Part shown: one piece after another, positions 1 through 64,000 of the stretch
How positions within the stretch are numbered: the first letter of the stretch is position 1
Layout: each line of letters begins with the position of its first letter
NCBI GenBank assembly: GCA_002711995.1
Contig: PASN01000016.1
Span: 62,001 to 126,000, forward strand
Reading direction: 5' to 3'
Source of the DNA: Halobacteriovoraceae bacterium
GTDB lineage: Bacteria; Bdellovibrionota; Bacteriovoracia; Bacteriovoracales; Bacteriovoracaceae
DNA: 64,000 bases
The notes under the pieces: model-generated
Database searches by the model: none
What the model was told of the DNA's origin: nothing
The model's input: only the letters and a program-made list of their open reading frames with translations
Position numbers and translations under genes: made by a program

Positions 1-1386
1 GACTTTGAACAGGCCAGCATGAGAAAGGACCAATTGGAACTTGCTCTTGAAGATGAAAGGATCAAAAAGACCGACCTAATGGAAAAGATCGATGGTCTTC
101 AAGCTGAATACAACGAAATGGCCAAAGAGCTTGCAGCCAGTGAAGAAAGGCTCAAGCACTTAAAAAGAGCAAGAGAAGATAAAGAAAACAGAATAGAAGA
201 GCGTCAAAGAGAAAATGAGGAACTTCAAGGTGATATTGAGGCAAGGTCTGAAAAGCTTGAAGAGCTAAAAGATAAATTAAGAGACTTAGAAAGCGCCAAC
301 TATGAAGAGATGGACTTCTCCACAATGGAAGAGAGAGTCGAAAACCTTAAGCTTGACCTTTCTGAGAAGGAAGAGTCAATCAGAGACCTTGTATCCGAAC
401 TTGAACAGGCCAAGGAAGAGTTTTCTGAAATTGATCAAAGAGTCTTTAGGAACAATTCTAAAATCGAGGAGTACTCCGGCAACCTCGAAGACATAGCTAG
501 CGAGATTGAGGAAATTGAAACATCCACGGCCAACTTTTCTGACGATTTGGTTAAGCAGCGTGAGGAAGTGGCACAACTAAAAGACACTCTTTCTGACTTG
601 GAAGAGAAACATTCCACAGCTAAAAGCGAGCTAAAAGAGAAAAGTGAACTTCTAAAGGAAAAAGACTCTAAACTACGTGTCCTTTCAAAAGAAGTTATCC
701 AGCTAGAATCCAAAAAGCAGTCTTTGATAGATATTAATAAGTCTGGAGAAGGCGTTAAAGAAGGTGCCCTTCAATTTTTAGAAGGCGAAGCTAAGGACTC
801 CTTTGAAATTCTTGGAAATATTATTGAGTGTGAAAAAGAATACGCTAAAGCGCTTGAAACTTTATTCGACACTAGTTTTGACGCTTTAGTTGCAAGCAGT
901 AAAGACAATGAAGCTTTGGGGGGATGGTACAATGAAACCCCTTCTGCGAGCTTGGACTACATTATCCCTCAGGAGAACGGTGCGGACTGCGGGGTAGAAA
1001 CAATTGAAAGACTTCAATTAAAAGGTCTTGAGGGCGTTGTCGCAATCAATGACATTCTTAAAGTTAACGAGGATAAATTCTCCAAGGCCATGGCTATTTT
1101 CTTCAATGGCTATTATATAGCTCAAAACTTAAGTGGAGAGTTGGCCCTCAAGGTTGCTGAAGATATTCAATTTAAAGGACTTGTTTCTTTAGATGGCAGT
1201 GTATTTGTAGAGAAAGGTCTCAATGACGTAAAAATATCGAAAAGAAACCCTGATGAAGAGGTTATGGGCGTTGTTCAAAGAAACAACCTGATAAACGAAC
1301 TCTCTGAGCAGTATGAAGCTAAAAAGGCCGAGCTTGACGAGTTAGAACAATTAGTAAGCGCTTTAGAAGAAGAAATTGAAGATTAA
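1..1386 (+). CDS. smc: SMC chromosome segregation ATPase, N-terminal side (5' partial, ends at internal stop)
   Basis: The frame is open from the first base of the window, so the gene begins upstream. The product is a long charged coiled coil (about residues 1-235 here) followed by a globular SMC hinge (about 240-415) and the start of the returning coil. SMC dimers organise and segregate the chromosome with ScpA/ScpB. The N-terminal Walker A head lies outside the window. The frame meets TAA at 1384-1386, yet the same frame continues as coiled coil to the C-terminal head at 2910, so this is one smc gene interrupted by a nonsense codon. That codon is either a real mutation or a sequence error. 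Confidence 0.85.
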   Translation, partial: DFEQASMRKDQLELALEDERIKKTDLMEKIDGLQAEYNEMAKELAASEERLKHLKRAREDKENRIEERQRENEELQGDIEARSEKLEELKDKLRDLESANYEEMDFSTMEERVENLKLDLSEKEESIRDLVSELEQAKEEFSEIDQRVFRNNSKIEEYSGNLEDIASEIEEIETSTANFSDDLVKQREEVAQLKDTLSDLEEKHSTAKSELKEKSELLKEKDSKLRVLSKEVIQLESKKQSLIDINKSGEGVKEGALQFLEGEAKDSFEILGNIIECEKEYAKALETLFDTSFDALVASSKDNEALGGWYNETPSASLDYIIPQENGADCGVETIERLQLKGLEGVVAINDILKVNEDKFSKAMAIFFNGYYIAQNLSGELALKVAEDIQFKGLVSLDGSVFVEKGLNDVKISKRNPDEEVMGVVQRNNLINELSEQYEAKKAELDELEQLVSALEEEIED

Positions 1387-1635
1387 AGGTCCCAGTATGA
1401 AGACCTTTCCGCCACACTTTCAGAAACCAATACAAGGTTTGTTTCTTTAAAGTCTTCTCTTGAATCAAGAGAGGAGAGCTTTGGCGCGACTTCTTCAAGA
1501 CTTGATATCTTAACAAAAAGAAAAGCAGAAATATCAAAGGCCAAGCTTGAAATTCTTGAAAAAGAAGAGGGTCTTCTGGACCAAAAGAATGACTTAGAAG
1601 AAAAAATTGAGGCTTACCAAGAGCAGCTTGAAGAG

Positions 1636-2910
1636 TTGAAGGAACGTGAACAGGAAATAAAGGCATCTTACGAAGAGCAACGTGGCGAATTGCTGGAGGT
1701 TCAAGCGAATGCCAAAACTTTCCATTCACAAGTAGAGGGCCTTCAGTCACAAATTGAAGATGTTGAGGCACAGCTTCAGAGATATAAAGAAAAGCAACTG
1801 TCGAATAACGAAATGCTGGACACCCTTGAATTTGAAATTCAAGAGGCTGAGCAGTCTCTTGAGGGACTCCAGGAGCAAAACAGCGACCAGGCCGAAGTTA
1901 TGAGCGAAAAGGAGAGCTTTTTAAACCTTGTAAAAGATGAATTGACCCAACTACTAACAGGGATGCAAGGTAGAGAGTCAGAAGTAAAAGAGCTTGTAAG
2001 CAGCATTAATAAAATTGAAAAATCGAATGTTGAACTGAACCTTAAAGTAGAACAGATCATTGTAGATGAGGAGATTTTAGTTAAGGACTGCTTTGACAAG
2101 TACAGGGTAGACTTAAGACAAACTCTTAAGAGCTTTTTGGAACTTCACAGTGATGAGCTTGAAGAGCTTGCATCCCTTGAATCCATGTATGTGATGGAGG
2201 GAGAAAGCGGGGAAATCGAAATTAAGGCCGAGGCCTATGAGTTTGAAAAGAAATTTCCTGCTGTGCTTAGAGAATCCAAGGAGAAGTTTAAAAGATATCG
2301 CTCAGAGTTCAATCGACTTGGGGAAATTAACTGGCAGGCAATTGAGGATTACGAGCGTCAAAAACTTCGCTATGACTTCTTGAGAGATCAAGAGGGCCAG
2401 CTCAAAAAATCTCTTGAAGACCTCGAGATCGCTATCATGCATATTGATGAAAAATCAAAAGCAAGATTTAAAGAAGCATATGACGAGGTCAACTTTCGCT
2501 TTGAAAAAGTCTTCCCTATTATTTTTGGTGGGGGAGAGGCCAGACTTGAAATCGTTGGTGACATCGACAGTGCTGAATGTGGCATAGATATTATAGCGAA
2601 GCCTCCTGGAAAGAAGATGCAATCCATTAACCTGATGAGTGGTGGTGAAAAGGCCATGACTGCGGTTTCTTTGATATTCTCTATCTTTTTAGTCAAGCCT
2701 GCTCCTTTCTGTTTGCTTGACGAGGTTGATGCGCCACTTGATGATGCCAACGTTGGAAGGTTTAATGAACTTTTAAGAGAGATGAGTGAGGAGTCTCAGT
2801 TTATTTTGATTACTCACAATAAGAAGACGATGGAACTCAACGATACTCTCTACGGTGTAACAATGCAGGAGCCTGGAGTTTCCAAGGCAGTTTCTGTACA
2901 ATTGCATTAA
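1636..2910 (+). CDS. smc: SMC chromosome segregation ATPase, C-terminal side
   Basis: Same frame as the preceding piece. The frame is open from 1387, and 1636 is only a possible TTG start with no convincing ribosome site. It holds the second arm of the coiled coil (to about residue 220) and the C-terminal ATPase head: the ABC signature LMSGGEKAMTA, Walker B FCLLDEVDAPLDD and the H-loop region LITHNKKTM. Such a head is only useful paired with the N-terminal head, which supports a single interrupted gene. A lolA-like gene follows 14 bp downstream and may be co-transcribed. Confidence 0.85.
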   Translation: MKEREQEIKASYEEQRGELLEVQANAKTFHSQVEGLQSQIEDVEAQLQRYKEKQLSNNEMLDTLEFEIQEAEQSLEGLQEQNSDQAEVMSEKESFLNLVKDELTQLLTGMQGRESEVKELVSSINKIEKSNVELNLKVEQIIVDEEILVKDCFDKYRVDLRQTLKSFLELHSDELEELASLESMYVMEGESGEIEIKAEAYEFEKKFPAVLRESKEKFKRYRSEFNRLGEINWQAIEDYERQKLRYDFLRDQEGQLKKSLEDLEIAIMHIDEKSKARFKEAYDEVNFRFEKVFPIIFGGGEARLEIVGDIDSAECGIDIIAKPPGKKMQSINLMSGGEKAMTAVSLIFSIFLVKPAPFCLLDEVDAPLDDANVGRFNELLREMSEESQFILITHNKKTMELNDTLYGVTMQEPGVSKAVSVQLH

Positions 2911-2924
2911 TAAAAGAGGTTTAT

Positions 2925-3518
2925 ATGAAATTGCTTATTGGATTTTTTTTAACACTTAATTCTTTTGCAGCTTTTCTTCCAAAAAGCTTTGACGCAAAGT
3001 TTGTAGACGTAAGAGGAAAAAAAGAAATTCCAGTAAACATTAAGTACAAATATCCTAAACAAATCTTCTATGAAGTGAAGGGAGACACCCCCCTTCTTTA
3101 TGTGTGCAATCAAAAAAAGACCTGGAAATATAGCCCTCCATTCATTGAAGGCGAGAAGGGGGAGTTGGCAGTTGGAGATTCTGGCCAGTTCTGTTATTCC
3201 AGAATTTTTGACTCTCTCTCTAAAGGACTTAGTGACAACAAGTTATATAAAACGTCCAAAAATGGTACAAAAGCAGTTTTGAGTTTTACTAAGAAGGCCG
3301 TGGATCAGCTGGGTCTCGAAAAAATTGAAATCAGTTTTTCTGAGGATCTTAAAGAAGAAACTTCTCTCTCTGATGCGAAAAGCTTGAAACTTTATCTTGA
3401 AAACAAGGCCGAGCCTGTGCTCCTAAAGCTTGTTTCTATCGATGTTAATCCAAAGCTTGATAGCAAGATATTTAAGTTTGAAGCCCCAAAGAACACAAAA
3501 ACCATTCAAATGAAGTAG
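2925..3518 (+). CDS. lolA: LolA-like outer-membrane lipoprotein carrier protein
   Basis: 197 residues with a cleavable signal peptide (about 1-16), then an all-beta LolA-type fold pattern: residues 20-60 alternate strands ending in a VKGDTPLLYVCNQKKTWKY segment typical of LolA/LolB-like proteins. LolA shuttles lipoproteins across the periplasm from LolCDE to the outer membrane. The ATG is preceded by an AGAGG ribosome site. It follows smc by 14 bp and converges with the FHA gene. Family assignment is from overall pattern, so moderate certainty. Confidence 0.7.
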   Translation: MKLLIGFFLTLNSFAAFLPKSFDAKFVDVRGKKEIPVNIKYKYPKQIFYEVKGDTPLLYVCNQKKTWKYSPPFIEGEKGELAVGDSGQFCYSRIFDSLSKGLSDNKLYKTSKNGTKAVLSFTKKAVDQLGLEKIEISFSEDLKEETSLSDAKSLKLYLENKAEPVLLKLVSIDVNPKLDSKIFKFEAPKNTKTIQMK

Positions 3519-3520
3519 GC

Positions 3521-4459
3521 CTAGCGGTAATTGTTAAAGAGTCTTCTTAAAGCAAAAAGATCTTTTCCATAGAAAACACTGTCAAGGGCGTCTTGCAATT
3601 CGATGGATGAATATTGAGGCAAATCGATAAGATTTAGGCTATGTATCTCAATATTGTTTTCATTTTTGGCCACTAACTTTATCCTTTCCACACCCCAACC
3701 TTTTATTTGACCTAGCTTTACGGGTTCGAGAAGATCAAATGCCAAGAACATAAAGTGAAGGTCTTTGTTGTGAATGTTCTCCTGGAACTCACTACTATAA
3801 ACCATTCCGCGATTTTGTATATCTAGCTGGACCTCCATTGTATTCCCATCAATTACAACACCCTCTGTGGTCACTCTATCCTTAATCCAACCACATGCAA
3901 CAATCTCATTTGAAGACTTACAGGTATCATACACGCTAGCCACTTCCACATTTTTTTGAGGTAGATTGTAATAAACAAGGGCACCAATAATGGCGATTGC
4001 GACAGCGATCTTTATAGGCCAGTTTGATTTTTCCGACTCGTAAGGACGCCTCACCTTTTTATTTTTTCTAGCTTTTCGAAGCTTTTCCTCCAAGGCCGGA
4101 TTTAAGGCCGGAGACTCCTCTTGTTTTTTATTCACTACGGGAGCAGCTTCAGAAACTGTGGATGAGTCATAGCTAATAGAAACTTGAATATCGCCAGGTA
4201 GCTCCAACTCATGAAAGTCGAAGTAGGGAATCCATTTATTGGGAGAAATTCGCTCCCCATTAAGCAGGATCCAATTGTTTGATGAAATGTTGGAGATATA
4301 TAGCTGACCATTTTCAACTTTGATACTCAGATGGGATCTCGATACAGCAGGGTTAAGCACTCTAATGTCACAGTCCGAGCCACGGCCTAAACTTACATTT
4401 TCTTTGTCCGTTTCAACATCTATGAGAACTTTCTCTTTGTCTTCAAGTTTAATCTTCAT
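3521..4459 (-). CDS. FHA-domain membrane protein
   Basis: The N-terminal forkhead-associated domain (about residues 10-95) shows the phosphothreonine-binding core: GRGSDCDIR, then SRSHLSI, then a conserved Asn in SSNNWILLNGERI. A basic linker (KARKNKKVRRPYE) precedes one transmembrane helix near residues 150-166. The remaining ~145 residues are probably exported and are not recognised. The arrangement suggests a cytoplasmic phosphothreonine sensor tethered to the inner membrane. It is monocistronic and converges with the lolA-like gene, 2 bp apart. Confidence 0.75.
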   Translation of the reverse strand: MKIKLEDKEKVLIDVETDKENVSLGRGSDCDIRVLNPAVSRSHLSIKVENGQLYISNISSNNWILLNGERISPNKWIPYFDFHELELPGDIQVSISYDSSTVSEAAPVVNKKQEESPALNPALEEKLRKARKNKKVRRPYESEKSNWPIKIAVAIAIIGALVYYNLPQKNVEVASVYDTCKSSNEIVACGWIKDRVTTEGVVIDGNTMEVQLDIQNRGMVYSSEFQENIHNKDLHFMFLAFDLLEPVKLGQIKGWGVERIKLVAKNENNIEIHSLNLIDLPQYSSIELQDALDSVFYGKDLFALRRLFNNYR

Positions 4460-4539
4460 TATTCATGTCCTAGTATGCTCTTATTGTAAGGGATAAGGGC
4501 CACTTTTGGGAATAATACAAAAATATGCCGGTAAAGCGA

Positions 4540-4563
4540 CAGGCCTTCATTGCTGAAGGCCTG
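4540..4563. terminator. Perfect 10-bp hairpin in intergenic region
   Basis: CAGGCCTTCA and TGAAGGCCTG flank a TTGC loop. It lies about 107 bp past the stop of the pentapeptide-repeat gene (minus strand). No strong T-run follows on either side, so a terminator is only one possibility. Confidence 0.35.
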
Positions 4564-4669
4564 ATAGATGTGATTTTGATGTGACTATTGAAGGGGCTGT
4601 GAAGGGAATGGCTTCCTTGCCAGACTTGGTTACTCCATCATTATTAAAGATTAATTATTTATTGATTAA

Positions 4670-5149
4670 CTAGGCCGCAATCTGCTCTTCAGAAAATTGG
4701 CCGAAACACTTCTCAACCTTATTGTTGTGTTCACTCATTAGTTCTTGGGCCTTTAAGTCCAAATTAGAGTCTAAAACTGTTGCCGACTCAAACTTGCATT
4801 CTGTAAAGCCGCTATTGGTGAGCGAGCACGATAGATAGTTGCTGCTAAGGGAATTCGTGATGCAAAAGTTGCAACTATCTATCGTGCAGGCCACAAAATT
4901 GCATGTTTCAAATTTGCTGAAATGAAAATTGCAATTTATAAACTTGCAGCCCACGAATGAGCAGTCTTTAAAGGTGGTTGCCTGGATTTCTGAACCAATG
5001 AAAACAACGTTTTCGAAAGTTACACCTTCATAGCGGCCACCACAGATATAGCCATTCTCCAGAAGTGCATCCTTAACAAGTTGGTCCTTAAGGTTTACAT
5101 AAGTACCTGTAATTAATGCATTTTCGAACTCAATTATTGTTGTTTCCAT
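4670..5149 (-). CDS. Pentapeptide-repeat-like protein
   Basis: About residues 40-135 form a run of degenerate pentapeptide repeats (pattern A/C-[DN]-[LF]-x-x, for example CSFVGCKFINCNFHF) with unusually many cysteines, expected to fold into a right-handed beta helix. I chose the ATG at 5147-5149 because a strong GAGGAGG ribosome site lies a few bases upstream. An ATG 33 bases further upstream lacks one. It is transcribed divergently from an XRE regulator across a region with TTGCA palindromes, so repression or activation by that regulator is likely. Function unknown. Confidence 0.75.
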   Translation of the reverse strand: METTIIEFENALITGTYVNLKDQLVKDALLENGYICGGRYEGVTFENVVFIGSEIQATTFKDCSFVGCKFINCNFHFSKFETCNFVACTIDSCNFCITNSLSSNYLSCSLTNSGFTECKFESATVLDSNLDLKAQELMSEHNNKVEKCFGQFSEEQIAA

Positions 5150-5218
5150 TTCTGCCTCCTCGGCGTCAGGTTCTAAAGCCATTATGACAAGTTTGACTCA
5201 TTGCGTCAAGCAATTTGT

Positions 5219-5313
5219 TTGCACTGTGCAATAAAATTGCAATTCGACATGCAATTTTAGCAGCTTGGGGAGTTAAAATATCTAAACTTGCATATGAGAA
5301 TGCCGATATGCAA
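5219..5313. promoter_or_regulatory. Candidate operator array between divergent genes (TTGCA palindromes)
   Basis: Three symmetric elements share the half-site TTGCA: TTGCACTGTGCAA (5219-5231, perfect), AATTGCAATT (5235-5244, perfect) and TTGCATAT-N10-ATATGCAA (5288-5313, perfect 8-bp arms). They occupy the gap between the pentapeptide-repeat gene and the XRE regulator at 5342. The natural reading is that this regulator binds here and controls itself and its divergent neighbour. Confidence 0.55.
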
Positions 5314-5341
5314 TATGATCCAATTAAAAAGGAGGGTCCAG

Positions 5342-5926
5342 ATGATAAGATTTAACCCGGAATACACCGATATGTTCTTAGGAGTTGTCAGAAAGTACAT
5401 GCAACTCAGAGGAGGACTTTCCCAGAAAGAGCTGGCCGAAATGGTTGATATAGGGATTTCCACCATGTCGAGGTTTCTCAATCAGAAAACCAAAGAATTG
5501 GATCCTCAGCTGATAGCCAGTATGACCGCTAAATTAAATATTCCCTTGCACGAAATTATTGATTTTGTGGAAGAGGACTCCACAGAGATGTTTAAGAAAC
5601 TGGTGGCATTTTATAAGGCGCAAGGTGCTGATGAAAGACCAGAGGCACAAGAGAGTGAGCTGGGCGCAATAGAAGAAGGGCTTGATGAAGATAGTACCCG
5701 GACCAAAACAAAGGCCAATATTAAAGGGGTGAGCATGCCCTTTGGGGAGCGTAGAGCTCAGGAGGCCTCAAATATGTCCATAAGGGATAAGTTGAACAGG
5801 CTTAGCCCGAGACAAAAGGGTTTTCTCACAGACTTCCTGGATCTAGATGTTGAGGGAAGAGACTTAATCGTTGATGTGGGTAACTCTTTATTTAGATACT
5901 TTAAACAAAGCAGTGCGGATTTTTAA
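5342..5926 (+). CDS. XRE-family transcriptional regulator
   Basis: About 194 residues. A helix-turn-helix of the XRE/lambda-repressor type lies at about residues 10-58 (GGLSQKELAEMVDIGISTMSR and following). A charged linker and a C-terminal helical segment (LNRLSPRQKGFLTDFL) are not recognised. The ATG at 5342 is chosen over an upstream in-frame ATG at 5288 because AAGGAGGG precedes it at good spacing. The 5288 start would also translate through the TTGCATAT palindrome. Its stop overlaps the ATG of the next gene (TAATG), so the two are translationally coupled. Confidence 0.85.
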   Translation: MIRFNPEYTDMFLGVVRKYMQLRGGLSQKELAEMVDIGISTMSRFLNQKTKELDPQLIASMTAKLNIPLHEIIDFVEEDSTEMFKKLVAFYKAQGADERPEAQESELGAIEEGLDEDSTRTKTKANIKGVSMPFGERRAQEASNMSIRDKLNRLSPRQKGFLTDFLDLDVEGRDLIVDVGNSLFRYFKQSSADF

Positions 5927-6726
5927 TGCTTAAAACTTTCTCCATTTTACTTTTATTTTCATACTCAGCTATGAGTATGCCAAACAGTTTTGAAGTCTGG
6001 TTTTTAAGTCCAGACAGTAAGGAAGCTTATCTTCCCGAAAGATTGTTGGACAAAGGTGTGGAGATAAAAAAGTCTGTTGCTCAGAGTAATCTCCAATGCC
6101 AAAGAATGGGGGAGTATTGTTTTGATCCCCAAGTCGGACTGTATAAAATGGGTGGCAAGAAAGAGATATTGCGTGACTCAGATTATACTGTGATAGACAA
6201 ATTAGAGGATCACTCTGATAAAAGGGTTGCACAAGGGAAGGAGTTTAAAGACACCAACTGCAGTGGCAGCGGTTTGTTTTCAATGTTTTGCAGTAAGGAA
6301 AAGTCTAAGCTCAAGCAAGCAAAGCTGGAGATATGGATCGACACAAGCTCTACTATGAAACAGGTGGACTTTGAAGGATACGATCAACAGTGCAAGAGAG
6401 AGAGCTTCTTGAGGCTTCTAACAACCAAGTGCTCTTTTAATGAAGATGCAAAAGTTTATATATTTGATGAAACCAAAAAACAGCTAGGTAGAATGGACAG
6501 AGGTTGCCTAAATGCTGGGCTTAATAATAGTGACAGAATAATTAGAGATATAAAAACCTCAAAAGCGTCCCACCTCATTGTAATAACCGATATCTTTGAG
6601 GCATCCGAAAAACTTATAAACTTCGTCGAAACCACCGACGTAGGATTGGTAAAAGGGATCGAATCTCCTATGTTTGCGAGTGATTTAAAAACTCATATAC
6701 CAAGATTGAAGAAAAAGTGTCTTTAG
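5926..6726 (+). CDS. Secreted protein with VWA-like motif, unknown function
   Basis: Starts inside the stop codon of the XRE gene, so probably made from the same mRNA. A signal peptide covers about residues 1-17. The middle contains LEIWIDTSSTMKQVD, which resembles a von Willebrand A MIDAS (DxSxS-like), followed by ASHLIVITDIFEA, typical of the later VWA strand. Several cysteines (residues 45-140) suggest disulfides in the periplasm or outside the cell. The VWA assignment is by motif only. Confidence 0.65.
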   Translation: MLKTFSILLLFSYSAMSMPNSFEVWFLSPDSKEAYLPERLLDKGVEIKKSVAQSNLQCQRMGEYCFDPQVGLYKMGGKKEILRDSDYTVIDKLEDHSDKRVAQGKEFKDTNCSGSGLFSMFCSKEKSKLKQAKLEIWIDTSSTMKQVDFEGYDQQCKRESFLRLLTTKCSFNEDAKVYIFDETKKQLGRMDRGCLNAGLNNSDRIIRDIKTSKASHLIVITDIFEASEKLINFVETTDVGLVKGIESPMFASDLKTHIPRLKKKCL

Positions 6727-6784
6727 ACCTTCCAGCACGCCCTTTTCAGTGTAAAAATTAGTAAATTTAAGCTATCTGTAAGTC

Positions 6785-7822
6785 ATGAATAAGTCTTTAA
6801 TTGATTGGTCACACCAAGAATTCTCAAATCTTCCATGGAGAAAAAATAGAACCCTATTTAGGACCCTGGTTTCTGAAATTATGTTGCAACAGACAACAGT
6901 TTCAACTGTCTTGAATCACTTTGAAAGGTTTATTCAAGAGTATCCAAGTGTCGAGCACATTGCCAAGGCGACTAACGAACAACTTACAGTAAGCTGGAAG
7001 GGACTTGGCTATTACAGAAGGGCCAGAAACCTAAAAAAGGCGTGTGAGTATTTTCATGAAAACTTCAATGGAGAGATTCCTTTAAACTTTGACTTATTGA
7101 TAGAAGCTCCCGGAATTGGTGAGTACACCGCAAACGCCCTTTTGAGCATTGGAGCAAATCAAAAGGCCCTGGCGCTGGATGCAAACTTGGAAAGAGTTCT
7201 ATCGAGAATTCATGGGATAAAAGAACAAAAAGGGCCGAAGCTTTTAAAACTTCTTAAAAAGAAATTTGATGAAGGTGAGATCGCTCCAGATATTGAAAAG
7301 TTTGGGCCAAGGAAATTCAACGAGGCATTAATGGATTTAGGCCGCAACTGGTGTAAGGCCAACAAGGCCTCTTGCGATTTGTGTCCTCTTTCCCATGACT
7401 GTTCAGCTGCAAGCTCAGGCAGACCTTTAGATATTCCAATTAGGCCTGCTAAGAAGTCTGGCGACATTAGTTTCAATTTGGTGCTTCTGCGACTTTTATT
7501 TTTTAAGGATGGCCATATCTATGTATATAGGAAAAAAGAAAGTGAATGGCTGGCAGGCCAGTATGAAGTGCCAACCTTCACTCTGCAATGCGAAGATTCG
7601 AACTTTTCTCAGTACCCATTTTTAGATTTTTCCGATCACCACTTTTTACCTGAATATAAGACGTTGATCACTAAGTATAGAATCACCAACAAAGTGCTTG
7701 TGGTTAATGACCAAGATTTAAAGCAGCTGAATGTAGACCCATCCCTTTACCAGTTGAAACCAGTCGACGCAAACTCAAACCTTTCCACTGCGACGATGAA
7801 GGCCATACAGCTGCTGAAATAG
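6785..7822 (+). CDS. mutY: A/G-specific adenine DNA glycosylase MutY
   Basis: Removes adenine mispaired with 8-oxoguanine. The HhH-GPD glycosylase core shows SEIMLQQT (catalytic Glu), the APGIGEYTANA hairpin and ALDANLERVL with the catalytic Asp. The [4Fe-4S] cluster loop is present as C-x6-C-x2-C-x5-C (CKANKASCDLCPLSHDCS). The C-terminal ~130 residues correspond to the MutT-like 8-oxoG recognition domain. Its 345-residue length is normal for the family. It stands alone after the XRE operon. Confidence 0.95.
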   Translation: MNKSLIDWSHQEFSNLPWRKNRTLFRTLVSEIMLQQTTVSTVLNHFERFIQEYPSVEHIAKATNEQLTVSWKGLGYYRRARNLKKACEYFHENFNGEIPLNFDLLIEAPGIGEYTANALLSIGANQKALALDANLERVLSRIHGIKEQKGPKLLKLLKKKFDEGEIAPDIEKFGPRKFNEALMDLGRNWCKANKASCDLCPLSHDCSAASSGRPLDIPIRPAKKSGDISFNLVLLRLLFFKDGHIYVYRKKESEWLAGQYEVPTFTLQCEDSNFSQYPFLDFSDHHFLPEYKTLITKYRITNKVLVVNDQDLKQLNVDPSLYQLKPVDANSNLSTATMKAIQLLK

Positions 7823-7938
7823 CTTAAGTCACAGAATTTATTGAGCTGAGGTTTCAAAACTTAAAAAGTGTAAGTCTGATGTAAGTGGCCGAGCCAGTGC
7901 TGAAAAGATAATTAACCCTTCATTCACAGGAGGGTTCA

Positions 7939-8604
7939 GTGAACTTAAATGAGTTTTTGGCACTATTTCAAACAAATTTATATCTGCTTAGAAAGATTAA
8001 AAATTATAGTCAAAGAGAAATGGCCACAAGGATCAATATCTCCTTTAGAACCTATCAGCGTCTTGAGTCTGGAGAGGCCGTTCCTTCATTGATAGATATT
8101 TATAATCTTTCTAAAGAGTTCGATCTTAGCCCTGTGGACATTATTGATTTTTCTTGTAAATCGATTCCTTTGAAAGAGGCAAGTTATGAAGAAATTGAGG
8201 AGAGATTTGGGATAACTGACTACGAAGTGGTCTCCTTCATAAAAGATTTTGAATATAAATCGGCAAGAAAGTTGGAAGTTAAAAAGAATATTCTTTCCAA
8301 TGAAGGCTTTCATGAATTTAGTATGCCTTTGATGTTCTCTGATTTTAAATTTCTTACTGTGAATGATCGATTTAAAAAATCTTTTGGAGCCACCAAGTTA
8401 AATCTAACTCCAGAAAAAATCCCCACTGAAAAGGACCTTTGCTCACTGAGCTTCCTAAACAAAGTGATTAAATTACAAAAAAATTATTTTCTCTACAGCT
8501 TTGATGGAGAATGCAGAGACCCAAATGAGCTGCGGTGGAAAGGCTTTGGAAAAGTCTGCAATCAGGGAGAGTCAAAGTACTTAATCCTTGCAAGGTTGTA
8601 TTAG
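7939..8604 (+). CDS. XRE-family transcriptional regulator
   Basis: Begins with GTG at 7939 behind an AGGAGGG ribosome site. Residues ~12-70 are an XRE helix-turn-helix (NYSQREMATRINISFRTYQRLESGEAVPS spans it). The C-terminal ~140 residues resemble a sensory or PAS-like module (LTVNDRFKKSFGATKLNLTPEKIPT) but I cannot name it firmly. Its 3' end overlaps by 4 bp the convergent secreted-protease gene. Confidence 0.8.
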   Translation: MNLNEFLALFQTNLYLLRKIKNYSQREMATRINISFRTYQRLESGEAVPSLIDIYNLSKEFDLSPVDIIDFSCKSIPLKEASYEEIEERFGITDYEVVSFIKDFEYKSARKLEVKKNILSNEGFHEFSMPLMFSDFKFLTVNDRFKKSFGATKLNLTPEKIPTEKDLCSLSFLNKVIKLQKNYFLYSFDGECRDPNELRWKGFGKVCNQGESKYLILARLY

Positions 8605-10484
8605 TCTGCTACGCAGCTCTCAAAGTGAATGTCACTTAAATAACCTAACTTTCTGCTGTCGTGATCTATTTGAGACATTCTTATCGATGGGCCTTTTTTG
8701 TATGCTTTGATAATAGAATCAATTGTTGTTTCGCTGTCCCTATCCATATATGTGTTCGTAAGGTCCATATAGAAAAGGCCTGTGATATCTAAAAAGAAAA
8801 TCCCCTCATCTTTTTTCTTTACTTTTAGCGGATCGAAAACCTTTTGGTCTGCTCCGATTTCAACACCATTTCCGTCTAAAAGTAGGGGGTAGAGCTTACC
8901 TGGAGATTTCCCGTAGTAAACAGTTATGCCTTCAGCAGAAATGTGAAGGGATGCACAGTTAACCTTTCCCTTGGTGACCATACATTTGGTTTTTGTTTTA
9001 CAAGAAACCTTGCCTTTAGAGAGTCTTTGCATCGTCTCGGCAACGCTTGGGCCACCCTTTGATGGAGTGAGTTTCCCGTTTTCTATTAACTTGTCGGCGA
9101 GTAATAAGGACTCCCAGTCTGCATAGATTGGAATGTCTAAACCTTTATGAGTTAGATTAAATCCTTGTATGACTTCTCCTCTGAAGAGTATCCCTGGTAA
9201 AATCGAGGTGTCACTTAATCCTGTTATACACTTTTTTAGCTCATCCTCGTCTAGTGACTCTACCCCACTATTAGAACATTCTCCGCCGTCGCCTTGTTTT
9301 TTGTCGCCGCCGTCGCCTTGCTTTTTGTCGCCGCCGTCGCCTTGCTTTTTGTCGCCGCCGTCGCCTTGCTTTTTGTCGCCGCCGTCGCCTTGTTTTTTGT
9401 CGCCGCCGTCGCCTTGCTTTTTATCTCCGCCGTCGCCTTGCTTTTTGTCGCCGCCGTCGCCTTGTTTTTTGTCGCCGCCGTCGCCTTGCTTTTTATCTCC
9501 GCCGTCGCCTTGCTTTTTATCCCCACTGTCGCCATCTCTTATGTTGCCGGCAAGCTGGTCTTTAACTGTAAAGTCAGCATGGTCGAGGCCCGATACTGCT
9601 ATCTCGCTAATTTCAGCTTTATCCAGAGAACGGTATGTGGTTCCAAAGCTTTTGTTAAACTTCCATTTGGCATGATCACCGAATAAACTGCCAGAAGGGC
9701 CAGTCTTTCCCATATAAAGTTTTTTTATAGTGTTTACTATTAGGTCCTTATTAAGAAAGGTGGATTGATTCGCGTAGCGATGATAACTCAGGCTATGCCC
9801 AATTATCTCATAAGTGTTAAGCTCGGCGGTGGCCCTAATTGGCGCAACGAGAGGGGAGCCACTTTGTCCTGGAACAATATGGACTGGAGCAACTAAATTG
9901 CCCGATACTGCCAGGGTTTTAATTCTTTGAGACTTTTCCAGCTCGGAAGAAGCTTCGTATGAGTAAGGTATGCTTGAAGTCCACTCCGGGACTATCGCGT
10001 ATGCTCCTTCGTAACTTGCCAAAATCCCATAGTGGTTGCTTTTATTAAACATATGGGAGAAAAGGTCGTTCTTAGTTCTTTCACCTTTACCTATACTTTG
10101 GACCAATAAAGTGTCGCCAAACAGTTCAGCGAAGGCGGTCAAACCATCTTTATATTCCAGCTCGTACACAGCAATATCTCTGGAAGAGTTAATTATGGCC
10201 TGTAACTTTCCTTTAAGCTTTTTGATGCCATGGCAAAGAGGCATCATATCTTCTTCACATATGCGCCAGTCCCTGCCTCCCATATGGTGAGCGGTTGTAA
10301 CTGCAAAATACCTGCATTGTTCTTTACATGTAACCTTAGGGAATTCATCAAGTGGAGGTACTGCTACTACATAACCTGTTCCGACTATATTGCCCACGCC
10401 TTCAAAGTGGGACGAAGTATAAAGCAGACCACCCCCTGAAAGGACGAAAACGCTATATGTTAATAGAAATATGAAGAGTTTCAT
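8601..10484 (-). CDS. Secreted trypsin-like serine protease with octapeptide repeats
   Basis: A signal peptide (about 1-18) precedes an S1-type protease domain: His in TTAHH (about 66), Asp in SRDIAVYEL (about 106) and Ser in PGQSGSPLV (about 213). Residues ~320-402 are ten near-perfect copies of DKKQGDGG, an acidic/basic, glycine-rich linker. About 200 unrecognised residues follow, with several cysteines. It starts inside the stop of the upstream TPR regulator (4-bp overlap), so the regulator and protease are one operon. Probably exported and acting on prey or environmental protein, by inference. Confidence 0.8.
   Translation of the reverse strand: MKLFIFLLTYSVFVLSGGGLLYTSSHFEGVGNIVGTGYVVAVPPLDEFPKVTCKEQCRYFAVTTAHHMGGRDWRICEEDMMPLCHGIKKLKGKLQAIINSSRDIAVYELEYKDGLTAFAELFGDTLLVQSIGKGERTKNDLFSHMFNKSNHYGILASYEGAYAIVPEWTSSIPYSYEASSELEKSQRIKTLAVSGNLVAPVHIVPGQSGSPLVAPIRATAELNTYEIIGHSLSYHRYANQSTFLNKDLIVNTIKKLYMGKTGPSGSLFGDHAKWKFNKSFGTTYRSLDKAEISEIAVSGLDHADFTVKDQLAGNIRDGDSGDKKQGDGGDKKQGDGGDKKQGDGGDKKQGDGGDKKQGDGGDKKQGDGGDKKQGDGGDKKQGDGGDKKQGDGGDKKQGDGGECSNSGVESLDEDELKKCITGLSDTSILPGILFRGEVIQGFNLTHKGLDIPIYADWESLLLADKLIENGKLTPSKGGPSVAETMQRLSKGKVSCKTKTKCMVTKGKVNCASLHISAEGITVYYGKSPGKLYPLLLDGNGVEIGADQKVFDPLKVKKKDEGIFFLDITGLFYMDLTNTYMDRDSETTIDSIIKAYKKGPSIRMSQIDHDSRKLGYLSDIHFESCVAD
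9283..9530. repeat. Tandem repeat, 24-bp unit, about 10 copies, coding
   Basis: Unit reads (plus strand) CGCCTTGCTTTTTGTCGCCG with small variants, repeated ten times within the protease gene. It encodes the DKKQGDGG linker. The units are multiples of three, so copy-number changes keep the frame. GC content is well above the surroundings. Confidence 0.95.
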
Positions 10485-11620
10485 ATAACCTTCTTCTTAA
10501 ACTCTAGCTCCATTGGCTTTAGCGAGTAGCTGCCATCATCTTGTAGGACTATAAGCTCTCTGTTGTTTTTTCTAATTCTACTAAGAAGAACTTGAAAACG
10601 ATTTTCTAAACTAGAGTATTCGATTGAGTCTCCATAAAGATGAATTATAATTTCCTTCTTAGTCTTGGCTCCATCTATTAAAAAACGAACGAGCTTCTCT
10701 CCAAGCTTGCCCAGCTTAAGTTCTTTGCACTTGCCGTTAAAGTCGTTGCTCCACCATGGAAGGACATGCTCCTTGGGAGGAGTGACGCTAGTTGCTCCAT
10801 CCTTGAGCTGTTCGAGCATTTTTATATTGGCCTTTATCTCAGGCAACCTGCTTGTTTTTATAATCGCCAATAAGTTGCTGGCCTCTTGAAGGTGTTTCAT
10901 TTCAAAAAGAAGTCTGCACAGGTGACATGCGGCGCTGAAATACTGATAAGTCTCTTTGTGTCCGGCCAGTAGTTCAAAAGCGGAGCGAGCGTAGGAGAGC
11001 GCTGCCTCTCTGGCGCCAATATTTTCATATTCAATTGAAAGATTCATAGAAACAAGGCCTTCGATATCATTGGCCCTTATTAATTTCGCTTTCTCAATTA
11101 TCATCTGAAGCTCGGGAATTGCTCTCTTCTCTGGATGAAGCATACCATCTGCAGCAACATAATTTTGTAAAGCGAGAAGGCCTTTTTTCTCAAGGCCTAT
11201 CTTATTGTAATAATCATAAGATTTAAGGTAAGCGTCTCTGGATTTATAATATTCCTCAATTCTTGAGTAGGAGTTGCCACAGATAAAGAATATTTCACCA
11301 AGCCAATCTGGCGTCTTTGTTCCAAGCTGGACAAGTTCTTCCAGTCGACTAGATCGTATGGTGAACTTTCTAATATCCATTCTGGCCAAAGAAATATTAT
11401 AGAGGGTCTTGTGAACAGGGCTGATATCCTCAAAGCTCTTCAATTTAGAAGTGAATTTTTCCAAAAGAGGAATGTCCGATTGAAAGTACGCTGATAGAAC
11501 TTTTGCATAAAGAAGAGCAAGCTTTTCATTTTCATCTTTTGCTCGCAACTCAAGATCCAAGATGAAATTCATCAAGGCGTTCCTGTCACATGCTAACAAG
11601 TCTTTAAAAAGCTTATTCAT
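10481..11620 (-). CDS. TPR protein with C-terminal winged-helix DNA-binding domain
   Basis: The first ~270 residues are alpha-helical repeats of TPR type. The C-terminal ~85 residues (KLGEKLVRFLIDGAKTKKE onward, then SSLENRFQVLLSRIRKN and a beta wing LIVLQDDGSYSL) match the winged helix found in OmpR/SARP-type activators. The order is inverted relative to SARP proteins. A GAGAG ribosome site precedes the ATG. It overlaps the secreted protease gene by 4 bp, so it probably controls export-related genes in response to a bound partner. That role is inference. Confidence 0.7.
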   Translation of the reverse strand: MNKLFKDLLACDRNALMNFILDLELRAKDENEKLALLYAKVLSAYFQSDIPLLEKFTSKLKSFEDISPVHKTLYNISLARMDIRKFTIRSSRLEELVQLGTKTPDWLGEIFFICGNSYSRIEEYYKSRDAYLKSYDYYNKIGLEKKGLLALQNYVAADGMLHPEKRAIPELQMIIEKAKLIRANDIEGLVSMNLSIEYENIGAREAALSYARSAFELLAGHKETYQYFSAACHLCRLLFEMKHLQEASNLLAIIKTSRLPEIKANIKMLEQLKDGATSVTPPKEHVLPWWSNDFNGKCKELKLGKLGEKLVRFLIDGAKTKKEIIIHLYGDSIEYSSLENRFQVLLSRIRKNNRELIVLQDDGSYSLKPMELEFKKKVI

Positions 11621-11659
11621 AACTCTCTATCGGCACAACTAACATGGATTTCAAGTGAT

Positions 11660-12907
11660 TTATGCAGCTTTTTCAATATCTTCAAAACTATCCAGAGTGC
11701 GTAATTTGTTCTTTAAGGCATGCGAAGTTGACTCAAATCTCACCTCAAATCCTGTGGCATTTTTAAGAATGCTGACGTTTTTAGACCACATCACTTGACC
11801 CTTTAGTTCAAATGATTGATTTCCTAACTGAAATCTGACACTTATCAACTGGCCTTTATGGATGTTAAGTTCTAAATCCTTTGGCGGACTAAAATATGCG
11901 CCGCTAGGCGATAAATCTATAATCTTAAAAATGAAAAACTGTCCGGTAATCTCAACCGACGCTGGAATGTCAACGGTGACCCTGTACTCCCTTAGCTGAA
12001 AGCCTTCGTAAAACTCCTTAAAGCGTGAAATTTCCTGTTCACCGAAGAAATGAACCAACATTTCAAAAAACACCCTTTTCTCGTTGGTGTTAAACTTATT
12101 TATCTGATTTGTCTTAGTCACATAAAAGTATTCAATTAACTCTGGTGTGAGAACAGGGGCAACAACCTGACCTTTTGCAAACTTTGGAAATTCAAACCTT
12201 TCATCCATATAGCTCACAAACCAAAGTGCCATATTGCGTTTAAAGTTGTTGTTTTGAAAGCTAGCACCAAGTTCTGTCAGAACTTTTTTTGAGGATATGG
12301 AAACGTTCATGTATATTGCGAGCGCTCCATCCACAAAGTCATAGCTTACAACCGGTCCCTCTCGCTTAAAGGCCATTAAGGCCTCATAAAAAACCTCAGC
12401 TCTAGGGTGAATTGTTATGACTAAATTGTCTCCACCCATCATTAAAGAGTAATGGTAAATGTATTTCATTAAAAGGAGGGAGACTGCATGTCCTTTGGAC
12501 CTGAACTCTTTTGAGACTGCAAGTGAGGAAACTTCTATAAGCCGTTTCCCACTCATTCTAAGCTGGTCATTTTGCATAAGATAGTCTTTATCTGATGGAA
12601 GCCCCATGCGGCTGTCTTTAATAAGACTAGCTGTGCCTACTGTTTTATCTTTATGTTTAACGACAACTGTCGCTGTTTCCGGAAGCAAAGAAAAAAGCGT
12701 ACACCTTAGTCCTGACGGCTCGGGACTCATTAGCCCTTGTCCTACATAGCAGTCATGCAATAAGCTGTAGGCCTCCTCCAGCTCGTCTCTTGAACGAGCA
12801 AGCTTTACTGTGAAATCTTCTGAAAAGGCCAAGTCTGGCACTTTAAACTTCTTTTTCAAGACTTTAGATAAAATTTGCGGAGGAAGTTTTTTTATCAAAT
12901 ATTTCAA
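11660..12907 (-). CDS. N-acyltransferase (FeeM/GNAT-like) fused to PilZ domain
   Basis: Residues ~30-220 look like the GNAT fold of FeeM-type N-acyl amino acid synthases: FTVKLARSRDELEEAYSLLHD, then VGTASLIKDSRMGLPSD, then IEVSSLAVSKEFRSKG (acyl-donor pocket). Residues ~310-405 are a PilZ domain with REYRVTVDIPA and DLSPSGAYF (the c-di-GMP-binding R...and [DN]xSxxG parts). The start is TTG at 12907 behind an AAGGGG sequence. c-di-GMP control of an acyltransferase making a lipid or signal is the inferred job. Confidence 0.75.
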   Translation of the reverse strand: MKYLIKKLPPQILSKVLKKKFKVPDLAFSEDFTVKLARSRDELEEAYSLLHDCYVGQGLMSPEPSGLRCTLFSLLPETATVVVKHKDKTVGTASLIKDSRMGLPSDKDYLMQNDQLRMSGKRLIEVSSLAVSKEFRSKGHAVSLLLMKYIYHYSLMMGGDNLVITIHPRAEVFYEALMAFKREGPVVSYDFVDGALAIYMNVSISSKKVLTELGASFQNNNFKRNMALWFVSYMDERFEFPKFAKGQVVAPVLTPELIEYFYVTKTNQINKFNTNEKRVFFEMLVHFFGEQEISRFKEFYEGFQLREYRVTVDIPASVEITGQFFIFKIIDLSPSGAYFSPPKDLELNIHKGQLISVRFQLGNQSFELKGQVMWSKNVSILKNATGFEVRFESTSHALKNKLRTLDSFEDIEKAA

Positions 12908-13002
12908 GCCAGACCCCTTTGCATGATATATCGAATCGAACTAAAGAAAGCTTAACGCCAACAATGGCGAATAGGTTTGCCCCAGTAGGGGACGCATGTT
13001 CT

Positions 13003-13653
13003 TTAAAGCTTTCTACACTTGATGTAGGCACAATTGCCCACAGTCTTGGAGTATAGGATCTGAAACCCCACAGACTTTAAAAACTTCATTGTTTCCTCTT
13101 CAGTGTATGGACGCTTAAGAATGCCAGACCTCATTCCCATTTCATTTACTTTGCGACTAATGCCGTCCAAAAGCTTGTCTTTTGGATGCAGCAACACGTT
13201 TAAGCACAAAATACCATTGGGTCTTAGGACGCGGTAAATTTCAACCATGGCCTTATCCATTCCATCAATCGTGTGAAATGCATTCGGAAGATTTACTGAA
13301 TCGAAACTTTCATTTTCAAAGCTCATTTCTCGAAGATCTTCTAGTAGGAGTTCTGATCCCTTTAGACGCTTTCTTGCACCCTTCATTAATGCATTGGAGT
13401 AATCCACACCAATTATTTTATAGCCTTTATTCTTTAAGAAGAGCTTTGCATAAAGCTCACAAAGTAGAGTGAATGTTCCTGTTCCCACAGCACATTCTAG
13501 ATGTTTGCCTGTAAGATTTTTTCCAAAAAATCTCACCTGAGTAATGAGAGAATTTCTGTAGGCCAGCGTTAAGATGAAAAAGCCTCTTATATCATAGAGG
13601 ATGGGACTAAGGTTGTAGCTATTTTCATTAATCACACCATTTGGTCTACTCAT
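13003..13653 (-). CDS. SAM-dependent methyltransferase (class I)
   Basis: 216 residues. Motif I is HLECAVGTGTFTLL (about 50-63), motif II is IIGVDYSNALM, motif III/IV covers FDSVNLPNAFHTIDGMD, followed by LRPNGILCLNV. This is the UbiE/COQ5-like Methyltransf_11 layout. Substrate not predictable. A GGGGAG ribosome site precedes the ATG. It lies upstream of the acyltransferase-PilZ gene in the same direction, with a 95-bp gap. Confidence 0.85.
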   Translation of the reverse strand: MSRPNGVINENSYNLSPILYDIRGFFILTLAYRNSLITQVRFFGKNLTGKHLECAVGTGTFTLLCELYAKLFLKNKGYKIIGVDYSNALMKGARKRLKGSELLLEDLREMSFENESFDSVNLPNAFHTIDGMDKAMVEIYRVLRPNGILCLNVLLHPKDKLLDGISRKVNEMGMRSGILKRPYTEEETMKFLKSVGFQILYSKTVGNCAYIKCRKL

Positions 13654-13682
13654 TTAAATACTCCCCTTATGACTCAAAGTTT

Positions 13683-13697
13683 TGGCACTTGAATTGC
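13683..13697 (+). promoter_or_regulatory. Candidate sigma-54 promoter (-24/-12)
   Basis: TGGCACTTGAATTGC fits the sigma-54 consensus TGGCACG-N4-TTGC with exact GG-N10-GC spacing. It points toward the DUF285 lipoprotein start at 13901 and would leave a leader near 190 nt. A near-palindrome, GTTGATGTACGTCAAC (13756-13771), lies between. Not tested. Other sigma factors could serve the gene. Confidence 0.35.
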
Positions 13698-13900
13698 CTG
13701 CTTATTCCAAGAGCTATAAAACTGTGTACTAAAGGCGTTTCGACGCTTTGATTGTGTTGATGTACGTCAACTTTGGCACATGTTGTGGCCGATAAAATGA
13801 CCCATTTATTCCGATGATATACTAAGCGTAGTGTTGCTTTGCTGAAGAGGAAGTTCCAAAGCTTTTAGGTTGAGGCACATTATTAAATGAGGAGAGATAA

Positions 13901-15253
13901 ATGTTTAAACTTGGTAAATTTTTAATTGTTACACTTTCATTGCTCTTCATATCTTGTGGTAAAGCCGAATTTGACTATGAACAACTCCTCAATACGAAAA
14001 AAATTGAAAAAGAGTTTATTTCAACATGGACTGTTGGCGACCCCTCTTTAGGAGATGGGGACCTATCAATTACTATTCCATTGCGAAGCGGATTTAACTA
14101 TGACTTCACAGTTGATTGGGGAGATGGAAGCGAAAGCTCTATTTCATCTGACTCAGATCCCAAGGCAACCCACAACTATAGCGTGGCCGGCACCTACACT
14201 GTGAAAATATCTGGCACAGCAGAGGCCTTATACTTTAACTGCTCAGGGGATTATCAAAAGATTCAGACTGTGAGCAACTTGGGAGCTTTAGGATGGAAAA
14301 GCCTTGAGCGTGCCTTTGCTTGTACTGAGAACCTTCAAGTTACACTAAGTGGTGAAGCGCCAGAGCTCACAACTGTAAATAATATGTTTGAAGATGCCAT
14401 CAATATTGATGTGGACATCAAGGATTGGAAGACAGAGTCACTTAATAATTCTGAAAGACTATTTTATAACTCTGATGGTCTGACTCTTGACGTTGATAAG
14501 TGGGAAGTCGCGGCAGGCACTAACTTTACCTCAGCATGTGGAAACGCAGAGAACTTTTCTATAGATGTTGTGAAGTGGGACTTTGGCTCTGGAAGCGATT
14601 TAACCAACTTTTTCAAAAACACAAATAACAGCACAATACAGGGCTCATTTGATGTCAAAGGCGCCACAAGTTTGTCTTATATGTTTGATAATGCCAGAAA
14701 CATTTCAATTGATACTTCAAGCTGGGACACGTCAAGCGCCACAGATATGAGTTTTATGTTTTATTATGTTTCATGGACACCAGATACCACCTACTGGAAT
14801 ACTTCCAATGTTACCAATATGCGTAGGGTGTTTGCATTCAGCGATGCCAACCCAGATGTTAGCAATTGGGACGTATCAAAAGTGGAAGACATGACTAGAA
14901 TGTTTTCCAATGCCACTTCCGCAACTCCAGACACATCAAGCTGGACAACAACAAGTTTAACAAATTTAGACGGAATGTTCTCATATGCCTCGAGTGCTAA
15001 CCCTGATACTAGAGGCTGGGATGTCTCAAAGGTCACAATTATGAGAAACTTATTTGAGTACGCCGTTAACGCTAACCCTGATACATCTTTATGGGATACG
15101 AGTATGGTTGGGAGTATGGAAGGAATGTTTTTAGGGGCCAGCTCTGCTGATCCAGTTATGTCATCATGGGATTTCTCATCAATTCAACTTTTAGAGGACA
15201 TCTTCAGAGGTATGACTCTCTCAACAACCAACTATGACACTTTCTTAATTTGA
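13901..15253 (+). CDS. Lipoprotein with PKD-like and DUF285 (BspA-like) repeats, ends at an in-frame TGA
   Basis: The lipobox FISC (Cys near residue 19) marks a lipoprotein. Residues ~45-105 resemble a PKD-type beta domain (DFTVDWGDGSES, HNYSVAGTYTVKISG). Residues ~150-445 are DUF285/BspA-like units of about 28 residues with the theme MF..A...NPDTSSWDTS.VTNM. The frame stops at TGA 15251-15253, but continues for 53 further codons to TAA at 15413, encoding SFHGGGSKYTAG and GWVITDGGSTP, the usual end of DUF285 proteins. The true gene is probably 13901-15415. Likely surface-exposed adhesion protein. Confidence 0.8.
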   Translation: MFKLGKFLIVTLSLLFISCGKAEFDYEQLLNTKKIEKEFISTWTVGDPSLGDGDLSITIPLRSGFNYDFTVDWGDGSESSISSDSDPKATHNYSVAGTYTVKISGTAEALYFNCSGDYQKIQTVSNLGALGWKSLERAFACTENLQVTLSGEAPELTTVNNMFEDAINIDVDIKDWKTESLNNSERLFYNSDGLTLDVDKWEVAAGTNFTSACGNAENFSIDVVKWDFGSGSDLTNFFKNTNNSTIQGSFDVKGATSLSYMFDNARNISIDTSSWDTSSATDMSFMFYYVSWTPDTTYWNTSNVTNMRRVFAFSDANPDVSNWDVSKVEDMTRMFSNATSATPDTSSWTTTSLTNLDGMFSYASSANPDTRGWDVSKVTIMRNLFEYAVNANPDTSLWDTSMVGSMEGMFLGASSADPVMSSWDFSSIQLLEDIFRGMTLSTTNYDTFLI

Positions 15254-15411
15254 CTCAATACTACTGGTCCCTCATCTCCACCTATACCTTTTCCTGGTAT
15301 GAATAGTTTCCATGGAGGAGGCTCAAAATATACAGCAGGGGGGGCTGCTGCTTCCGCAAGAAACAATTTGGATACGAATGGTTGGGTTATAACTGATGGA
15401 GGGTCGACTCC

Positions 15412-16434
15412 TTAAAAGTTGTATGAAACTCCAACCCTCAAGCTTGCTCGTTTACTAGTGTGTTCTTCATCCTCGTCGTCGACTTGAGTCTGGGTGTATT
15501 CTCCACCTATGAATACGGGCAATTTAAAATAGTTAAAAACTAGGTCTGCGCTAAATTCGTATTCAGAAAAACTAGTGCCTGTAAATAAGCTAAGATTAGA
15601 TTGCAAGTCAACCTTGTCAAATACTGGCCTGTAAAATCTGGCCTGTGCTCCGAGGATGGGTGAGGTGAATGATGTTCCTGTAAAGTTGGTTCCATCGTTT
15701 TCAAAAATTGGCCTGGATACGAACCCTAAAGCTGGCCCTATCGAAAAATTCAATTCTGAAAAAGAGTAAAGGAAGTTTGCTGACAGCTCATAGCCATAGA
15801 AGTTTTCAAAGTTCGTATTGCTTGTTCCTTCAATGGCCCCGTCATCAGTTGTCATAAAGTACTCAAAACCTGCACCAGCATAGCAGCATGTTAAAACTGG
15901 AGCCTCTTCGCGTCTAATATTTAACTCAAATCCAATGTTTGGATATTGGGCCTCAATGTCTGCTGGTTGTGAGCCATTCATTACTTTGCTTTCGATATCT
16001 GTGTTAGAGGCCTTAAAAACTAGCTCACTGACATAGATAGGGTCTTTGATTTCTTCTTTTTTGGACTCCTCTTTAGGTTGTGTGGATTTCTTGCTTACAG
16101 TCTTTTTCTCGCCTTTTGAAATCGCTTTGACTTTTACAACTTTTGATCTTTTTTTGCTGGAGGCTCCCTGAATCATCCACACAAGTTGAGTGTTAGGTTT
16201 AACTTTTATCTTTTTAGTGCCTGTTCCTTCATCTATTTTTACCTTGTACTTTTTGCCCTTTACTTTAAGCCACATAACTTGAGCTTCTCCTTGAGGCGGG
16301 GTCCATTTGAACTCAACCATGGATCCATCTTCTTCGACTTGAAAGTTCTGGGTTGGATAAATTAAGGTTGGTTGGTTCGCGAAGCTTTGCTGAGTAAGTA
16401 GGAACAAAAAGGTAAAAAAGGAAAAAAGTTTCAT
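15412..16434 (-). CDS. Predicted outer-membrane beta-barrel protein
   Basis: A signal peptide (about 1-19), a beta-rich N-terminal domain (TLIYPTQNFQVEEDGSMVEF), a Lys/Ser/Thr-rich linker (about 100-130), then a C-terminal stretch of alternating amphipathic strands ending in VGVSYNF, with the terminal aromatic residue typical of outer-membrane barrels. No named family. It meets the extended DUF285 gene tail-to-tail with a few bases of overlap. Confidence 0.65.
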   Translation of the reverse strand: MKLFSFFTFLFLLTQQSFANQPTLIYPTQNFQVEEDGSMVEFKWTPPQGEAQVMWLKVKGKKYKVKIDEGTGTKKIKVKPNTQLVWMIQGASSKKRSKVVKVKAISKGEKKTVSKKSTQPKEESKKEEIKDPIYVSELVFKASNTDIESKVMNGSQPADIEAQYPNIGFELNIRREEAPVLTCCYAGAGFEYFMTTDDGAIEGTSNTNFENFYGYELSANFLYSFSELNFSIGPALGFVSRPIFENDGTNFTGTSFTSPILGAQARFYRPVFDKVDLQSNLSLFTGTSFSEYEFSADLVFNYFKLPVFIGGEYTQTQVDDEDEEHTSKRASLRVGVSYNF

Positions 16435-16643
16435 AATAGTTGGCCTTTGAACTAATTCATTTTTTTAAATTATATTCCTATCTTATCATTAGGCCTTTAT
16501 AAATGATGGAGGAAAAATGTTGCCCAATTCGCTAAAGCACAAGTGATGATGCCAAAAATGGCGCCAGTGGTCATTGCTCGTGCCTTAGCTCCCCAGCTGA
16601 ATATAATTATGGTGATTAGTTATAAAAAGTTAAGGGATGTTTT

Positions 16644-17492
16644 ATGGATTGGAGTTACGAAGAAGCGTTTTCTAGAAATATCGGCCTGGTCAGCGAGCAA
16701 GAGCAAAAGCTTATTAAAAACACAAGAATTGCCATTGGCGGCATGGGGGGAGTCGGTGGTGTGCACCTGGTTACCTTGATGAGAATGGGCTTTTCCAAGT
16801 TCTCAATTGCAGACTTTGACACCTTTGAGGTTGCAAATTTTAACCGCCAGTTTGGAGCGACAATGAAAACGGTGGGGCAGGAAAAAGCAAAAACTATGAA
16901 GGACTACGCGCTAAGTATTAACCCCAAAGCGGATATAAAAGTATTTTCAGCCTTAAAAAAATCAAACTTGGATGAATTCTTTGAAGATTGCTCCATCTAT
17001 GTGGATGGACTCGATGTATTTGAAGTTAACATACGCAGAACAGTCTTCAACAAGGTCCGAGAGAAGAATATGTGGAGCGTCTCTGCAGGCCCAATAGGAT
17101 TTGGCACATCTTGGATTGTTTTTGATCCCAAAGGAATGAGCTTTGACGATTACTTTGGTATGAATGATTCCCAAAGTGACTTTCAGAAGTTTTGCGCTTT
17201 CCTGGTTGGGCTTTCACCCAAATTACTACATAGAACCTACTTTAATAGTAAAACTGCAAGCTTTGTTAATAAAAAGGGACCTTCAAACATGTTGGCCTGC
17301 CAGTTGTGCGCTGGAGTGGTTGGTGGAGAAGTTTTAAAAATTGCATTGGGCAGAGGTAGAGTCAGGCCTGCTCCCCACTATCACCAGTTCGACGCTTATA
17401 GATTGAAGTATAAAACTGGCAAGGTTTGGGGCGGTGGAAAATCATTTATCCAGAGAATAAAGAGATTTGCCCTACAGAAAATGATTAATTAA
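16644..17492 (+). CDS. ThiF/E1-like adenylyltransferase family protein
   Basis: 282 residues with the Rossmann nucleotide site IAIGGMGGVGGVHLV, the acidic strand FSIADFDTFEVANFNRQ (Asp and Arg of E1/MoeB/ThiF enzymes) and later GLSPK, KGPS and FDAY segments. Such enzymes adenylate the C-terminus of a ubiquitin-like or peptide partner. No ThiS/MoaD-like partner is nearby. It has a paralog at 51015 sharing all these blocks. The zinc CxxC pairs of MoeB are not complete (only CQLC here), so the canonical thiolation chemistry is doubtful. Confidence 0.8.
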   Translation: MDWSYEEAFSRNIGLVSEQEQKLIKNTRIAIGGMGGVGGVHLVTLMRMGFSKFSIADFDTFEVANFNRQFGATMKTVGQEKAKTMKDYALSINPKADIKVFSALKKSNLDEFFEDCSIYVDGLDVFEVNIRRTVFNKVREKNMWSVSAGPIGFGTSWIVFDPKGMSFDDYFGMNDSQSDFQKFCAFLVGLSPKLLHRTYFNSKTASFVNKKGPSNMLACQLCAGVVGGEVLKIALGRGRVRPAPHYHQFDAYRLKYKTGKVWGGGKSFIQRIKRFALQKMIN

Positions 17493-17495
17493 AAA

Positions 17496-17791
17496 GGGCC
17501 GAGAAGAAGTATAAGCCGGATTCTGTCGAGGGCCTTCATTCATCTAGGCGAATTGTTGCCAATTCGCTCAAGCATCCTACCCGCCAACTCCCCCGAGCAG
17601 GGGTCAAACATTGGCCTATTTGGACTTGCGTCGCGTAGAGTTTACCTGGTTTCACTACAGCCGAACTGTACTTGCTTTCTGTTGCACTTGTCCTCACCTC
17701 GCGGTGGACGGGCGTTACCCGCTACGCTGCTCTTTGACGTCCGGACTTTCCTCGAAGCTTGCGCCTCGCGAAGACCTTTTCTTCTCGGCCC
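17496..17791 (-). ncRNA. rnpB: RNase P RNA
   Basis: The catalytic RNA of ribonuclease P, which matures tRNA 5' ends. On the minus strand it shows the conserved core GAGGAAAGTCCGGAC, then GGGTAACGCCC, AGTGCAACAGAAAGCA, CCAGGTAAACTC and GCCTAGATGAATGA, with the final GACAGAATCCGGCTTA. The ends pair as GGGCCGAGAAGAA with TTCTTCTCGGCCC (helix P1), and a T5 run follows, which sets the boundaries. About 296 nt, somewhat short for class A. Confidence 0.95.
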
Positions 17792-17886
17792 TCGAACTAT
17801 AGACATTATTTCCACCTATGACAAGGCGCGCGCTCTTTTAATTTTAGGTCAAAACTGCTAGATATTCTCAAATACTAGGAGTGCCT

Positions 17887-19305
17887 GTGAAATATATATG
17901 GTTGTGTCTGCTACTTAGCTCTTTGTCCTCTCACGCTATTTTTCAAACCATTTATTCAGGATATAAAACAAGCACGGTCTTTCAATCAAGAACCCTAGAA
18001 CAGGAAGCCGCCTTCAATGCTTTGGACGTTGAGCTTTCACAGAACGCATGGAACCTTTCTCTTTCCAGTGAGTTTGAAGACACCTTTTTAGACTCTCTAT
18101 TTAGCTTTCAGGCCCAGCGCACCATTTCGCAAACTTATGCTTTAAAGCTCTCCAAGAACACTTTTAAGTATGGAACCTTCTCCCTCGAACACTCACAATC
18201 TCATGTAGATATATCTGATTGGAACATCTCTAGTTTTTCCAGCACCACTAGAGACAGTTTGTTTGAAGTTAGGAATAGTTTGGTTTACTCCTTCGATATC
18301 ATAGGCAATGAGTCAACCCTGCTGGAGGATGTTGCCAGAAATCAGTTTGAATTCGACAAGATGAACAATGAACTCCAGCGCTCCCAGGAGGACCTTGAGT
18401 TTTATAAGGCCTATTTGGCCGCAAAGCTTCAAGTTTTTTTAAACAAGCTTTCAAAAGAGTTTAAAGATCGAGCGCAAGAAAGAACAAAGCTAATTTTTAG
18501 GCGCTATAAAGATGGCCTAAGCCGGGAAGTTGAATATCTTCAGGCCAAAAGCAGCGAGTTGAACAGCTTGCAGGAATTGGAAAAAAGTGAATCATCTCTT
18601 AAAGAGAGCGTTGCGGTAATTGAGACTATTATAGGGCAGGACATTCCTGAAAAATATTTCAAGGCCTTGAAATGGGAGTTCAAAGAATTAAGTCAGTGGC
18701 TTGAAGAAATTCCAAAGAGAGAGAACTTGGAAAAACTAAGTTTGGAGGCAAACGTTGCTTTGACCCTAAAACTTTTGGAGCAATTTGAGACAAAAAGAAG
18801 TTCAAAGCTTACACTCAATGCTAGCTATACCACAAATGCTTACACTGACTCTTTAAGTAACAGTTTTGAAGAGTCTACCGATTCTCCACGAAACGACGCG
18901 AAGGCAATTTCTTTAATTTACACTGTGCCTCTGGGGGCCGACTTCTCCAAATCCAAAAAGGAAAAGCTACTCCTGGACAACAGAAGAACCCAGCTACAGC
19001 AAATCAGATTGACTGACGAGCTAAAGCTGCGTGAAAAAGTTTTGATGACTCAATTAGAAAAGTTTGCAAAGGCCTATCAATACACAGTTGGCCAAGTGGA
19101 TGTAAGCGAAAGAAGAGTTGTTTTGCAAAATAGTCTCTATTTGAAAGGAATAGGAAGCTTTGACGAAGTTATTCGAAGCGAGGAAGAGCTTCTTAACGCT
19201 CGATCTTCCTTATATCGAGTGCTGTTTGATTATGAAACAGCGCTAGGTGAATACGCATTTTTAAACGGCTCAATTAAACCTTTACTAAAGGCCTACCAAG
19301 ACTAA
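17887..19305 (+). CDS. TolC-family outer-membrane efflux protein
   Basis: Signal peptide followed by long alpha-helical hairpins (about 150-235 and 350-465) with the TolC-type pattern YKDGLSREVEYLQAKSSE and YLKGIGSFDEVIRSEEELLNA. I take the GTG at 17887 because TAGGAG ends 6 bases upstream. The GTG at 17881 abuts it. The RND pump gene starts 3 bp after the stop. Together they would form the outer channel and inner pump. No membrane-fusion adaptor gene is present beside them. Confidence 0.85.
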   Translation: MKYIWLCLLLSSLSSHAIFQTIYSGYKTSTVFQSRTLEQEAAFNALDVELSQNAWNLSLSSEFEDTFLDSLFSFQAQRTISQTYALKLSKNTFKYGTFSLEHSQSHVDISDWNISSFSSTTRDSLFEVRNSLVYSFDIIGNESTLLEDVARNQFEFDKMNNELQRSQEDLEFYKAYLAAKLQVFLNKLSKEFKDRAQERTKLIFRRYKDGLSREVEYLQAKSSELNSLQELEKSESSLKESVAVIETIIGQDIPEKYFKALKWEFKELSQWLEEIPKRENLEKLSLEANVALTLKLLEQFETKRSSKLTLNASYTTNAYTDSLSNSFEESTDSPRNDAKAISLIYTVPLGADFSKSKKEKLLLDNRRTQLQQIRLTDELKLREKVLMTQLEKFAKAYQYTVGQVDVSERRVVLQNSLYLKGIGSFDEVIRSEEELLNARSSLYRVLFDYETALGEYAFLNGSIKPLLKAYQD

Positions 19306-19308
19306 TTT

Positions 19309-22300
19309 ATGAAAAAAGTAATAGAATATTTCGTTAACAACTCTGTGGTTGTGAATCTGCTAACCTTGTTGATTGTTGTTATGGGTTCACTGTCGCTTTT
19401 CTCTTTAAACAAGGAAACTTTCCCAAATGTTGATTTCAACTTCATCGTTATAAGCACTACCTATCCAGGGGCAGCTGCTGAAGATGTTGAAAAACTTCTA
19501 ACGTTGGACATTGAAAGGGAGCTAAAGGAAGTAGACGGGATAGAGGAATTAAATGCACTAAGCGCTGAGGGAGCCTCTATTGTTTCTCTTAAAATTGATC
19601 CAGACTACGATGTGGATGAGGTGCTTGTTGAAGTTAAAGATGCAATGGACAAGCTTGGAGACCTGCCTGACGATGTGGAAGCCCCCGTTATAACAAGACT
19701 CACAAACAGAACCCGCGGAATCATGAATGTTGCCATCTACGGAGACAATGAATGGAATTTGAGAGCTAAGGCAAAGTCTCTTAGAGACACGTTAGAGAGA
19801 GACTCAAGAGTATCAAGAGCTGAGATGACCGGCTATAGGGATGAGATATTCTATGTTGAGGCCGACCTTAAAGAGCTTAAAAAATATGAGATGAATCTCG
19901 GCGAGCTTTCTCAGGCAATAGGGGATAGGCAAGTCAATGTTTCTGCCGGGAATATAAAAGATCCCACGCAGGAGAAGCTTGTGAGAACTCTCGTTGAAAA
20001 TGAAACTGTCTCCTCCATAGAAAATATCATTGTGCGATCCACCGAGTTTGGACAGGTTGTAAAAGTTAAGGACGTGGCGAAGGTTTCCAGGACTTTAAAG
20101 GACGCTCAAAGAGAAGACCGCTCCCAAGGAAAGCTTGCAATCTTTTTGGATATTGCCATTAAGTCCAGTGCAGATGTCTTGGAAAGCGCTGAATTTATAA
20201 AGAATACACTTGAGGAGGAAACCAAAAAGCTTGGGGTTGAGTATAAAATTTATAACGACTTCAGCTTTTATGTGAAAAGAAGACTTGGAGTTCTGACTCA
20301 AAATGGACTTCAGGGGATTATTCTGGTCGTTATCTGTTTGATGTTTTTCTTAAACGCCAAGGTTTCCATTATCACGGCACTTGGTGCTCCATTTGCATTC
20401 TTCTTCGCCTTCTCTCTAATGGAAGGGTTTGGAATTACCATTAACCTTATATCCATGTTTGGACTCATCATGGTTTTGGGCATGCTTGTTGATGACTCCA
20501 TCATTGTGGCCGAGCAGTATTACCAAAAGCTTGAACAGGGGATGGCACCTAAAAAGGCCGCGCAAGAAGCTGCTTGGGAAACCCTTGGTCCTGTTACCGC
20601 CACTATTATCACCACCATGGTTGCCTTTGGATCTTTATTTTATATGGAAGGGATCATGGGCAAGTTCCTATGGCCTATTCCCGCTGTTGTGATAATCGCT
20701 TTGGCGGCTTCTTGGATTGAGTGCTTCTTCATTCTACCAGGACATTTGGCGGACTTTGCTGGGCATGACAAAAATGTGGAAAAAACAAAATGGTATCTTC
20801 CTCTGCTCCATGCTTACGAGAAAGTCCTTAATGCCGCTTTAAGGTTTAACAAGTCCACTCTTTTCGTTTTCACTGCATTGTTTGCAATATCAGTCTACAC
20901 GGCCACGACCATGCGTTTTGAGCTTTTTCCATCAGATGATGTAACCAGGGCGCAGATCAATATTAAAGGTCCTGTGGGAACACCTTTTGAAGTGACTAGA
21001 GACCAACTTTTAAAAATCGAAAAATCACTCTTTGAAACAATTAGGGCAGAGGAACTGGTAGGCGTTCAGACAATAACTGGGTATCAAATGTTCAAAGGTG
21101 GACGCTCTAAAAGTGGATCCCATTATGGCTCAATTAGTCTTGAGCTCACTATGGAGACTGAGCGAGACAGGGGAACCAATGAGATCCTAGCGAAAGTTGC
21201 AGAGAGTGCAAGGCCTTTGGTTGATTCTAAGTTTCAATTCTCTGTAGAGAAAAACAAGCCAGGCCCGCCTACTGGAAAGCCGATAAATGTGGAGCTTTAT
21301 GGCGACGATTTAGAGGAGCTTGAAAAGCTTGCCGAGGAAGTGAAGAGAGATCTTTTGGACTTTGACGGTGTTTTAAGTGCAGAAATTGATTACGAAACTG
21401 GAAAACCGCAAATAATAGCACGGATCAATGAAAAAGAGGCGAGAAGGCTCAGAGTAAGCAATAGGCAGATCGCTATGGAATTGCGTAGGGCATTTGAAGG
21501 GGCGACTGTAACAACGCTTAAGAAGTCTGACGAGGATGTTGACGTTGTCGTTAGATTGAAAGAGGAGCAAAGATCTGATGAAAATATCTTAAACTCCCTA
21601 GAGGTTAAGAATGAGCAGGGAAGAACAATAAAGATATCTCAAGTAGTGGACTTTGTTGAGGAGTCGGGCGCCTACATTATTAGAAGGCTTGATAGAAAAA
21701 GAACCATTGCCATTAGTGGAGAGGTAGATCTTGGAAAGACCACTTCAAGGGAGATAAACCAAAAACTGCGTCCTTATCTTGAAAAGAAGGTTGAGGGAAT
21801 GCCAGGCACAAGCTTTGCCCTTTCTGGTGAAAATAAAGACACTCAGGAGTCATTAGAGAGCTTTAAGAAAGCATTGGCCGCATCAATGATAATTATATTT
21901 ATAATCATATTCATCCAGTTTAAAAGCCTTGCCCTGCCGGCAATAATTATGTCGGCAATACCTTTTGGACTTATAGGCGTTGTGGCGTCATTTAAGGTGT
22001 ACTCTTTGCCAATTGGATTTATGGCATTGATGGGAATGCTTGGTTTGGTTGGGGTTGTAATTAATGATTCAATCGTGCTTGTTACCTTTATTGCCAGAAC
22101 CTTGAAAGTGGAGGGGTGGAGTCTCGAGTCTGTAATTAAAGCCACAAAGAGCAGGTTTCGTCCTGTAATTCTCACAACATTTACTACGGTTGTAGGACTA
22201 TTGCCTGTGGCCCACATGCCGGGGGGCGATCCATTTTTAAAGCCTATGGCGACAAGCTTTGCTTATGGGCTGCTATTTGCTTCGGGGATAACTCTATTAT

Positions 22301-22371
22301 TTATTCCTGCTCTCTACAAAACTTTACTGGACGTGATGGCGAAGTTTAATAAAGCGCCTGATTTGGAATAA
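19309..22371 (+). CDS. RND-family efflux permease (AcrB/CzcA-like)
   Basis: 1020 residues, the normal size. Two repeats of one transmembrane helix, a large periplasmic loop, and five or six helices (first cluster ~335-480, second ~855-1010). The proton-relay region reads LGMLVDDSIIVAEQYY, with two Asp as in AcrB helix 4. Periplasmic porter features include TYPGAAAEDVEKLLT. It exports a toxic or envelope substrate using the proton gradient. The substrate is unknown. The 3' end overlaps the convergent zinc-ribbon gene by 26 bp. Confidence 0.92.
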   Translation: MKKVIEYFVNNSVVVNLLTLLIVVMGSLSLFSLNKETFPNVDFNFIVISTTYPGAAAEDVEKLLTLDIERELKEVDGIEELNALSAEGASIVSLKIDPDYDVDEVLVEVKDAMDKLGDLPDDVEAPVITRLTNRTRGIMNVAIYGDNEWNLRAKAKSLRDTLERDSRVSRAEMTGYRDEIFYVEADLKELKKYEMNLGELSQAIGDRQVNVSAGNIKDPTQEKLVRTLVENETVSSIENIIVRSTEFGQVVKVKDVAKVSRTLKDAQREDRSQGKLAIFLDIAIKSSADVLESAEFIKNTLEEETKKLGVEYKIYNDFSFYVKRRLGVLTQNGLQGIILVVICLMFFLNAKVSIITALGAPFAFFFAFSLMEGFGITINLISMFGLIMVLGMLVDDSIIVAEQYYQKLEQGMAPKKAAQEAAWETLGPVTATIITTMVAFGSLFYMEGIMGKFLWPIPAVVIIALAASWIECFFILPGHLADFAGHDKNVEKTKWYLPLLHAYEKVLNAALRFNKSTLFVFTALFAISVYTATTMRFELFPSDDVTRAQINIKGPVGTPFEVTRDQLLKIEKSLFETIRAEELVGVQTITGYQMFKGGRSKSGSHYGSISLELTMETERDRGTNEILAKVAESARPLVDSKFQFSVEKNKPGPPTGKPINVELYGDDLEELEKLAEEVKRDLLDFDGVLSAEIDYETGKPQIIARINEKEARRLRVSNRQIAMELRRAFEGATVTTLKKSDEDVDVVVRLKEEQRSDENILNSLEVKNEQGRTIKISQVVDFVEESGAYIIRRLDRKRTIAISGEVDLGKTTSREINQKLRPYLEKKVEGMPGTSFALSGENKDTQESLESFKKALAASMIIIFIIIFIQFKSLALPAIIMSAIPFGLIGVVASFKVYSLPIGFMALMGMLGLVGVVINDSIVLVTFIARTLKVEGWSLESVIKATKSRFRPVILTTFTTVVGLLPVAHMPGGDPFLKPMATSFAYGLLFASGITLLFIPALYKTLLDVMAKFNKAPDLE

Positions 22372-23065
22372 AGATTCTGCCACAAGAGGAGCAAGTCTTT
22401 AAAAGCAGCTGCTCCTCAACTTGTGCCTCTCTTGCACGATCCACACCAGATTTGCACACTGAACAGCTTCTAGACTCTATTTTTGCAAACATGGATATGG
22501 CAAGGTTTTGTGCCTTTACCTTTTGATAGGTTGTGCGAAAGGGCTCTGGAAGCTCTCCAAGTGATGAGTCGATTCGTCCATTAAGCGTTTCGATTTCTTT
22601 ATTTCTATCAGAGTTTTCAGCGTCAACCTCGGCTTTAATTTCTGCAATGGTTTCTTCTATACCTTTAGCGAAAGTTTTTCTGTCTCCAATCTTTTCTTCT
22701 ATTGACTCCATTTCTTCTAAAAGCTCAAGTCCCCGCATCTCGATCTCATCCATTTTTTGAAGAAGCTTTTGCTTCTCTTGGTCAAGCAATTCCATTTCTT
22801 TGGAGTCAAATGAACCTCCTATGTCTGCCTCGATCTTTTTTAGCTTTGAATCAATTTGGGTAAGTTCATTTTCACTTTTCTGGGATAAAAAACGTTTCTC
22901 CTGAATTTCGGAGTTAAGCTTCTCAATGTCTGAATGTGCCTCATTTTGTTGTACTATTAGCTTCTCCACTCTCTTCTGTCCTTTTAGATTTAAGTTTTCA
23001 AGCTCGGAGCGCTTGATCTCAAGACTGCTCAATTCTTTAAGGATTTTGAAGTGTTCTTTGCTCAT
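22346..23065 (-). CDS. Coiled-coil protein with C4 zinc ribbon (DUF164/zf-RING_7 type)
   Basis: Residues 1-180 are almost entirely heptad coiled coil. The C-terminal 45 residues form a zinc ribbon, CSVCKSGV...TCSSCGRIFIP. This architecture is the widespread bacterial DUF164 family. Members are suspected to bind nucleic acid but have no firm role. Single-gene unit, convergent with the RND pump gene. Confidence 0.88.
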   Translation of the reverse strand: MSKEHFKILKELSSLEIKRSELENLNLKGQKRVEKLIVQQNEAHSDIEKLNSEIQEKRFLSQKSENELTQIDSKLKKIEADIGGSFDSKEMELLDQEKQKLLQKMDEIEMRGLELLEEMESIEEKIGDRKTFAKGIEETIAEIKAEVDAENSDRNKEIETLNGRIDSSLGELPEPFRTTYQKVKAQNLAISMFAKIESRSCSVCKSGVDRAREAQVEEQLLLKTCSSCGRIFIPNQALY

Positions 23066-23216
23066 TTGTGCCTTATTTGACCATTATTAATATAAACTCC
23101 ATTTTATCACAGAAGTTTCCCTTCACAATAATTGCCGGTTAGTAAAAGTTAATTTGAACTGGCCTGGGTCGGTGGTAAAATAAAGATCGCTGAATTTCTC
23201 AAAGGAAGTATAAACA

Positions 23217-24170
23217 ATGCTTATAGAAGAGCTAAAATCCAATCTAGATAAATTTAAGTATTTCATTGTTGATAAGAGAGTTGTTGAACTTTACCCCCAG
23301 CTTTCCTTTTTAAATGAAAAAGTGACCTATATCGTTGATGGCCCTGAGTCCAATAAGACAATGAAAGGTTATGAAAAGGCGATCAACTTTTTTCTTGAGA
23401 ATAAAATTTCTAGAAGCGACAAAATTGTGGCCATTGGCGGGGGAGCTCTCTCAGATCTGGGGGGCTTTGTAGCTTCGAGTATTTTAAGAGGCATTGATTG
23501 GGTTGTTGTCCCGACCACGCTTCTCTCGATTATTGACGCTTCCATTGGAGGCAAAACAGGAATTAATTCTGATTTTGGAAAAAATTTAATAGGAGCCTTC
23601 CACATGCCTAGCGAGAGCTATGTTTGTTTGGATTTTATAAAAACACTGGATCCCATAGAGCTTGATTCAGGAAAGGGCGAGCTTTCAAAGTATGCCTTTT
23701 TAGATGCCAGGGTCTATGACGCTTTAGCCATGGATGATTTCGACAAGGCGGTTGAGCTTAGTATTAGGTGTAAAGAACACATTGTTGAAAAAGACTTTAA
23801 AGAAGGTGGAGAAAGAGCAAAATTAAACTTAGGTCACACCTTTGGACATGCCGTGGAGAGACTAACAAAACTGCCTCATGGGATCGCCGTTGCAATAGGC
23901 CTTGAAATGGTGATTGATTTGTTCGCTCCAAAGCTTAATGATGAGTTCAACCAAGTTCGGAAAAAACTTAATATAGATTATCAAATACCAGAAGGTCTTG
24001 ACTCGAAAAAATTTTGGGATCTTTTGACAATGGATAAAAAAAGAAAAGACGACGGCGTTGTCTTTATAATTCCCACAAAAGTTGGAGAAGTAAAATTCAA
24101 AAAATACACTGTTGATGAACTCAAAAAGGCGTTAGGTGCGAATGAAAAGTATAAAAGTTTCTTCAGCTAA
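23217..24170 (+). CDS. aroB: 3-dehydroquinate synthase
   Basis: Second step of the shikimate pathway, DAHP to dehydroquinate. Family motifs are IGGGALSDLGGF (NAD/phosphate), PTTLLSIIDASIGGKTGIN (substrate and Lys), and NLGHTFGHAVE with zinc-ligand His residues. At 317 residues it is shorter than the usual ~360, mainly at the N-terminus and around the GELSKYAF segment (usually AEVIKYG). The AAAGGAAG ribosome site is 8 bases before the ATG. It overlaps aroA, so the two are one operon. Confidence 0.93.
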   Translation: MLIEELKSNLDKFKYFIVDKRVVELYPQLSFLNEKVTYIVDGPESNKTMKGYEKAINFFLENKISRSDKIVAIGGGALSDLGGFVASSILRGIDWVVVPTTLLSIIDASIGGKTGINSDFGKNLIGAFHMPSESYVCLDFIKTLDPIELDSGKGELSKYAFLDARVYDALAMDDFDKAVELSIRCKEHIVEKDFKEGGERAKLNLGHTFGHAVERLTKLPHGIAVAIGLEMVIDLFAPKLNDEFNQVRKKLNIDYQIPEGLDSKKFWDLLTMDKKRKDDGVVFIIPTKVGEVKFKKYTVDELKKALGANEKYKSFFS

Positions 24171-25329
24171 TCTTCAAAGTAAAGTAATTTGTCCGACTTC
24201 AAAGTCTTATGCAAACCGAGCTCTTGTATTGGCGGCAATAGAGCCCCGGGACACTGAACTTGTTGGTATGCCCATATCAGAAGATGTTGATTTTATGCTT
24301 GATGGGCTTAGGGGTCTAGGCCTTGAAATATCCCAAGTGTCTAATGGCGTGGTCATCAAGGGATCAATAGACACAGCAAAACAAGTATCAAATATCTTCC
24401 TAGGAGAGGGGGGGACCACTATCCGCTTTTTTATAGCACTTGTTTCCTTAATGGACACCCCTGTTGAGTTTTCCGTAGAGCCCCGATTTCTAAAGCGTCC
24501 TATAGATGAATATTGCGACCTGCTTAGAAAACTTGGGGTGGAAGTTGAAGTTAAAGAAAGCTCGATAAAAGTAACAGGTCCAATAAAACAGGGACAAAGC
24601 TTGGAAGTTGACTGCTCCAAAACAACACAATTCGCAAGTGCCTTAGAGCTTATATCCAGTAAAGCTGGACTTGAGATTGTGCCTGTTAATTTAGAGGCAA
24701 GCGGGAATTACTTTGAAATGACCAAAAATGTGCAATCCGACATTCAAGCATCTCCGGTTTATAAGGTGCCAGTCGATTATAGCTCTTTTGGCTACTTTGC
24801 AGCTTTTGCGGCATTGACTGAAACTGTAAGAGTAAAAAACGCATTTTCAAAAGATCCGCTCCAGGGAGATAGTCAAATATTGGACTTTATAAAAGATATG
24901 GGGGGAGACTATAAGTTCTCCGATGATGGCGTTGATATTTATCCTATAAGGGAGCCTAAGAGCATTGAGGTCGATGGAAGTGGATGCATCGACCTTGTTC
25001 CAACCTTAATGGTCCTTATGGCCTATAGTGGAAAAGTTCAAAAAATAAAAAATATAAAGAACCTGGAATATAAAGAGTGCGATCGTCTAGAAGAGATGCA
25101 GAGAATTTTAGACTTATTTGAAATTAAACACGAGTATGACCAGTCCCAAGATATTTTTACAATTCATGGAGATTCGCCAAAGATGAAAACTGTTTCGGTG
25201 GAGGCTGCGCATGATCACAGAATGGTTATGTGCGCCGCGCTTCTATGCAAATTAAATGGCGGTGGAGAAGTTTCTCCAGGAGAAGCTGTAAAAAAGTCTT
25301 TTGGAAATTTCTTTAACTACTTTAAATGA
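24142..25329 (+). CDS. aroA: 3-phosphoshikimate 1-carboxyvinyltransferase (EPSP synthase)
   Basis: Converts shikimate-3-phosphate and PEP to EPSP. SKSYANRALVLAA (S3P site), GEGGTTIRFFIAL (normally LGNAGT, PEP region), FLKRPIDEYCDLLRKLGV, KECDRLEEM and HDHRMVMCAAL are all recognisable. 395 residues from the ATG at 24142. A GTG 6 bases upstream is the alternative. It starts inside the aroB end, and its stop overlaps the next gene's ATG. Confidence 0.93.
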   Translation: MKSIKVSSANLQSKVICPTSKSYANRALVLAAIEPRDTELVGMPISEDVDFMLDGLRGLGLEISQVSNGVVIKGSIDTAKQVSNIFLGEGGTTIRFFIALVSLMDTPVEFSVEPRFLKRPIDEYCDLLRKLGVEVEVKESSIKVTGPIKQGQSLEVDCSKTTQFASALELISSKAGLEIVPVNLEASGNYFEMTKNVQSDIQASPVYKVPVDYSSFGYFAAFAALTETVRVKNAFSKDPLQGDSQILDFIKDMGGDYKFSDDGVDIYPIREPKSIEVDGSGCIDLVPTLMVLMAYSGKVQKIKNIKNLEYKECDRLEEMQRILDLFEIKHEYDQSQDIFTIHGDSPKMKTVSVEAAHDHRMVMCAALLCKLNGGGEVSPGEAVKKSFGNFFNYFK

Positions 25330-26531
25330 AAATTATGAATCTTAAAAAAATTATCTTTATAATCATCTGGCTATTATCGACACCAATATTTGCTTCTTCT
25401 ATTCTTCTAATATCCATTGATGGGTACAGACATGATTACAACGAGATTTATTCACCTCCATTTCTGAGATCTTTTGAAAAAGGGGCCGCAAGGGTGAAGT
25501 CTTTGATTCCATCTTTTCCGACTAAGACCTATCCCAATCATCTGAGTCTTGTCACTGGACGCTATCCTATGAACCATGGAATTGTTTCCAATCATTTCTA
25601 TGAGCCTGAGATAAAGAGAATTTACAAACTAAAAGATCGCTCTTCTGTTAAAGATCCAAGATTTTATAAAGCGCCACCAATATGGAATCTTGTGGAACAG
25701 AATGGATTAAAAAGCGCACCTTACTTCTGGCCAGGTTCGGAGACTCCAATTAACGGAATAAGGCCAACCTATTGGGAAGAGTATAATCACAACGCCACCC
25801 ATGAGGAAAAAATAACAAAAGTTGCAAAGTATCTATTTCTACCCAAAGAGAAAAGACCAGTTTTTACCACTCTATACTTTCATGATGTGGACACTGCCGG
25901 ACACAAGTTTGGGCCTAAATCGGAAGAGGTTCGTGATGCAATAATGAAGGTGGACCAAAGTCTCAAGAAGTTAGCCGAAAAGTTGAAAACAATACGTTCA
26001 GATCTTAATATCATTATAGTTTCCGATCATGGGATGACCTCTGTATCACCAACTAAAGTAGTGTCCTTAAACAATCCACAAACCAAAAAATTCTTAGGGC
26101 CTTTCACTGCGGTCGGTGGTGGGACAATTATTCATTTATACACCACTGAAAAGGTGAACTTGGAAAGAACTGTTGAAAAGCTCAATAAATATTCTAAAGG
26201 CTACACCTGTCATTTAGGAAAAAGCATACCTAAAAAGTTAAACTACAGAGGTATGGCGGCAATAGGGAACTTGGTGTGTCTGGCCGATAAGGGGGATAGC
26301 ATTTTTATGAATAAGAGGGATTTTGCAAAGTTAGGCGCACATGGTTACACCACAGAGGGGAATAAGGACATGCACGGAATACTCTTTGCGAAGGGACCTT
26401 CGTTTAAAGAGGTTGAGCTTCCAAGTAAAAGAAATATTCATCTTTATCCTTTAATGGCAAAAATCTTAGGCCTTAAGTTTGATCACAAGATCGACGGTAG
26501 GCTTTCTGAATTAGCCGAACTGTTAAAGTAG
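25326..26531 (+). CDS. ENPP-type phosphodiesterase/nucleotide pyrophosphatase, secreted
   Basis: Alkaline-phosphatase superfamily. A signal peptide (about 1-23) is followed by LISIDGYRHDY (metal Asp), SFPTKTYPNHLSLVTGRYP with the catalytic Thr, DVDTAGHKFGP (metal Asp/His), SDHGM (metal Asp/His) and a final His in KDMHGILFAKGP. Ectonucleotide pyrophosphatases cleave nucleotide or phospholipid phosphodiesters outside the membrane. The 4-bp ATGA overlap with aroA implies co-translation, although the functions look unrelated. Confidence 0.9.
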   Translation: MKIMNLKKIIFIIIWLLSTPIFASSILLISIDGYRHDYNEIYSPPFLRSFEKGAARVKSLIPSFPTKTYPNHLSLVTGRYPMNHGIVSNHFYEPEIKRIYKLKDRSSVKDPRFYKAPPIWNLVEQNGLKSAPYFWPGSETPINGIRPTYWEEYNHNATHEEKITKVAKYLFLPKEKRPVFTTLYFHDVDTAGHKFGPKSEEVRDAIMKVDQSLKKLAEKLKTIRSDLNIIIVSDHGMTSVSPTKVVSLNNPQTKKFLGPFTAVGGGTIIHLYTTEKVNLERTVEKLNKYSKGYTCHLGKSIPKKLNYRGMAAIGNLVCLADKGDSIFMNKRDFAKLGAHGYTTEGNKDMHGILFAKGPSFKEVELPSKRNIHLYPLMAKILGLKFDHKIDGRLSELAELLK

Positions 26532-26559
26532 TGGCAGCTATATTGCAGATCTATGGTTA

Positions 26560-26937
26560 GTGATCCTAGAGAATGCCATTTATATTCTTTCAACTGTCGC
26601 TCTTTTGAGCTTCTTTTATTTTTGTATTAAACCCTACTTTAGCTACTTTGAAGATTTCTTTCTTGGCGAAACCCAACCGAAGGATCCTTTATCTGAAAAT
26701 CCCAAGCATCTCTTTTTAGAAGAGGTGATTGATTTTGAAATCAAAAAACTAAAAGATTTAAACTATGAACAGAGAGAGAACTATATAAAATCTAACCCCT
26801 CGAAGATTAAGACATACAGAGGACAGGAAGTAACTATCAGGCTTGAAAAACAAAATGGAAAAATTAAAGTGAAAGCATTCCCAAACACTTTGTTTGGGGC
26901 AATCTATGAGACTGAAAAGAGCTTCTCGCCAGGCTAG
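26560..26937 (+). CDS. Small membrane-anchored protein of unknown function
   Basis: 125 residues from a GTG start. One N-terminal transmembrane helix (about 5-26), then a charged soluble part (residues 35-125) with no family I recognise. It converges with and overlaps by 4 bp the monooxygenase-like gene on the other strand. Confidence 0.55.
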   Translation: MILENAIYILSTVALLSFFYFCIKPYFSYFEDFFLGETQPKDPLSENPKHLFLEEVIDFEIKKLKDLNYEQRENYIKSNPSKIKTYRGQEVTIRLEKQNGKIKVKAFPNTLFGAIYETEKSFSPG

Positions 26938-27251
26938 CCAAAATTTGGATGCTGTTCGGGACCCTCTGAAAGTCTTACCTCGTCAATAAGATTTAGAAAC
27001 CTAATTTCTGGCTTTTGCATTACTCCGGCCTTTTGCATAGTGTCCTTAAGATCCTGTGAGCCCAAAAACTCTCGAGCACTTTGCTCGTCTGACCATGTAA
27101 AGAGTATAGTTACCTCGTTCTCATCATCAAATTTTTGGAACAACCTTTCATTAAGGCAGCCCTTTCTTCTTCGAGTCTCCCTATGGCCATCGTAGATTTC
27201 TCTCCAATTGGCGAAGTTTGCTACTGTGTGCTTTACATAGACGTAAATCAT
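26934..27251 (-). CDS. Small dimeric alpha/beta-barrel (ABM-like) protein
   Basis: About 105 residues: IYVYVKHTVANFANWREIYDGH, then VTILFTWSDEQSAREFLGS and DLKDTMQKAGV, a ferredoxin-like half-barrel resembling antibiotic-biosynthesis-monooxygenase or stress-response barrel proteins. The ATG at 27251 is preferred because AAGGAG is 6 bases upstream. The alternative ATG at 27257 abuts that site. Enzyme activity not predictable. Confidence 0.7.
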   Translation of the reverse strand: MIYVYVKHTVANFANWREIYDGHRETRRRKGCLNERLFQKFDDENEVTILFTWSDEQSAREFLGSQDLKDTMQKAGVMQKPEIRFLNLIDEVRLSEGPEQHPNFG

Positions 27252-27313
27252 AAGCATCTCCTTAGCTATAATTAAGCAAATAGCAGGCCAGCTTTGACTC
27301 TGTAATTTTTACC

Positions 27314-27366
27314 CGCGGCAAAAATCTGCCGCGAATTGTTTACAAGTTTGCCGCACCCTGCGGCAA
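27314..27366. promoter_or_regulatory. Candidate operator: two GC-rich palindromes with TGCCGC half-sites
   Basis: CGCGGCA-AAAATC-TGCCGCG (27314-27333) and TTGCCGCA-CCC-TGCGGCAA (27348-27366) are perfect inverted repeats sharing TGCCGC in all four arms, standing out in AT-rich DNA. They lie between the divergent ABM-like gene and the TIGR02147-type regulator, 21 bp before its ATG, so autoregulation is the simplest reading. Confidence 0.5.
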
Positions 27367-27386
27367 TTTATGCTAAACAATGGTCT

Positions 27387-28187
27387 ATGGAAACAAATCA
27401 GGTATATTACATTAACAAAATGAACGATCATTTATCTCTTAAGCAGAGAGCTAATCCCAATTACTCATTGAGGGCCTTCTCTAGAGATTTGGGAATTCAT
27501 TCATCAACTTTATGCCAGATCATTAAAGGCAAGCGAAGACTTCCAATTAAGCACGCTTCAAGTGTAGTGGAAAGAATGTCTTTATCTCCAAAAGAGAAAA
27601 CACTCTTTATGGAGAGTCTGTATCGAAGCAAGACCAATATCGACAATATTAAAATCGATTCGACAGATCGAAGATTCATGTTGGATGAATCTTATCATAA
27701 GGTAATTGCAGAGTGGGAACATTATGCTGTTCTTGAATTATTTAACCTAGAAAATTTTGAAGCAACACCAAAGGAAGTCTCATATCAATTGGGAATCACT
27801 CTTAACAGATCAGAGGTTGTACTTAAAAATCTAATCACATCTGGTCTTCTTAAAGAAGATGGACATGGCAAGCTCGTCAAAACACACGAAGATATAAAAA
27901 CCACCGAGGATGTTTCAAGCAAGGCCTTAAGAGAGTCTCACTTGGAAACCCTAGAGATGGGAAAACATAAATTGGAAGAAATTGAGGTTGAGCTCAGAGA
28001 TTTTTCGTCAGCGACGGTTGCGATCGATCTTGAAAAGCTCCCGGAGGCCAAAACCATTATTAGAGAGTTCAGACAAAAGATGTCTGCACTGCTTAGAGAT
28101 GGTGAGAAAACGGATGTTTACCAATTGGCCATTCAGTTTTATCCACTTACAGAAAATGCAAAAAAATCAATTAAGGAGAAACAATGA
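27387..28187 (+). CDS. TIGR02147-family regulatory protein
   Basis: About 266 residues. The N-terminal part includes NPNYSLRAFSRDLGIHSSTLCQI and IIKGKRRLP, an HTH reminiscent of XRE. The C-terminal part has WEHYAVLELFNLENFEATP and VAIDLEKLPEAKTIIREFRQKM, hallmarks of the family known mainly from Bdellovibrionota and Fibrobacter. The ATG at 27387 is preferred over 27336, which would run through the GC-rich palindromes. Its stop overlaps the ATG of the secreted metalloprotein, so it is likely the local regulator of the following hydrolase genes. Confidence 0.85.
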   Translation: METNQVYYINKMNDHLSLKQRANPNYSLRAFSRDLGIHSSTLCQIIKGKRRLPIKHASSVVERMSLSPKEKTLFMESLYRSKTNIDNIKIDSTDRRFMLDESYHKVIAEWEHYAVLELFNLENFEATPKEVSYQLGITLNRSEVVLKNLITSGLLKEDGHGKLVKTHEDIKTTEDVSSKALRESHLETLEMGKHKLEEIEVELRDFSSATVAIDLEKLPEAKTIIREFRQKMSALLRDGEKTDVYQLAIQFYPLTENAKKSIKEKQ

Positions 28188-29134
28188 AAAAGTTATTAAC
28201 ATTTGCTTTGGTGGGGCTATCAACACTCACTTTTGCCGGAGATAAAGGAAACGGCGGAGATCCGTACGAGGTATACGCTAGAAACTTTTCCGATTCGCAA
28301 AAGATAGAAGCAGCAACCAAGCTTGTAGATGAGAAAGTCTACAACTCTAACCTGCCAATCGACTTCTCTGATGAAGTTGTGAATGAAATGATCTCACTCA
28401 AACGCAACGATAGATATCGCTATATAGGTAACGTGATAGTTCTACCTGGAGCCGATCAGAGCTTTGGGCATCACGTTCCAAGCGAAGAAGGACAGTTCTT
28501 GGGTCTTGGCGCTTTTACTCAAAATAAAAAGGGAGCCCAAGTTTACTTTACAGAGAGAACTCTCTCCCATTTAGAGGGCGATTTTGCAAAATTGGTTCTT
28601 CACGAAGTCGCTCATCATGTTCTTCCACAATTTCTGGCCAAGGACGAGGGCTTCATCGAGAGATTTGTTAAGGAAATTTGGCTGGGAAATGTTAGTGATC
28701 TTATCCTAAACAGTATTAAATATGGTTACTACCTTCCTAGAGGTGGATTTACCAGAGAGCGCTTAATAGCAGCCTTTGCTGTTAGAATGGTAACTGAAGA
28801 GAAGGTGCCTTTTGTTTATACCAATCCTATATTTTTGTATTGGTGCGACTATAAAAAAGATGAATTGGCCTGCTTTGAATATCTAATCAGAGAAAAAGAC
28901 AAACTCCCATTAAATCTTTGGGACAAAAATATGAGTGACTATGTCAGCAATGATTACTTCAATCCATTTTTTTCAGAACTTGAGAAAATTAATGCTGAGC
29001 GTTTACTCCTTGGAGCACTCCAAAAGTTAGGTTACGAGTTCATAGACGGAGATCACTTCTGTGTAAAAGAGGAAGGTGCTTGGTTCTTCTATAAGTGTCT
29101 CGAGGAAAGAAAAATTAAGGATATCATTAAATAA
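28184..29134 (+). CDS. Secreted HExxH metalloprotein
   Basis: Signal peptide (about 1-18), then GDKGNGGDPYEV, a GNGGD motif common just after the signal in exported Bdellovibrionota proteins (family knowledge, moderate). VLHEVAHHVLP at about residue 145 is a zincin HExxH motif. The rest is not recognised. It starts in the TIGR02147 gene stop (ATGA), so it is translationally coupled. A predicted extracellular or periplasmic peptidase. Confidence 0.7.
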   Translation: MKKLLTFALVGLSTLTFAGDKGNGGDPYEVYARNFSDSQKIEAATKLVDEKVYNSNLPIDFSDEVVNEMISLKRNDRYRYIGNVIVLPGADQSFGHHVPSEEGQFLGLGAFTQNKKGAQVYFTERTLSHLEGDFAKLVLHEVAHHVLPQFLAKDEGFIERFVKEIWLGNVSDLILNSIKYGYYLPRGGFTRERLIAAFAVRMVTEEKVPFVYTNPIFLYWCDYKKDELACFEYLIREKDKLPLNLWDKNMSDYVSNDYFNPFFSELEKINAERLLLGALQKLGYEFIDGDHFCVKEEGAWFFYKCLEERKIKDIIK

Positions 29135-29139
29135 TTTCA

Positions 29140-29163
29140 GGTCGGCATAGTTCCGGCCTTTTC
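29140..29163 (+). terminator. Rho-independent terminator after the metalloprotein gene
   Basis: GGTCGG, a CATAGTT loop, and CCGGCC followed by TTTTC, starting 5 bp after the stop. One G-U pair in the stem and a short T-run make it moderate in strength. Confidence 0.55.
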
Positions 29164-29236
29164 ATAGACTTTGTAATTATTTCTAAGATACGTAAATTAA
29201 GTTTAGTAACTAGAGCTATCGTAATAGATGTTATGC

Positions 29237-29836
29237 ATGAATAAATTCAAATATATATTTTTATCTCTTTTGTTCACTAGCTTTGCCTTCGGAGAAGTAC
29301 AAATTTCCAGTGAGGTATACAAGAAGGTACCCTTCTCTTCGGAGTTCATAGAGGACGGTGCTCTCATACGCAATGTTAACTATGATGCTGTAAAGGCCAT
29401 TGTTCCACAGCTTAACTCTCTTTATGGAGTAAAACTTGAAACTAGGGGAGAGGCCCACATTACTGTCATCACTCCTCCAGAGGCACAAGGTTGGTTCACT
29501 GATCATAAAGGCGTTAACTATCTTATAAGCTCAATGGAGCTTCATCAAAAATACTTTAGAACCCTTCAAGATACTAAGTTCGAAGTTGTTTGTGTGGGCA
29601 TGCAAGAGAATGAATCTAACAAAGTATTTTACTTGGTGGTTGATTCTCCCGAATTATTCGCAGTCCGTGCTGAAATAGCCCAAGAACTTGAAAGAAGGGC
29701 CAGGTTCACTGGCAAGAAGACATTCTTTGATTCCAACAAATACTACCCTCACATCACTATAGGCTTTGAAGGCGGAGACGTTCATGGAGTTTCTAAAGGA
29801 GCTGAAACCTGTGTGCAGGATATAAAGTTCTTTTAG
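29237..29836 (+). CDS. Secreted 2H-phosphoesterase-like protein
   Basis: Signal peptide (KYIFLSLLFTSFAFG). Two H-x-[T/S]-type motifs, EAHITVITPPE and YYPHITIGFEGG, are separated by ~100 residues, as in the LigT/2H phosphoesterase fold that acts on cyclic phosphates or 2'-5' RNA. An exported form is unusual. The ATG at 29237 gives a cleaner signal peptide than the ATG at 29228. The deacetylase gene follows 4 bp later. Confidence 0.65.
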   Translation: MNKFKYIFLSLLFTSFAFGEVQISSEVYKKVPFSSEFIEDGALIRNVNYDAVKAIVPQLNSLYGVKLETRGEAHITVITPPEAQGWFTDHKGVNYLISSMELHQKYFRTLQDTKFEVVCVGMQENESNKVFYLVVDSPELFAVRAEIAQELERRARFTGKKTFFDSNKYYPHITIGFEGGDVHGVSKGAETCVQDIKFF

Positions 29837-29840
29837 CTAA

Positions 29841-30755
29841 ATGAAAGATTTTAGAGGTATATTGCTATTAATCTTCTTCAGTATTGCCTGCTTCTCTAAA
29901 GAGATTTCTTTATCTTTTGACGATGCTCCATTGGGTGATGGCCTATACTTTAGCGGCACTCAAAGAACTCAGCATTTGATCAAAGAGTTAAAGGCTGCTG
30001 GAGTTGAGAGGGCAGCCTTTTACGTAAATACATCAAGAATCTATGGGGAAAGAGAACTTGAGAGGCTTAAGGCATATAAGAGCAATGGTCATTTAATTGG
30101 CAATCACACTCACTCTCATTTAAATCTAAAAAATAGCTCTACAGAAGACTACCTTAAAGACTTTGATCAAGCTGACTCAATACTTTCAGAACTTAATTTA
30201 CTAGATAAATATTTTCGTTTCCCTTTCTTGAGAAGAGGAAAGAATAAAGAAGAAGTCGAGTCCATAAGAAACCATATTACTAAAAAAGGTTACGTAGATG
30301 CCTTTGTAACTGTTGATAACTTCGATTTTTACATGAACAAACTTTTTCAAGATGCTTTAAGAGATAAGAAAACCGTCAACATGGATAGACTTCGCGCATT
30401 TTACATTGATACTCTGACACAAGGAGTTGAGTTTTATGAAAAACTAGCGAATAAAGTTTATAAAACTCCTGTAAGGCACGTTCTGCTACTTCATGAAAAT
30501 GATCTCGCGGCACTTTTTATAAAGGATCTTGTGAATGCTTTGAAGAGTAAGGGGTGGAAGATAATCTCACCAGAGCGAGCTTACAGCGATCCAAAAACAA
30601 AAGTATATCCCCAAAATACTCTAAAGCATGGACAAGGTCGAATTGTGGCTCATGCCGTGGAGTTTAAGGTACTCGGGCCTTATCGGTCTAGAAACGAGAA
30701 TACTGATTTCTTAGATAAGTTATTTGATGAATATAAAATTACTCTTACACCCTAA
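29841..30755 (+). CDS. Polysaccharide deacetylase (NodB homology)
   Basis: Signal peptide, then the NodB catalytic motifs: EISLSFDDAP (metal-binding Asp pair) and GNHTHSHLNL (metal-ligand His). Later RHVLLLHENDLAAL supplies the terminal motif. Deacetylates N-acetylated glycans such as peptidoglycan or chitin-like polymers. In Bdellovibrio, such enzymes modify prey peptidoglycan during predation, so a similar role is plausible here by analogy. Tightly follows the 2H-like gene. Confidence 0.85.
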   Translation: MKDFRGILLLIFFSIACFSKEISLSFDDAPLGDGLYFSGTQRTQHLIKELKAAGVERAAFYVNTSRIYGERELERLKAYKSNGHLIGNHTHSHLNLKNSSTEDYLKDFDQADSILSELNLLDKYFRFPFLRRGKNKEEVESIRNHITKKGYVDAFVTVDNFDFYMNKLFQDALRDKKTVNMDRLRAFYIDTLTQGVEFYEKLANKVYKTPVRHVLLLHENDLAALFIKDLVNALKSKGWKIISPERAYSDPKTKVYPQNTLKHGQGRIVAHAVEFKVLGPYRSRNENTDFLDKLFDEYKITLTP

Positions 30756-30783
30756 AGAATTTATCTTTACAAGGTCTTAAGGT

Positions 30784-31542
30784 ATGAAACTTTTACTTTT
30801 TTTATTCACCTTCTGTATCTTTTCTCATGCTAAAGAGGGCCTGATCAAGTTTCACCCTAACAAAGTCCATTCTCTTTTTTACTTCTTGGACTCTGTTAGT
30901 GGAAACCCAAATACATCCAAAACACTTAAGCAAAATTTTTATCAATCAGAGTTTTATAGTGATAAGGCGAAGAAAGAATTGGAGGAATTCCAGGAAATTA
31001 TAAGAATACTTCCTAGTTTTTCTTTTCGTGGCTTTCCCGACTCCCGGCATGTTGGAGCCAATGTTAGGGAGCTATTGGTGACACAAAGCATTTTTTCTTT
31101 GGATATTGAAGACTTCTCAAAAAGAACTCTTGGCATGTTGCCACAAGAAAAGCACTCCAGACTAATTGAACTCATGACTCGATATGAAGCTGTGTACGAC
31201 GCACACCTCTGGTCTAAAACCAAAGATAAGCTTGAAAAGTATTTAAAAAAATTTAAGAGTAGTTTCGATATTGAAAAGTCGAATGAAGCTTACAAAAAAA
31301 TAATAAAATTTTATGGCTCTGCTTGGCCTGAGAGCACTCAGTTTCATGTTGGGGTATATCCAATCAATTGTAAAAGAGGTCACACGGTTGCTGAATCACT
31401 AGGTAGTGTTGAAACTATCGGAGTTTGTATCGATTCAAATGCATACAAGGAGCAATGGGGTGTCACTTTTCATGAAATGTGCCACTCTATTTACCAAAAT
31501 CAGCCGGCAGATTTTCAAAAAAAATGGAAACAGTATTTCTAG
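30784..31542 (+). CDS. Secreted HExxH metalloprotein, N-terminal part (frameshifted)
   Basis: Signal peptide (about 1-16), then helical segments and TFHEMCHSIY near the end, an HExxH zinc site. Reading continues past an A8 run (31517-31524) into an early stop, while the next frame (from 31479) carries the natural continuation. The downstream frame is one base behind, as if one A had been lost. Intact, the gene would span 30784-32204 and encode about 470 residues. Function otherwise unknown. Confidence 0.6.
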   Translation: MKLLLFLFTFCIFSHAKEGLIKFHPNKVHSLFYFLDSVSGNPNTSKTLKQNFYQSEFYSDKAKKELEEFQEIIRILPSFSFRGFPDSRHVGANVRELLVTQSIFSLDIEDFSKRTLGMLPQEKHSRLIELMTRYEAVYDAHLWSKTKDKLEKYLKKFKSSFDIEKSNEAYKKIIKFYGSAWPESTQFHVGVYPINCKRGHTVAESLGSVETIGVCIDSNAYKEQWGVTFHEMCHSIYQNQPADFQKKWKQYF

Positions 31543-32204
31543 AATCTAAATCAAAGTATGCAGCGTTTGCCTATAACTACCTTAATGAAGTTTTGGCTAC
31601 GGCCATCGGAAATGGATGGTTTCCTAAGCTGTTAACAGGAAAGTTGGATAAAACCAATTGGTACAATAATAAGTACATTGACTCCATGGCAAAAGCGATG
31701 TTCCCAGAGATCGATAATTATCTGAGTAAATCCAGAACTTTAGATCAGCCATTATTAGAAAAATACATTTCAATTTTTGGCAAAAAATTTCCGGAGTCGA
31801 TTTATGAATTTGAAAATATCTTTAGCAGTATTATGGTGTTTGCAGATCTTTCAAAACATAACAAAGAAGAGTTTAGAAAAAGCCTAAATTCTAACTTTAG
31901 GATTAGAAGTTGGAACTTTTATGATGATACTTCGTTATCTGAAATAAAAAGGCGCATGAATGATTCGGTTGGGGATAGCTTTATTTTTCTATTAGGTGAC
32001 AAATCAATGAGAAGCACTCAGGAACTTGTAAAGTCGATACCTTTACTAAATAAGAATCGTGATAAGCTATTCAATCATAATGGTCACTTTGTTGATGTCG
32101 ACTCTGATGGTAGGGCCTATATCGTTTTAAACGAAAATGCTTTAGGCAATTACTTGAACCTGATGCAAATGTTTAAAAAAAATAAGTTAGTCTTCAAAAA
32201 GTAA
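31479..32204 (+). pseudogene. C-terminal part of the frameshifted HExxH metalloprotein
   Basis: Continues directly after the A8 run: METVFLESKSKYAAFAYNYL and LNEVLATAIGNGW, with a Glu-rich helix after the HExxH site that could provide the third zinc ligand (NEVLATA). The frame begins at 31479 only by chance, and no ribosome site is present, so it is not an independent gene. Whether it is a real pseudogene or a base-call error is open. Confidence 0.55.
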
Positions 32205-32268
32205 GCGTCGTCTTATTATTCTTTTCTTAGTACTTACTATTACTTAATCCTTTGCAGGAAAATACATT

Positions 32269-33111
32269 ATGCGTATTGATAAATATGGGGCAGGTCCTAA
32301 AACTATAGTTTTAATCCATGGTGGCCCTTCATTGTTTGGATATATGAAGTCCTTAGGAAAGCATTTAGCTCCTAGTTACAAGGTTATTGATTATGCTCAG
32401 AAGGGAACTTATGAATCCCCAGGCAGTTCTAATGATTTAAGTATTGATTCACATATAGATGATCTGGTTGAAGTCGTTAAAAGTAACAGTTCAGAAGACA
32501 AGGTTGTGCTCTTGGGACATTCTTGGGGAGCATCCCTTTCACTCTTAACTGCTGCTCAGCACCCAGATCTTGTTGAAAAGGTCATCGTTATGGGAACTGC
32601 ACCTCTTGAAGAAAAAACGGCTGATGCATTTAGTGAAAATCTTAATAGAAAATTTCCTAAGAGTGTTAAGGCAAAGCTTGAAAAAATAGACAGAGAGTTA
32701 GAATTAGCTAAAACAGATCAAGATAAGAATACATTGATGCAGGATAGGCTAAGATTAATAGGCCCGTATTATCACCTGAACCCGAAGACAGAAGAGTTTA
32801 TGCCCTCTTTAAAGTGGAATTACATCACATTTTTAAATAGCATCGATTCACTTTGGAAGAAGATTGATGCTGGTGAAATTCCATCACTTCTGCAAAGGGT
32901 CAAGAGCCCCGTAGTTGCTTTTCACGGAGACTCTGATCCTATTCCCCATCAAGAAACTTTTAAATTTCTCAAAAGAAACATTGGTAACCTAAAAACTATC
33001 AAAGTAGAACATGCTGGACATTTTCCATGGCTGGAAGAGACTTCAAAAGAGAGGTTTTTAAAAGATTTGTTTTTGGAGCTTAAATATAAAAAGCCATTGA
33101 TTAAAGTTTAA
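32269..33111 (+). CDS. Alpha/beta hydrolase (prolyl aminopeptidase-like)
   Basis: 280 residues with oxyanion HGGPS, nucleophile elbow GHSWGA (Ser), Asp in HGDSDPI and His in HAGHFPW. The HGGPS plus GHSWG pair resembles the prolyl aminopeptidase/iminopeptidase branch. No signal peptide, so cytoplasmic. An AGGAAAA ribosome site precedes the ATG. Last gene of the hydrolase run and convergent with the Rha-family gene. Confidence 0.85.
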   Translation: MRIDKYGAGPKTIVLIHGGPSLFGYMKSLGKHLAPSYKVIDYAQKGTYESPGSSNDLSIDSHIDDLVEVVKSNSSEDKVVLLGHSWGASLSLLTAAQHPDLVEKVIVMGTAPLEEKTADAFSENLNRKFPKSVKAKLEKIDRELELAKTDQDKNTLMQDRLRLIGPYYHLNPKTEEFMPSLKWNYITFLNSIDSLWKKIDAGEIPSLLQRVKSPVVAFHGDSDPIPHQETFKFLKRNIGNLKTIKVEHAGHFPWLEETSKERFLKDLFLELKYKKPLIKV

Positions 33112-33114
33112 AAC

Positions 33115-33585
33115 TTAATCTTTCATTTGTTTTCGATAGTATCCTTTTAGGGCTCCAATTTGTCTATCATTGAGTCCTTCAACGTAAGTTTTTAAGATGA
33201 AAAACCGGTAAAGAATTTCAGCAGATATTTTTCTTGCCTTGGGTGTATTGATATATAAGAGTAATAGCGTCAGTCCAAATTCGGTAATATCTACTTTTCT
33301 GTACTTTCTCATTCTATTTTTTGGACCAGATAAGTGTTTGTTTTCAATAAGATTTTTACACAACTCAAATTTGAGTTCTGTTCCTAATTCTTTATTACAT
33401 TTATCAATAGCTCTAAGAACATTGTGATGTTTCATATCAAAATGCTCCGCGATTTTAAGTGAATCTGTAACAGGGCCAAAAGGTGTGTCTCGAACCCAGA
33501 CATCTCCCATAACATGTTCATTAACTAAGTCTTTTAATCTAGGTGGTCTTGTTTCAAATGGTTTTTCTATTCTAAAATTATTCAT
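33115..33585 (-). CDS. Rha-family phage regulatory protein
   Basis: Central block VTDSLKIAEHFDMKHHNVLRAI is diagnostic of the Rha (pRha/TIGR02681) family, found in temperate phages and their relics. 156 residues, with a basic C-terminus. It suggests a phage or satellite remnant at the left edge of the accessory island. No other phage gene is recognisable nearby. Confidence 0.8.
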   Translation of the reverse strand: MNNFRIEKPFETRPPRLKDLVNEHVMGDVWVRDTPFGPVTDSLKIAEHFDMKHHNVLRAIDKCNKELGTELKFELCKNLIENKHLSGPKNRMRKYRKVDITEFGLTLLLLYINTPKARKISAEILYRFFILKTYVEGLNDRQIGALKGYYRKQMKD

Positions 33586-33776
33586 TAGGTCTCCTTATAG
33601 AGATAAAAGAATGCAAAGAACTATCAAAACCAGAAAAGCCTAAGATTCTGAAATCAATGGAGTAAAAATTTGGGTTATGTACTTTTTTGGTACGGTGATT
33701 GAAACTTTTGTGCAGAGTTTAAAGTTTTTAATGCTAAAAATAAAAAAGTCTTCACGATCAAATGACATCCGGACAT

Positions 33777-33836
33777 AAAACCTCTCAAATATAGAAATTT
33801 GTGTTCATACACTAAAGAGGTTTTTTGGTGGTCCAT
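33777..33836. other. Candidate left attachment-like site: hairpin plus tRNA-3'-end-like TGGTGGTCCAT
   Basis: ACCTCT (33780-33785) and AGAGGT (33816-33821) can pair and are followed by a T-run, then TGGTGGTCCAT. The real tRNA at the right end has the same layout: a hairpin ending AAGAGGCTTTTT, then TGGTGGGACAT. I read it as a possible degenerate duplication of the tRNA 3' region. Evidence is visual only. Confidence 0.35.
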
Positions 33837-33896
33837 TCAGTTGCTTACGTGAATTTTACTGTATCACTTGTAAGTTGTGAATTTTATTGAAGTTAT

Positions 33897-34019
33897 TTGT
33901 AAGGAAGGTTGTTTTTCTCAGTGATATTTGTCCATGATTTTAAGTTTGATTAAATGAGTTTTCAATAAGCATGAGGATTGGAATAATTTGGAGGTGGGCC
34001 AGCTTTGGTTATGGTTATG
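33897..34019 (+). repeat. Island leader repeat, copy 1
   Basis: Shares with copies at 35021 and 37171 the blocks CTCAGTGATATTTGTC, AAATGAGTTTTCAA, GGAATAAT and the terminal GGTTATGGTTATG, where the last ATG is a start codon. Here that ATG (34017) leads only into MFLIGTSLN and stops. The lipoprotein gene starts 78 bp later. Confidence 0.8.
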
Positions 34020-34096
34020 TTTTTGATTGGGACTTCTTTAAATTAAGAGTCTGACAGTTCAAAATAAAATGACAGTATTGATAGGTATAAATTATC

Positions 34097-34270
34097 ATGA
34101 ACAATTTTAAAAAATTAGAATTCATATTGTTTTTAATATTTCTTAGCTCATGTACTGGGAAAACTCCTCCTAAAAATATTATAAATTTAACTAACTCAAA
34201 GGGTGACGACTATAGCAAATATGGAGATTTTTTTAATAAATTCTCTCGTTTTGCAGCGTTGAAGAAATAG
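34097..34270 (+). CDS. Lipoprotein N-terminus, first part of frameshifted metalloprotein
   Basis: Starts with a signal sequence and lipobox FLSSC (Cys about residue 19). The frame ends in TAG at 34268. The adjacent frame, open from 34240, carries the natural continuation (34240-35001), shifted back by one base, most simply by a missing base near the GTTTTG at about 34248-34252. Probably one lipoprotein gene in the intact form. Too short for a standalone function. Confidence 0.5.
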   Translation: MNNFKKLEFILFLIFLSSCTGKTPPKNIINLTNSKGDDYSKYGDFFNKFSRFAALKK

Positions 34271-35001
34271 ACGGGTCTCAAAAGCAACTTACTGATGAAG
34301 AAAACAAGCAAATACTTAAAGCTAGTAAAGAATTAGAAGCGAAGATTATTAAAATATCAGAATTAATTGAGAACAAATTAAATATATCCTCTAGTAAACT
34401 TGAGATTATTTTACTGAAAGGATGCGGAAAAACTGATGCTTTCGCACTTTCTGGAGAAATGAATTATGTTTTTTTCGATCTCATTACCTTACTAAAACAA
34501 GTGCGCCTAAACTCTATCCCTGATAGCTTTGTTGCTCATGAACTTATTCATGGTTGTCATTTGATGTTCTCCTCTGAATTTGATCCGGTGAAATACAAGA
34601 GTAAAGAAGATAAACTTATAAAGTATATGCTGGCTGAAGGATTTGCCACTTTTGCTTCACAAGTTTTAACAGGAGAATCAGAGTCCTTGGTATTCTGGGG
34701 AGATATTCTTAGTCAGGCTGAATATAAAAACTGGCTTCTCATTTCAAAAGAAAATAAAAGGGTGTTTTCCAAGAGAATTAATGATTATTTGTTTGAAGAT
34801 GAATCCGATAAAAAACTTATTCAAGACCTTTTTTATGTACTTGAAATGAATAATCTCTCTAAAAAGAGGTCTGGTTATTTTTATGGATACGAAATAATGA
34901 AAGAGTTCTTTAAAGAAAATAAGTTATCATTTAATTTCACATTCTCAGACCTTAGAGAACATGCTTTTAAATATTTTGGACTCAAAGACCTAAAGAGATA
35001 G
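34240..35001 (+). pseudogene. HExxH lipoprotein metallopeptidase, main part (frameshifted)
   Basis: Frame open from 34240 with no start until ATG 34459. It encodes SVEEIDGSQKQLTDEENK and helices, then FVAHELIHGCHLMF (HExxH zinc motif) and LAEGFATFASQVL, where the Glu could be the third ligand, a gluzincin-like pattern. Joined to the lipoprotein start at 34097, the intact protein would be about 300 residues and surface-anchored. It parallels the HExxH proteins at 28184 and 30784. Confidence 0.6.
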
Positions 35002-35020
35002 TCTTTAATATATTTATGTT

Positions 35021-35145
35021 TTTTGTTACGAAGATTATTTTCCTCAGTCATATTCACCTGTTTAATAACAGTTGGTGAAATGAGTTTTCAACGAGTTGTG
35101 AATTTGGAATAATGTAGTGAGTAAACAGTTTAGGTTGTGGTTATG
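35021..35145 (+). repeat. Island leader repeat, copy 2
   Basis: Diverged but collinear copy with CCTCAGTCATATT, GAAATGAGTTTTCAA, TTTGGAATAAT, GTGAGT and the terminal GGTTGTGGTTATG. The last ATG (35143) is the start codon of the cysteine-rich protein, so the repeat acts as promoter and 5' leader of that gene. Confidence 0.75.
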
Positions 35146-35484
35146 AAATTTATTTGGGCTATTTTATTCGTTTTGCTCATTGGAGCGACATGTTATTTCT
35201 ATTTTGGTGATGTTGATTCTTGCATGGATTCTGGAGGGTGCTGGGATAGTACTTCTGAGACTTGTAGAAAGAATGAAATCCATGCTCAACTATTATGCCA
35301 TAGAGATAGAATGGATAGTTGTAGTACAGTAAAACAATGTGATCAAGGCTATACTTGTGTTAGCGTTGCCTCCTTGAAGAATCCCATATGCATAAAAAAT
35401 AATGAAGTGTGCACTTATATTTGTAACGAATCTAGATGTAATATTCTTGAAAGTTACCCTGTTCAGATTACCTGTAACAAATAA
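35143..35484 (+). CDS. Small secreted cysteine-rich protein
   Basis: Hydrophobic N-terminus (FIWAILFVLLIGATCYFYF) serving as signal or anchor, then about 90 residues with more than ten cysteines (CMDSGGCWDSTSETC, CDQGYTCVSVAS, CTYICNESRC), pointing to a disulfide-rich extracellular fold. No known family. The start at ATG 35143 coincides with the end of the leader repeat. A GTG 6 bases earlier is possible. Unusual for its composition. Confidence 0.65.
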   Translation: MKFIWAILFVLLIGATCYFYFGDVDSCMDSGGCWDSTSETCRKNEIHAQLLCHRDRMDSCSTVKQCDQGYTCVSVASLKNPICIKNNEVCTYICNESRCNILESYPVQITCNK

Positions 35485-35511
35485 AAGTATAGATTTAGAA
35501 ATAAAAAAAAA

Positions 35512-35535
35512 CTTCTAATTAAAGAAGGCTTTTTT
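35512..35535 (+). terminator. Terminator-like hairpin after cysteine-rich gene
   Basis: CTTCT, a short AT loop, AGAAG, then GC and a T7 run. It lies 27 bp after the stop. The stem is short, so moderate. Confidence 0.45.
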
Positions 35536-35572
35536 TGTAACCAAGTGGGCGAAAGTTCGCTTGATGTAAAGC

Positions 35573-35583
35573 TGGTGGTCCAT
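35573..35583. other. tRNA-3'-end-like site TGGTGGTCCAT
   Basis: Same motif as at 33826, 37103 (TGGAGGTCCAT) and, with two changes, the tRNA 3' end at 38288. It lies downstream of a terminator. It may be a recombination or attachment site of the island modules. Confidence 0.35.
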
Positions 35584-35690
35584 CCCAGTCACTATCACAA
35601 ACATTTTTCCTCACCACCGAAGTCTTCGAAATTGTTAAATTTAAGACCCCAAAATCTTACGATGACGTAAGTTTCCTCACTGATTTATAC

Positions 35691-35960
35691 ATGAAAAAAC
35701 GGTATTCACTGCGACGAATTTCCATAGAGTTAGGATGCTCAAAAACAACGGTGAGGAAAAATTTAAAAAAGGCTGGGATTGAGATTCTGGAATCAAAACA
35801 AGAAAAGAATGTGCTTTTAAAAGGGAAGGTCGAGAGGTTAAGGGCGAGCGGTGCCAGTTATCAACGAATTGCTTACTTGTTTAAGCTCTTGAAAGTAAAA
35901 ACAATATCAGGCCATGGAGGGTGGCATGCTAAAACGATTAGAGCCTTGCTTCTTTCATAA
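35691..35960 (+). CDS. HTH protein resembling a recombinase C-terminal region, possibly truncated
   Basis: 89 residues from the ATG, with HTH YSLRRISIELGCSKTTVRK and GHGGWHAKTIRALL, resembling the DNA-binding tail of serine site-specific recombinases. No ribosome site precedes the ATG. The frame is open upstream to 35565 and reads plausibly as protein (FKTPKSYDDVSFLTDLY), ending near the TGGTGGTCCAT site. This suggests a gene truncated at that site, leaving the C-terminal HTH part without the catalytic domain. Confidence 0.55.
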   Translation: MKKRYSLRRISIELGCSKTTVRKNLKKAGIEILESKQEKNVLLKGKVERLRASGASYQRIAYLFKLLKVKTISGHGGWHAKTIRALLLS

Positions 35961-36006
35961 ATTTCCGATAAAGATAAAAGTATCATTTCTAACTAAAGGA
36001 GGGTCT

Positions 36007-36066
36007 ATGGCTATTTTTAATATTATTCAAGTTTTAGGCGCTCTTGAACCCACTTCTCATCTCTAA
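36007..36066 (+). CDS. Putative 19-residue leader peptide
   Basis: ATG preceded by a strong AAAGGAGGG ribosome site; encodes MAIFNIIQVLGALEPTSHL. Its last codons and stop lie in a hairpin (AGGCGCT, AGCGCCT) followed by TTTATTT, 28 bp before the GNAT gene. The arrangement resembles a leader peptide with an attenuator, or a tiny protein with its own terminator. Confidence 0.45.
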   Translation: MAIFNIIQVLGALEPTSHL

Positions 36067-36078
36067 AAGCGCCTTTAT
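36036..36078 (+). terminator. Attenuator-like hairpin before the GNAT gene
   Basis: AGGCGCT (36036-36042) pairs with AGCGCCT (36068-36074), followed by TTATT. Overlaps the leader-peptide end. Seven base pairs with a long loop, so modest stability. Confidence 0.4.
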
Positions 36079-36101
36079 TTAAACTAATAAAAGGCAATTA
36101 A

Positions 36102-37025
36102 ATGAACATTTTAAAAAAGGATTTGCTCTCGTATGCAAAAGCGGAGCTTAGTTCATTCAGTTTAAATCTGGATGAAAAAAAGGCGTTAAGTTTTCTCCAA
36201 AAAGATATTTTGGAAGAGTTCAAAGAGCTTAATGATGAGGAGGTTAAAGCTGCTAGGCATCGGCATTTTAATATCAATGGGACTTCTGTCGAATCCTATG
36301 CCGAGAAGGAGCTTGATCTCGGTCTGGGGCGAAGAGTAATCTATGGAATTCGTCACTTGTCGGGAGAAGCGAACAGCCCCTTTGTAAGCATCAGGCCCAA
36401 CTTTTCTGTTGGCTCCAAAGAAGAGGCCTTAAACATTTATCAAAAAATCAAAGATGAATTAGATGTGTTTGATCCTCTTTCTTTGTCATTTTGGAGCGCA
36501 AAAAAAGTGAATGTTGATTTTTACGGTAGCGTTTACATGGTGGCGCTGGCTGAAAAAATCAAAAACAAGGCACCATGGATCGGTGAAGAGAAAATCGAAC
36601 TGGAGGAAGTTGAGAATACGTCTTACTTTGATTGGTACGAAAGGGAGTATCTAGAGTTTAATAAGGCCAAACCTGCATTAGCAAAATGGGTCAGGCACAA
36701 TAGCCTCCAGACAATGGAAGCGTCTCGAAAGGAAGGTCTTTTGCAGTATGTAAAAATCGAAGGACAAATAGCAGGTCTTGTTGCGGCTGAAAAAGGCTCC
36801 CTTTTGGGTCATTCTGGAACCTATTTCAATGAAGTTTTTCTGCGAAAAAAATGGAAGGGGAAAGGTCTTGCAAAATCCGTTCAAAGAAAGTTTATTGCGG
36901 AACAATGTTTAGGCGATGAATTTGTATGGGGAACGATTTATTTCGATAATCTTCCTTCCTATCGGACGGCCTTTTCCAATTTAAGAAGACCTGTTCGTTA
37001 TGAATGCTTCGTTCACTTGAAATAA
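36102..37025 (+). CDS. GNAT-family acetyltransferase
   Basis: 307 residues. The C-terminal half is a GNAT fold: YVKIEGQIAGLVAAEKGSLL, then NEVFLRKKWKGKGLAKSVQ (acetyl-CoA loop, Q/RxxGxG/A type), then WGTIYFDNLPSYRTAFSNLR. The N-terminal ~150 residues are not recognised. Acceptor unknown. It sits behind the leader peptide and hairpin and is followed by a strong terminator, forming a self-contained island module. Confidence 0.8.
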   Translation: MNILKKDLLSYAKAELSSFSLNLDEKKALSFLQKDILEEFKELNDEEVKAARHRHFNINGTSVESYAEKELDLGLGRRVIYGIRHLSGEANSPFVSIRPNFSVGSKEEALNIYQKIKDELDVFDPLSLSFWSAKKVNVDFYGSVYMVALAEKIKNKAPWIGEEKIELEEVENTSYFDWYEREYLEFNKAKPALAKWVRHNSLQTMEASRKEGLLQYVKIEGQIAGLVAAEKGSLLGHSGTYFNEVFLRKKWKGKGLAKSVQRKFIAEQCLGDEFVWGTIYFDNLPSYRTAFSNLRRPVRYECFVHLK

Positions 37026-37030
37026 ACATA

Positions 37031-37063
37031 AAAAAAAAAAGCCTCCGGAAGGGAGGCTTTTTT
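37031..37063 (+). terminator. Strong bidirectional-type terminator
   Basis: A-run, GCCTCC, loop GGAAG, GGAGGC, then T6. Starts directly after the GNAT stop. Confidence 0.85.
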
Positions 37064-37102
37064 ACTATCCATAACCTGCGGTCACGGATTCAACAAAAAT
37101 GC

Positions 37103-37113
37103 TGGAGGTCCAT
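37103..37113. other. tRNA-3'-end-like site TGGAGGTCCAT
   Basis: Variant of the island motif, followed by CACGTCGCTTACGCGAA. A TGCTTACGTGAA follows the 33826 copy, so the similarity extends beyond the core. Lies after the GNAT terminator and before leader copy 3. Confidence 0.35.
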
Positions 37114-37170
37114 CACGTCGCTTACGCGAACTTAACTTCCTAAGTTCTAAGTTATCAAAATGATTCTGCT

Positions 37171-37296
37171 TTTTTGTGATGAAGGTTATTTTTCTCAGTG
37201 ATATTTGTCTGTATATTATGTGTTGTTGAAATGAGCTTTCACTTACTTAATTAGCTGTGATAATTTAGTGAGGAAACAACTTAGGTTATGGTAATG
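37171..37296 (+). repeat. Island leader repeat, copy 3
   Basis: Carries CTCAGTGATATTTGTC (identical to copy 1), GAAATGAGCTTTCA, GATAATTTAGTGAGG and the terminal AGGTTATGGTAATG. The final two ATGs (37288, 37294) are candidate starts for the methyltransferase. Confidence 0.8.
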
Positions 37297-38016
37297 AAAA
37301 AATATTATGAATTACATGAAGAGTTTTGGCAGGGCCTTATAGAAAAAGGGCACGTTTCTTGGGACAAGGAATCTGAAAAAGATCTATTGTTGAGAGAGAG
37401 AAACTCTATCCTTTTAAAGTATTTAAATGGTCGTAAGTTTTATAATGCATTAGATTTGGGTTGTGGTTCTGGCAGTCAGAGCTTTTATCTGTCATCACTA
37501 GGAATTAATTGTACAGGTATTGATATCTCTCAAACAGCAATTAATGAAGGTAAGAGACTTGCAAATAAACTTGATATGCACATCGAGTTTGTTTGTGGAG
37601 ATGCCTGTGACTTCAACCTTGATAAGAAATTTGATCTTATTACTGATAGTTGTTTATTACATTGCTTAGTATTGGAAAAAGATAGGTCTAAGTTCTTTGA
37701 TCGAATTAAGGCACATCTTACTAAGGATGGAAAAACCTTTATTTATACAATGATAACTGATGAGGGAGTTAACCCCTTTGATGAGTTAGATTATTTTCAT
37801 TTCGACAAAGATGGTATTCTTTGGAGTGAAGGCCCTGATCGATTTGATGTAGATTGGACAATTATTAATAACAAGAAGTATTTTCCTCATAGAAGAGTAT
37901 ATTCACTCGAAAAACAGAAGGAAGAAATCATAACCAATGGGTTTAAGATTCTTTCTGATGAAGTCTTAATTAGTGATGACTGTAGAAATAAAACCTATGT
38001 TGCTTGGATAGAATAA
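37288..38016 (+). CDS. SAM-dependent methyltransferase (class I)
   Basis: 242 residues. Motif I NALDLGCGSGSQSFYL, motif II CTGIDISQTAI, GDACDFNLDKKFDLI and DSCLLHCLVLEKD. The N-terminal YYELHEEFWQGLIEKGHVSWD resembles TehB/thiopurine-type methyltransferases of toxic-compound detoxification. It starts at the end of leader repeat copy 3 and is followed by a weak hairpin with a T6 run (about 38020-38046). Confidence 0.85.
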   Translation: MVMKKYYELHEEFWQGLIEKGHVSWDKESEKDLLLRERNSILLKYLNGRKFYNALDLGCGSGSQSFYLSSLGINCTGIDISQTAINEGKRLANKLDMHIEFVCGDACDFNLDKKFDLITDSCLLHCLVLEKDRSKFFDRIKAHLTKDGKTFIYTMITDEGVNPFDELDYFHFDKDGILWSEGPDRFDVDWTIINNKKYFPHRRVYSLEKQKEEIITNGFKILSDEVLISDDCRNKTYVAWIE

Positions 38017-38054
38017 AAAAAACTGATCCGAAGACTAGGCTTTTTTCATAACTT

Positions 38055-38104
38055 AGTGGTCCAATGTTCGCCCAAAAAATATGTGGTGGAGCATACAAGA
38101 CTTG
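38055..38104. other. Two tRNA-3'-end-like sites near the tRNA
   Basis: AGTGGTCCA (38055-38063) and TGGTGGAGCATACAAGACTTG-like sequence (38084-38104). The latter matches the real tRNA end (TGGTGG..CAT.C..GACTTG) at most positions, suggesting a degenerate duplicate of the tRNA 3' half left by integration. Confidence 0.4.
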
Positions 38105-38236
38105 GCCACTATCGTTCGGCTCGTGCCTGACTTGCGTAGCCTCCCATCGCAAGCTGTTCGCTCGCATCCAGCTCGCTTCGATAGCTTTAGCTATCCGCTT
38201 GCTCTCCTTAAAGTCTTTTTCATAAACCCAGAATGT

Positions 38237-38284
38237 AAAAAGCCCCTTAAATAATCGCTTACGCTCATATCTAAGAGGCTTTTT
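38237..38284 (-). terminator. Terminator of the CAU tRNA gene
   Basis: AAAAAGCCCCTTA pairs with TAAGAGGCTTTTT (one mismatch) around a 22-nt loop. On the minus strand it gives a T-run just past the tRNA 3' end. Confidence 0.7.
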
Positions 38285-38287
38285 AAA

Positions 38288-38364
38288 TGGTGGGACATGC
38301 TGGACTTGAACCAGCGACCACCCGGTTATGAGCCGGGGGCTCTAACCAACTGAGCTAATGTCCC
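38288..38364 (-). tRNA. tRNA with CAU anticodon (elongator Met or Ile2)
   Basis: 77 nt including encoded CCA. Acceptor GGGACAT pairs with ATGTCCC; D-arm TAGCTCAGTTGGTTAGAGC; anticodon stem CCCGG/CCGGG with loop CTCATAA (anticodon at 38328-38330); T-arm GCTGGTTCAAGTCCAGC. The G1-C72 pair and lack of the GGG/CCC anticodon-stem pattern exclude an initiator. The T-arm resembles E. coli tRNA-Ile2, so a lysidine-modified Ile tRNA is possible. Its 3' end faces the accessory island. Confidence 0.9.
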
Positions 38365-38484
38365 GTCGGTTTGAGTCAATTATGTTAACTCAAATCTTGA
38401 GCTTTGAAAATCAAATAATATCCATATCCCATTGATTATGATAAGAAATAGAAAACTTAAGCGCTGTGTTAATGGAGTGAAATT

Positions 38485-39273
38485 ATGCACTTTTATAAAT
38501 ATTCTGGCTCAGGAAACGATTTTTTATTGGTCAATAATCTGGATGGTAAACACCGTCCAAGGATTAGCTTTATACAGAAATGGTGCAAGCGCCGCGAGGG
38601 AGTTGGAGCTGACGGTGTCATCTTTGTGGAAAAGTCAGACGATCACGACTACAGCATGAGGATCTGGAACGCTGATGGCTCCGAGGCCGAAATGTGTGGT
38701 AATGCCGCCAGAAGCAGTATTCATTTTGCTCACCATATCCTGAAGCTGGGGAAAGAAAAGTACTACTTTGAAACTATGAACGGAGACTACGAAGGCCGAC
38801 CATTGGGTGGCGATATGGTTGAAGTTAAAATGACCGAACTATACGATGTGGATAAGATTAATGTCTCCGACTTTTCCACAAAAGGTGCCCTTTACTGCAA
38901 CACCGGTGTGCCTCACGCAGTGATTCAGGTAAACAATGTTGAAGACATCAATATACACTCACTTGGTAGAATGATTAGAAACGACGTTCGTTTTCCAAAC
39001 GGAACCAACGTGGACTTCTTAGAAGTTGTCGATCATAAAAAACAGGTTATAAAGCTTCGAGTCTATGAACGAGGTGTCGAGGATGAAACTCTTTGCTGTG
39101 GAACTGGAGTTATGGCGGCAGCGGTAACTTGTAGAAAGCTTATGGGATGGAGCGGTGAGATCACTGTCCATGCAAAAGGTGGAAGGTTAAGTGCCGTTGT
39201 GGATGACAAACTTGAAAACCTTTACTTTCAAGGTGAAGTAAAAATGGTCTTTGAAGGTGAAATAAATGACTGA
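38485..39273 (+). CDS. dapF: Diaminopimelate epimerase
   Basis: Converts LL- to meso-diaminopimelate for lysine and peptidoglycan. GSGNDFLLV near the start, NADGSEAEMCGNAAR with catalytic Cys 1 and DETLCCGTGV with catalytic Cys 2. The usual CGNGAR is CGNAAR here. 262 residues, near normal. GGAGTG precedes the ATG. It overlaps tlyA by 8 bp. Confidence 0.94.
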   Translation: MHFYKYSGSGNDFLLVNNLDGKHRPRISFIQKWCKRREGVGADGVIFVEKSDDHDYSMRIWNADGSEAEMCGNAARSSIHFAHHILKLGKEKYYFETMNGDYEGRPLGGDMVEVKMTELYDVDKINVSDFSTKGALYCNTGVPHAVIQVNNVEDINIHSLGRMIRNDVRFPNGTNVDFLEVVDHKKQVIKLRVYERGVEDETLCCGTGVMAAAVTCRKLMGWSGEITVHAKGGRLSAVVDDKLENLYFQGEVKMVFEGEIND

Positions 39274-39985
39274 GAGGCTGGATAAGGCCATGCTCTCACG
39301 CGGGATTGTAAAAACAAGATCTCAGGCTAGAATGCTTATTGACCAGGGAGATGTCCGTGTTAACGGAAGACAAGTCTTAAAACCTGGGTTTGCCACCAAA
39401 CAAGAAGATCAAATAGAAATTGCCGACAGAACCCTTTACGTTGGACGGGGCGCTTACAAGCTTGAAAAGGCCATAGAGGTGTTCGGACTAGATTTCACTG
39501 GCCTTGTGGTAGCCGATATTGGCGCCAGCACTGGTGGCTTTACAGAAGTGAGTCTAAAAAATGGAGCTTCTAAAGTATATGCAATTGATGTTGGCCATGA
39601 CCAACTTGCACAAATTCTAAAAGATGATGAAAGAGTGATTAACCTTGAGGGTGTGAACGCCAAATATCCAATCGAAATTGATGAAGAAGTTGATGCTGTT
39701 GTTATGGATTTGTCCTTCATCTCTTTGCGCTCTGTTTTAAAAAATGCTTTTAATTTGCTCAGAACCCAGGGAGCTGCTGTTGTTCTAATTAAACCTCAGT
39801 TTGAAGCAGGTCCCGAAAGAGTGGGAAAAAATGGCATAGTTAAAGAGAGTATTGGCAAGACAGTTCTTAACGAGACTCTTGATTGGATAAGAAAAGAAAA
39901 CATTGTGATCGAGAATGTTATTGATTCTCCAATTACAGGCAAAACTGGGAACAGAGAGTACCTAGCACTACTTAGAAAAGCTTAG
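39266..39985 (+). CDS. tlyA: TlyA-family rRNA methyltransferase (hemolysin A homolog)
   Basis: An S4 RNA-binding domain (RLDKAMLSRGIVKTRSQAR, QGDVRVNGRQV) is followed by a FtsJ-like methyltransferase (VVADIGASTGGFTEV, VYAIDVGHDQL, DAVVMDLSFISLRS, VVLIKPQFEAG). TlyA 2'-O-methylates 16S and/or 23S rRNA. 239 residues. Translationally coupled to dapF and tail-to-tail with the next gene. Confidence 0.93.
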   Translation: MTERLDKAMLSRGIVKTRSQARMLIDQGDVRVNGRQVLKPGFATKQEDQIEIADRTLYVGRGAYKLEKAIEVFGLDFTGLVVADIGASTGGFTEVSLKNGASKVYAIDVGHDQLAQILKDDERVINLEGVNAKYPIEIDEEVDAVVMDLSFISLRSVLKNAFNLLRTQGAAVVLIKPQFEAGPERVGKNGIVKESIGKTVLNETLDWIRKENIVIENVIDSPITGKTGNREYLALLRKA

Positions 39986-40434
39986 TCCACAACCTCTGGA
40001 AGATCGTAGTTCATTATAAAGTCTTGCTGCCTTTTGATTGCTTCCTGCTCACTTTCTTCAGGAATGAACTTTCTAAAATCCACTTCTTTAAATTTCTTTA
40101 AATCACGAGGAATCTCGCTTTGATTGATGGCATGAAGGGTGTAGAGGCTGTCTTTACTTACTAGCTCTGGCCTTACCACACGATAGATTTTCCAATAAGA
40201 TTTGCCCATTGCCGCTTTTAAGCAAATGCCTCTAGCTATAAAGCCATAGTCATTAGTGAGCTTCATATGATCACCTTTGACGATTCCATCTTCAAGGCCT
40301 CGACTTATACTTAAAACGTTTTTATCCAAATAGGTGAGAATTTGAGCGCTCATCTTGTCTGCTGAAATGAGGGACAAGGCCTGGTTATGGCCTAATAGAA
40401 AGCTAATAACAATAAGCACTTTGAGTAATGACAT
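39982..40434 (-). CDS. Exported protein of unknown function
   Basis: From ATG 40434 the protein has a signal peptide (LLKVLIVISFLLGHNQALS) and about 130 residues with an SH3-like beta stretch (LSISRGLEDGIVKGDHMKL), similar to the MreC/flagellar FlgT-type barrel. A TTG at 40464 would only add ten residues before the signal. Convergent with tlyA and in the same direction as apt. Confidence 0.6.
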   Translation of the reverse strand: MSLLKVLIVISFLLGHNQALSLISADKMSAQILTYLDKNVLSISRGLEDGIVKGDHMKLTNDYGFIARGICLKAAMGKSYWKIYRVVRPELVSKDSLYTLHAINQSEIPRDLKKFKEVDFRKFIPEESEQEAIKRQQDFIMNYDLPEVVD

Positions 40435-40485
40435 AGTATTAGGATAAACGATGCCATTACTCAATGAAACCAGGCATAATTTTGC

Positions 40486-40995
40486 TTATTCGTAGTCCAA
40501 GACACTGTGAATATTGTCTATTTCTGACGCCAGGTTGTTTAAGAACTTCAAGTTTATAAGCATGGAGATGGCCTTTATATGATAGTTGTTTTTCTCGCAT
40601 AGAGAAATTGTGGCCTTGAGAGTCCCCCCAGTTGCGAGAACGTCATCCACAATTAAAACTCTTTTTTCTTTAGTGTTTGGTTTCATTTCAAGAGTGTCCT
40701 CGCCGTATTCCAAGGAGTAACTCTCTGAAGAAACTGGAGGTGGAAGTTTGCCTTTTTTACGCACTAGTATGAAACCTTTGTCATGTTTTGCCGCGAGAGC
40801 TGAGCCAAGGATAAAGCCTCTGGACTCAATGCCCACAACACAGTCTATTTGATCCCAAGGTATGTCTTTTCCCATTGCGGCCAAGCACTCTGGAAGTTTC
40901 TCTTCTAGAAGGGGGCTGAAGTCTTTAAAAACGACACCTTTTTTAGGAAAGTTTGGAACATTGGAAATATATTTTTCCATTTCTTCTTTAGTCAT
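40486..40995 (-). CDS. apt: Adenine phosphoribosyltransferase
   Basis: Salvages adenine to AMP using PRPP. KYISNVPNFPKKGVVFKDFS start, GIESRGFILGSALA, RKKGKLPPPVSSESY and the PRPP loop RVLIVDDVLATGGTL are all diagnostic. I prefer ATG 40995, with GTGAGG 6-7 bases upstream. A GTG at 41007 is the alternative. Length ~169 residues is typical. Confidence 0.93.
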   Translation of the reverse strand: MTKEEMEKYISNVPNFPKKGVVFKDFSPLLEEKLPECLAAMGKDIPWDQIDCVVGIESRGFILGSALAAKHDKGFILVRKKGKLPPPVSSESYSLEYGEDTLEMKPNTKEKRVLIVDDVLATGGTLKATISLCEKNNYHIKAISMLINLKFLNNLASEIDNIHSVLDYE

Positions 40996-41017
40996 GAATT
41001 GCCTCACAAAACTTATT

Positions 41018-41290
41018 TTAGGGAATGTTGATTTCTAGTGGATCATTATCTATGCGAATGATGGTTTTGTTAACTAAAGCTTTTGCCACTCCACGGGCCG
41101 TTTTTTTAATAGTTTCCAAGTCTGAGCTTTCTGTGAGCTTTAATTTAAAGGCCTTTAACTTTGCATCTTCCTCTTCTAAAAGGCCTGCTCTTTGAAGCTC
41201 GTAGATTTTCTCTTGATACGAGATTGACTTAGATGTTTCACCAAAAGCTAAAGTTGATATAAATAGGGCAAAAAGCAATTGTTTCATCAT
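41018..41290 (-). CDS. Small exported protein, unknown
   Basis: 90 residues with a signal peptide (MKQLLFALFISTLAFG) and a helical remainder ending in IRIDNDPLEINIP. No family recognised. Ten bp upstream of apt on the same strand, hence possibly co-transcribed. Confidence 0.6.
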   Translation of the reverse strand: MMKQLLFALFISTLAFGETSKSISYQEKIYELQRAGLLEEEDAKLKAFKLKLTESSDLETIKKTARGVAKALVNKTIIRIDNDPLEINIP

Positions 41291-41448
41291 TGTTCAAAAT
41301 TATCGGACATGAATAAGTTTTCTTAAGGTAAACCTGTCAATTTTCTCAACATTCTTAAAAAATATTAACATCCTAAGCACGCAAATTTAGTGGGTTAGAT
41401 GATTAAAATGGCGCCTCTTTTGCTCAATAAAGTACATAGGAGAGTATA

Positions 41449-41751
41449 ATGATTAAGTTTTTAGCAGCTGCGAGTTTTTTATTAAGTATGGTTGGCCATG
41501 CCAAAGATATGATAAAAGTAAATGCAATCGGATCTTCACCCAAAGGGCAGTTTGTGGCCTTTGAGGAGTTTGGGCTAATGAGTGGTTCAAAAACCTCATT
41601 TTCACATATTAGAGTGAAGAACGTCTGGAAAAACGAATACGTGGACGGCCCAATTAAAGTCACTGGCGACAAGGATGGCCTTAACATTGTGAGGGCCAAA
41701 GCAAAGCAGATGGCGCAGAAGCGATTGGAAGAGTTCAACATTTCAAGTTAA
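41449..41751 (+). CDS. Small exported protein, unknown
   Basis: 100 residues; a signal peptide (FLAAASFLLSMVGHA) is followed by a beta-rich region (VNAIGSSPKGQFVAFEEFG, SHIRVKNVWKNEYV) and a C-terminal helix. AGGAGAG precedes the ATG. The MoxR gene starts 9 bp later. Confidence 0.65.
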   Translation: MIKFLAAASFLLSMVGHAKDMIKVNAIGSSPKGQFVAFEEFGLMSGSKTSFSHIRVKNVWKNEYVDGPIKVTGDKDGLNIVRAKAKQMAQKRLEEFNISS

Positions 41752-41760
41752 GGAGTTCTT

Positions 41761-42543
41761 TTGAACAGCGAATACGTTTTATCTAAAAATCTTCAAGAAG
41801 CAATTAAAGTCGCGGAAATAACTAAAAGACCATTGTTAATCAAAGGGGAGCCTGGCACTGGAAAGACTCTTCTTGCCCACTACTATGCACAAGAAAAAGG
41901 GATCCCGCTATACGAGTGGAACGTAAAATCCACTACAGTTGCAAAGGACGGACTCTACTTTTACGACGCACTGACAAGGCTAAATGATTCCCGCTTTGAA
42001 AATGACTCAAATAGAAACGTTAACAATATTAACGACTACATCAGGTTTGAGCCAATGGGCATGGCCTTCGCAAGCGATGAAAGCTGCGCCCTTCTTATTG
42101 ATGAAATAGACAAGGCGGACATTGAATTTCCAAACGATCTTCTGGCCGAGCTGGACAAGATGGAGTTTACGATATTGGAAACAGGCCAGAAGGTGAAGGC
42201 TAAGCAAAGACCTTTTGTATTTATCACCTCCAATAATGAAAAGGAGCTGCCTGACGCTTTCTTAAGGCGTTGTGTGTTTCACTATATAGAGTTTCCGAAT
42301 TGGGAAATGATGAAAAACATCGTTGAGGTTCACCATCCTGGCATTGATCGAGACCTTTTAAAGCGCTCTTTGGATTTATTCTACAGAATCAGAGAGATGG
42401 ATCTTAGGAAGCGTCCTTCTACTAGTGAGCTAATCGACTGGATTAATGTCCTAGTTCACGAAGGCGCTCGAGTGGACGCTTCAACCATTCCCTTTATTGG
42501 AAGTCTTCTTAAAAACGAAGAAGACCTGGAAAAGATAAGATAA
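41761..42543 (+). CDS. MoxR-type AAA+ ATPase
   Basis: Walker A GEPGTGKTLLA, Walker B ALLIDEIDKADIEFPNDLL, sensor 1 FVFITSNNEKELPDAFLRR and a C-terminal lid ERKRPSTSEL-like region. MoxR proteins act as chaperone ATPases for metal-containing or VWA partners. TTG start with AAGGAG at 5 bases. TAATG overlap with the downstream VWA gene shows tight coupling, the usual MoxR-VWA pair. Confidence 0.9.
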   Translation: MNSEYVLSKNLQEAIKVAEITKRPLLIKGEPGTGKTLLAHYYAQEKGIPLYEWNVKSTTVAKDGLYFYDALTRLNDSRFENDSNRNVNNINDYIRFEPMGMAFASDESCALLIDEIDKADIEFPNDLLAELDKMEFTILETGQKVKAKQRPFVFITSNNEKELPDAFLRRCVFHYIEFPNWEMMKNIVEVHHPGIDRDLLKRSLDLFYRIREMDLRKRPSTSELIDWINVLVHEGARVDASTIPFIGSLLKNEEDLEKIR

Positions 42544-43739
42544 TGTTTCTGAATTTTTTCTATACGCTTAGAAACAATGGAGCCCCGGTATCCACAAGAG
42601 AGTTTTTAGATTTTCTCAAAGTGATTCAAGATCTTGGCAGCGAAAATTCATCTGTGTCTCTTGAAGATCTCTACTCCATAGCAAGAACTTGCCTCATAAA
42701 AGATGTTAAGTACTTTGACGCATACGACTTAAGCTTTGCTCAATGCTTTAAAGAGCTATCCTCTGATGAAGATTTTAAATCCAAACTTATGAGCTGGCTT
42801 GAGCAGGCAAAGAAGGCCGAACTTGATGAACAGAGAAAGAAGGATGCGATGAACCTTCCCTCTGAAGAACTTCTAAAAGAGCTTCAAGAGAGGCTGAAAA
42901 CTCAAAAAGAAAGGCACGACGGAGGAAATCACTGGGTTGGAACCGGCGGCACCTCGGCATTTGGACATTCAGGCTATAATCCCGCCGGCATACGGGTTGG
43001 GGGAAGCTCTGGTCAGAAAAGCGCTCTGGCGGTCGCAGGAGAGAGAAAATTCAAAGAGTACCGCCATGATGAAAAACTCGATGTTCGAAACATTCAAGTT
43101 GCCTTAAAAAAGCTAAGGGACCTTAAAAGCACAGGTAAAAAAGAGTTGGATATAAATAAAAGCATCGATAAAACCTGCGAAAATATGGGGGAGGTCGAAA
43201 TCGTTCACACCTCCAAGCGTAAAAACAATTTGCGACTTATTCTCATGATGGATGTTGGTGGCAGTATGACGGAACATTCCATGCGAGTTGAAAAGCTTTT
43301 TTCCGCCGCACATCAAGTAAACCATTTTAAAAGTTTTGACGCTTACTACTTTCATAACGTGATGTATGACAAAGTATACACAGACGCTAGTCTCAGGTAT
43401 GACAAGTCTCTCTCTTTGGACTCTCTATCCAAAAAATTCTCAAAGGATACAAGACTCATTATAGTTGGAGATGCCTATATGGCACCCTATGAACTATTTC
43501 AAATGACTGGCTCTATGAGAGATTTTTATTGGAGTTTTAGAGAAAACCCAAAGGCCAGCAATTTCACTGGACTGGACAGGGTGAAGCAATTGAACAGTAT
43601 GTTTTTAAAATCGGTGTGGTTAAATCCAGAGCCAACATCTCTTTGGAGCTCTCCCACTATTTCTGCTATAAAAAGTATTTTTCCAATGAGAGAGCTTACG
43701 ATAGAGGGGATATCCCGCGCAGTAAGAGATATCGCTTAA
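42543..43739 (+). CDS. VWA-domain protein, CoxE-like partner of MoxR
   Basis: 398 residues. The N-terminal helical region is followed by a CoxE-like VWA domain: LRLILMMDVGGSMTEHS (MIDAS DxGxS), FHNVMYDKVY and DTRLIIVGDAYMA. Located in the cytoplasm, no signal peptide. Works with the AAA+ ATPase encoded just before it. The complex's client is unknown. Convergent with the following gene (4 bp overlap). Confidence 0.88.
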   Translation: MFLNFFYTLRNNGAPVSTREFLDFLKVIQDLGSENSSVSLEDLYSIARTCLIKDVKYFDAYDLSFAQCFKELSSDEDFKSKLMSWLEQAKKAELDEQRKKDAMNLPSEELLKELQERLKTQKERHDGGNHWVGTGGTSAFGHSGYNPAGIRVGGSSGQKSALAVAGERKFKEYRHDEKLDVRNIQVALKKLRDLKSTGKKELDINKSIDKTCENMGEVEIVHTSKRKNNLRLILMMDVGGSMTEHSMRVEKLFSAAHQVNHFKSFDAYYFHNVMYDKVYTDASLRYDKSLSLDSLSKKFSKDTRLIIVGDAYMAPYELFQMTGSMRDFYWSFRENPKASNFTGLDRVKQLNSMFLKSVWLNPEPTSLWSSPTISAIKSIFPMRELTIEGISRAVRDIA

Positions 43740-44677
43740 AATCCTTCAGGACGTTTAAATTTTAAAATTGCGGAGCTATTTCCATTGATGCTTAAAATTA
43801 GCTTTGCCTTGTTGCTTATGTCCAATTGGTTGTTGTCCATGCCGAGATAGATGTGTTTATCATCCATAGTCAGGGCCTCAGCAAGACCAAAGGGTTTGTC
43901 TGTTGAATATAGCTCCTTCGTTTGAAGCTGATCGGTCAATCTTGTATAAGAAACTGTGTCTTTTAGTTTGAGGTCTTTTGGATCAAGCTTAAGAATCTTT
44001 CTGGTGTTTCTTTCGAGAACATATAGATGGTTGTCTGTGAAGAATAGATCTGCGTAGTCTGGATGAATATTATCCTTTGTAATTTCGGTTGTAGTGACTT
44101 TTTCCACCTTGTTGGTTTTAAGGTTTACCACTGCAATTGCCCTTGGCGCCCTTTCTTGGGCAACATAAAGTCTTTGATTCTCACAATCAACTGCCAGGCC
44201 TTCAAACCCGGCATTCGATGGCGACTCTTCAAATGGAGCTCCATATTCTTTAAATGCTTGTTCAAAGTTGATATCGACTCTTTTGATTTTATTGTCTTTA
44301 ACCAGCATTACTTCTCTTAGTTGCTCATTTACAAGATAAATTGAACTGTCACAACTGGCGCCTCCCTCTAGGTCCCAAGGAGCTTTAATCCAACGGCCGC
44401 CGCCTTTCCACAAAGCGCTCTTTAGAAAATAGCTCCAATAACCTTCCATTTTCTTAAGGTTAATTCCTTTTGAGTACGCTGCGCGATTGCCCATGAGCTT
44501 GGTCTCATAAAGCCAGGTGTCTTCAGAGTTGTCTGAGAGCACATAGAGCTTTTTATTGAGTGTAACAAAGCCGCTTACTTCCAGGGAGGAAGAACCAAGG
44601 TGAATCTTTTCCAACTCCAGGGTTTTGGCGAAGGCAAGTTGGCAGAATAAGAGAAGAAGTATTAAAAAGTTTTTCAT
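43736..44677 (-). CDS. Exported beta-propeller protein (SdiA-regulated/phytase-like esterase type)
   Basis: A signal peptide (1-17) precedes repeated propeller strands: KLYVLSDNSEDTWLYE, NAGFEGLAVDCENQRLYVAQER, DLFFTDNHLYVLERNTRKIL. The phrase GFEGLAVD is typical of the SdiA-regulated/esterase-like-phytase propeller. Enzymatic activity is not demonstrated by the sequence. Isolated gene, convergent with the VWA gene. Confidence 0.7.
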   Translation of the reverse strand: MKNFLILLLLFCQLAFAKTLELEKIHLGSSSLEVSGFVTLNKKLYVLSDNSEDTWLYETKLMGNRAAYSKGINLKKMEGYWSYFLKSALWKGGGRWIKAPWDLEGGASCDSSIYLVNEQLREVMLVKDNKIKRVDINFEQAFKEYGAPFEESPSNAGFEGLAVDCENQRLYVAQERAPRAIAVVNLKTNKVEKVTTTEITKDNIHPDYADLFFTDNHLYVLERNTRKILKLDPKDLKLKDTVSYTRLTDQLQTKELYSTDKPFGLAEALTMDDKHIYLGMDNNQLDISNKAKLILSINGNSSAILKFKRPEGF

Positions 44678-44691
44678 AAAATGATTGTAAT

Positions 44692-45558
44692 TTAAGTTTG
44701 GGAGGCTTCAAGCAAAAAACTCCATAGAGCTTTTGCGTGAGGTCCAAGAGTCTTTGTTTTGGATTTTAATAAATAAAGTGGGACTGGCACCCTTTTTACT
44801 TGGGGAAAATTGGTTATTTCCTTGAGTTTTCCCGTTTCCAATTTATTTTCAATTTGATGCAGGGGAAGCCTTCCCCAACCAAGTCCATTCTCAATAAGTT
44901 GCTCCTTCATATACATATCTGAGGTAAACCAGCTCTTTGCGCCTGGAAGCTTGCCCACAACCTTTCTATCCATCTGCTTTGCTGAGCTTTGAACTATAAT
45001 TTGTGGTAGCTTTTTCAGAAGAGTTTGACTCACATCTTCTAAATGTGGAGAAATTACGGGCACCATCATAGCGTCAAATATTGGGATTGATTCGACCTGT
45101 TCATAGTGAACCATATAAGAGCCAATGCCAAAATCGACTTGATGATTGAGAACTTTTTGTGTAAGTCCCTCCAGAAGGTCTATATTAAGATTCAGTGAAA
45201 CAGAGGCGCGGGGTTCAAAAAATGAGTTTAAGCTTGGACCAATTCTGCTTAGTGGACAAATGGCGTCAATACTCAAAGAAAGCTCTGTCTCATAGTCCAA
45301 TGAAAGCTCTCTAGTGAAGGTATCCAACTCTCTAAAAGACTGCAGGGCCTCTTGAGCTTTTAAATAAAATGCTCGACCTGCATCGGTAAGCTCTGGCCTA
45401 TAATTCTCTCTTGAAAACAATTTTATATCGTATTCCAACTCAAGCTTTTTGATCGAACTGCTGAGGGCCGGTTGAGTCTTGTGTAAATGCTCTGAGGCCG
45501 CCTTAAAGCTTCCTTTCTCCACAATGGACTCAAGCGTAACTAACTGATCATATGTCAT
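44692..45558 (-). CDS. LysR-type transcriptional regulator
   Basis: The ATG at 45558 is supported by AAAGGA 6 bases upstream; the longer frame to 45774 is just AT-rich leader. The N-terminal winged HTH is YDQLVTLESIVEKGSFKAAS and HKTQPALSSSIKKLE. The C-terminal substrate-binding domain covers residues ~90-285. Divergent from the YceI-pirin genes, which is the classical LysR arrangement for control of the neighbours. Confidence 0.9.
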   Translation of the reverse strand: MTYDQLVTLESIVEKGSFKAASEHLHKTQPALSSSIKKLELEYDIKLFSRENYRPELTDAGRAFYLKAQEALQSFRELDTFTRELSLDYETELSLSIDAICPLSRIGPSLNSFFEPRASVSLNLNIDLLEGLTQKVLNHQVDFGIGSYMVHYEQVESIPIFDAMMVPVISPHLEDVSQTLLKKLPQIIVQSSAKQMDRKVVGKLPGAKSWFTSDMYMKEQLIENGLGWGRLPLHQIENKLETGKLKEITNFPQVKRVPVPLYLLKSKTKTLGPHAKALWSFLLEASQT

Positions 45559-45670
45559 AACAGTCCTTTCTTTATAATTTTTATTAATAATCTTTATAAA
45601 ATAATAATAATTTAAATTTATATAAAAATAAAGCAGAATAACAGCAAGTATAAAAATACAGGAGAACCAA

Positions 45671-46216
45671 ATGAAAAGAATACTTACAATTATGGCAATT
45701 ACCACAGCTTTTAGCTTCAATGTAAGCGCATTTGAGGTGGACAAAGAAAAAAGTAACCTTGCTTGGAAGGGCACAAAGGTAAGCGGAGAACACTACGGCA
45801 CATTGAAATTCAAAGAGGCCAACGCAAAAGTTAAAGAAGGGAAGTTGGTTGGCGGAGAGTTTGTTGTCGATATGAACTCGATGACTGTAACTGATCTTGA
45901 AGGTGAGTGGGAGAAAAAGTTTTTGACCCACATGAAAAGTGGAGACTTCTTTGCCGTTGAAAAATACCCAGTTTCCAAGCTTGTGATCAACTCCGTGGAA
46001 GGAAACAAAGTTAAGGCGACTCTTTCTGTTAAAGACAAGTCAGGACCAGTAACTTTTAATTACAAGAAAGAGGGGAAGGCCTTCGTTGGAGATTTTAAGT
46101 TCGATAGAACGAAATTTGGAATGATTTATAACTCTGGAAACTTCTTTAAAGATTTGGGAGACAAGCTTATTCACAACGATGTGCTTGTTAATTTTAAGCT
46201 GGTTCCAAAGAAATAA
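45671..46216 (+). CDS. YceI-family exported protein
   Basis: A signal peptide (1-20) precedes the YceI lipocalin-like fold: DKEKSNLAWKGTKVSGEHYG at the beginning, GGEFVVDMNSMTVTDL, FFAVEKYPVSKL and FDRTKFGMIYNSGNFFKDLG are diagnostic. YceI proteins bind isoprenoid or amphiphile ligands in the periplasm. AGGAGA precedes the ATG. The pirin gene is 31 bp downstream. Confidence 0.92.
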   Translation: MKRILTIMAITTAFSFNVSAFEVDKEKSNLAWKGTKVSGEHYGTLKFKEANAKVKEGKLVGGEFVVDMNSMTVTDLEGEWEKKFLTHMKSGDFFAVEKYPVSKLVINSVEGNKVKATLSVKDKSGPVTFNYKKEGKAFVGDFKFDRTKFGMIYNSGNFFKDLGDKLIHNDVLVNFKLVPKK

Positions 46217-46247
46217 GACAAGAGTTTTCTAAAGTAGAGCAAGCACT

Positions 46248-46946
46248 ATGATTTATCATCGAAAAGCAGAGGAAAGAGGAAAAGTTAATTTGGGTTGGTT
46301 GCAGGGCAGTCACACCTTTTCCTTTGGACACTATTACGACCCAAAGCACATGGGCTTTAAAAACCTTAGGGTCATAAACGATGATAATATCGCAGGTGGC
46401 AGGGGTTTTGACACACATCCTCATAAAGATATGGAAATCATAACTTTTGTGACAGATGGGGTGTTGGAGCACAAAGACACTTTAGGCAGTCACGCCTTGA
46501 TCAGGCCTGGTGAGATTCAAATAATGAGCGCTGGAAGTGGAATTTTTCATAGCGAATATAATCACTTGAAAGACGAATCAACGAAGCTTTTTCAAATTTG
46601 GATTGAGCCAAACAAGCTAGGAGTTGCTCCCAGATATGAGCAATATGACTACATGCCAAGGAAGGTTAGAAATGGATTAACCTTATTGGTCTCCCCTCAG
46701 GGGGGTGAGAACATTGCTTCCATTTATGCGGACGCAAAACTGTCTCTCGGTCACTATGAAGGTGGTAAAGAGATTCATCTCGATTTAGACTCCCAGAAAA
46801 GTTATTGGTTGCAGATGGTAAGTGGAAGCGCTGTTTTCAATGAGGCCAAACTTGGTCGAGGCGATGGACTGGCGATTCAAGAAGAGGATGGCCTCTTCTT
46901 AAGTGTTGAGGCCGAAAGCGAATTTTTGCTTTTCGAATTAAGTTAA
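46248..46946 (+). CDS. Pirin-family protein (YhhW-like quercetinase)
   Basis: Bicupin with the pirin metal site FDTHPHKDMEIITFV and the later Glu-containing IMSAGSGIFHSEYN. E. coli YhhW has quercetin 2,3-dioxygenase activity. 232 residues is normal. LysR/YceI/pirin clusters recur in proteobacteria and are linked to oxidative or electrophile stress (established association, regulation here inferred). A strong terminator follows. Confidence 0.92.
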   Translation: MIYHRKAEERGKVNLGWLQGSHTFSFGHYYDPKHMGFKNLRVINDDNIAGGRGFDTHPHKDMEIITFVTDGVLEHKDTLGSHALIRPGEIQIMSAGSGIFHSEYNHLKDESTKLFQIWIEPNKLGVAPRYEQYDYMPRKVRNGLTLLVSPQGGENIASIYADAKLSLGHYEGGKEIHLDLDSQKSYWLQMVSGSAVFNEAKLGRGDGLAIQEEDGLFLSVEAESEFLLFELS

Positions 46947-46953
46947 AAAAAAA

Positions 46954-46976
46954 GGGAGGTCAATGACCTCCCTAAT
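46954..46976. terminator. Bidirectional terminator
   Basis: GGGAGGT and ACCTCCC (46954-46972), preceded by a long A-run and followed by TAATTTT. It separates pirin (plus) and protease (minus). Confidence 0.8.
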
Positions 46977-46998
46977 TTTATATAATTGTCTGTGTAAC

Positions 46999-47739
46999 TT
47001 ATTTTGAAAGACAAGCTCTGATTGCCGCTTTAAGCTCATCATGCTTGCTAATCAAAGTACCCATGTTTGATCCACCTGTTGAAGTGCATCCGCCGTGAGT
47101 GTGAATACCAATGATTTTATTAGATGCTACGTCGATTACAGTTGATCCAGAGTTTCCACCCATAGTGTCAACCGTGTGAGTGAATACAGTTTTACCGTAC
47201 CAAAAGCCGCCCATCTTTTCCAATCTGCCAGAGTTTGTTTGTTGAGCAAAATTTCTGTCATGATCCGGAAGGTCTCTTCCGTATCCTGTGATAGATAGAA
47301 TTGATCTTTTTCTTGGAGCTTCAAAACTTACTTCGAGAAAACCCTGCACTGCTCCTGGAAGTTTTCCAGTAAGCTCGTTTGCTTTAAGCTTCATAACGGC
47401 CCAATCATTTCCTGGACCATCATCTTTTGAAACAATTGAATCTTGATCTATAGCGTAAACATCTTCCGCTGCAGAGGCCTGTGGGATGCCGTCAATAGAG
47501 GCCGGTGTGTTAAATTCTGCAAATTTTAAAACGCTTTTACAATGTCCTGCAGTGATGCCGCAGTCTTCGCTAATCATTGTAACTGTGCATCCAGCATGCT
47601 TTTCGCCGGCAAACAATCTTCCAATTTCATTTTCATAAGATGGAACTCTGTTGTCTTCAGCTCCACAAATGGATTGGCCACGGCCAAAAGTAGAGACGCT
47701 CATAATGAGCAAAATAGTCGTTAATAATCCTTTATACAT
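46999..47739 (-). CDS. Secreted trypsin-like (V8-type) serine protease
   Basis: Signal peptide (about 1-19), catalytic His in CGITAGHCK, Asp in GNDWAVMKL and Ser in DTMGGNSGSTV. This is the glutamyl endopeptidase/V8-like S1 pattern. AGGAGA precedes the ATG at 6 bases. Likely periplasmic or secreted. Monocistronic. Confidence 0.9.
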   Translation of the reverse strand: MYKGLLTTILLIMSVSTFGRGQSICGAEDNRVPSYENEIGRLFAGEKHAGCTVTMISEDCGITAGHCKSVLKFAEFNTPASIDGIPQASAAEDVYAIDQDSIVSKDDGPGNDWAVMKLKANELTGKLPGAVQGFLEVSFEAPRKRSILSITGYGRDLPDHDRNFAQQTNSGRLEKMGGFWYGKTVFTHTVDTMGGNSGSTVIDVASNKIIGIHTHGGCTSTGGSNMGTLISKHDELKAAIRACLSK

Positions 47740-47839
47740 GCAAATCTCCTATATGCTAGGTAACAAGCCTAGCTTAAGCCCTTTAATAAAGGCACTTACA
47801 AAATCTTACATGCAGATGTCAGACGATTTAGGCCATTGT

Positions 47840-49018
47840 CTAAGGAGATTCGGTTTCTTCCTTTTTTCTTACAATGAAGAGTGTGGCCACCAATGTAATA
47901 AAATTTGAGAAGGTGTATGTGATAAAGTAAAACGCGATGCGTAGCCAGCTGGTCTTTTTACTCCATTCCCTTTTTTGAACTTGAGTGCTGTTTTCTTTTA
48001 TATAGCTAAACTGCTCATCCATTTTGGTTGCGAACTCTTTGTTGATGAGTTCAACATTTAGCTCCAAACAAATATAGCGGCTTAGATAATTGTGGTTGTA
48101 GGAGCCAATGCTCACCCAGTCATCATCGATCAATGCGGCCTTGGCGTGCAATATGGATTTATTCCACTCATAAACTTTGATTCCGTGGTTTAGGTACCAA
48201 GAGTAAAGGTATCGGGAGGAGTAGCGCTCCATGGGATGGTCAGAAACCTCTCCAAAAATAAGCTCTATTTCAACCCCTCGTTTAGAGGCTTTCTTTAACT
48301 CTTTCAAAAGCCTTTTTCCGGGAAGAAAGTAGGTGGCGGTTATCTTTATTGATTTTTCGGCCTTCCTTATTGCATCAACATAGTTTCGATGAACTTCAGT
48401 TTTAAACCGCATAAAATCGTTCACAAGGGTTCGGGCCTTCACTGGGTTTTCAAAGTTGAATTGCTTTCTATTTATGGAACTGTGCAGAAAATTAGAGTGT
48501 TCCGGAAAGTGTTTAACATACAAACTTTTAACTTTCCTTTGAAGTCTGTAGACCTCTTCGCCCTCTATTAGAACTGAGTAGTCCAGCCAGGGATTGGCAT
48601 CTTCCGGATCTATAAACTTCTTAGCAAGATTAATGCCTCCAGTAATGGCCTTGTCATTGTCAATCAATAGAAGCTTTTGATGAAGTCTTCTACCCAAATG
48701 TTGGAAACGTTTTCCAAAAAAGGGAGCAAAGTAGGCCCAGTTCACACCGGCCTTTTCCATTCTCTTCTTAAGCTCCTTGCTCAGCTCGGGGGTGCCAAAG
48801 GCATCTGCTATGAAAAAAACCTTCACCCCTTGACTGGCCTTTTCAATAAGCGCCTCATAGAAATCTTCAGTAATGCTATCCTCATGGAATATATAGGTAT
48901 GAAAGAGAATCTTCTCTTTGGCCTCTTTCACAAGCTTTATGTGTGCGTCAACAGCGTCAGTGCCATTTTTTAAGAGTGTTGCCTTGTTGTTTTCAGAAAG
49001 TTTTTGTTTTAGCGCCAA
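47840..49018 (-). CDS. Phospholipase D family, cardiolipin synthase-like
   Basis: Two HKD motifs: HQKLLLIDNDKAITGGIN and HAKAALIDDDWVSIGSYN. The C-terminal ~35 residues form a membrane helix. Length ~392 resembles ClsB/YbhO. TTG start with GGGAGG at the right distance, overlapping the EEP gene by 10 bp. The pairing mirrors the E. coli ybhP-clsB neighbours, whose PLD member makes cardiolipin or phosphatidylglycerol from PE. Confidence 0.88.
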   Translation of the reverse strand: MALKQKLSENNKATLLKNGTDAVDAHIKLVKEAKEKILFHTYIFHEDSITEDFYEALIEKASQGVKVFFIADAFGTPELSKELKKRMEKAGVNWAYFAPFFGKRFQHLGRRLHQKLLLIDNDKAITGGINLAKKFIDPEDANPWLDYSVLIEGEEVYRLQRKVKSLYVKHFPEHSNFLHSSINRKQFNFENPVKARTLVNDFMRFKTEVHRNYVDAIRKAEKSIKITATYFLPGKRLLKELKKASKRGVEIELIFGEVSDHPMERYSSRYLYSWYLNHGIKVYEWNKSILHAKAALIDDDWVSIGSYNHNYLSRYICLELNVELINKEFATKMDEQFSYIKENSTQVQKREWSKKTSWLRIAFYFITYTFSNFITLVATLFIVRKKEETESP

Positions 49019-49743
49019 TTTGCCTCCCCGATCATATAAATAGGCGAGTGGTCAGAAAGGTTTCGCCATTTATGACCTTTTAGAGTTTCCACCTGTATTG
49101 GATGAACCCCATCCACATAAATTCGATCTAGCTTTAACAAGGGATACCTTGCTGGAAAGGTGTTTTGGTATTTGCCGTGCAAGGTTTTACTGGCCTCATT
49201 AAAGCTTTTTAAAAAGGTGCTTGCTGCTTGATTCCAGTCATTAAAATCTCCGGCCAAGATTTTTGGGTCGCCTGGAGCGCATCTTTTGGAAATAAAGTCG
49301 TTTATTCTTTTGTACTGAATGGTTCTCCCCTTATGAAACAAGTCAAGATGCACACAAAAAGCGTGGAGTATGCCTTTTGGAGTTTCTATATCACAGGCCA
49401 GAATGCCTCTTTGTTCTCGCTTGTTGGTGGAAATGTCAAACTGGTCCCAGCTTTTTATAGGGTATCGACTAAGAATGGCATTGCCGTGATGACGATGGTC
49501 GTAGACAGCATTTTTAGCATATGCGTAGTCGTGCCATAGGCTGTCTGCAAGGTATTCATGTTGAGCATCGATCCAGTCTTCATTCTCCTTAGACAAAACT
49601 TTGTTTTCACCAACTATTTCTTGCAGAAAAACGAGATCAACTTCTGTCTGCTCAATAGCCTTCTTAATTTTTTTAATTGTTACTTGTGAGTTTCGCCAGT
49701 TAAAGCCTTTATGAATATTGTACGTAAGGATTTTTAATTGCAT
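49009..49743 (-). CDS. Endonuclease/exonuclease/phosphatase-family protein (YbhP-like)
   Basis: EEP fold motifs: LTYNIHKG, DLVFLQEIVGEN (metal Glu), HHGNAILSRYPI, CVHLDLF, LAGDFNDW (Asp-Asn) and NLSDHSPIYM (Asp-His). 244 residues. It lies directly before the cardiolipin synthase-like gene in the same operon, as YbhP does, so a lipid head-group phosphodiester substrate is plausible. Confidence 0.88.
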   Translation of the reverse strand: MQLKILTYNIHKGFNWRNSQVTIKKIKKAIEQTEVDLVFLQEIVGENKVLSKENEDWIDAQHEYLADSLWHDYAYAKNAVYDHRHHGNAILSRYPIKSWDQFDISTNKREQRGILACDIETPKGILHAFCVHLDLFHKGRTIQYKRINDFISKRCAPGDPKILAGDFNDWNQAASTFLKSFNEASKTLHGKYQNTFPARYPLLKLDRIYVDGVHPIQVETLKGHKWRNLSDHSPIYMIGEANWR

Positions 49744-49792
49744 GCCTCTATTATATCGTTTAAAAAATCAAAGAAACACATTGATTTAACTT

Positions 49793-50152
49793 ATGAAAAG
49801 AATTGTTTTTTTTATTTTAGGGATCATTTTTGCGCTGCTTGGTGTAATTGGAGTGATATTGCCTGTGATGCCTGGAGTAATTTTCTTTGTAGCGGCCGCC
49901 TATTTTTTCTCACATAGCTCCAAGACCTTGCACATGGCCTTGTTTAAAATTCCAGTAATTGGACCTTCCATATCTGAATGGGAAAGCACTCGAAAAATGA
50001 GTCCTAAGTTGAAACTTGCCATTGGATCCTTATTTCTAACTATGGCCATTTACCCTTGGTTTCTTTATGAAAATAAGGCATCGGCCATCATCATGACTAA
50101 TATTTTTATAATAAGTCTTCTTTATTTAATTTCAATCGAGTCCAAGGACTAA
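49793..50152 (+). CDS. DUF454-family inner-membrane protein (YbaN-like)
   Basis: 119 residues with an N-terminal helix hairpin IFALLGVIGVILPVMPG-I-FF and the family signature LGVIGVILPVMPGV, ending in two more helices. Members are of unknown function. Divergent from the EEP-PLD operon. Confidence 0.85.
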   Translation: MKRIVFFILGIIFALLGVIGVILPVMPGVIFFVAAAYFFSHSSKTLHMALFKIPVIGPSISEWESTRKMSPKLKLAIGSLFLTMAIYPWFLYENKASAIIMTNIFIISLLYLISIESKD

Positions 50153-50241
50153 GTTATTGAAATTATGTCTATGCTCTATTTTTTACTAAAGTAGTCAGGA
50201 ATAATTCCGCTAAGTATACAAACTTACTCAAGGATAAATCC

Positions 50242-51006
50242 ATGAAACAATTCACCAAAAAAGAAACTGGCCTTGTGGGGGCTGAGCCGAATCAACATGC
50301 AGAGTCTGATTTTGAAAAAGCTTTTGAAATAAAAATTGTGAAAGATCAAAACTCACTCAACCAAATTTTTAAAATTCGACATAAGGTTTATTGTGAGGAG
50401 CTAGGCTATGAGCCTATAGTCTCTAGTCAAATGGAAAGCGATGAATACGATGAGAACTCAATCCACTTCGCTGTAATTCACAAAAGAACAGGTGTGTTTG
50501 CTGGCACTGTGAGGCTTGTTTTTTCCAGCGATGAAAAGCAGATGCCTCTTGAAGCATTCTTCAATGAGAGCTTTGAGAATGTTCACTCTTTGGAAACCAA
50601 AAGAGGTGAGAAACAAAGCACCTGCGAAGTTTCAAGGCTGGCGGTTTTAGACACATTCAGAAAAAGGCTGGGTGAGGCCTGTGATAAAGATGGTCCATTC
50701 AGTGAGATGGAGCTTAAGTGCTTTCCAATGATTTCAACGGCCCTTTTTTATGCATGTCTATGCTATTGCGATCAGTTTAATGTCACCGCCTATTCTATGA
50801 TGGAGAAGAGGCTTGCCAGGGCCTTAAAGATAGCAGGAGTTGACAACTATCAGGTTGGAGATTTCCATAACTACCACGGGCAGCGAGCTCCATTTAAGTT
50901 TAATAATAAAATAAATATTGAACGATTTAGACCAAACCAGCTCATGCTTTTAAATTACGTATTTAGATGTATCATTGAAGGTAATGAAATAAGTATGACA
51001 GCTTAA
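50242..51006 (+). CDS. LuxI/PEP-CTERM-associated-type acyltransferase (GNAT fold)
   Basis: 254 residues. KIVKDQNSLNQIFKIRHKVYCEELGYEP matches the opening of autoinducer-synthase-like GNAT enzymes (LuxI and exosortase-associated acyltransferases). VFAGTVRLVFSSD and CEVSRLAVLDTFRKR follow the acyl-pocket/ACP-binding region. Such enzymes transfer an acyl chain to an amine. The ThiF-like gene starts 8 bp after the stop, indicating a shared pathway. Product unknown. Confidence 0.8.
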   Translation: MKQFTKKETGLVGAEPNQHAESDFEKAFEIKIVKDQNSLNQIFKIRHKVYCEELGYEPIVSSQMESDEYDENSIHFAVIHKRTGVFAGTVRLVFSSDEKQMPLEAFFNESFENVHSLETKRGEKQSTCEVSRLAVLDTFRKRLGEACDKDGPFSEMELKCFPMISTALFYACLCYCDQFNVTAYSMMEKRLARALKIAGVDNYQVGDFHNYHGQRAPFKFNNKINIERFRPNQLMLLNYVFRCIIEGNEISMTA

Positions 51007-51014
51007 GTGTATTA

Positions 51015-51881
51015 ATGAACAAATTATTCGATTACGAAAAGGCTTTTTCTAGAAACATTTGTTGGCTCTCAAAAAGTGAGCAGAACTTGCTTTCTAAGAA
51101 AAGAGTGGCAATTGCTGGAGCTGGTGGGGTTGGCGGAGAACATCTTGTCACCTTACTAAGACTTGGCATTCAAAACTTCAATATATCCGACTTTGACGAG
51201 TTTGAAGTTCATAACTTTAATAGACAAGCTGGAGCTTTCATGTCGACGATTGGACGACCTAAGTGCGAAGTCATGTCTGAAATTGCAAAAGATATAAATC
51301 CCAATTCTGATATCAAAAGATTTGATGAAGGAATCAACGAGAGCAATGTGAATGAATTTTTAGAGGGCGTTGACATCTATGTGGATAGCCTAGATTTCTT
51401 TGCAATCGATGCAAGAGTTCTTCTGTTTAAAAAATGTGAAGAAAAGGGAATTCCTCTCGTAACAGCGGCCCCCATTGGCATGGGGTGTGCTTTCCTGTGC
51501 TTTATGCCAGGAAAAATGAGCTTTGAAAAATACTTTAGATTTAATGATTGTAAAAACAGCAATGAAAAGTACGCCAAGTTTATAATTGGGCTTTCACCTA
51601 AGTTCATGAAGCATAACTATACAGTTAGCGATGAAGTCGATTTTGGTGAAGGAAAAGGCCCTTCGACTCCAATGGGGGTTAAGGCGTGTGGCTCGATTGC
51701 TTCCACTTATGTTTTGAAGATTTTATTAAAGCGTGGAAAGCTTGTGGTTGCTCCTCACAGCATGCATTTCGATGCCTATATTAATGAATTTACAAAGTCC
51801 TATGTGCCCTTTGGAAATAGGAATCCGATACAGTTGTTAAAGTTTCACTTTGCCAAAAAGGCTTTTATAAAAAAGAGTTAA
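51015..51881 (+). CDS. ThiF/E1-like adenylyltransferase family protein
   Basis: 288 residues, paralog of the 16644 protein. Shared segments: YEKAFSRN, VAIAGAGGVGGEHLVTLLRLG, FNISDFDEFEVHNFNRQ, GLSPK and HFDAY. The nucleotide-binding glycine loop and Arg are kept. MoeB-type CxxC pairs are absent; one Cys (KACGSIAS) aligns with the 16644 paralog. Transcribed with the acyltransferase, suggesting adenylation of a carboxylate used or made by that enzyme. No ubiquitin-like partner seen. Confidence 0.8.
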   Translation: MNKLFDYEKAFSRNICWLSKSEQNLLSKKRVAIAGAGGVGGEHLVTLLRLGIQNFNISDFDEFEVHNFNRQAGAFMSTIGRPKCEVMSEIAKDINPNSDIKRFDEGINESNVNEFLEGVDIYVDSLDFFAIDARVLLFKKCEEKGIPLVTAAPIGMGCAFLCFMPGKMSFEKYFRFNDCKNSNEKYAKFIIGLSPKFMKHNYTVSDEVDFGEGKGPSTPMGVKACGSIASTYVLKILLKRGKLVVAPHSMHFDAYINEFTKSYVPFGNRNPIQLLKFHFAKKAFIKKS

Positions 51882-51884
51882 AAT

Positions 51885-51906
51885 AAAGAGGCCGGATGGC
51901 CTCTTT
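51885..51906. terminator. Bidirectional terminator between ThiF-like and thiolase genes
   Basis: AAAGAGGCC, loop GGAT, GGCCTCTTT followed by T-run. Nine-base-pair stem. Confidence 0.85.
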
Positions 51907-53184
51907 TTATTTTTCAATAATAGCGGTTACACCCATCCCTCCTGCGGTGCAGATAGAAATCAGACCCCGGCCTTTTTCAGCTTCAGATAGAATTTTAGAA
52001 AGACTCCCGACAATTCTTGCGCCTGTTGCCGCAAACGGGTGACCCATTGCAAGCGATCCACCTTTTATATTCAATTTGTCCATGTCAATCTCGCCAAGGG
52101 CATGATCAAGCCCGAGCTTCTCTTTGCAAAACTCTTCAGACTTCCACGCTTCAAGCGTGCATAGAACCTGTGCGGCAAACGCCTCATGAATCTCATAGTA
52201 GTCAAAGTCCTGAAGGGAGAGACCTGCTTTTTTAAGCATTTTGGGTACCGCATAGGCCGGTGCCATCAAAAGCCCTTCATCATCAATATAGTTAACACCA
52301 AATGATTGTGCGTGACTTAAATATGCCAATACTTCATGGCCATTTTCTTTTGCATACTCTTCTGAGCATAGGAATACACATGCCGCGCCATCGGTTAGGG
52401 CAGTGCTGTTAGCGGCCGTTAAGGTTCCTTTGTCACTCTCTTTATCAAATGCAGGCCTAAGCTTTGAAAGTTTCTCCATTGATCCGTCACTTCTCACTGT
52501 GCCGTCTCTTTTGGCCCCTTTAAACTCCACAACCAGATCATCGTAGAATCCATCCTTATAGGCCTCTACTGCGTTCTGGTGACTTTTCAGGGCAAGTTTA
52601 TCTTGTTCCTCCCTTGATATATTCCATCGCTTTGCCATGTCTTCACAGCTTTCCCCCATTGACTTGCCAGTTCTAGGTTCTTTAATCGCAGGAAGCTTTG
52701 GAAGGAGCTCCATTGGGCTAAAGCCTTTTAGAGTCGCAAGTTTTTGAGGCAATGTTTTAGCGTTGGAAAGGGCCACAAGCCTGTCACTGAAGCTTTTCTT
52801 AAACTCTATTGGCACATCGCTATTGGTGTCCACGCCTCCGGCGATTCCGCAGTCAATTTGGCCTAACGCTATTTTATTTGCAATCATAACGGCCGCCTCT
52901 AAAGAGGTGCCACACGCCTTTTGAATATCTGTTGCGGGTGTGTGAGGAGATAATCCTGAGTCCATAACACACTCTCTTGCTAACGAAAATTGGTAAGCGT
53001 GCTTGTTAACCGCTCCTAATACCACTTCTCCAACTTCTTTGCCCTCAAGTCCCAAATCTCTAACTAGAGTTTTCAAGGCCGGAACCATTAGTTGATTATT
53101 GGATAGGCGAGCATACCTTGTGCCAGACTTCATAAATGGAATACGCTTGCTTGCGACAATACAGACTTTTTTTATCTCAGACAT
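51907..53184 (-). CDS. Thiolase (acetyl-CoA acyltransferase, FadI/FadA-like)
   Basis: 425 residues. Catalytic nucleophile Cys in IQKACGTSLEAAV, then His/Cys pair in YYEIHEAFAAQV, GHPFAATGARI and ICTAGGMGVTAI. The size and middle insert (LKGFSPMELLPKLPAIKEPR) resemble FadI/trifunctional-beta thiolases for fatty-acid beta-oxidation. AAGGAG precedes the ATG. No other beta-oxidation genes lie beside it. Confidence 0.9.
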   Translation of the reverse strand: MSEIKKVCIVASKRIPFMKSGTRYARLSNNQLMVPALKTLVRDLGLEGKEVGEVVLGAVNKHAYQFSLARECVMDSGLSPHTPATDIQKACGTSLEAAVMIANKIALGQIDCGIAGGVDTNSDVPIEFKKSFSDRLVALSNAKTLPQKLATLKGFSPMELLPKLPAIKEPRTGKSMGESCEDMAKRWNISREEQDKLALKSHQNAVEAYKDGFYDDLVVEFKGAKRDGTVRSDGSMEKLSKLRPAFDKESDKGTLTAANSTALTDGAACVFLCSEEYAKENGHEVLAYLSHAQSFGVNYIDDEGLLMAPAYAVPKMLKKAGLSLQDFDYYEIHEAFAAQVLCTLEAWKSEEFCKEKLGLDHALGEIDMDKLNIKGGSLAMGHPFAATGARIVGSLSKILSEAEKGRGLISICTAGGMGVTAIIEK

Positions 53185-53287
53185 GATAATTCTCCTTATT
53201 ACACATATAATTATAGCGCCTTTGGTGAAGAGTTAAATGTTTATATTTAGAACCTGAATTGGTAGAAATAAGTGGGGGAGAGTTAAT

Positions 53288-53845
53288 ATGAATTTATATT
53301 TCAGGTTTATTATATTGGTGATTAAAAACCTCATTAGTCCAAGAAAAGTTGATGTTTTTGAAGAATGTGAACTGCCCTTGAAAGTGTTTCCTAATGATCT
53401 AGATTTAAATATGCATATGAACAATGGAAGATACTTGACCATAATGGATCTTGGAAGAACCGACTTCACCATGAAGCTTGACCTTCACAAGTTGATGGTA
53501 AAGGAAAAGTGGGGCGCGGTTGCCACGGCCATAAATGTGGTCTATTTAAAACCGCTTTCCCTTTTTGATTCCTACACATTGAAGACAAAGCTTATTGCGT
53601 GGGATGATATGTGGTTTTACCTAGAGCAAAAATTTGTGAAAGATGAAATCGTGGTTGCAAGCGCAATCGTTAGAGCTACTTTTTTAAAAGGAGGCAAGCG
53701 ATTAGCGCCTTCCAAGGTTTTAAAAGCGTCAGCGGCAAAAGAAGTGGAGCCACCAGAGTTCCCAAAATATCTAAAAGACTTGGTTTTGGGTGAAGAGGAG
53801 TTTTTAAACTATATAAAGTCCCACAATAAGAGGTCTAAGAAATAA
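53288..53845 (+). CDS. Acyl-CoA thioesterase-like protein (hotdog fold, THEM6-like)
   Basis: A short N-terminal hydrophobic segment, then hotdog motifs FPNDLDLNMHMNNGRYLTIMD (4HBT-type with the catalytic Asp/Asn region) and VYLKPLSLFDSY. 185 residues. Similar to the membrane-associated thioesterase-superfamily branch. It is divergent from the thiolase, consistent with fatty acyl metabolism. Confidence 0.8.
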   Translation: MNLYFRFIILVIKNLISPRKVDVFEECELPLKVFPNDLDLNMHMNNGRYLTIMDLGRTDFTMKLDLHKLMVKEKWGAVATAINVVYLKPLSLFDSYTLKTKLIAWDDMWFYLEQKFVKDEIVVASAIVRATFLKGGKRLAPSKVLKASAAKEVEPPEFPKYLKDLVLGEEEFLNYIKSHNKRSKK

Positions 53846-54293
53846 CTTTCCAAGTGTGATCTGCCAGAAGTTTAACTTCTGCGATAAAGTTTTTAAAAGG
53901 CAGCTTCTCTCCCCACTCTTCAGGAGACACTATAGAAAGGGATCTTGTGCCGTCATTTTTCTCGTATAGATAATACGTTTTTCCCACCAAAGGTTTAAAG
54001 CTCATATGGGCGTCATAAATTTGTGTGGAGACATCTGCTCTCTTTTTCAATTCTCGAGCTTGTGAGGCCAATAGGCTCATCTGTTCAAAGATTTGATCCA
54101 ATTGCATTTGAGTTTGCTCTGCCATCGCCATGCGAGCGCTGCTTTTTATGGCCCCTTCATCGGTGGGAACCACTGAAAAACCACCAACGCTATGTGCATA
54201 TTCAAGCAAAGAGGGAAGGTCTGCGGTTTTCTCTTTTAATTTGTCTAAGTCTATTGAATCGACATCAATTGGTTTTGGGGTTTCCTTTTTCAT
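53835..54293 (-). CDS. DUF2452-like protein
   Basis: 152 residues: LPSLLEYAHSVGGFSVVPTDEG, a helix (RMAMAEQTQMQLDQIFEQM), QIYDAHMSFKPLVGKTYYLYEK and LSIVSPEEWG match the DUF2452 pattern. No function known. The 3' end overlaps the thioesterase gene by 11 bp, convergently. Confidence 0.75.
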   Translation of the reverse strand: MKKETPKPIDVDSIDLDKLKEKTADLPSLLEYAHSVGGFSVVPTDEGAIKSSARMAMAEQTQMQLDQIFEQMSLLASQARELKKRADVSTQIYDAHMSFKPLVGKTYYLYEKNDGTRSLSIVSPEEWGEKLPFKNFIAEVKLLADHTWKVIS

Positions 54294-54486
54294 GCTGCTA
54301 TATTCTCATTTCCAAAGGAGCTAATAAAGACTTGTGTGGGCATATTCTTAGAAATATTAAAAAAATAACAGGGTCAACTTTGATTTTTATATATTACAAC
54401 CAGTTAGGGAACTATTTGCACCTGTTTTAGGTGGCTTAGGCCGTCAATAGTAGCATTAAGATTTCCAAAAAGAATATAATTTAAGA

Positions 54487-54627
54487 CGCAATTAAGGTGT
54501 AAAACTTACACGCTTAATACCCGAACCAATTCTTTCGGGGTAAAAATATATCAAGAGATCTCCCCTAGATTTCTACCCTTCCTTTCCCTGAACGCAAAAA
54601 AAGGCCCATTCCCTAGGGCCTTTTTTT
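54487..54627 (+). ncRNA. Candidate small structured RNA
   Basis: A perfect TATAAT (54475-54480) is followed 7 bp later by the inferred start. Hairpin 1 is GTGTAA-AAC-TTACAC (54497-54511), hairpin 2 is CCCGAA with TTCGGG (54520-54539), and a strong terminator (A-run, GGCCC, GGGCC, T7; 54596-54627) ends the unit. No plus-strand gene lies within ~640 bp upstream to use that terminator, and no ORF with a ribosome site is present. The -35 region is poor. Not similar to a family I recognise. Confidence 0.4.
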
Positions 54628-54747
54628 ATTCCAAAATTCCCAACAAAGCTTATAGGGATTAAATTTTTTTTTACCCAAATGTAAGAAGATATAGATTATT
54701 TCTGGCCACAACTTCGCTATCGTTAATACAACGCACGGAGGAAGCCA

Positions 54748-55059
54748 ATGGTAAAACTTAAAGCTAGACCATTAAATTTAAGCACAAGAAAGATAAAAGA
54801 AATAAAGAAAAAAGGATTTATATCCCTGACTTTTATAGGAGAGAATCTACAGCCATTTCACTGCTTCGCAAAAGAGGATGAGCTTGCGAGATTTGAGGCT
54901 GATGTGGTTGAATTTAAATGGGGAAGAGAGTCAATCGTCGCCAAGTTTATTAAGCTTGTGGGAGAGGGGTGGAGCTCTTCAAAAGATATAATGCTTTATG
55001 AGGTTTTAGACACTCCAGTGGCAACCTATGAAAGAGATCCCATTGAGATTTGCGCTTAA
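54748..55059 (+). CDS. Conserved-looking small protein, unknown
   Basis: 103 residues with good GGAGG ribosome site. Basic N-terminus (RPLNLSTRKIKEIKKKGF), then alternating strands and a WSSSKDIMLYEVLD end. No signal peptide or domain recognised. Convergent with the next small gene. Confidence 0.6.
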   Translation: MVKLKARPLNLSTRKIKEIKKKGFISLTFIGENLQPFHCFAKEDELARFEADVVEFKWGRESIVAKFIKLVGEGWSSSKDIMLYEVLDTPVATYERDPIEICA

Positions 55060-55283
55060 TCTTTTTTAGAAGCTATGACTGTATATTTAAAGATGCTTGT
55101 GGCAATTGGCTCCATATCTTTTTTTATAATAGTGTAGGCTTCGTCTTCTAGCTCATAATCAAATTCATCGCAACGTTCCTCAATCACTCGATCTAAAATA
55201 AACTCATAGGCCGAGTCTTCGTTTTCAACACCAATTGCCTTTTTCTCACTGTCTGTTAGTAAGCGTTTTTCATCCGGCTGCAT
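55056..55283 (-). CDS. Small acidic protein, unknown
   Basis: 75 residues, strongly acidic (DEFDYELEDEAYTIIKKD), predicted helical. Ten bp after the parvulin gene on the same strand, so probably co-transcribed. No ribosome site stands out. Confidence 0.5.
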   Translation of the reverse strand: MQPDEKRLLTDSEKKAIGVENEDSAYEFILDRVIEERCDEFDYELEDEAYTIIKKDMEPIATSIFKYTVIASKKD

Positions 55284-55292
55284 AAAACGTCG

Positions 55293-55568
55293 CTACTTTG
55301 TTCTCTTGATAATGTGGAAGCCGAACTGGGTTTGAACTATTCCGCTTATTTGACCCGGCTGAAGAGCGAATGCGGCCTGCTCAAAAGGAGCGACCATCAT
55401 GCCTTTGCCAAACTCCCCAAGACTTCCGCCTTGTCTAGCTGAGCCACAGTTTGAAAAATCTTCAGCAAGTTTTTCAAATGATTCACCAGCTTCAATCTTT
55501 TTCAATATATCTTCAGCTTCAAACTTTTGATCAACTAGAATGTGGGATGCTGCTATTTTGTTTGCCAT
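55293..55568 (-). CDS. ppiC: Parvulin-type peptidyl-prolyl isomerase
   Basis: 91-residue free-standing PpiC domain. AASHILVDQKFEAEDILKKI, SGGSLGEFGKGMMVAPFE (here ARQGGSLGEFG) and VQTQFGFHIIKRT are diagnostic. Cytoplasmic foldase. ATG 55568 is supported by GGAGAT at 6 bases; the frame's earlier start has none. Confidence 0.9.
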   Translation of the reverse strand: MANKIAASHILVDQKFEAEDILKKIEAGESFEKLAEDFSNCGSARQGGSLGEFGKGMMVAPFEQAAFALQPGQISGIVQTQFGFHIIKRTK

Positions 55569-55599
55569 TTTTATCTCCAAAATCATTTATTTCCTATTT

Positions 55600-57345
55600 C
55601 TATACCACCGGAAGTTCTATGACAAAAGTGGTAATTGGTTGATTGGCGTCTAAGTAGAGTTGACCTCCGTGGGCCTCTATGAGGTTTTTACTTATACTCA
55701 GGCCAATCCCTGTGCCCTCGCCTGCCTTTTTAGTTGTGAAAAAAGGTTGAAAAATTTTATCATGAATCTCTTCCGGAATAAGGCTTCCTGAGTTGGAAAT
55801 ACTGACGCGTACGGTGTGTGATGAGCGGTCTAGGCGGGTTGTCACTTTAATCTCTTTTTCCTCTGACTTTGATGCCTCCAATTGTGCGTTGTTTAGGAGG
55901 TTGATAAGCACTTGAGAAATTTGAACTTTGTTGCATAGGACTCGTGCCTCTTTATCTAAATTTAACACTATCTCCGTGGTCTTTACTTTAAATCCTTCTT
56001 TTGCAAACTCCACCGTTTCTTTGATTATTGCATTTAGCTTTTCAACATTTTTGTCTTCTCCAGACTCTTTGCGGGAAAATTGGCGAAGTCCATTTATAAT
56101 GTTGGTGATTCTTTTAACCGAGGACTCAATCTTAGTCGTTGCTGTTTTAACTTCCTGAGGGTGATCTAGAAGTCGGTTGGAGTCTTCGAGCTCTTTTAAC
56201 AATGCGGAATAACCCAAGATCACACTTAACGGGTTGTTAATCTCATGAGCAATTCCCGCGGCCATTTCTCCCAAAGCGGCAAGCTTAGAGGCCTGTTCCG
56301 CACTTTGTCTATGCAACTTTGCCTCTTCGGTCATCTTCTCGGCCAGGCGCACGGCCCTCTCCTGAGATCTGGAAAGGTTGAAGAACAGGATTATTAAAAG
56401 CAGATCTATTATAATGCCACTGATTAATATGTAATTGGACTGAGCTGAACTAAAGGCCTTTTTGAATCTTTCATTGGTTCTTATGTCGAAGGTCCACTCC
56501 CTTCCATAAATACTTTTTGATATTTTCTTGGAAAAAAGCGGTTTGCTTCCATTAAGATGTTCACTGTATAGAAGCACATCATCATCTGAAACGCTTACGT
56601 TAACTAGGCGTTCTTTCGGAGCTAATACTCCATAAACAAGTTTTTCGACAATAAAGGGAGCGTAAACCATCCCTTTAAAATTTCCTCTTGGTTTTTTAGC
56701 TGAGTTCAACTGCTTATTATCGTAAAATGGCGCATAAAAAAGAAAACCCGGAGCTTGTTTTTCATCCTGAACCAGGATTATAGGTCCTGTCATTTGAGCA
56801 TTGCCCGTGTCCCTAGCTTTCTCAGCGGCCTTCAATCTGTTTTTTTCAAAGCTAATATCCAAACCAACGGCCTCTTCATTGCCTTTTTGGGGTTCTATGT
56901 AAGTAATAGGGTAGTAAATGGTGTCATTTGAGTGATGGATGGCAAAGTCAGGTCTGTTTTTGCGTTGTTTAGCTAGAAACTTGTCCAGCTCATTTGGAGG
57001 TACATAAAAAATTACCCCAATCACATTGATTCCTGGATATTTCTTTGGCAAATTCATGCTTCCTGAAAAAGTTTTCCACTCTTCATATGAAATTTGAGCA
57101 TTATTTCCGTAATAAAATGCTACACCGGCCCACAGTCCATCTGCATAACTATGCAGTCGCTCCTGTATAAGGCTAACGATTAAGTCGGCCTGCTGGTTGA
57201 AGCGTGCCTCTACCCTTGCTTCATACTGTGACGCAGATATTCTCCAGGCCACAAGAGTCAATGCCAAGGATGCTAAAACACCTGTCCAATGTAGAAGTTT
57301 AAGTCCTAAGAATTGCTTATGATGTTTGATTTTCATTTTTTTCAT
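55600..57345 (-). CDS. CHASE-domain sensor histidine kinase
   Basis: 581 residues: transmembrane helix (~14-34), periplasmic CHASE ligand-binding domain (~60-250; FSGSMNLPKKYPGINVIGVI, then AVGLDISFEKNRLKA), second helix (~308-330), HisKA with phospho-accepting His in GIAHEINNPLSVILGY, and HATPase_c (ISQVLINLLNNAQLEA, GEGTGIGLSISKNLI). Starts 0-1 bp after the glyoxalase-like gene stop. No response regulator adjacent, so it is an orphan kinase. Confidence 0.92.
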   Translation of the reverse strand: MKKMKIKHHKQFLGLKLLHWTGVLASLALTLVAWRISASQYEARVEARFNQQADLIVSLIQERLHSYADGLWAGVAFYYGNNAQISYEEWKTFSGSMNLPKKYPGINVIGVIFYVPPNELDKFLAKQRKNRPDFAIHHSNDTIYYPITYIEPQKGNEEAVGLDISFEKNRLKAAEKARDTGNAQMTGPIILVQDEKQAPGFLFYAPFYDNKQLNSAKKPRGNFKGMVYAPFIVEKLVYGVLAPKERLVNVSVSDDDVLLYSEHLNGSKPLFSKKISKSIYGREWTFDIRTNERFKKAFSSAQSNYILISGIIIDLLLIILFFNLSRSQERAVRLAEKMTEEAKLHRQSAEQASKLAALGEMAAGIAHEINNPLSVILGYSALLKELEDSNRLLDHPQEVKTATTKIESSVKRITNIINGLRQFSRKESGEDKNVEKLNAIIKETVEFAKEGFKVKTTEIVLNLDKEARVLCNKVQISQVLINLLNNAQLEASKSEEKEIKVTTRLDRSSHTVRVSISNSGSLIPEEIHDKIFQPFFTTKKAGEGTGIGLSISKNLIEAHGGQLYLDANQPITTFVIELPVV

Positions 57346-57732
57346 TTAATGACTTTCTTGCAGGGGGGAGAAAATATCCACTCTATTGCCATCCACATCT
57401 AAAACTGTGGAGTATCTCTGCCCCCAGAAAGCGTCCCAAGGTTCCTTAATAACTTCGTAACCTTGAGTCTTTATTTCTTTTATTAATTCATCCACTTGTT
57501 CTGCATTTTCTTGTTTGAAGGCCAGGGTTGTGCCTGGCCGGACAGGAGGCTTCCATTCCGGGTCTATTTTTTCCATGAGTTCATACGAATCCAACATTAT
57601 TCGGAACCCACTGGTGGTCACTGCCTCCCAATGACCTTCTCCATACTTTTTAAAATTTAGACCAAGCAAACTGTAAAACTTGATAGATTTCTCAGCTTCT
57701 TTGCAAGGTATCCCAATGGCGTCTAGACCCAT
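57346..57732 (-). CDS. Glyoxalase/VOC-superfamily protein
   Basis: About 128 residues from ATG 57732, which has GGGAG upstream; the frame further upstream is AT-rich non-coding-looking. Halves: MGLDAIGIPCKEAEKSIKFY and GTTLAFKQENAEQVDELI, WDAFWGQRYSTVLDVDGNRVD. This VOC layout includes bleomycin-resistance and glyoxalase-like proteins. Substrate not predictable. Directly upstream of the histidine kinase. Confidence 0.85.
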   Translation of the reverse strand: MGLDAIGIPCKEAEKSIKFYSLLGLNFKKYGEGHWEAVTTSGFRIMLDSYELMEKIDPEWKPPVRPGTTLAFKQENAEQVDELIKEIKTQGYEVIKEPWDAFWGQRYSTVLDVDGNRVDIFSPLQESH

Positions 57733-58017
57733 AAAAACTCCCAAAAAAATTATATAGAGGCATGAATTGTTTAAAAAGTAATAACTCTTTAATGATCTCC
57801 CATGCCAAGCAAAATTCATATAATTTCTAAGCATTTTCTTAAGATTATTTACTGTCAATGTTCACACAAAGAATGCATTTGGGTTATAAACATTTTAAGA
57901 AATGTTGGCCAAGAATCCTGATTAAGTAATCTTAACTCTGTGCTGGTCGTAAGAAATTGCTTGGTTCCCCCAAGTTCTCGCCTGTAATACAATAGGGCCT
58001 AAAAACGAGAGAAATAA

Positions 58018-59532
58018 ATGGAAGCCTTTCTAAATAACTTCTTGCTGGCCGGGTCAGTAATTCTTCTTTTAAGTGTTCTATTAAGTAAGTCCTCCAGCCG
58101 CTTTGGTCTGCCAATCCTTATCGTTTTTATGGTTATCGGTATGCTTTCCGGAAGCGAAGGAATAGGTGGAATTCACTTTGAAAATTATGAGTTGACCCAC
58201 TCCTTGAGTCTAATTGCATTGTGTTTGATCATTTTCTCAGGGGGGATCGAAACAGAGATTAAGGACATAAAGGGCAACTTAGGAAGAGGAGTTGCTCTTT
58301 CATCTGCGGGTATATTGATAACCACCGGTGTCGTGGGGATTTTTGTTCATTTTCTACTCAAGATTACTTTATTAGAGTCAATGCTTGTGGGAGCAATTTT
58401 ATCAGCAACAGATGCCGCCGCTGTATTTTCGGTATTCAAAGACAAAAAGGCCCAGGTCGTGGCCCCAAACAAGAACCTTCTTAAGTTTGAATCCGGAAGC
58501 AACGACCCCATGGCATACTTTCTTGTCACAATTATATTAGGTCTTATCGAAAGTGGAAACGTTGACCCATTTGATTTAGGCATGAGCTTCTTGTTAAATC
58601 CAGCTGTTGGCCTATTTGTTGGCTGGGTTTTATCGAAGGCCTTCATTTCCTTAAACAACATTATAAATCTAGAGTTCATTGGGCTTTATCCCGCTTTGAC
58701 TCTTTCTTTTTTGTTCTTAAATTATTCCCTGGCAGTGCAGTTTGGAGGAAATGGCTTTCTAGCGATTTATGTTTTTGGACTACTCATAAGTAGCAAGAAG
58801 ATATTGCACAAGACTTTTTTGTACAGTTTTTACGATGGGGTCTCTTGGCTTTCGCAAATAGGTTTGTTTGTGATGCTAGGTCTTTTGGTGTTTCCAAGCC
58901 GATTAATGAAAATCGCTCCTGAAGGCCTTGTAATTGCAGGATTTTTAATTTTGATCGCCAGGCCGGTGACCATATTTCTTTGTTTAGCGTTTAGTCGCTT
59001 CAACTTTAAAGACAAAGTGTTTATATCTTGGGCCGGTCTAAAGGGGGCCACGCCAATAGTGTTTGCAAGCCTTGCGGCCGTAAAGATTGGTGATAGAGCG
59101 CATATCTTGTTTGATGTGGTTTTCTTTGTGGTTTTGGTCTCGGCCTTAATTCAAGGTGTCACTCTTAAGTTTGTGGCCAAGAGGTTGGGGCTTTTATACG
59201 AAGCAATTGAAGATCCAAGCTTTCCAATAGATTTTGAAGTTCTTGAAAAGACTAAAAATGGAATTAGGGAGATCGTTATTGAGCAGGGTGACTTTGCAAT
59301 CGAGAAACGGGTGGTTGACTTAAACCTTCCAAATGGATGCCTGGTGCTCTTTATTAAAAGAGATGGCTCATTTGTAATACCAGATGGATCCACAAGCTTT
59401 TTAGAACGCGACAGAGTTCTTGTGGTTACAAAGTCCAAGGGGGATATTGAAGACGCTGTTCAATGCTTCAAAGACCAAAAAGTTTCTGAGTCAGCTTTTT
59501 TTACTGTTGAAGGTAATGAAAAAGTTCACTAA
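58018..59532 (+). CDS. K+/H+ (or Na+/H+) antiporter, CPA1 NhaP2/CvrA type
   Basis: 504 residues with about 12 membrane helices (residues 8-385), ion-binding ATDAAAVFSVF and ESGSNDPMAYFLV (typical SNDP signature), and a C-terminal RCK_C/TrkA-C domain (~395-495; PNGCLVLFIKRDGSFVIPDG, RDRVLVVTKS). Similar length to NhaP2. Exchanges protons against cytoplasmic cations. Confidence 0.92.
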   Translation: MEAFLNNFLLAGSVILLLSVLLSKSSSRFGLPILIVFMVIGMLSGSEGIGGIHFENYELTHSLSLIALCLIIFSGGIETEIKDIKGNLGRGVALSSAGILITTGVVGIFVHFLLKITLLESMLVGAILSATDAAAVFSVFKDKKAQVVAPNKNLLKFESGSNDPMAYFLVTIILGLIESGNVDPFDLGMSFLLNPAVGLFVGWVLSKAFISLNNIINLEFIGLYPALTLSFLFLNYSLAVQFGGNGFLAIYVFGLLISSKKILHKTFLYSFYDGVSWLSQIGLFVMLGLLVFPSRLMKIAPEGLVIAGFLILIARPVTIFLCLAFSRFNFKDKVFISWAGLKGATPIVFASLAAVKIGDRAHILFDVVFFVVLVSALIQGVTLKFVAKRLGLLYEAIEDPSFPIDFEVLEKTKNGIREIVIEQGDFAIEKRVVDLNLPNGCLVLFIKRDGSFVIPDGSTSFLERDRVLVVTKSKGDIEDAVQCFKDQKVSESAFFTVEGNEKVH

Positions 59533-59948
59533 AGAGCGATCTTTTCGCAGTTGATCTTCAAACTTGGAGGCATGTCTGTTTCATTAATAAAGGTAGAGCT
59601 ACTTCCAAATTCGGTATCTACTGAAGTCGTCAAAGTTAAATAGGCCAACAATTCTGAGTTTTCATTTGAGATAGAGGCGCTGCAGAAAATTGTGTCCCTT
59701 TTCTCATTGCGGTGAGTGGCCGTAGAGACTTCGACATTTCCCCAACTACGGCCATCTTTCATTAAGAGAGGAAGAACGAAAGCGTCCTGATGCTGCTGAT
59801 TGACCACAGGAAACTTTTCTGTTTTAGCTTGCTCAACATTCATTCGTCCATTTTCGGAGTCCCAAATCAATCTTGTTTTTTCAACCCAGCACTGATGTTC
59901 GGCCATAGTCGAGAGTGAAATCAAGAGAAAGCTTACAAGTAAACGCAT
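59529..59948 (-). CDS. Exported protein, unknown
   Basis: 139 residues with a signal peptide (LLVSFLLISLSTMA) and a beta-rich mature part (KFPVVNQQHQDAFVLPL, WGNVEVSTATHRNEK). AAGGAG precedes the ATG. No domain recognised. Ends convergently in the antiporter gene with a 4-bp overlap. Confidence 0.65.
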   Translation of the reverse strand: MRLLVSFLLISLSTMAEHQCWVEKTRLIWDSENGRMNVEQAKTEKFPVVNQQHQDAFVLPLLMKDGRSWGNVEVSTATHRNEKRDTIFCSASISNENSELLAYLTLTTSVDTEFGSSSTFINETDMPPSLKINCEKIAL

Positions 59949-60000
59949 TGGAACTCCTTTGGACCAATTCTTTAATATCTTAAACTAAAAGTAAAACTTT

Positions 60001-60462
60001 TTACCTCCAGAAGTTCTCATGTATCTTTATGAACTTCTTTTCATGGGAATAGTCTAAAACTTCAATTTTACGCGTGCCTTTAAAGAACACTTCTTCCGCC
60101 TTAATAAAAAGTCCGCTCTTTACGATGTTAAACAACTGGGAAGTGGAACAACCGTAAACAACTTTAGATATGCCTGCCCAGTAAATCGCGCCTGAACACA
60201 TAGCACAGGGCTCAGTGGAAGTGTAAAGCGTGCAATCCTTAAGCTCTTCAGCTGTTAACTCAACTTGTGCCTTTTGAATAAGTCTTAATTCAGCATGAGC
60301 GGTGACATCGTGAAGTACAACCACTTCATTCTTACTTGTTGCCACAACTCTATCATCTTTAACTAACAGCGCTCCAAAGGGATGATTTCCAGATTCAACA
60401 GCGGCCTTGGCCAGGTCAAGGCATTGGGCTAAATAATTTAAATGGGTTCTTTGATTAGACAT
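60001..60462 (-). CDS. Cytidine/deoxycytidylate-type deaminase (guanine deaminase-like)
   Basis: 153 residues. Zinc site: TAHAELRLI (HAE) and EPCAMCSGAIYWAG (PCxxC). The C-terminus with KFIKIHENFWR and the overall size resemble bacterial guanine deaminase/TadA-like enzymes, but the substrate (guanine versus tRNA adenosine) cannot be settled. AAGGAG upstream of the ATG. Confidence 0.88.
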   Translation of the reverse strand: MSNQRTHLNYLAQCLDLAKAAVESGNHPFGALLVKDDRVVATSKNEVVVLHDVTAHAELRLIQKAQVELTAEELKDCTLYTSTEPCAMCSGAIYWAGISKVVYGCSTSQLFNIVKSGLFIKAEEVFFKGTRKIEVLDYSHEKKFIKIHENFWR

Positions 60463-60605
60463 GATTGCTCCTTCGTTTGATGTTTGGAGCTTTCATCAAT
60501 TACACCGTTAAAAACAAAGCAGGAAAGCTAAAGAGTCTTTGTTCGTGGGAGCAATCTTGGATTTTATATATGACTGTAAATACTTGGTGTCAATAGGACA
60601 GAGAT

Positions 60606-60626
60606 GGGCCTACTTAGTGAGGCCCA
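60606..60626. terminator. Hairpin after the lipoprotein gene
   Basis: TGGGCCT and AGGCCCA with an ACTTAGTG loop, about 9 bp past the minus-strand stop at 60635. No T-run follows, so termination is uncertain. Confidence 0.35.
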
Positions 60627-60634
60627 GTAAATTA

Positions 60635-61042
60635 TTATTTGCAAGTGAACTGCATAGTATAAGTGTATCCCTTTCCGATAGCTTCATTTGCAATAGATCC
60701 CCCAAGTGCGGCAATGCCACCTAAGTCAGACTCCTTTTTTCCACCAAAGGCAAAAACACCTGATCCAACACCTTGGGCAACTTTTGCGGCTGTCTTTCTA
60801 CTTTCATAATCATCTTGATTCATGCGACCTGTGTAGCGAGACTCTTCCTTTTTAATGTAAGCAATCTTATTTTGCTTCTCGCAGAAATGGTCTGCTTGAG
60901 ACTTTGCATTGTTGTAGCCTTGGTCTTTTTTGTCAGTTTGAAAAATCACAGTGTGCTTTCCTGATTCAGATGGCCTAACATCCCTATGATGGGCACAAGA
61001 GGCTAATGCTAAAGCTGCAGCGAATAAAATAATAGATTTCAT
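60635..61042 (-). CDS. Small lipoprotein, unknown
   Basis: Lipobox ALASC (Cys about residue 16). A glycine-rich stretch (VGSGVFAFGGKKESDLGGIA) in the C-terminal half may insert into a membrane. 135 residues. AGGAGAAAA precedes the ATG. No family recognised. Confidence 0.65.
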   Translation of the reverse strand: MKSIILFAAALALASCAHHRDVRPSESGKHTVIFQTDKKDQGYNNAKSQADHFCEKQNKIAYIKKEESRYTGRMNQDDYESRKTAAKVAQGVGSGVFAFGGKKESDLGGIAALGGSIANEAIGKGYTYTMQFTCK

Positions 61043-61140
61043 AATTTTTCTCCTAGTTAGACAATAATTGTAAAAAAATATTTAAGTGGGGGAAAGAATT
61101 TTAAAGAAAAAAAACTTCACTGCGCGTCAAGTGCTTAGAA

Positions 61141-62046
61141 CTATAGGTATGTGTAGTTTAAAGTTACACCACTTACCTCAGTGCCTAGATCTTGAATTAC
61201 GGGAGCTCTTTCAGTCGTTTTAAAATAACTTAATTCCAAGTTGAAACCTTTAAGACTTAATTCATGGTTTAAGTCTCCAAAGCTGTTCGTCTCCAAACTT
61301 GCCTTGAACCAATTAAGCTGTGTCTCGAAACTTATCTTCCAAGACTCTAAGGAAGTTGTTTGAAGTGCTGCTGTGGATAGGAAAGAGTTAGATATAAAAC
61401 TCTTTTGAAATCCCAGCATGTAGTATTGTTCAGGCACAATAGACTCACCAACATTAATCCCATTGATATTAAATATTAGATGTTTATCCTTATCTAGTGA
61501 GTAGGCCCCAACACTTCCAAGTGACAAAAACTGATAAGGGGAGCCGGCCTCTGGGTTAAAGTCAAAGTCTCCTTCCATTAATTGCTCTGCCTTCATTGTC
61601 TCAATCTTTCCTCTGCGAAAAACCCAAGAAGCTGTCGGCACCAGACTCAAGCGTTTCCACTTGATAGTTCGTGAGAAAGAAATCTCGTGGTCATTGAATT
61701 GGGTAAGTTTTAATTGTGGAAACACTGGATTTTGAGCTTGGGCCAGAGCAAAGTATTGGCGTTTATACGAAAAAACATTTTTATTGTGAGAAATGGATAG
61801 TTTGAAATTGGCCCTGGCGATGGTTGGACTTTCTAGAGACTTTTCAAATCCTTCTTTAATATCGCCAATCTTATCAGAATCAAAAAGCTTTAATTTTTCT
61901 GTCAAATCGCTTGAAGCGTATGCTTCTATTCCACTTTTAAGCTTTAAGCTGCTAGCTCTGGTATTTATATCAAACTTGCTAACAGTATAAGACGCCAGTG
62001 AAGAAGATCTAATAAAAAGTAGAGCTATAAATCGTTTTATTATCAC
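61141..62046 (-). CDS. Predicted outer-membrane beta-barrel protein
   Basis: Signal sequence (FIALLFIRSSSLAS), then alternating amphipathic beta strands throughout and an end of LNYTYL. The GTG at 62046 follows AGGACAGGA; the TTG at 62061 has no better site. Overlaps the upstream lipoprotein gene by 38 bp, suggesting coupling. No named family. Confidence 0.6.
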   Translation of the reverse strand: MIIKRFIALLFIRSSSLASYTVSKFDINTRASSLKLKSGIEAYASSDLTEKLKLFDSDKIGDIKEGFEKSLESPTIARANFKLSISHNKNVFSYKRQYFALAQAQNPVFPQLKLTQFNDHEISFSRTIKWKRLSLVPTASWVFRRGKIETMKAEQLMEGDFDFNPEAGSPYQFLSLGSVGAYSLDKDKHLIFNINGINVGESIVPEQYYMLGFQKSFISNSFLSTAALQTTSLESWKISFETQLNWFKASLETNSFGDLNHELSLKGFNLELSYFKTTERAPVIQDLGTEVSGVTLNYTYL

Positions 62047-62938
62047 AAATCCTGTCCTCAAGTTTTTTAGTTTGGGCTATTAAAGAATTAATAAGGCCTA
62101 CGAGATGCTTGTATTCTTTCTTGCTTTTAATTTGGTCCCGCACCCTAATTAGTTCCTTTAGGCCTTTTTGAGTTTCACATTCTTTGGTGATCCAAAAGGC
62201 CAACCTTTTAACGACGGCCGGGTTGTTTTTTAGAAATAAGCGCAAGGCCTTCTCTATATTTAAATCTTTCAAGTTTCCTATCTCTTGAATCGCCACTCCG
62301 AACAACCTCTCCAGGGCATGGTCTATAGCTGAAAAGTAATTGTTAATTTGATCAAATGAGTCTCGAAAATGTGCATAGGTTCTAAACACCGCGCCAATGA
62401 GTTGATCAATTCTCATCATAAGTTCCATTTGCTCCTCTTCTGACAAAACTAAAACTTTTCGATTTAAGGAGTCATATTGAAGTTTTAGCCGAAAGTCCTC
62501 ACCTATGGTTTTTAGTATGTGAACGGCCTGGTACAAATTAACTATGCCCATTTTAAAGTTGGCCATGTTGGATCGATGAATTGTTAACTCAATGGCCTTT
62601 TTTAAATACCTTTTGTGATGTTCATGAAGCTTCTTTATTGGACGAAAGCTCTCATGCAAGAATTCAACAGGATGTTCACTTCTAAGACTATTAGAAAGAA
62701 CAAGCTCGACTTGTTCTAAGAATGGAATCGTTTCAAAGCCACTGGCCCCGATATAAGCATCTACCAGAATGTCGGAAGTGTTTGAATTGAGTTGTCTTCT
62801 CTCAAGGTAGTTAATGACACCAGAATAGTTTCTCTCATCAAGCATTCTTTGCGCCTTATCGGCCGTAGACTCTTCGGGAGCAAACTTTTCACAACTCATG
62901 GTAAGGACTAGCGATAAAAGCAAGATTAAACACTTCAT
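62009..62938 (-). CDS. Lipoprotein, mostly alpha-helical, unknown
   Basis: Lipobox LTMSC (Cys about residue 16). The rest (about 290 residues) is helical, with TPR-like opening (RMLDERNYSGVINYLERRQ). It is followed by the barrel gene in an overlapping arrangement, so an outer-membrane lipoprotein/barrel pair is plausible. Confidence 0.65.
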   Translation of the reverse strand: MKCLILLLSLVLTMSCEKFAPEESTADKAQRMLDERNYSGVINYLERRQLNSNTSDILVDAYIGASGFETIPFLEQVELVLSNSLRSEHPVEFLHESFRPIKKLHEHHKRYLKKAIELTIHRSNMANFKMGIVNLYQAVHILKTIGEDFRLKLQYDSLNRKVLVLSEEEQMELMMRIDQLIGAVFRTYAHFRDSFDQINNYFSAIDHALERLFGVAIQEIGNLKDLNIEKALRLFLKNNPAVVKRLAFWITKECETQKGLKELIRVRDQIKSKKEYKHLVGLINSLIAQTKKLEDRICDNKTIYSSTFY

Positions 62939-63013
62939 GTTTAAATTTTACGCTAAACTCATGAATGAAATTAGCCGGCAAGTTAGTCTTGACTATAGGT
63001 GCTAAATTGAAAA

Positions 63014-63883
63014 TTAGAACTTTTGCTTTCCTTTTGACAGGGGCATTTTGGGTGTAAAGGAGCTTCCCTGGGAGGCAACAATTACGCATCCAATTGCAAG
63101 CCACTGCACACCAGTTAAATTCTCCCCTAAAAACACAAGGCCAATCACACTGGCAAACGCAGGCTCAAGGCTCATAAGAATGCTAAAGGTTTGTGAAGGA
63201 ATTCTTTTTAATGCGCTCATCTCCAAAGAGTATGGAATGGCGCTACTAAAAAGACCCACAAAAATTCCCATAGGCAAGGCCTCGGGCGCAAACATAACGG
63301 AGGCGTTTAGCACAAGACCCCAAGGGGCCACAATGATGGCGGCGATGGCCATACCTGAACTTGCGGCAACAGGACCTCTGACTTGGGTGCCAAGCCTTTT
63401 GCCAAAAACAATGTATAAGGCCCAAAAGAGTCCTGCTAAAAGCGCTAAAAAAACACCCATTGGATCTAGAGCTGCATCCGTCTCTTTCATTGGCAGGAGC
63501 AAATAAATTCCAACTCCCGCAAGAAGCGCCCACAGAAAGTCCAATTTTCTAGTGCCACCAAGAATTGCCACTGCCAAAGGTCCGGTGAACTCGAGGGCTA
63601 CTGCGATCCCAAGTGGGATTTTTGCCAGTGCAAAGTAAAAAGATAAATTCATAAGCCCTAATGAGGCACCATATAGAACAAGGTTTTTAATTGAGCCTTT
63701 AGCAAACTTGGTCTTCCATGGCCTAAAGATAGCGCACAAGGCCAGTGCCGCAACTATTAGTCGCAGGCTGGAAGCCCCGGCGACTCCGGCTATGGGAAAT
63801 AAGTTCTTAGCTACTGAGGCTCCGTATTGAATAGAGGCCATGGCAAGCAATAGAGTAAATATAGGTAGAAATTTATCTTTCAT
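63014..63883 (-). CDS. DMT/EamA-family transporter, RhtA-like
   Basis: 289 residues, ten predicted membrane helices in two EamA repeats. The segments PLGIAVALEFTGPLAVAI, SSAIPYSLEMSALKRIP and SILMSLEPAFASVIGL are close to E. coli RhtA (threonine/homoserine exporter). It exports amino acids or related metabolites. Single-gene unit at the right edge. Confidence 0.88.
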   Translation of the reverse strand: MKDKFLPIFTLLLAMASIQYGASVAKNLFPIAGVAGASSLRLIVAALALCAIFRPWKTKFAKGSIKNLVLYGASLGLMNLSFYFALAKIPLGIAVALEFTGPLAVAILGGTRKLDFLWALLAGVGIYLLLPMKETDAALDPMGVFLALLAGLFWALYIVFGKRLGTQVRGPVAASSGMAIAAIIVAPWGLVLNASVMFAPEALPMGIFVGLFSSAIPYSLEMSALKRIPSQTFSILMSLEPAFASVIGLVFLGENLTGVQWLAIGCVIVASQGSSFTPKMPLSKGKQKF

Positions 63884-63893
63884 ATGTTTAGTT

Positions 63894-63999
63894 CTAAAAA
63901 AAGTAGTCTTTTACTATAGAAACAGAGTTTAGGCTGCTCTTTTTATTCCAAATAAGTTTTACCTCATAGGGAGCATTCCAATCCTGGGGAAGCTTGATT
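63894..63999 (-). CDS. C-terminal fragment of a gene continuing past the window
   Basis: Minus-strand frame open from the window edge (LPQDWNAPYEVKLIWNK, SSLNSVSIVKDYFF) to TAG at 63894-63896. The pattern resembles the end of a LysR substrate-binding domain, but about 35 codons are too few for a firm call. Confidence 0.35.
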   Translation of the reverse strand, partial: IKLPQDWNAPYEVKLIWNKKSSLNSVSIVKDYFF

Positions 64000-64000
64000 G

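Follow-up and report, generated by a model that had tools for sequence, protein, structure and literature searches.

The window (the whole stretch of 64,000 nucleotides which was analysed) contains an array of genes separated by repeated blocks, whose features are given in Table 1. As had been noticed from the letters, it adjoins a CAU tRNA, which ARAGORN identifies as tRNA-Met(CAT). A repeat search of the window gave one family, with three copies of a 130-nt leader at 33893, 35019 and 37170; in the alignment, identity with the middle copy is 64% for the first and 75% for the third. These are the three leaders of about 125 bp with common blocks (33897, 35021 and 37171) of the original prediction, and they are real. 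All three have AATGAGTTTTCA-like and GGTTATGGTTATG-like blocks; CTCAGTGATATTTGTC is found without mismatch in the first and third (33917 and 37194), and the middle copy has a diverged version. The HMM shows that they are part of a longer conserved left-end block of about 190 nt, which starts with the core TGGTGGTCCAT. A fourth copy, diverged, was detected with the HMM and the sequence model at 35573–35762. The core is exact at 33826 and 35573, has one mismatch at 37103 and two mismatches at 38054 and 38084. When as many as two mismatches are allowed, 21 sites are found in the window, versus 10.4 ± 3.7 expected.

Table 1. Features of the cassette array and its surroundings, with positions in the window
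Feature	Position	Strand	Evidence
pRha, Rha-type phage regulator	33115..33585	-	PF09669 E 6e-16; Rha-like PHROG
Terminator hairpin closing the upstream unit	33780..33825		Sequence; A-run/T-run bidirectional hairpin test
Left-end block A, core TGGTGGTCCAT + leader	33826..34015	+	HMM E 1.3e-36; sequence model E 1.3e-29
Payload 1, lipoprotein / DUF2268 Zn-protease	34097..35001	+	PF10026 E 2e-9
Left-end block B, truncated, without core and ~48 nt	35001..35141	+	HMM positions 49-189
Payload 2, small secreted/membrane Cys-rich protein, fused to leader ATG	35143..35484	+	ORF
Right-end block: terminator hairpin, arm TAACCAAGTGGGCGAA, box AGTTCGC	35500..35572		Junction table
Left-end block D, strongly diverged, core exact	35573..35762	+	HMM E 5.6e-8; sequence model E 4.7e-9
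HTH DNA-binding protein (predicted), overlaps block D	35637..35960	+	HTH_38/HTH_23 weak, below cut-off
Payload 3, 307-aa GNAT-like protein, by motif only	36102..37025	+	ORF
Bidirectional terminator	37031..37063		Hairpin test
Left-end block C, core TGGAGGTCCAT + leader	37103..37292	+	HMM E 4e-48; sequence model E 1e-37
Payload 4, SAM methyltransferase, fused to leader ATG	37294..38016	+	PF13649 (Methyltransf_25) E 2e-17
Right-end block: terminator + arm/box AACTTAGTGGTCCAATGTTCGCCCAAAAAATATG	38018..38083		Junction table
21-bp tRNA 3'-end copy	38084..38104	+	Comparison of tRNA ends
Geneless structured unit, terminator at end	38105..38287		204 bp from repeat to tRNA, repeat at 38084 included
tRNA-Met(CAU), anchor, proposed attB	38288..38364	-	ARAGORN; adjoins dapF across the family

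The last two leaders had been described as ending at the start codons of unrelated genes. This is true for leader 2, which runs into ATG 35143 of the Cys-rich protein gene, and for leader 3, which runs into ATG 37294 of the methyltransferase gene. Leader 1 is not start-fused: about 75 nt lie between it and the start of payload 1, which has a frameshift near 34260 (ORF 34097–34270, then an open frame 34258–35001). No family match was found for payload 2 in Pfam, PHROG or PADLOC, nor for payload 3 in Pfam. The gene pRha is oriented opposite to the cassette direction and is a recurrent companion gene of these arrays. Homologues of the predicted HTH protein occur in six other genomes, at this locus or next to it; the protein was considered as a catalytic recombinase and rejected, as it has HTH domains only, with weak matches. 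A cargo devoted purely to defence was also rejected: the only PADLOC hits are to mads proteins, and they reflect generic methyltransferase and MerR similarity. Geneless units similar to the one beside the tRNA, 148–216 bp long, are present at five other loci.

The units end in hairpins, as predicted, and the bidirectional hairpin test agrees. Such a terminator is found at 21 of 29 junctions versus 3% of control pieces with the A-run/T-run test, which was chosen after the sequences had been seen and replaced a stricter first test (12/29 versus 10% in the control). By inspection of the junction table, the junctions have boxes AGTTC...TGGTGGTCCA...GAACT; the inverted repeats across them have too few variants for covariation. 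The boundary motif at unit ends is also present, but it is not an arbitrary tag: it reproduces the 3' end of the tRNA, since TGGTGG in the core is the reverse complement of CCACCA. Longer repeats of the tRNA end, 21–28 bp and identical to that of the host, are found near the tRNA at four loci, and at two loci the right-end blocks directly touch the tRNA. In the window, the 21-bp repeat is identical to the tRNA-Met end of another genome (G004), not to the tRNA of its own genome. The element cores (GGTCCAT) match the host tRNA in TGGTGG and CAT only, which counts against the reading we prefer below.

Each unit had also been predicted to have a promoter, but the leader is probably more than a promoter. 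An extended -10 is present in 8 of 11 start-fused genes and in none of 6 inverted genes (Fisher p = 0.009). Inverted-gene units keep the block and lose the -10 box, and the TTCCTCA-type sites are kept in most of them. Judged by composition alone, the three-copy repeat of the arm does not reach significance, as some 7-mer occurs three times in 8% of shuffles; this, too, counts against our reading. From the sequence, we read the leader as a probable attachment-site arm, which in forward-gene units may also supply promoter, RBS and start codon. In leaders A–C, TGGAATAAT/TGTGATAAT are candidate -10 sequences of such a built-in promoter, and the block C leader holds a predicted -35/-10, RBS and start codon region.

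When 369 genomes of the phylum were searched with a model of the left-end block, 37 copies were detected; they come from 15 genomes, which all belong to one family. The hosts are Bacteriovoracaceae/Halobacteriovoraceae, predatory bacteria of the Bacteriovorax group. Of the 37 copies, 31 lie within 20 kb of the conserved tRNA-Met(CAU)–dapF pair on the same contig, the remaining ones are on contigs without dapF, and none of the 37 is at another known anchor site. Gene content is variable: in these 15 genomes it differs between species at one anchor, and the leader precedes unrelated genes. The cargo includes toxin-antitoxins, acetyltransferases, peptidases, methyltransferases and phage-type Rha/ORF6N regulators. 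Leaders restricted to this genome or a conserved gene order, either of which would have spoken for simple duplication, are both absent. The proposal of interchangeable cassettes, in which every gene comes with its leader, its terminator and a boundary motif, is borne out by different contents at one anchor.

Exchange between genera is apparent in several comparisons. The closest relatives of the window leaders are copies from other genera, not the other leaders of the window, and therefore they do not derive from local duplication; simple tandem duplication was rejected on this ground, although most branches of the tree are weak. In this tree, with 22 copies, the genome labels require at least 16 changes. 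The toxin-antitoxin cassettes of G004 and G061 are 77% identical over 852 nt: homology begins 3 nt before the core, and upstream of it the genes are different. A toxin-antitoxin segment has 85% DNA identity between two genera (g3 and g30). Between pRha and its counterparts at this locus in other genera, amino acid identity is 75–92%, while for dapF it is about 38–46%. Left ends which are 88% identical are followed by different genes, a GNAT in L083 and a methyltransferase in L086. Some homologous payloads (epimerase-like, one toxin-antitoxin) match without their left ends, which does not favour our reading. Neither an excised circle nor an empty/filled strain pair was seen.

In 18 genomes, no tyrosine recombinase (PF00589) was found in the arrays at the tRNA-Met locus, and no left-end-like arms lie beside the resident integrases examined in four genomes (G000, G004, G011 and G045); both results count against our reading. 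In G011, whose genome is the most complete of those with arrays, there are two tyrosine recombinases only, both Xer-sized. An integron was rejected, in agreement with the original prediction that this is not an attC arrangement: none of 11 array genomes has an integron integrase over the cut-off (TIGR02249), and by inspection the GTTC...GAAC polarity of the junction boxes is unlike attC.

We give a probability of about 60% to a site-specific cassette array at the tRNA-Met 3' end, made up of recombinase-less, mostly single-gene cassettes served by a trans-acting recombinase. A unit of about 0.65–2.3 kb starts with the core TGGTGGtCCAT, followed by a left arm of about 190 nt with three TTCCTCA-type sites. 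The arm is followed by one gene or a toxin-antitoxin pair, in some units by more genes, which may point either way. The 3' part of the unit sometimes has an inverted Rha/ORF6N regulator, then a bidirectional terminator and a short right arm with the AGTTC box, after which the next core is found. The recombinase would most likely be a tyrosine integrase carried by a phage or an ICE, and cassettes may move by excision as circles. Strand exchange would take place inside the 6–7 bp common to the core and the tRNA CCA end (TGGTGG), and therefore insertion could occur beside the tRNA or at the core of another cassette, leaving the tRNA intact. If its gene points forward, a unit would also draw an extended -10 promoter, RBS and ATG from the left arm, and a captured gene could be expressed at once, insulated by the terminator. 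More tentatively, this might be a form of gene capture apart from integrons, in which single genes enter a standard expression frame, with a tRNA 3' end as site, a recombinase from outside the genome of the cell and a cassette pool shared by predators.

Alternatively, the units could be minimal phage satellites or derive from them, with a regulator (Rha/ORF6N), cargo and att, while a helper provides integrase and packaging. Antirepressor-type Rha/ORF6N genes do recur inverted at the 3' side of units and have the highest inter-genus identity of the locus; small size and a tRNA attB are typical of such elements. We consider this unlikely, as the arrays have no integrase (PF00589), genes for a primase or for packaging could not be recognised in them, and many units have no Rha/ORF6N. 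Furthermore, searches gave no match for the left end in IMG/VR, INPHARED and PLSDB, nor for pRha in IMG/VR and INPHARED. The arrays might instead be decayed tandem islands, remnants at the tRNA of elements which lost their integrase, with no active cassette system. Integrase-less accretion of the CIME type is already known at tRNA/tmRNA ends (PMC5704250, PMC3146451), and many pRha copies are degraded and left ends truncated in these arrays. However, 15 genomes preserve the anatomy of the left end; most of their units have a single gene, and the in-frame ATG and the terminators are kept too. None of 18 genomes has an integrase at this site, whereas in Dehalococcoides the integration module is retained by about half of the islands (PMC3146451); we judge decay improbable. 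A gene swap by homologous recombination, in which incoming DNA recombines with the conserved leader and terminator and the gene that they enclose is replaced, would agree with the near-identical leaders of L083 and L086, from different genera, and with a payload family found both with and without leader, but it is very improbable: copies within a genome are just about 64–80% alike, which makes them poor RecA substrates, and the tRNA-end core and the anchor are left unexplained.

Among known systems, CIMEs and tandem accretion (ICESt1 relatives; Dehalococcoides ssrA islands, PMC3146451) also place integrase-less tandem units at one attB, with copies of the 3' end of an RNA gene between units. 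CIMEs have att repeats at both ends and no integration or transfer genes; here cores are found at the unit ends and the PF00589 search was negative. The known ones, however, are multi-gene islands from integrase-bearing elements which are often still present, while here we find mostly single-gene units with one expression backbone and have seen no module-bearing relative. Phage satellites (PICMI, P4-like) share small size, a tRNA-type attB and phage-regulator genes, but our arrays have no integrase (PF00589), no recognisable replication genes and no match to phages or viral contigs. Tycheposons, tRNA-anchored cargo elements of marine bacteria, are also similar; they differ in carrying recombinase and replication genes and in being much larger. 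Integrons are the textbook gene-cassette system of bacteria. Like integrons and CALINs, the arrays have tandem exchangeable cassettes, small and mostly with one gene, a common recombination site, wide functions which include toxin-antitoxins, exchange between genera and no integrase nearby. They differ in their site, which is a tRNA 3' end with GTTC...GAAC polarity instead of the AAC...GTT of attC (RYYYAAC...GTTRRRY), in their conserved arm of about 190 nt, which in forward-gene units includes a predicted promoter and the start codon, and in their mixed gene orientation. The left-end block can be used as bait for new accessory genes and toxin-antitoxins, and the locus gives a concrete place to ask how predatory bacteria gain genes. 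A lineage-wide cassette array with a tRNA-tail core and neither integron integrase nor attC would mean that the stockpiling of cassettes has more than one origin.

The window's genome (23 contigs, 3.70 Mb) belongs to a predator of the Bacteriovorax type. Its three leaders form one repeat family, as repeat search and alignment confirm, and the start codons of two downstream genes lie at leader ends. On their 3' side the genes have terminator hairpins followed by a TGGTGGTCCAT-like motif, and the CAU tRNA predicted beside the island is a tRNA-Met(CAU) at its end. The features are collected in the table, together with those of locus stretches from relatives (L numbers; G numbers are the relatives' genomes). 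The split DUF2268 gene is either a pseudogene or an assembly error.

Positions of features in the window and in the locus of related genomes
Stretch	Position	Strand	Feature
Window	33115-33585	-	pRha, Rha-type phage regulator gene
Window	33897		Leader
Window	34097-35001		DUF2268 lipoprotein gene with a frameshift near 34260
Window	35021		Leader
Window	35637-35960		Small HTH protein
Window	37171		Leader
Window	38084		21-bp copy of a tRNA end
Window	38288-38364	-	tRNA-Met(CAU), neighbour of dapF
L045 (G011)	3190-3280		Second, broken tRNA-Met fragment, between intact tRNA-Met and dapF
L080	12363-12543		Right end and tRNA 3' part (array orientation)
L086	11416-11594		Right end and tRNA 3' part (array orientation)
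L089 (G049)	11500-11755		tRNA-Met 3' portion, three in tandem, 119 bp apart, at contig end; following sequence altered

A leader search in the same and related genomes had been proposed, and it finds copies well beyond the window. Strong-scoring copies of the leader model number only three in the window's own genome, six in G011 (another genus) and one in G004, with further copies in several other genomes. From these we built a longer model of the left end, about 190 nt from TGGTGG onward. Full copies are present in the window, L045, L046, L080-L084 and L086; L085 and L087-L089 have partial ones. The final model has 37 matches in 15 genomes, all of them within the window's family, in a search across 369 genomes of the phylum. 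Thirty-one lie at most 20 kb from dapF on the same contig. The others are found in G044 (four), G049 (one) and G032 (one), and dapF was not found beside them; the G049 contig terminates in tRNA-Met-like repeats. The adjacency of tRNA-Met and dapF is conserved across the family.

The left end starts with the core TGGTGGTCCAT and continues with a short region closing with CGAACT. Next come TTCCTCA sites at about +35 and +88 and an inverted TGAGGAA at about +167, followed by GGTTATGGTTATG; the three sites are to be read knowing that 8% of consensus shuffles hold three copies of some 7-mer. The right end has an A-run/T-run hairpin, found at 21 of 29 junctions and in 3% of random pieces from the same loci, then an arm such as TAACTTAGTGGGCAATAGTTCGCCCAAAAAGTAAC, whose AGTTC box lies about 19 nt ahead of the core in the junction table. 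Reverse-complemented, the end of the tRNA (CCACCA with the acceptor stem) gives the core: TGGTGGGACAT in the window's genome, TGGTGGGCCAT in G011 and TGGTGGAGCAT in G004. The right end abuts the tRNA directly in L045 and L048, and 21-28-bp repeats of the host's own tRNA end flank geneless units of about 150-216 bp (L198, L211, L050, L082). The window's 21-bp copy agrees with the G004 tRNA rather than with the tRNA of its own genome, an indication that it came from elsewhere. L080 and L086 belong to different genera with a much more divergent dapF, yet the DNA of their right end plus tRNA 3' part is 92% identical; it looks as though the element's copy had taken the place of the original tRNA end.

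We scored an extended -10 (TGnnATAAT) against gene orientation in 28 left ends. Of the 11 in which the leader ATG is fused to a gene, 8 have it; of another 11, with a forward gene or none that is clear, 3 do, and of the six with an inverted gene none does. For fused versus inverted, Fisher p = 0.009; the orientation classes were read off the table manually, and the copies are not independent. Inverted units retain the second TTCCTCA and the TGAGGAA (one unit with one mismatch) without the extended -10, so transcription is probably not the role that the block has throughout. The simplest reading is that the sites are putative arm-type binding sites of a recombinase, accompanied by a predicted promoter in forward units.

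The cargo comprises DUF2268 and S41-type peptidases, GNATs, methyltransferases, PDZ and MerR proteins, toxin-antitoxin pairs, small secreted proteins and a nucleotide-sugar-epimerase-like protein; some of these were identified by eye alone, and PADLOC gave only generic matches. Cargo is shared between genomes of different genera whose dapF is about 38-49% identical (62% for the window and G045): the epimerase-like protein of G011 and G045 is 74% identical in amino acids, a 279-aa unknown protein of G011 and G060 58%, a toxin-antitoxin segment of G061 and G067 85% in DNA, and pRha reaches 92% between genera. In the toxin-antitoxin cassettes of G004 and G061 homology starts 3 nt ahead of the core. 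An 88%-identical left end heads units of different genera that carry different genes. A tree of 22 left ends, with few well supported branches, places each window copy nearest to a copy of another genus and requires at least 16 changes of genome label over nine genomes.

Genes for pRha and ORF6N antirepressor-type proteins recur inverted on the 3' side of units (window, L080, L083, L087), in several copies, both intact and decayed. pRha is the gene best conserved between genera in this locus; the genomes with the same gene are named Bacteriovoracaceae, Halobacteriovoraceae and Halobacteriovorax, and other homologues (62-78% amino acid identity) are found elsewhere in other family members (L117-L131). 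The small HTH protein has homologues, about 25-48% identical, which lie at the tRNA-Met locus (G107, G134, G020 and G112) or adjoin pRha (G012 and G048). In its C-terminal half the protein looks similar to serine-recombinase DNA-binding domains.

No PF00589 match was found in or near the tRNA-Met locus in 18 genomes; G011, with its six leader copies, has only two, Xer-sized (336 and 355 aa). None of the 11 array genomes has an integron integrase over the cut-off, and on inspection the junctions are not of the integron attC type, as had been stated. Left-end-like arms were not found near resident integrases in four genomes, the left end had no match in phages, plasmids or viral contigs, and pRha none in phages or viral contigs. 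These results point to a recombinase that works in trans or enters only for a time.

In anatomy and predicted behaviour the arrays resemble integron cassette arrays, to which they do not belong. We found no published description of such an array in the open-licence literature. As units that lack an integrase and have att ends beside an RNA gene, they are formally CIME-like (CIME definition in PMC5704250), and Dehalococcoides has tandem islands without integrase at ssrA (PMC3146451). Compared with these, the novelty lies in the single-gene scale, the common expression backbone and the lack of a module-bearing relative in the genomes checked.
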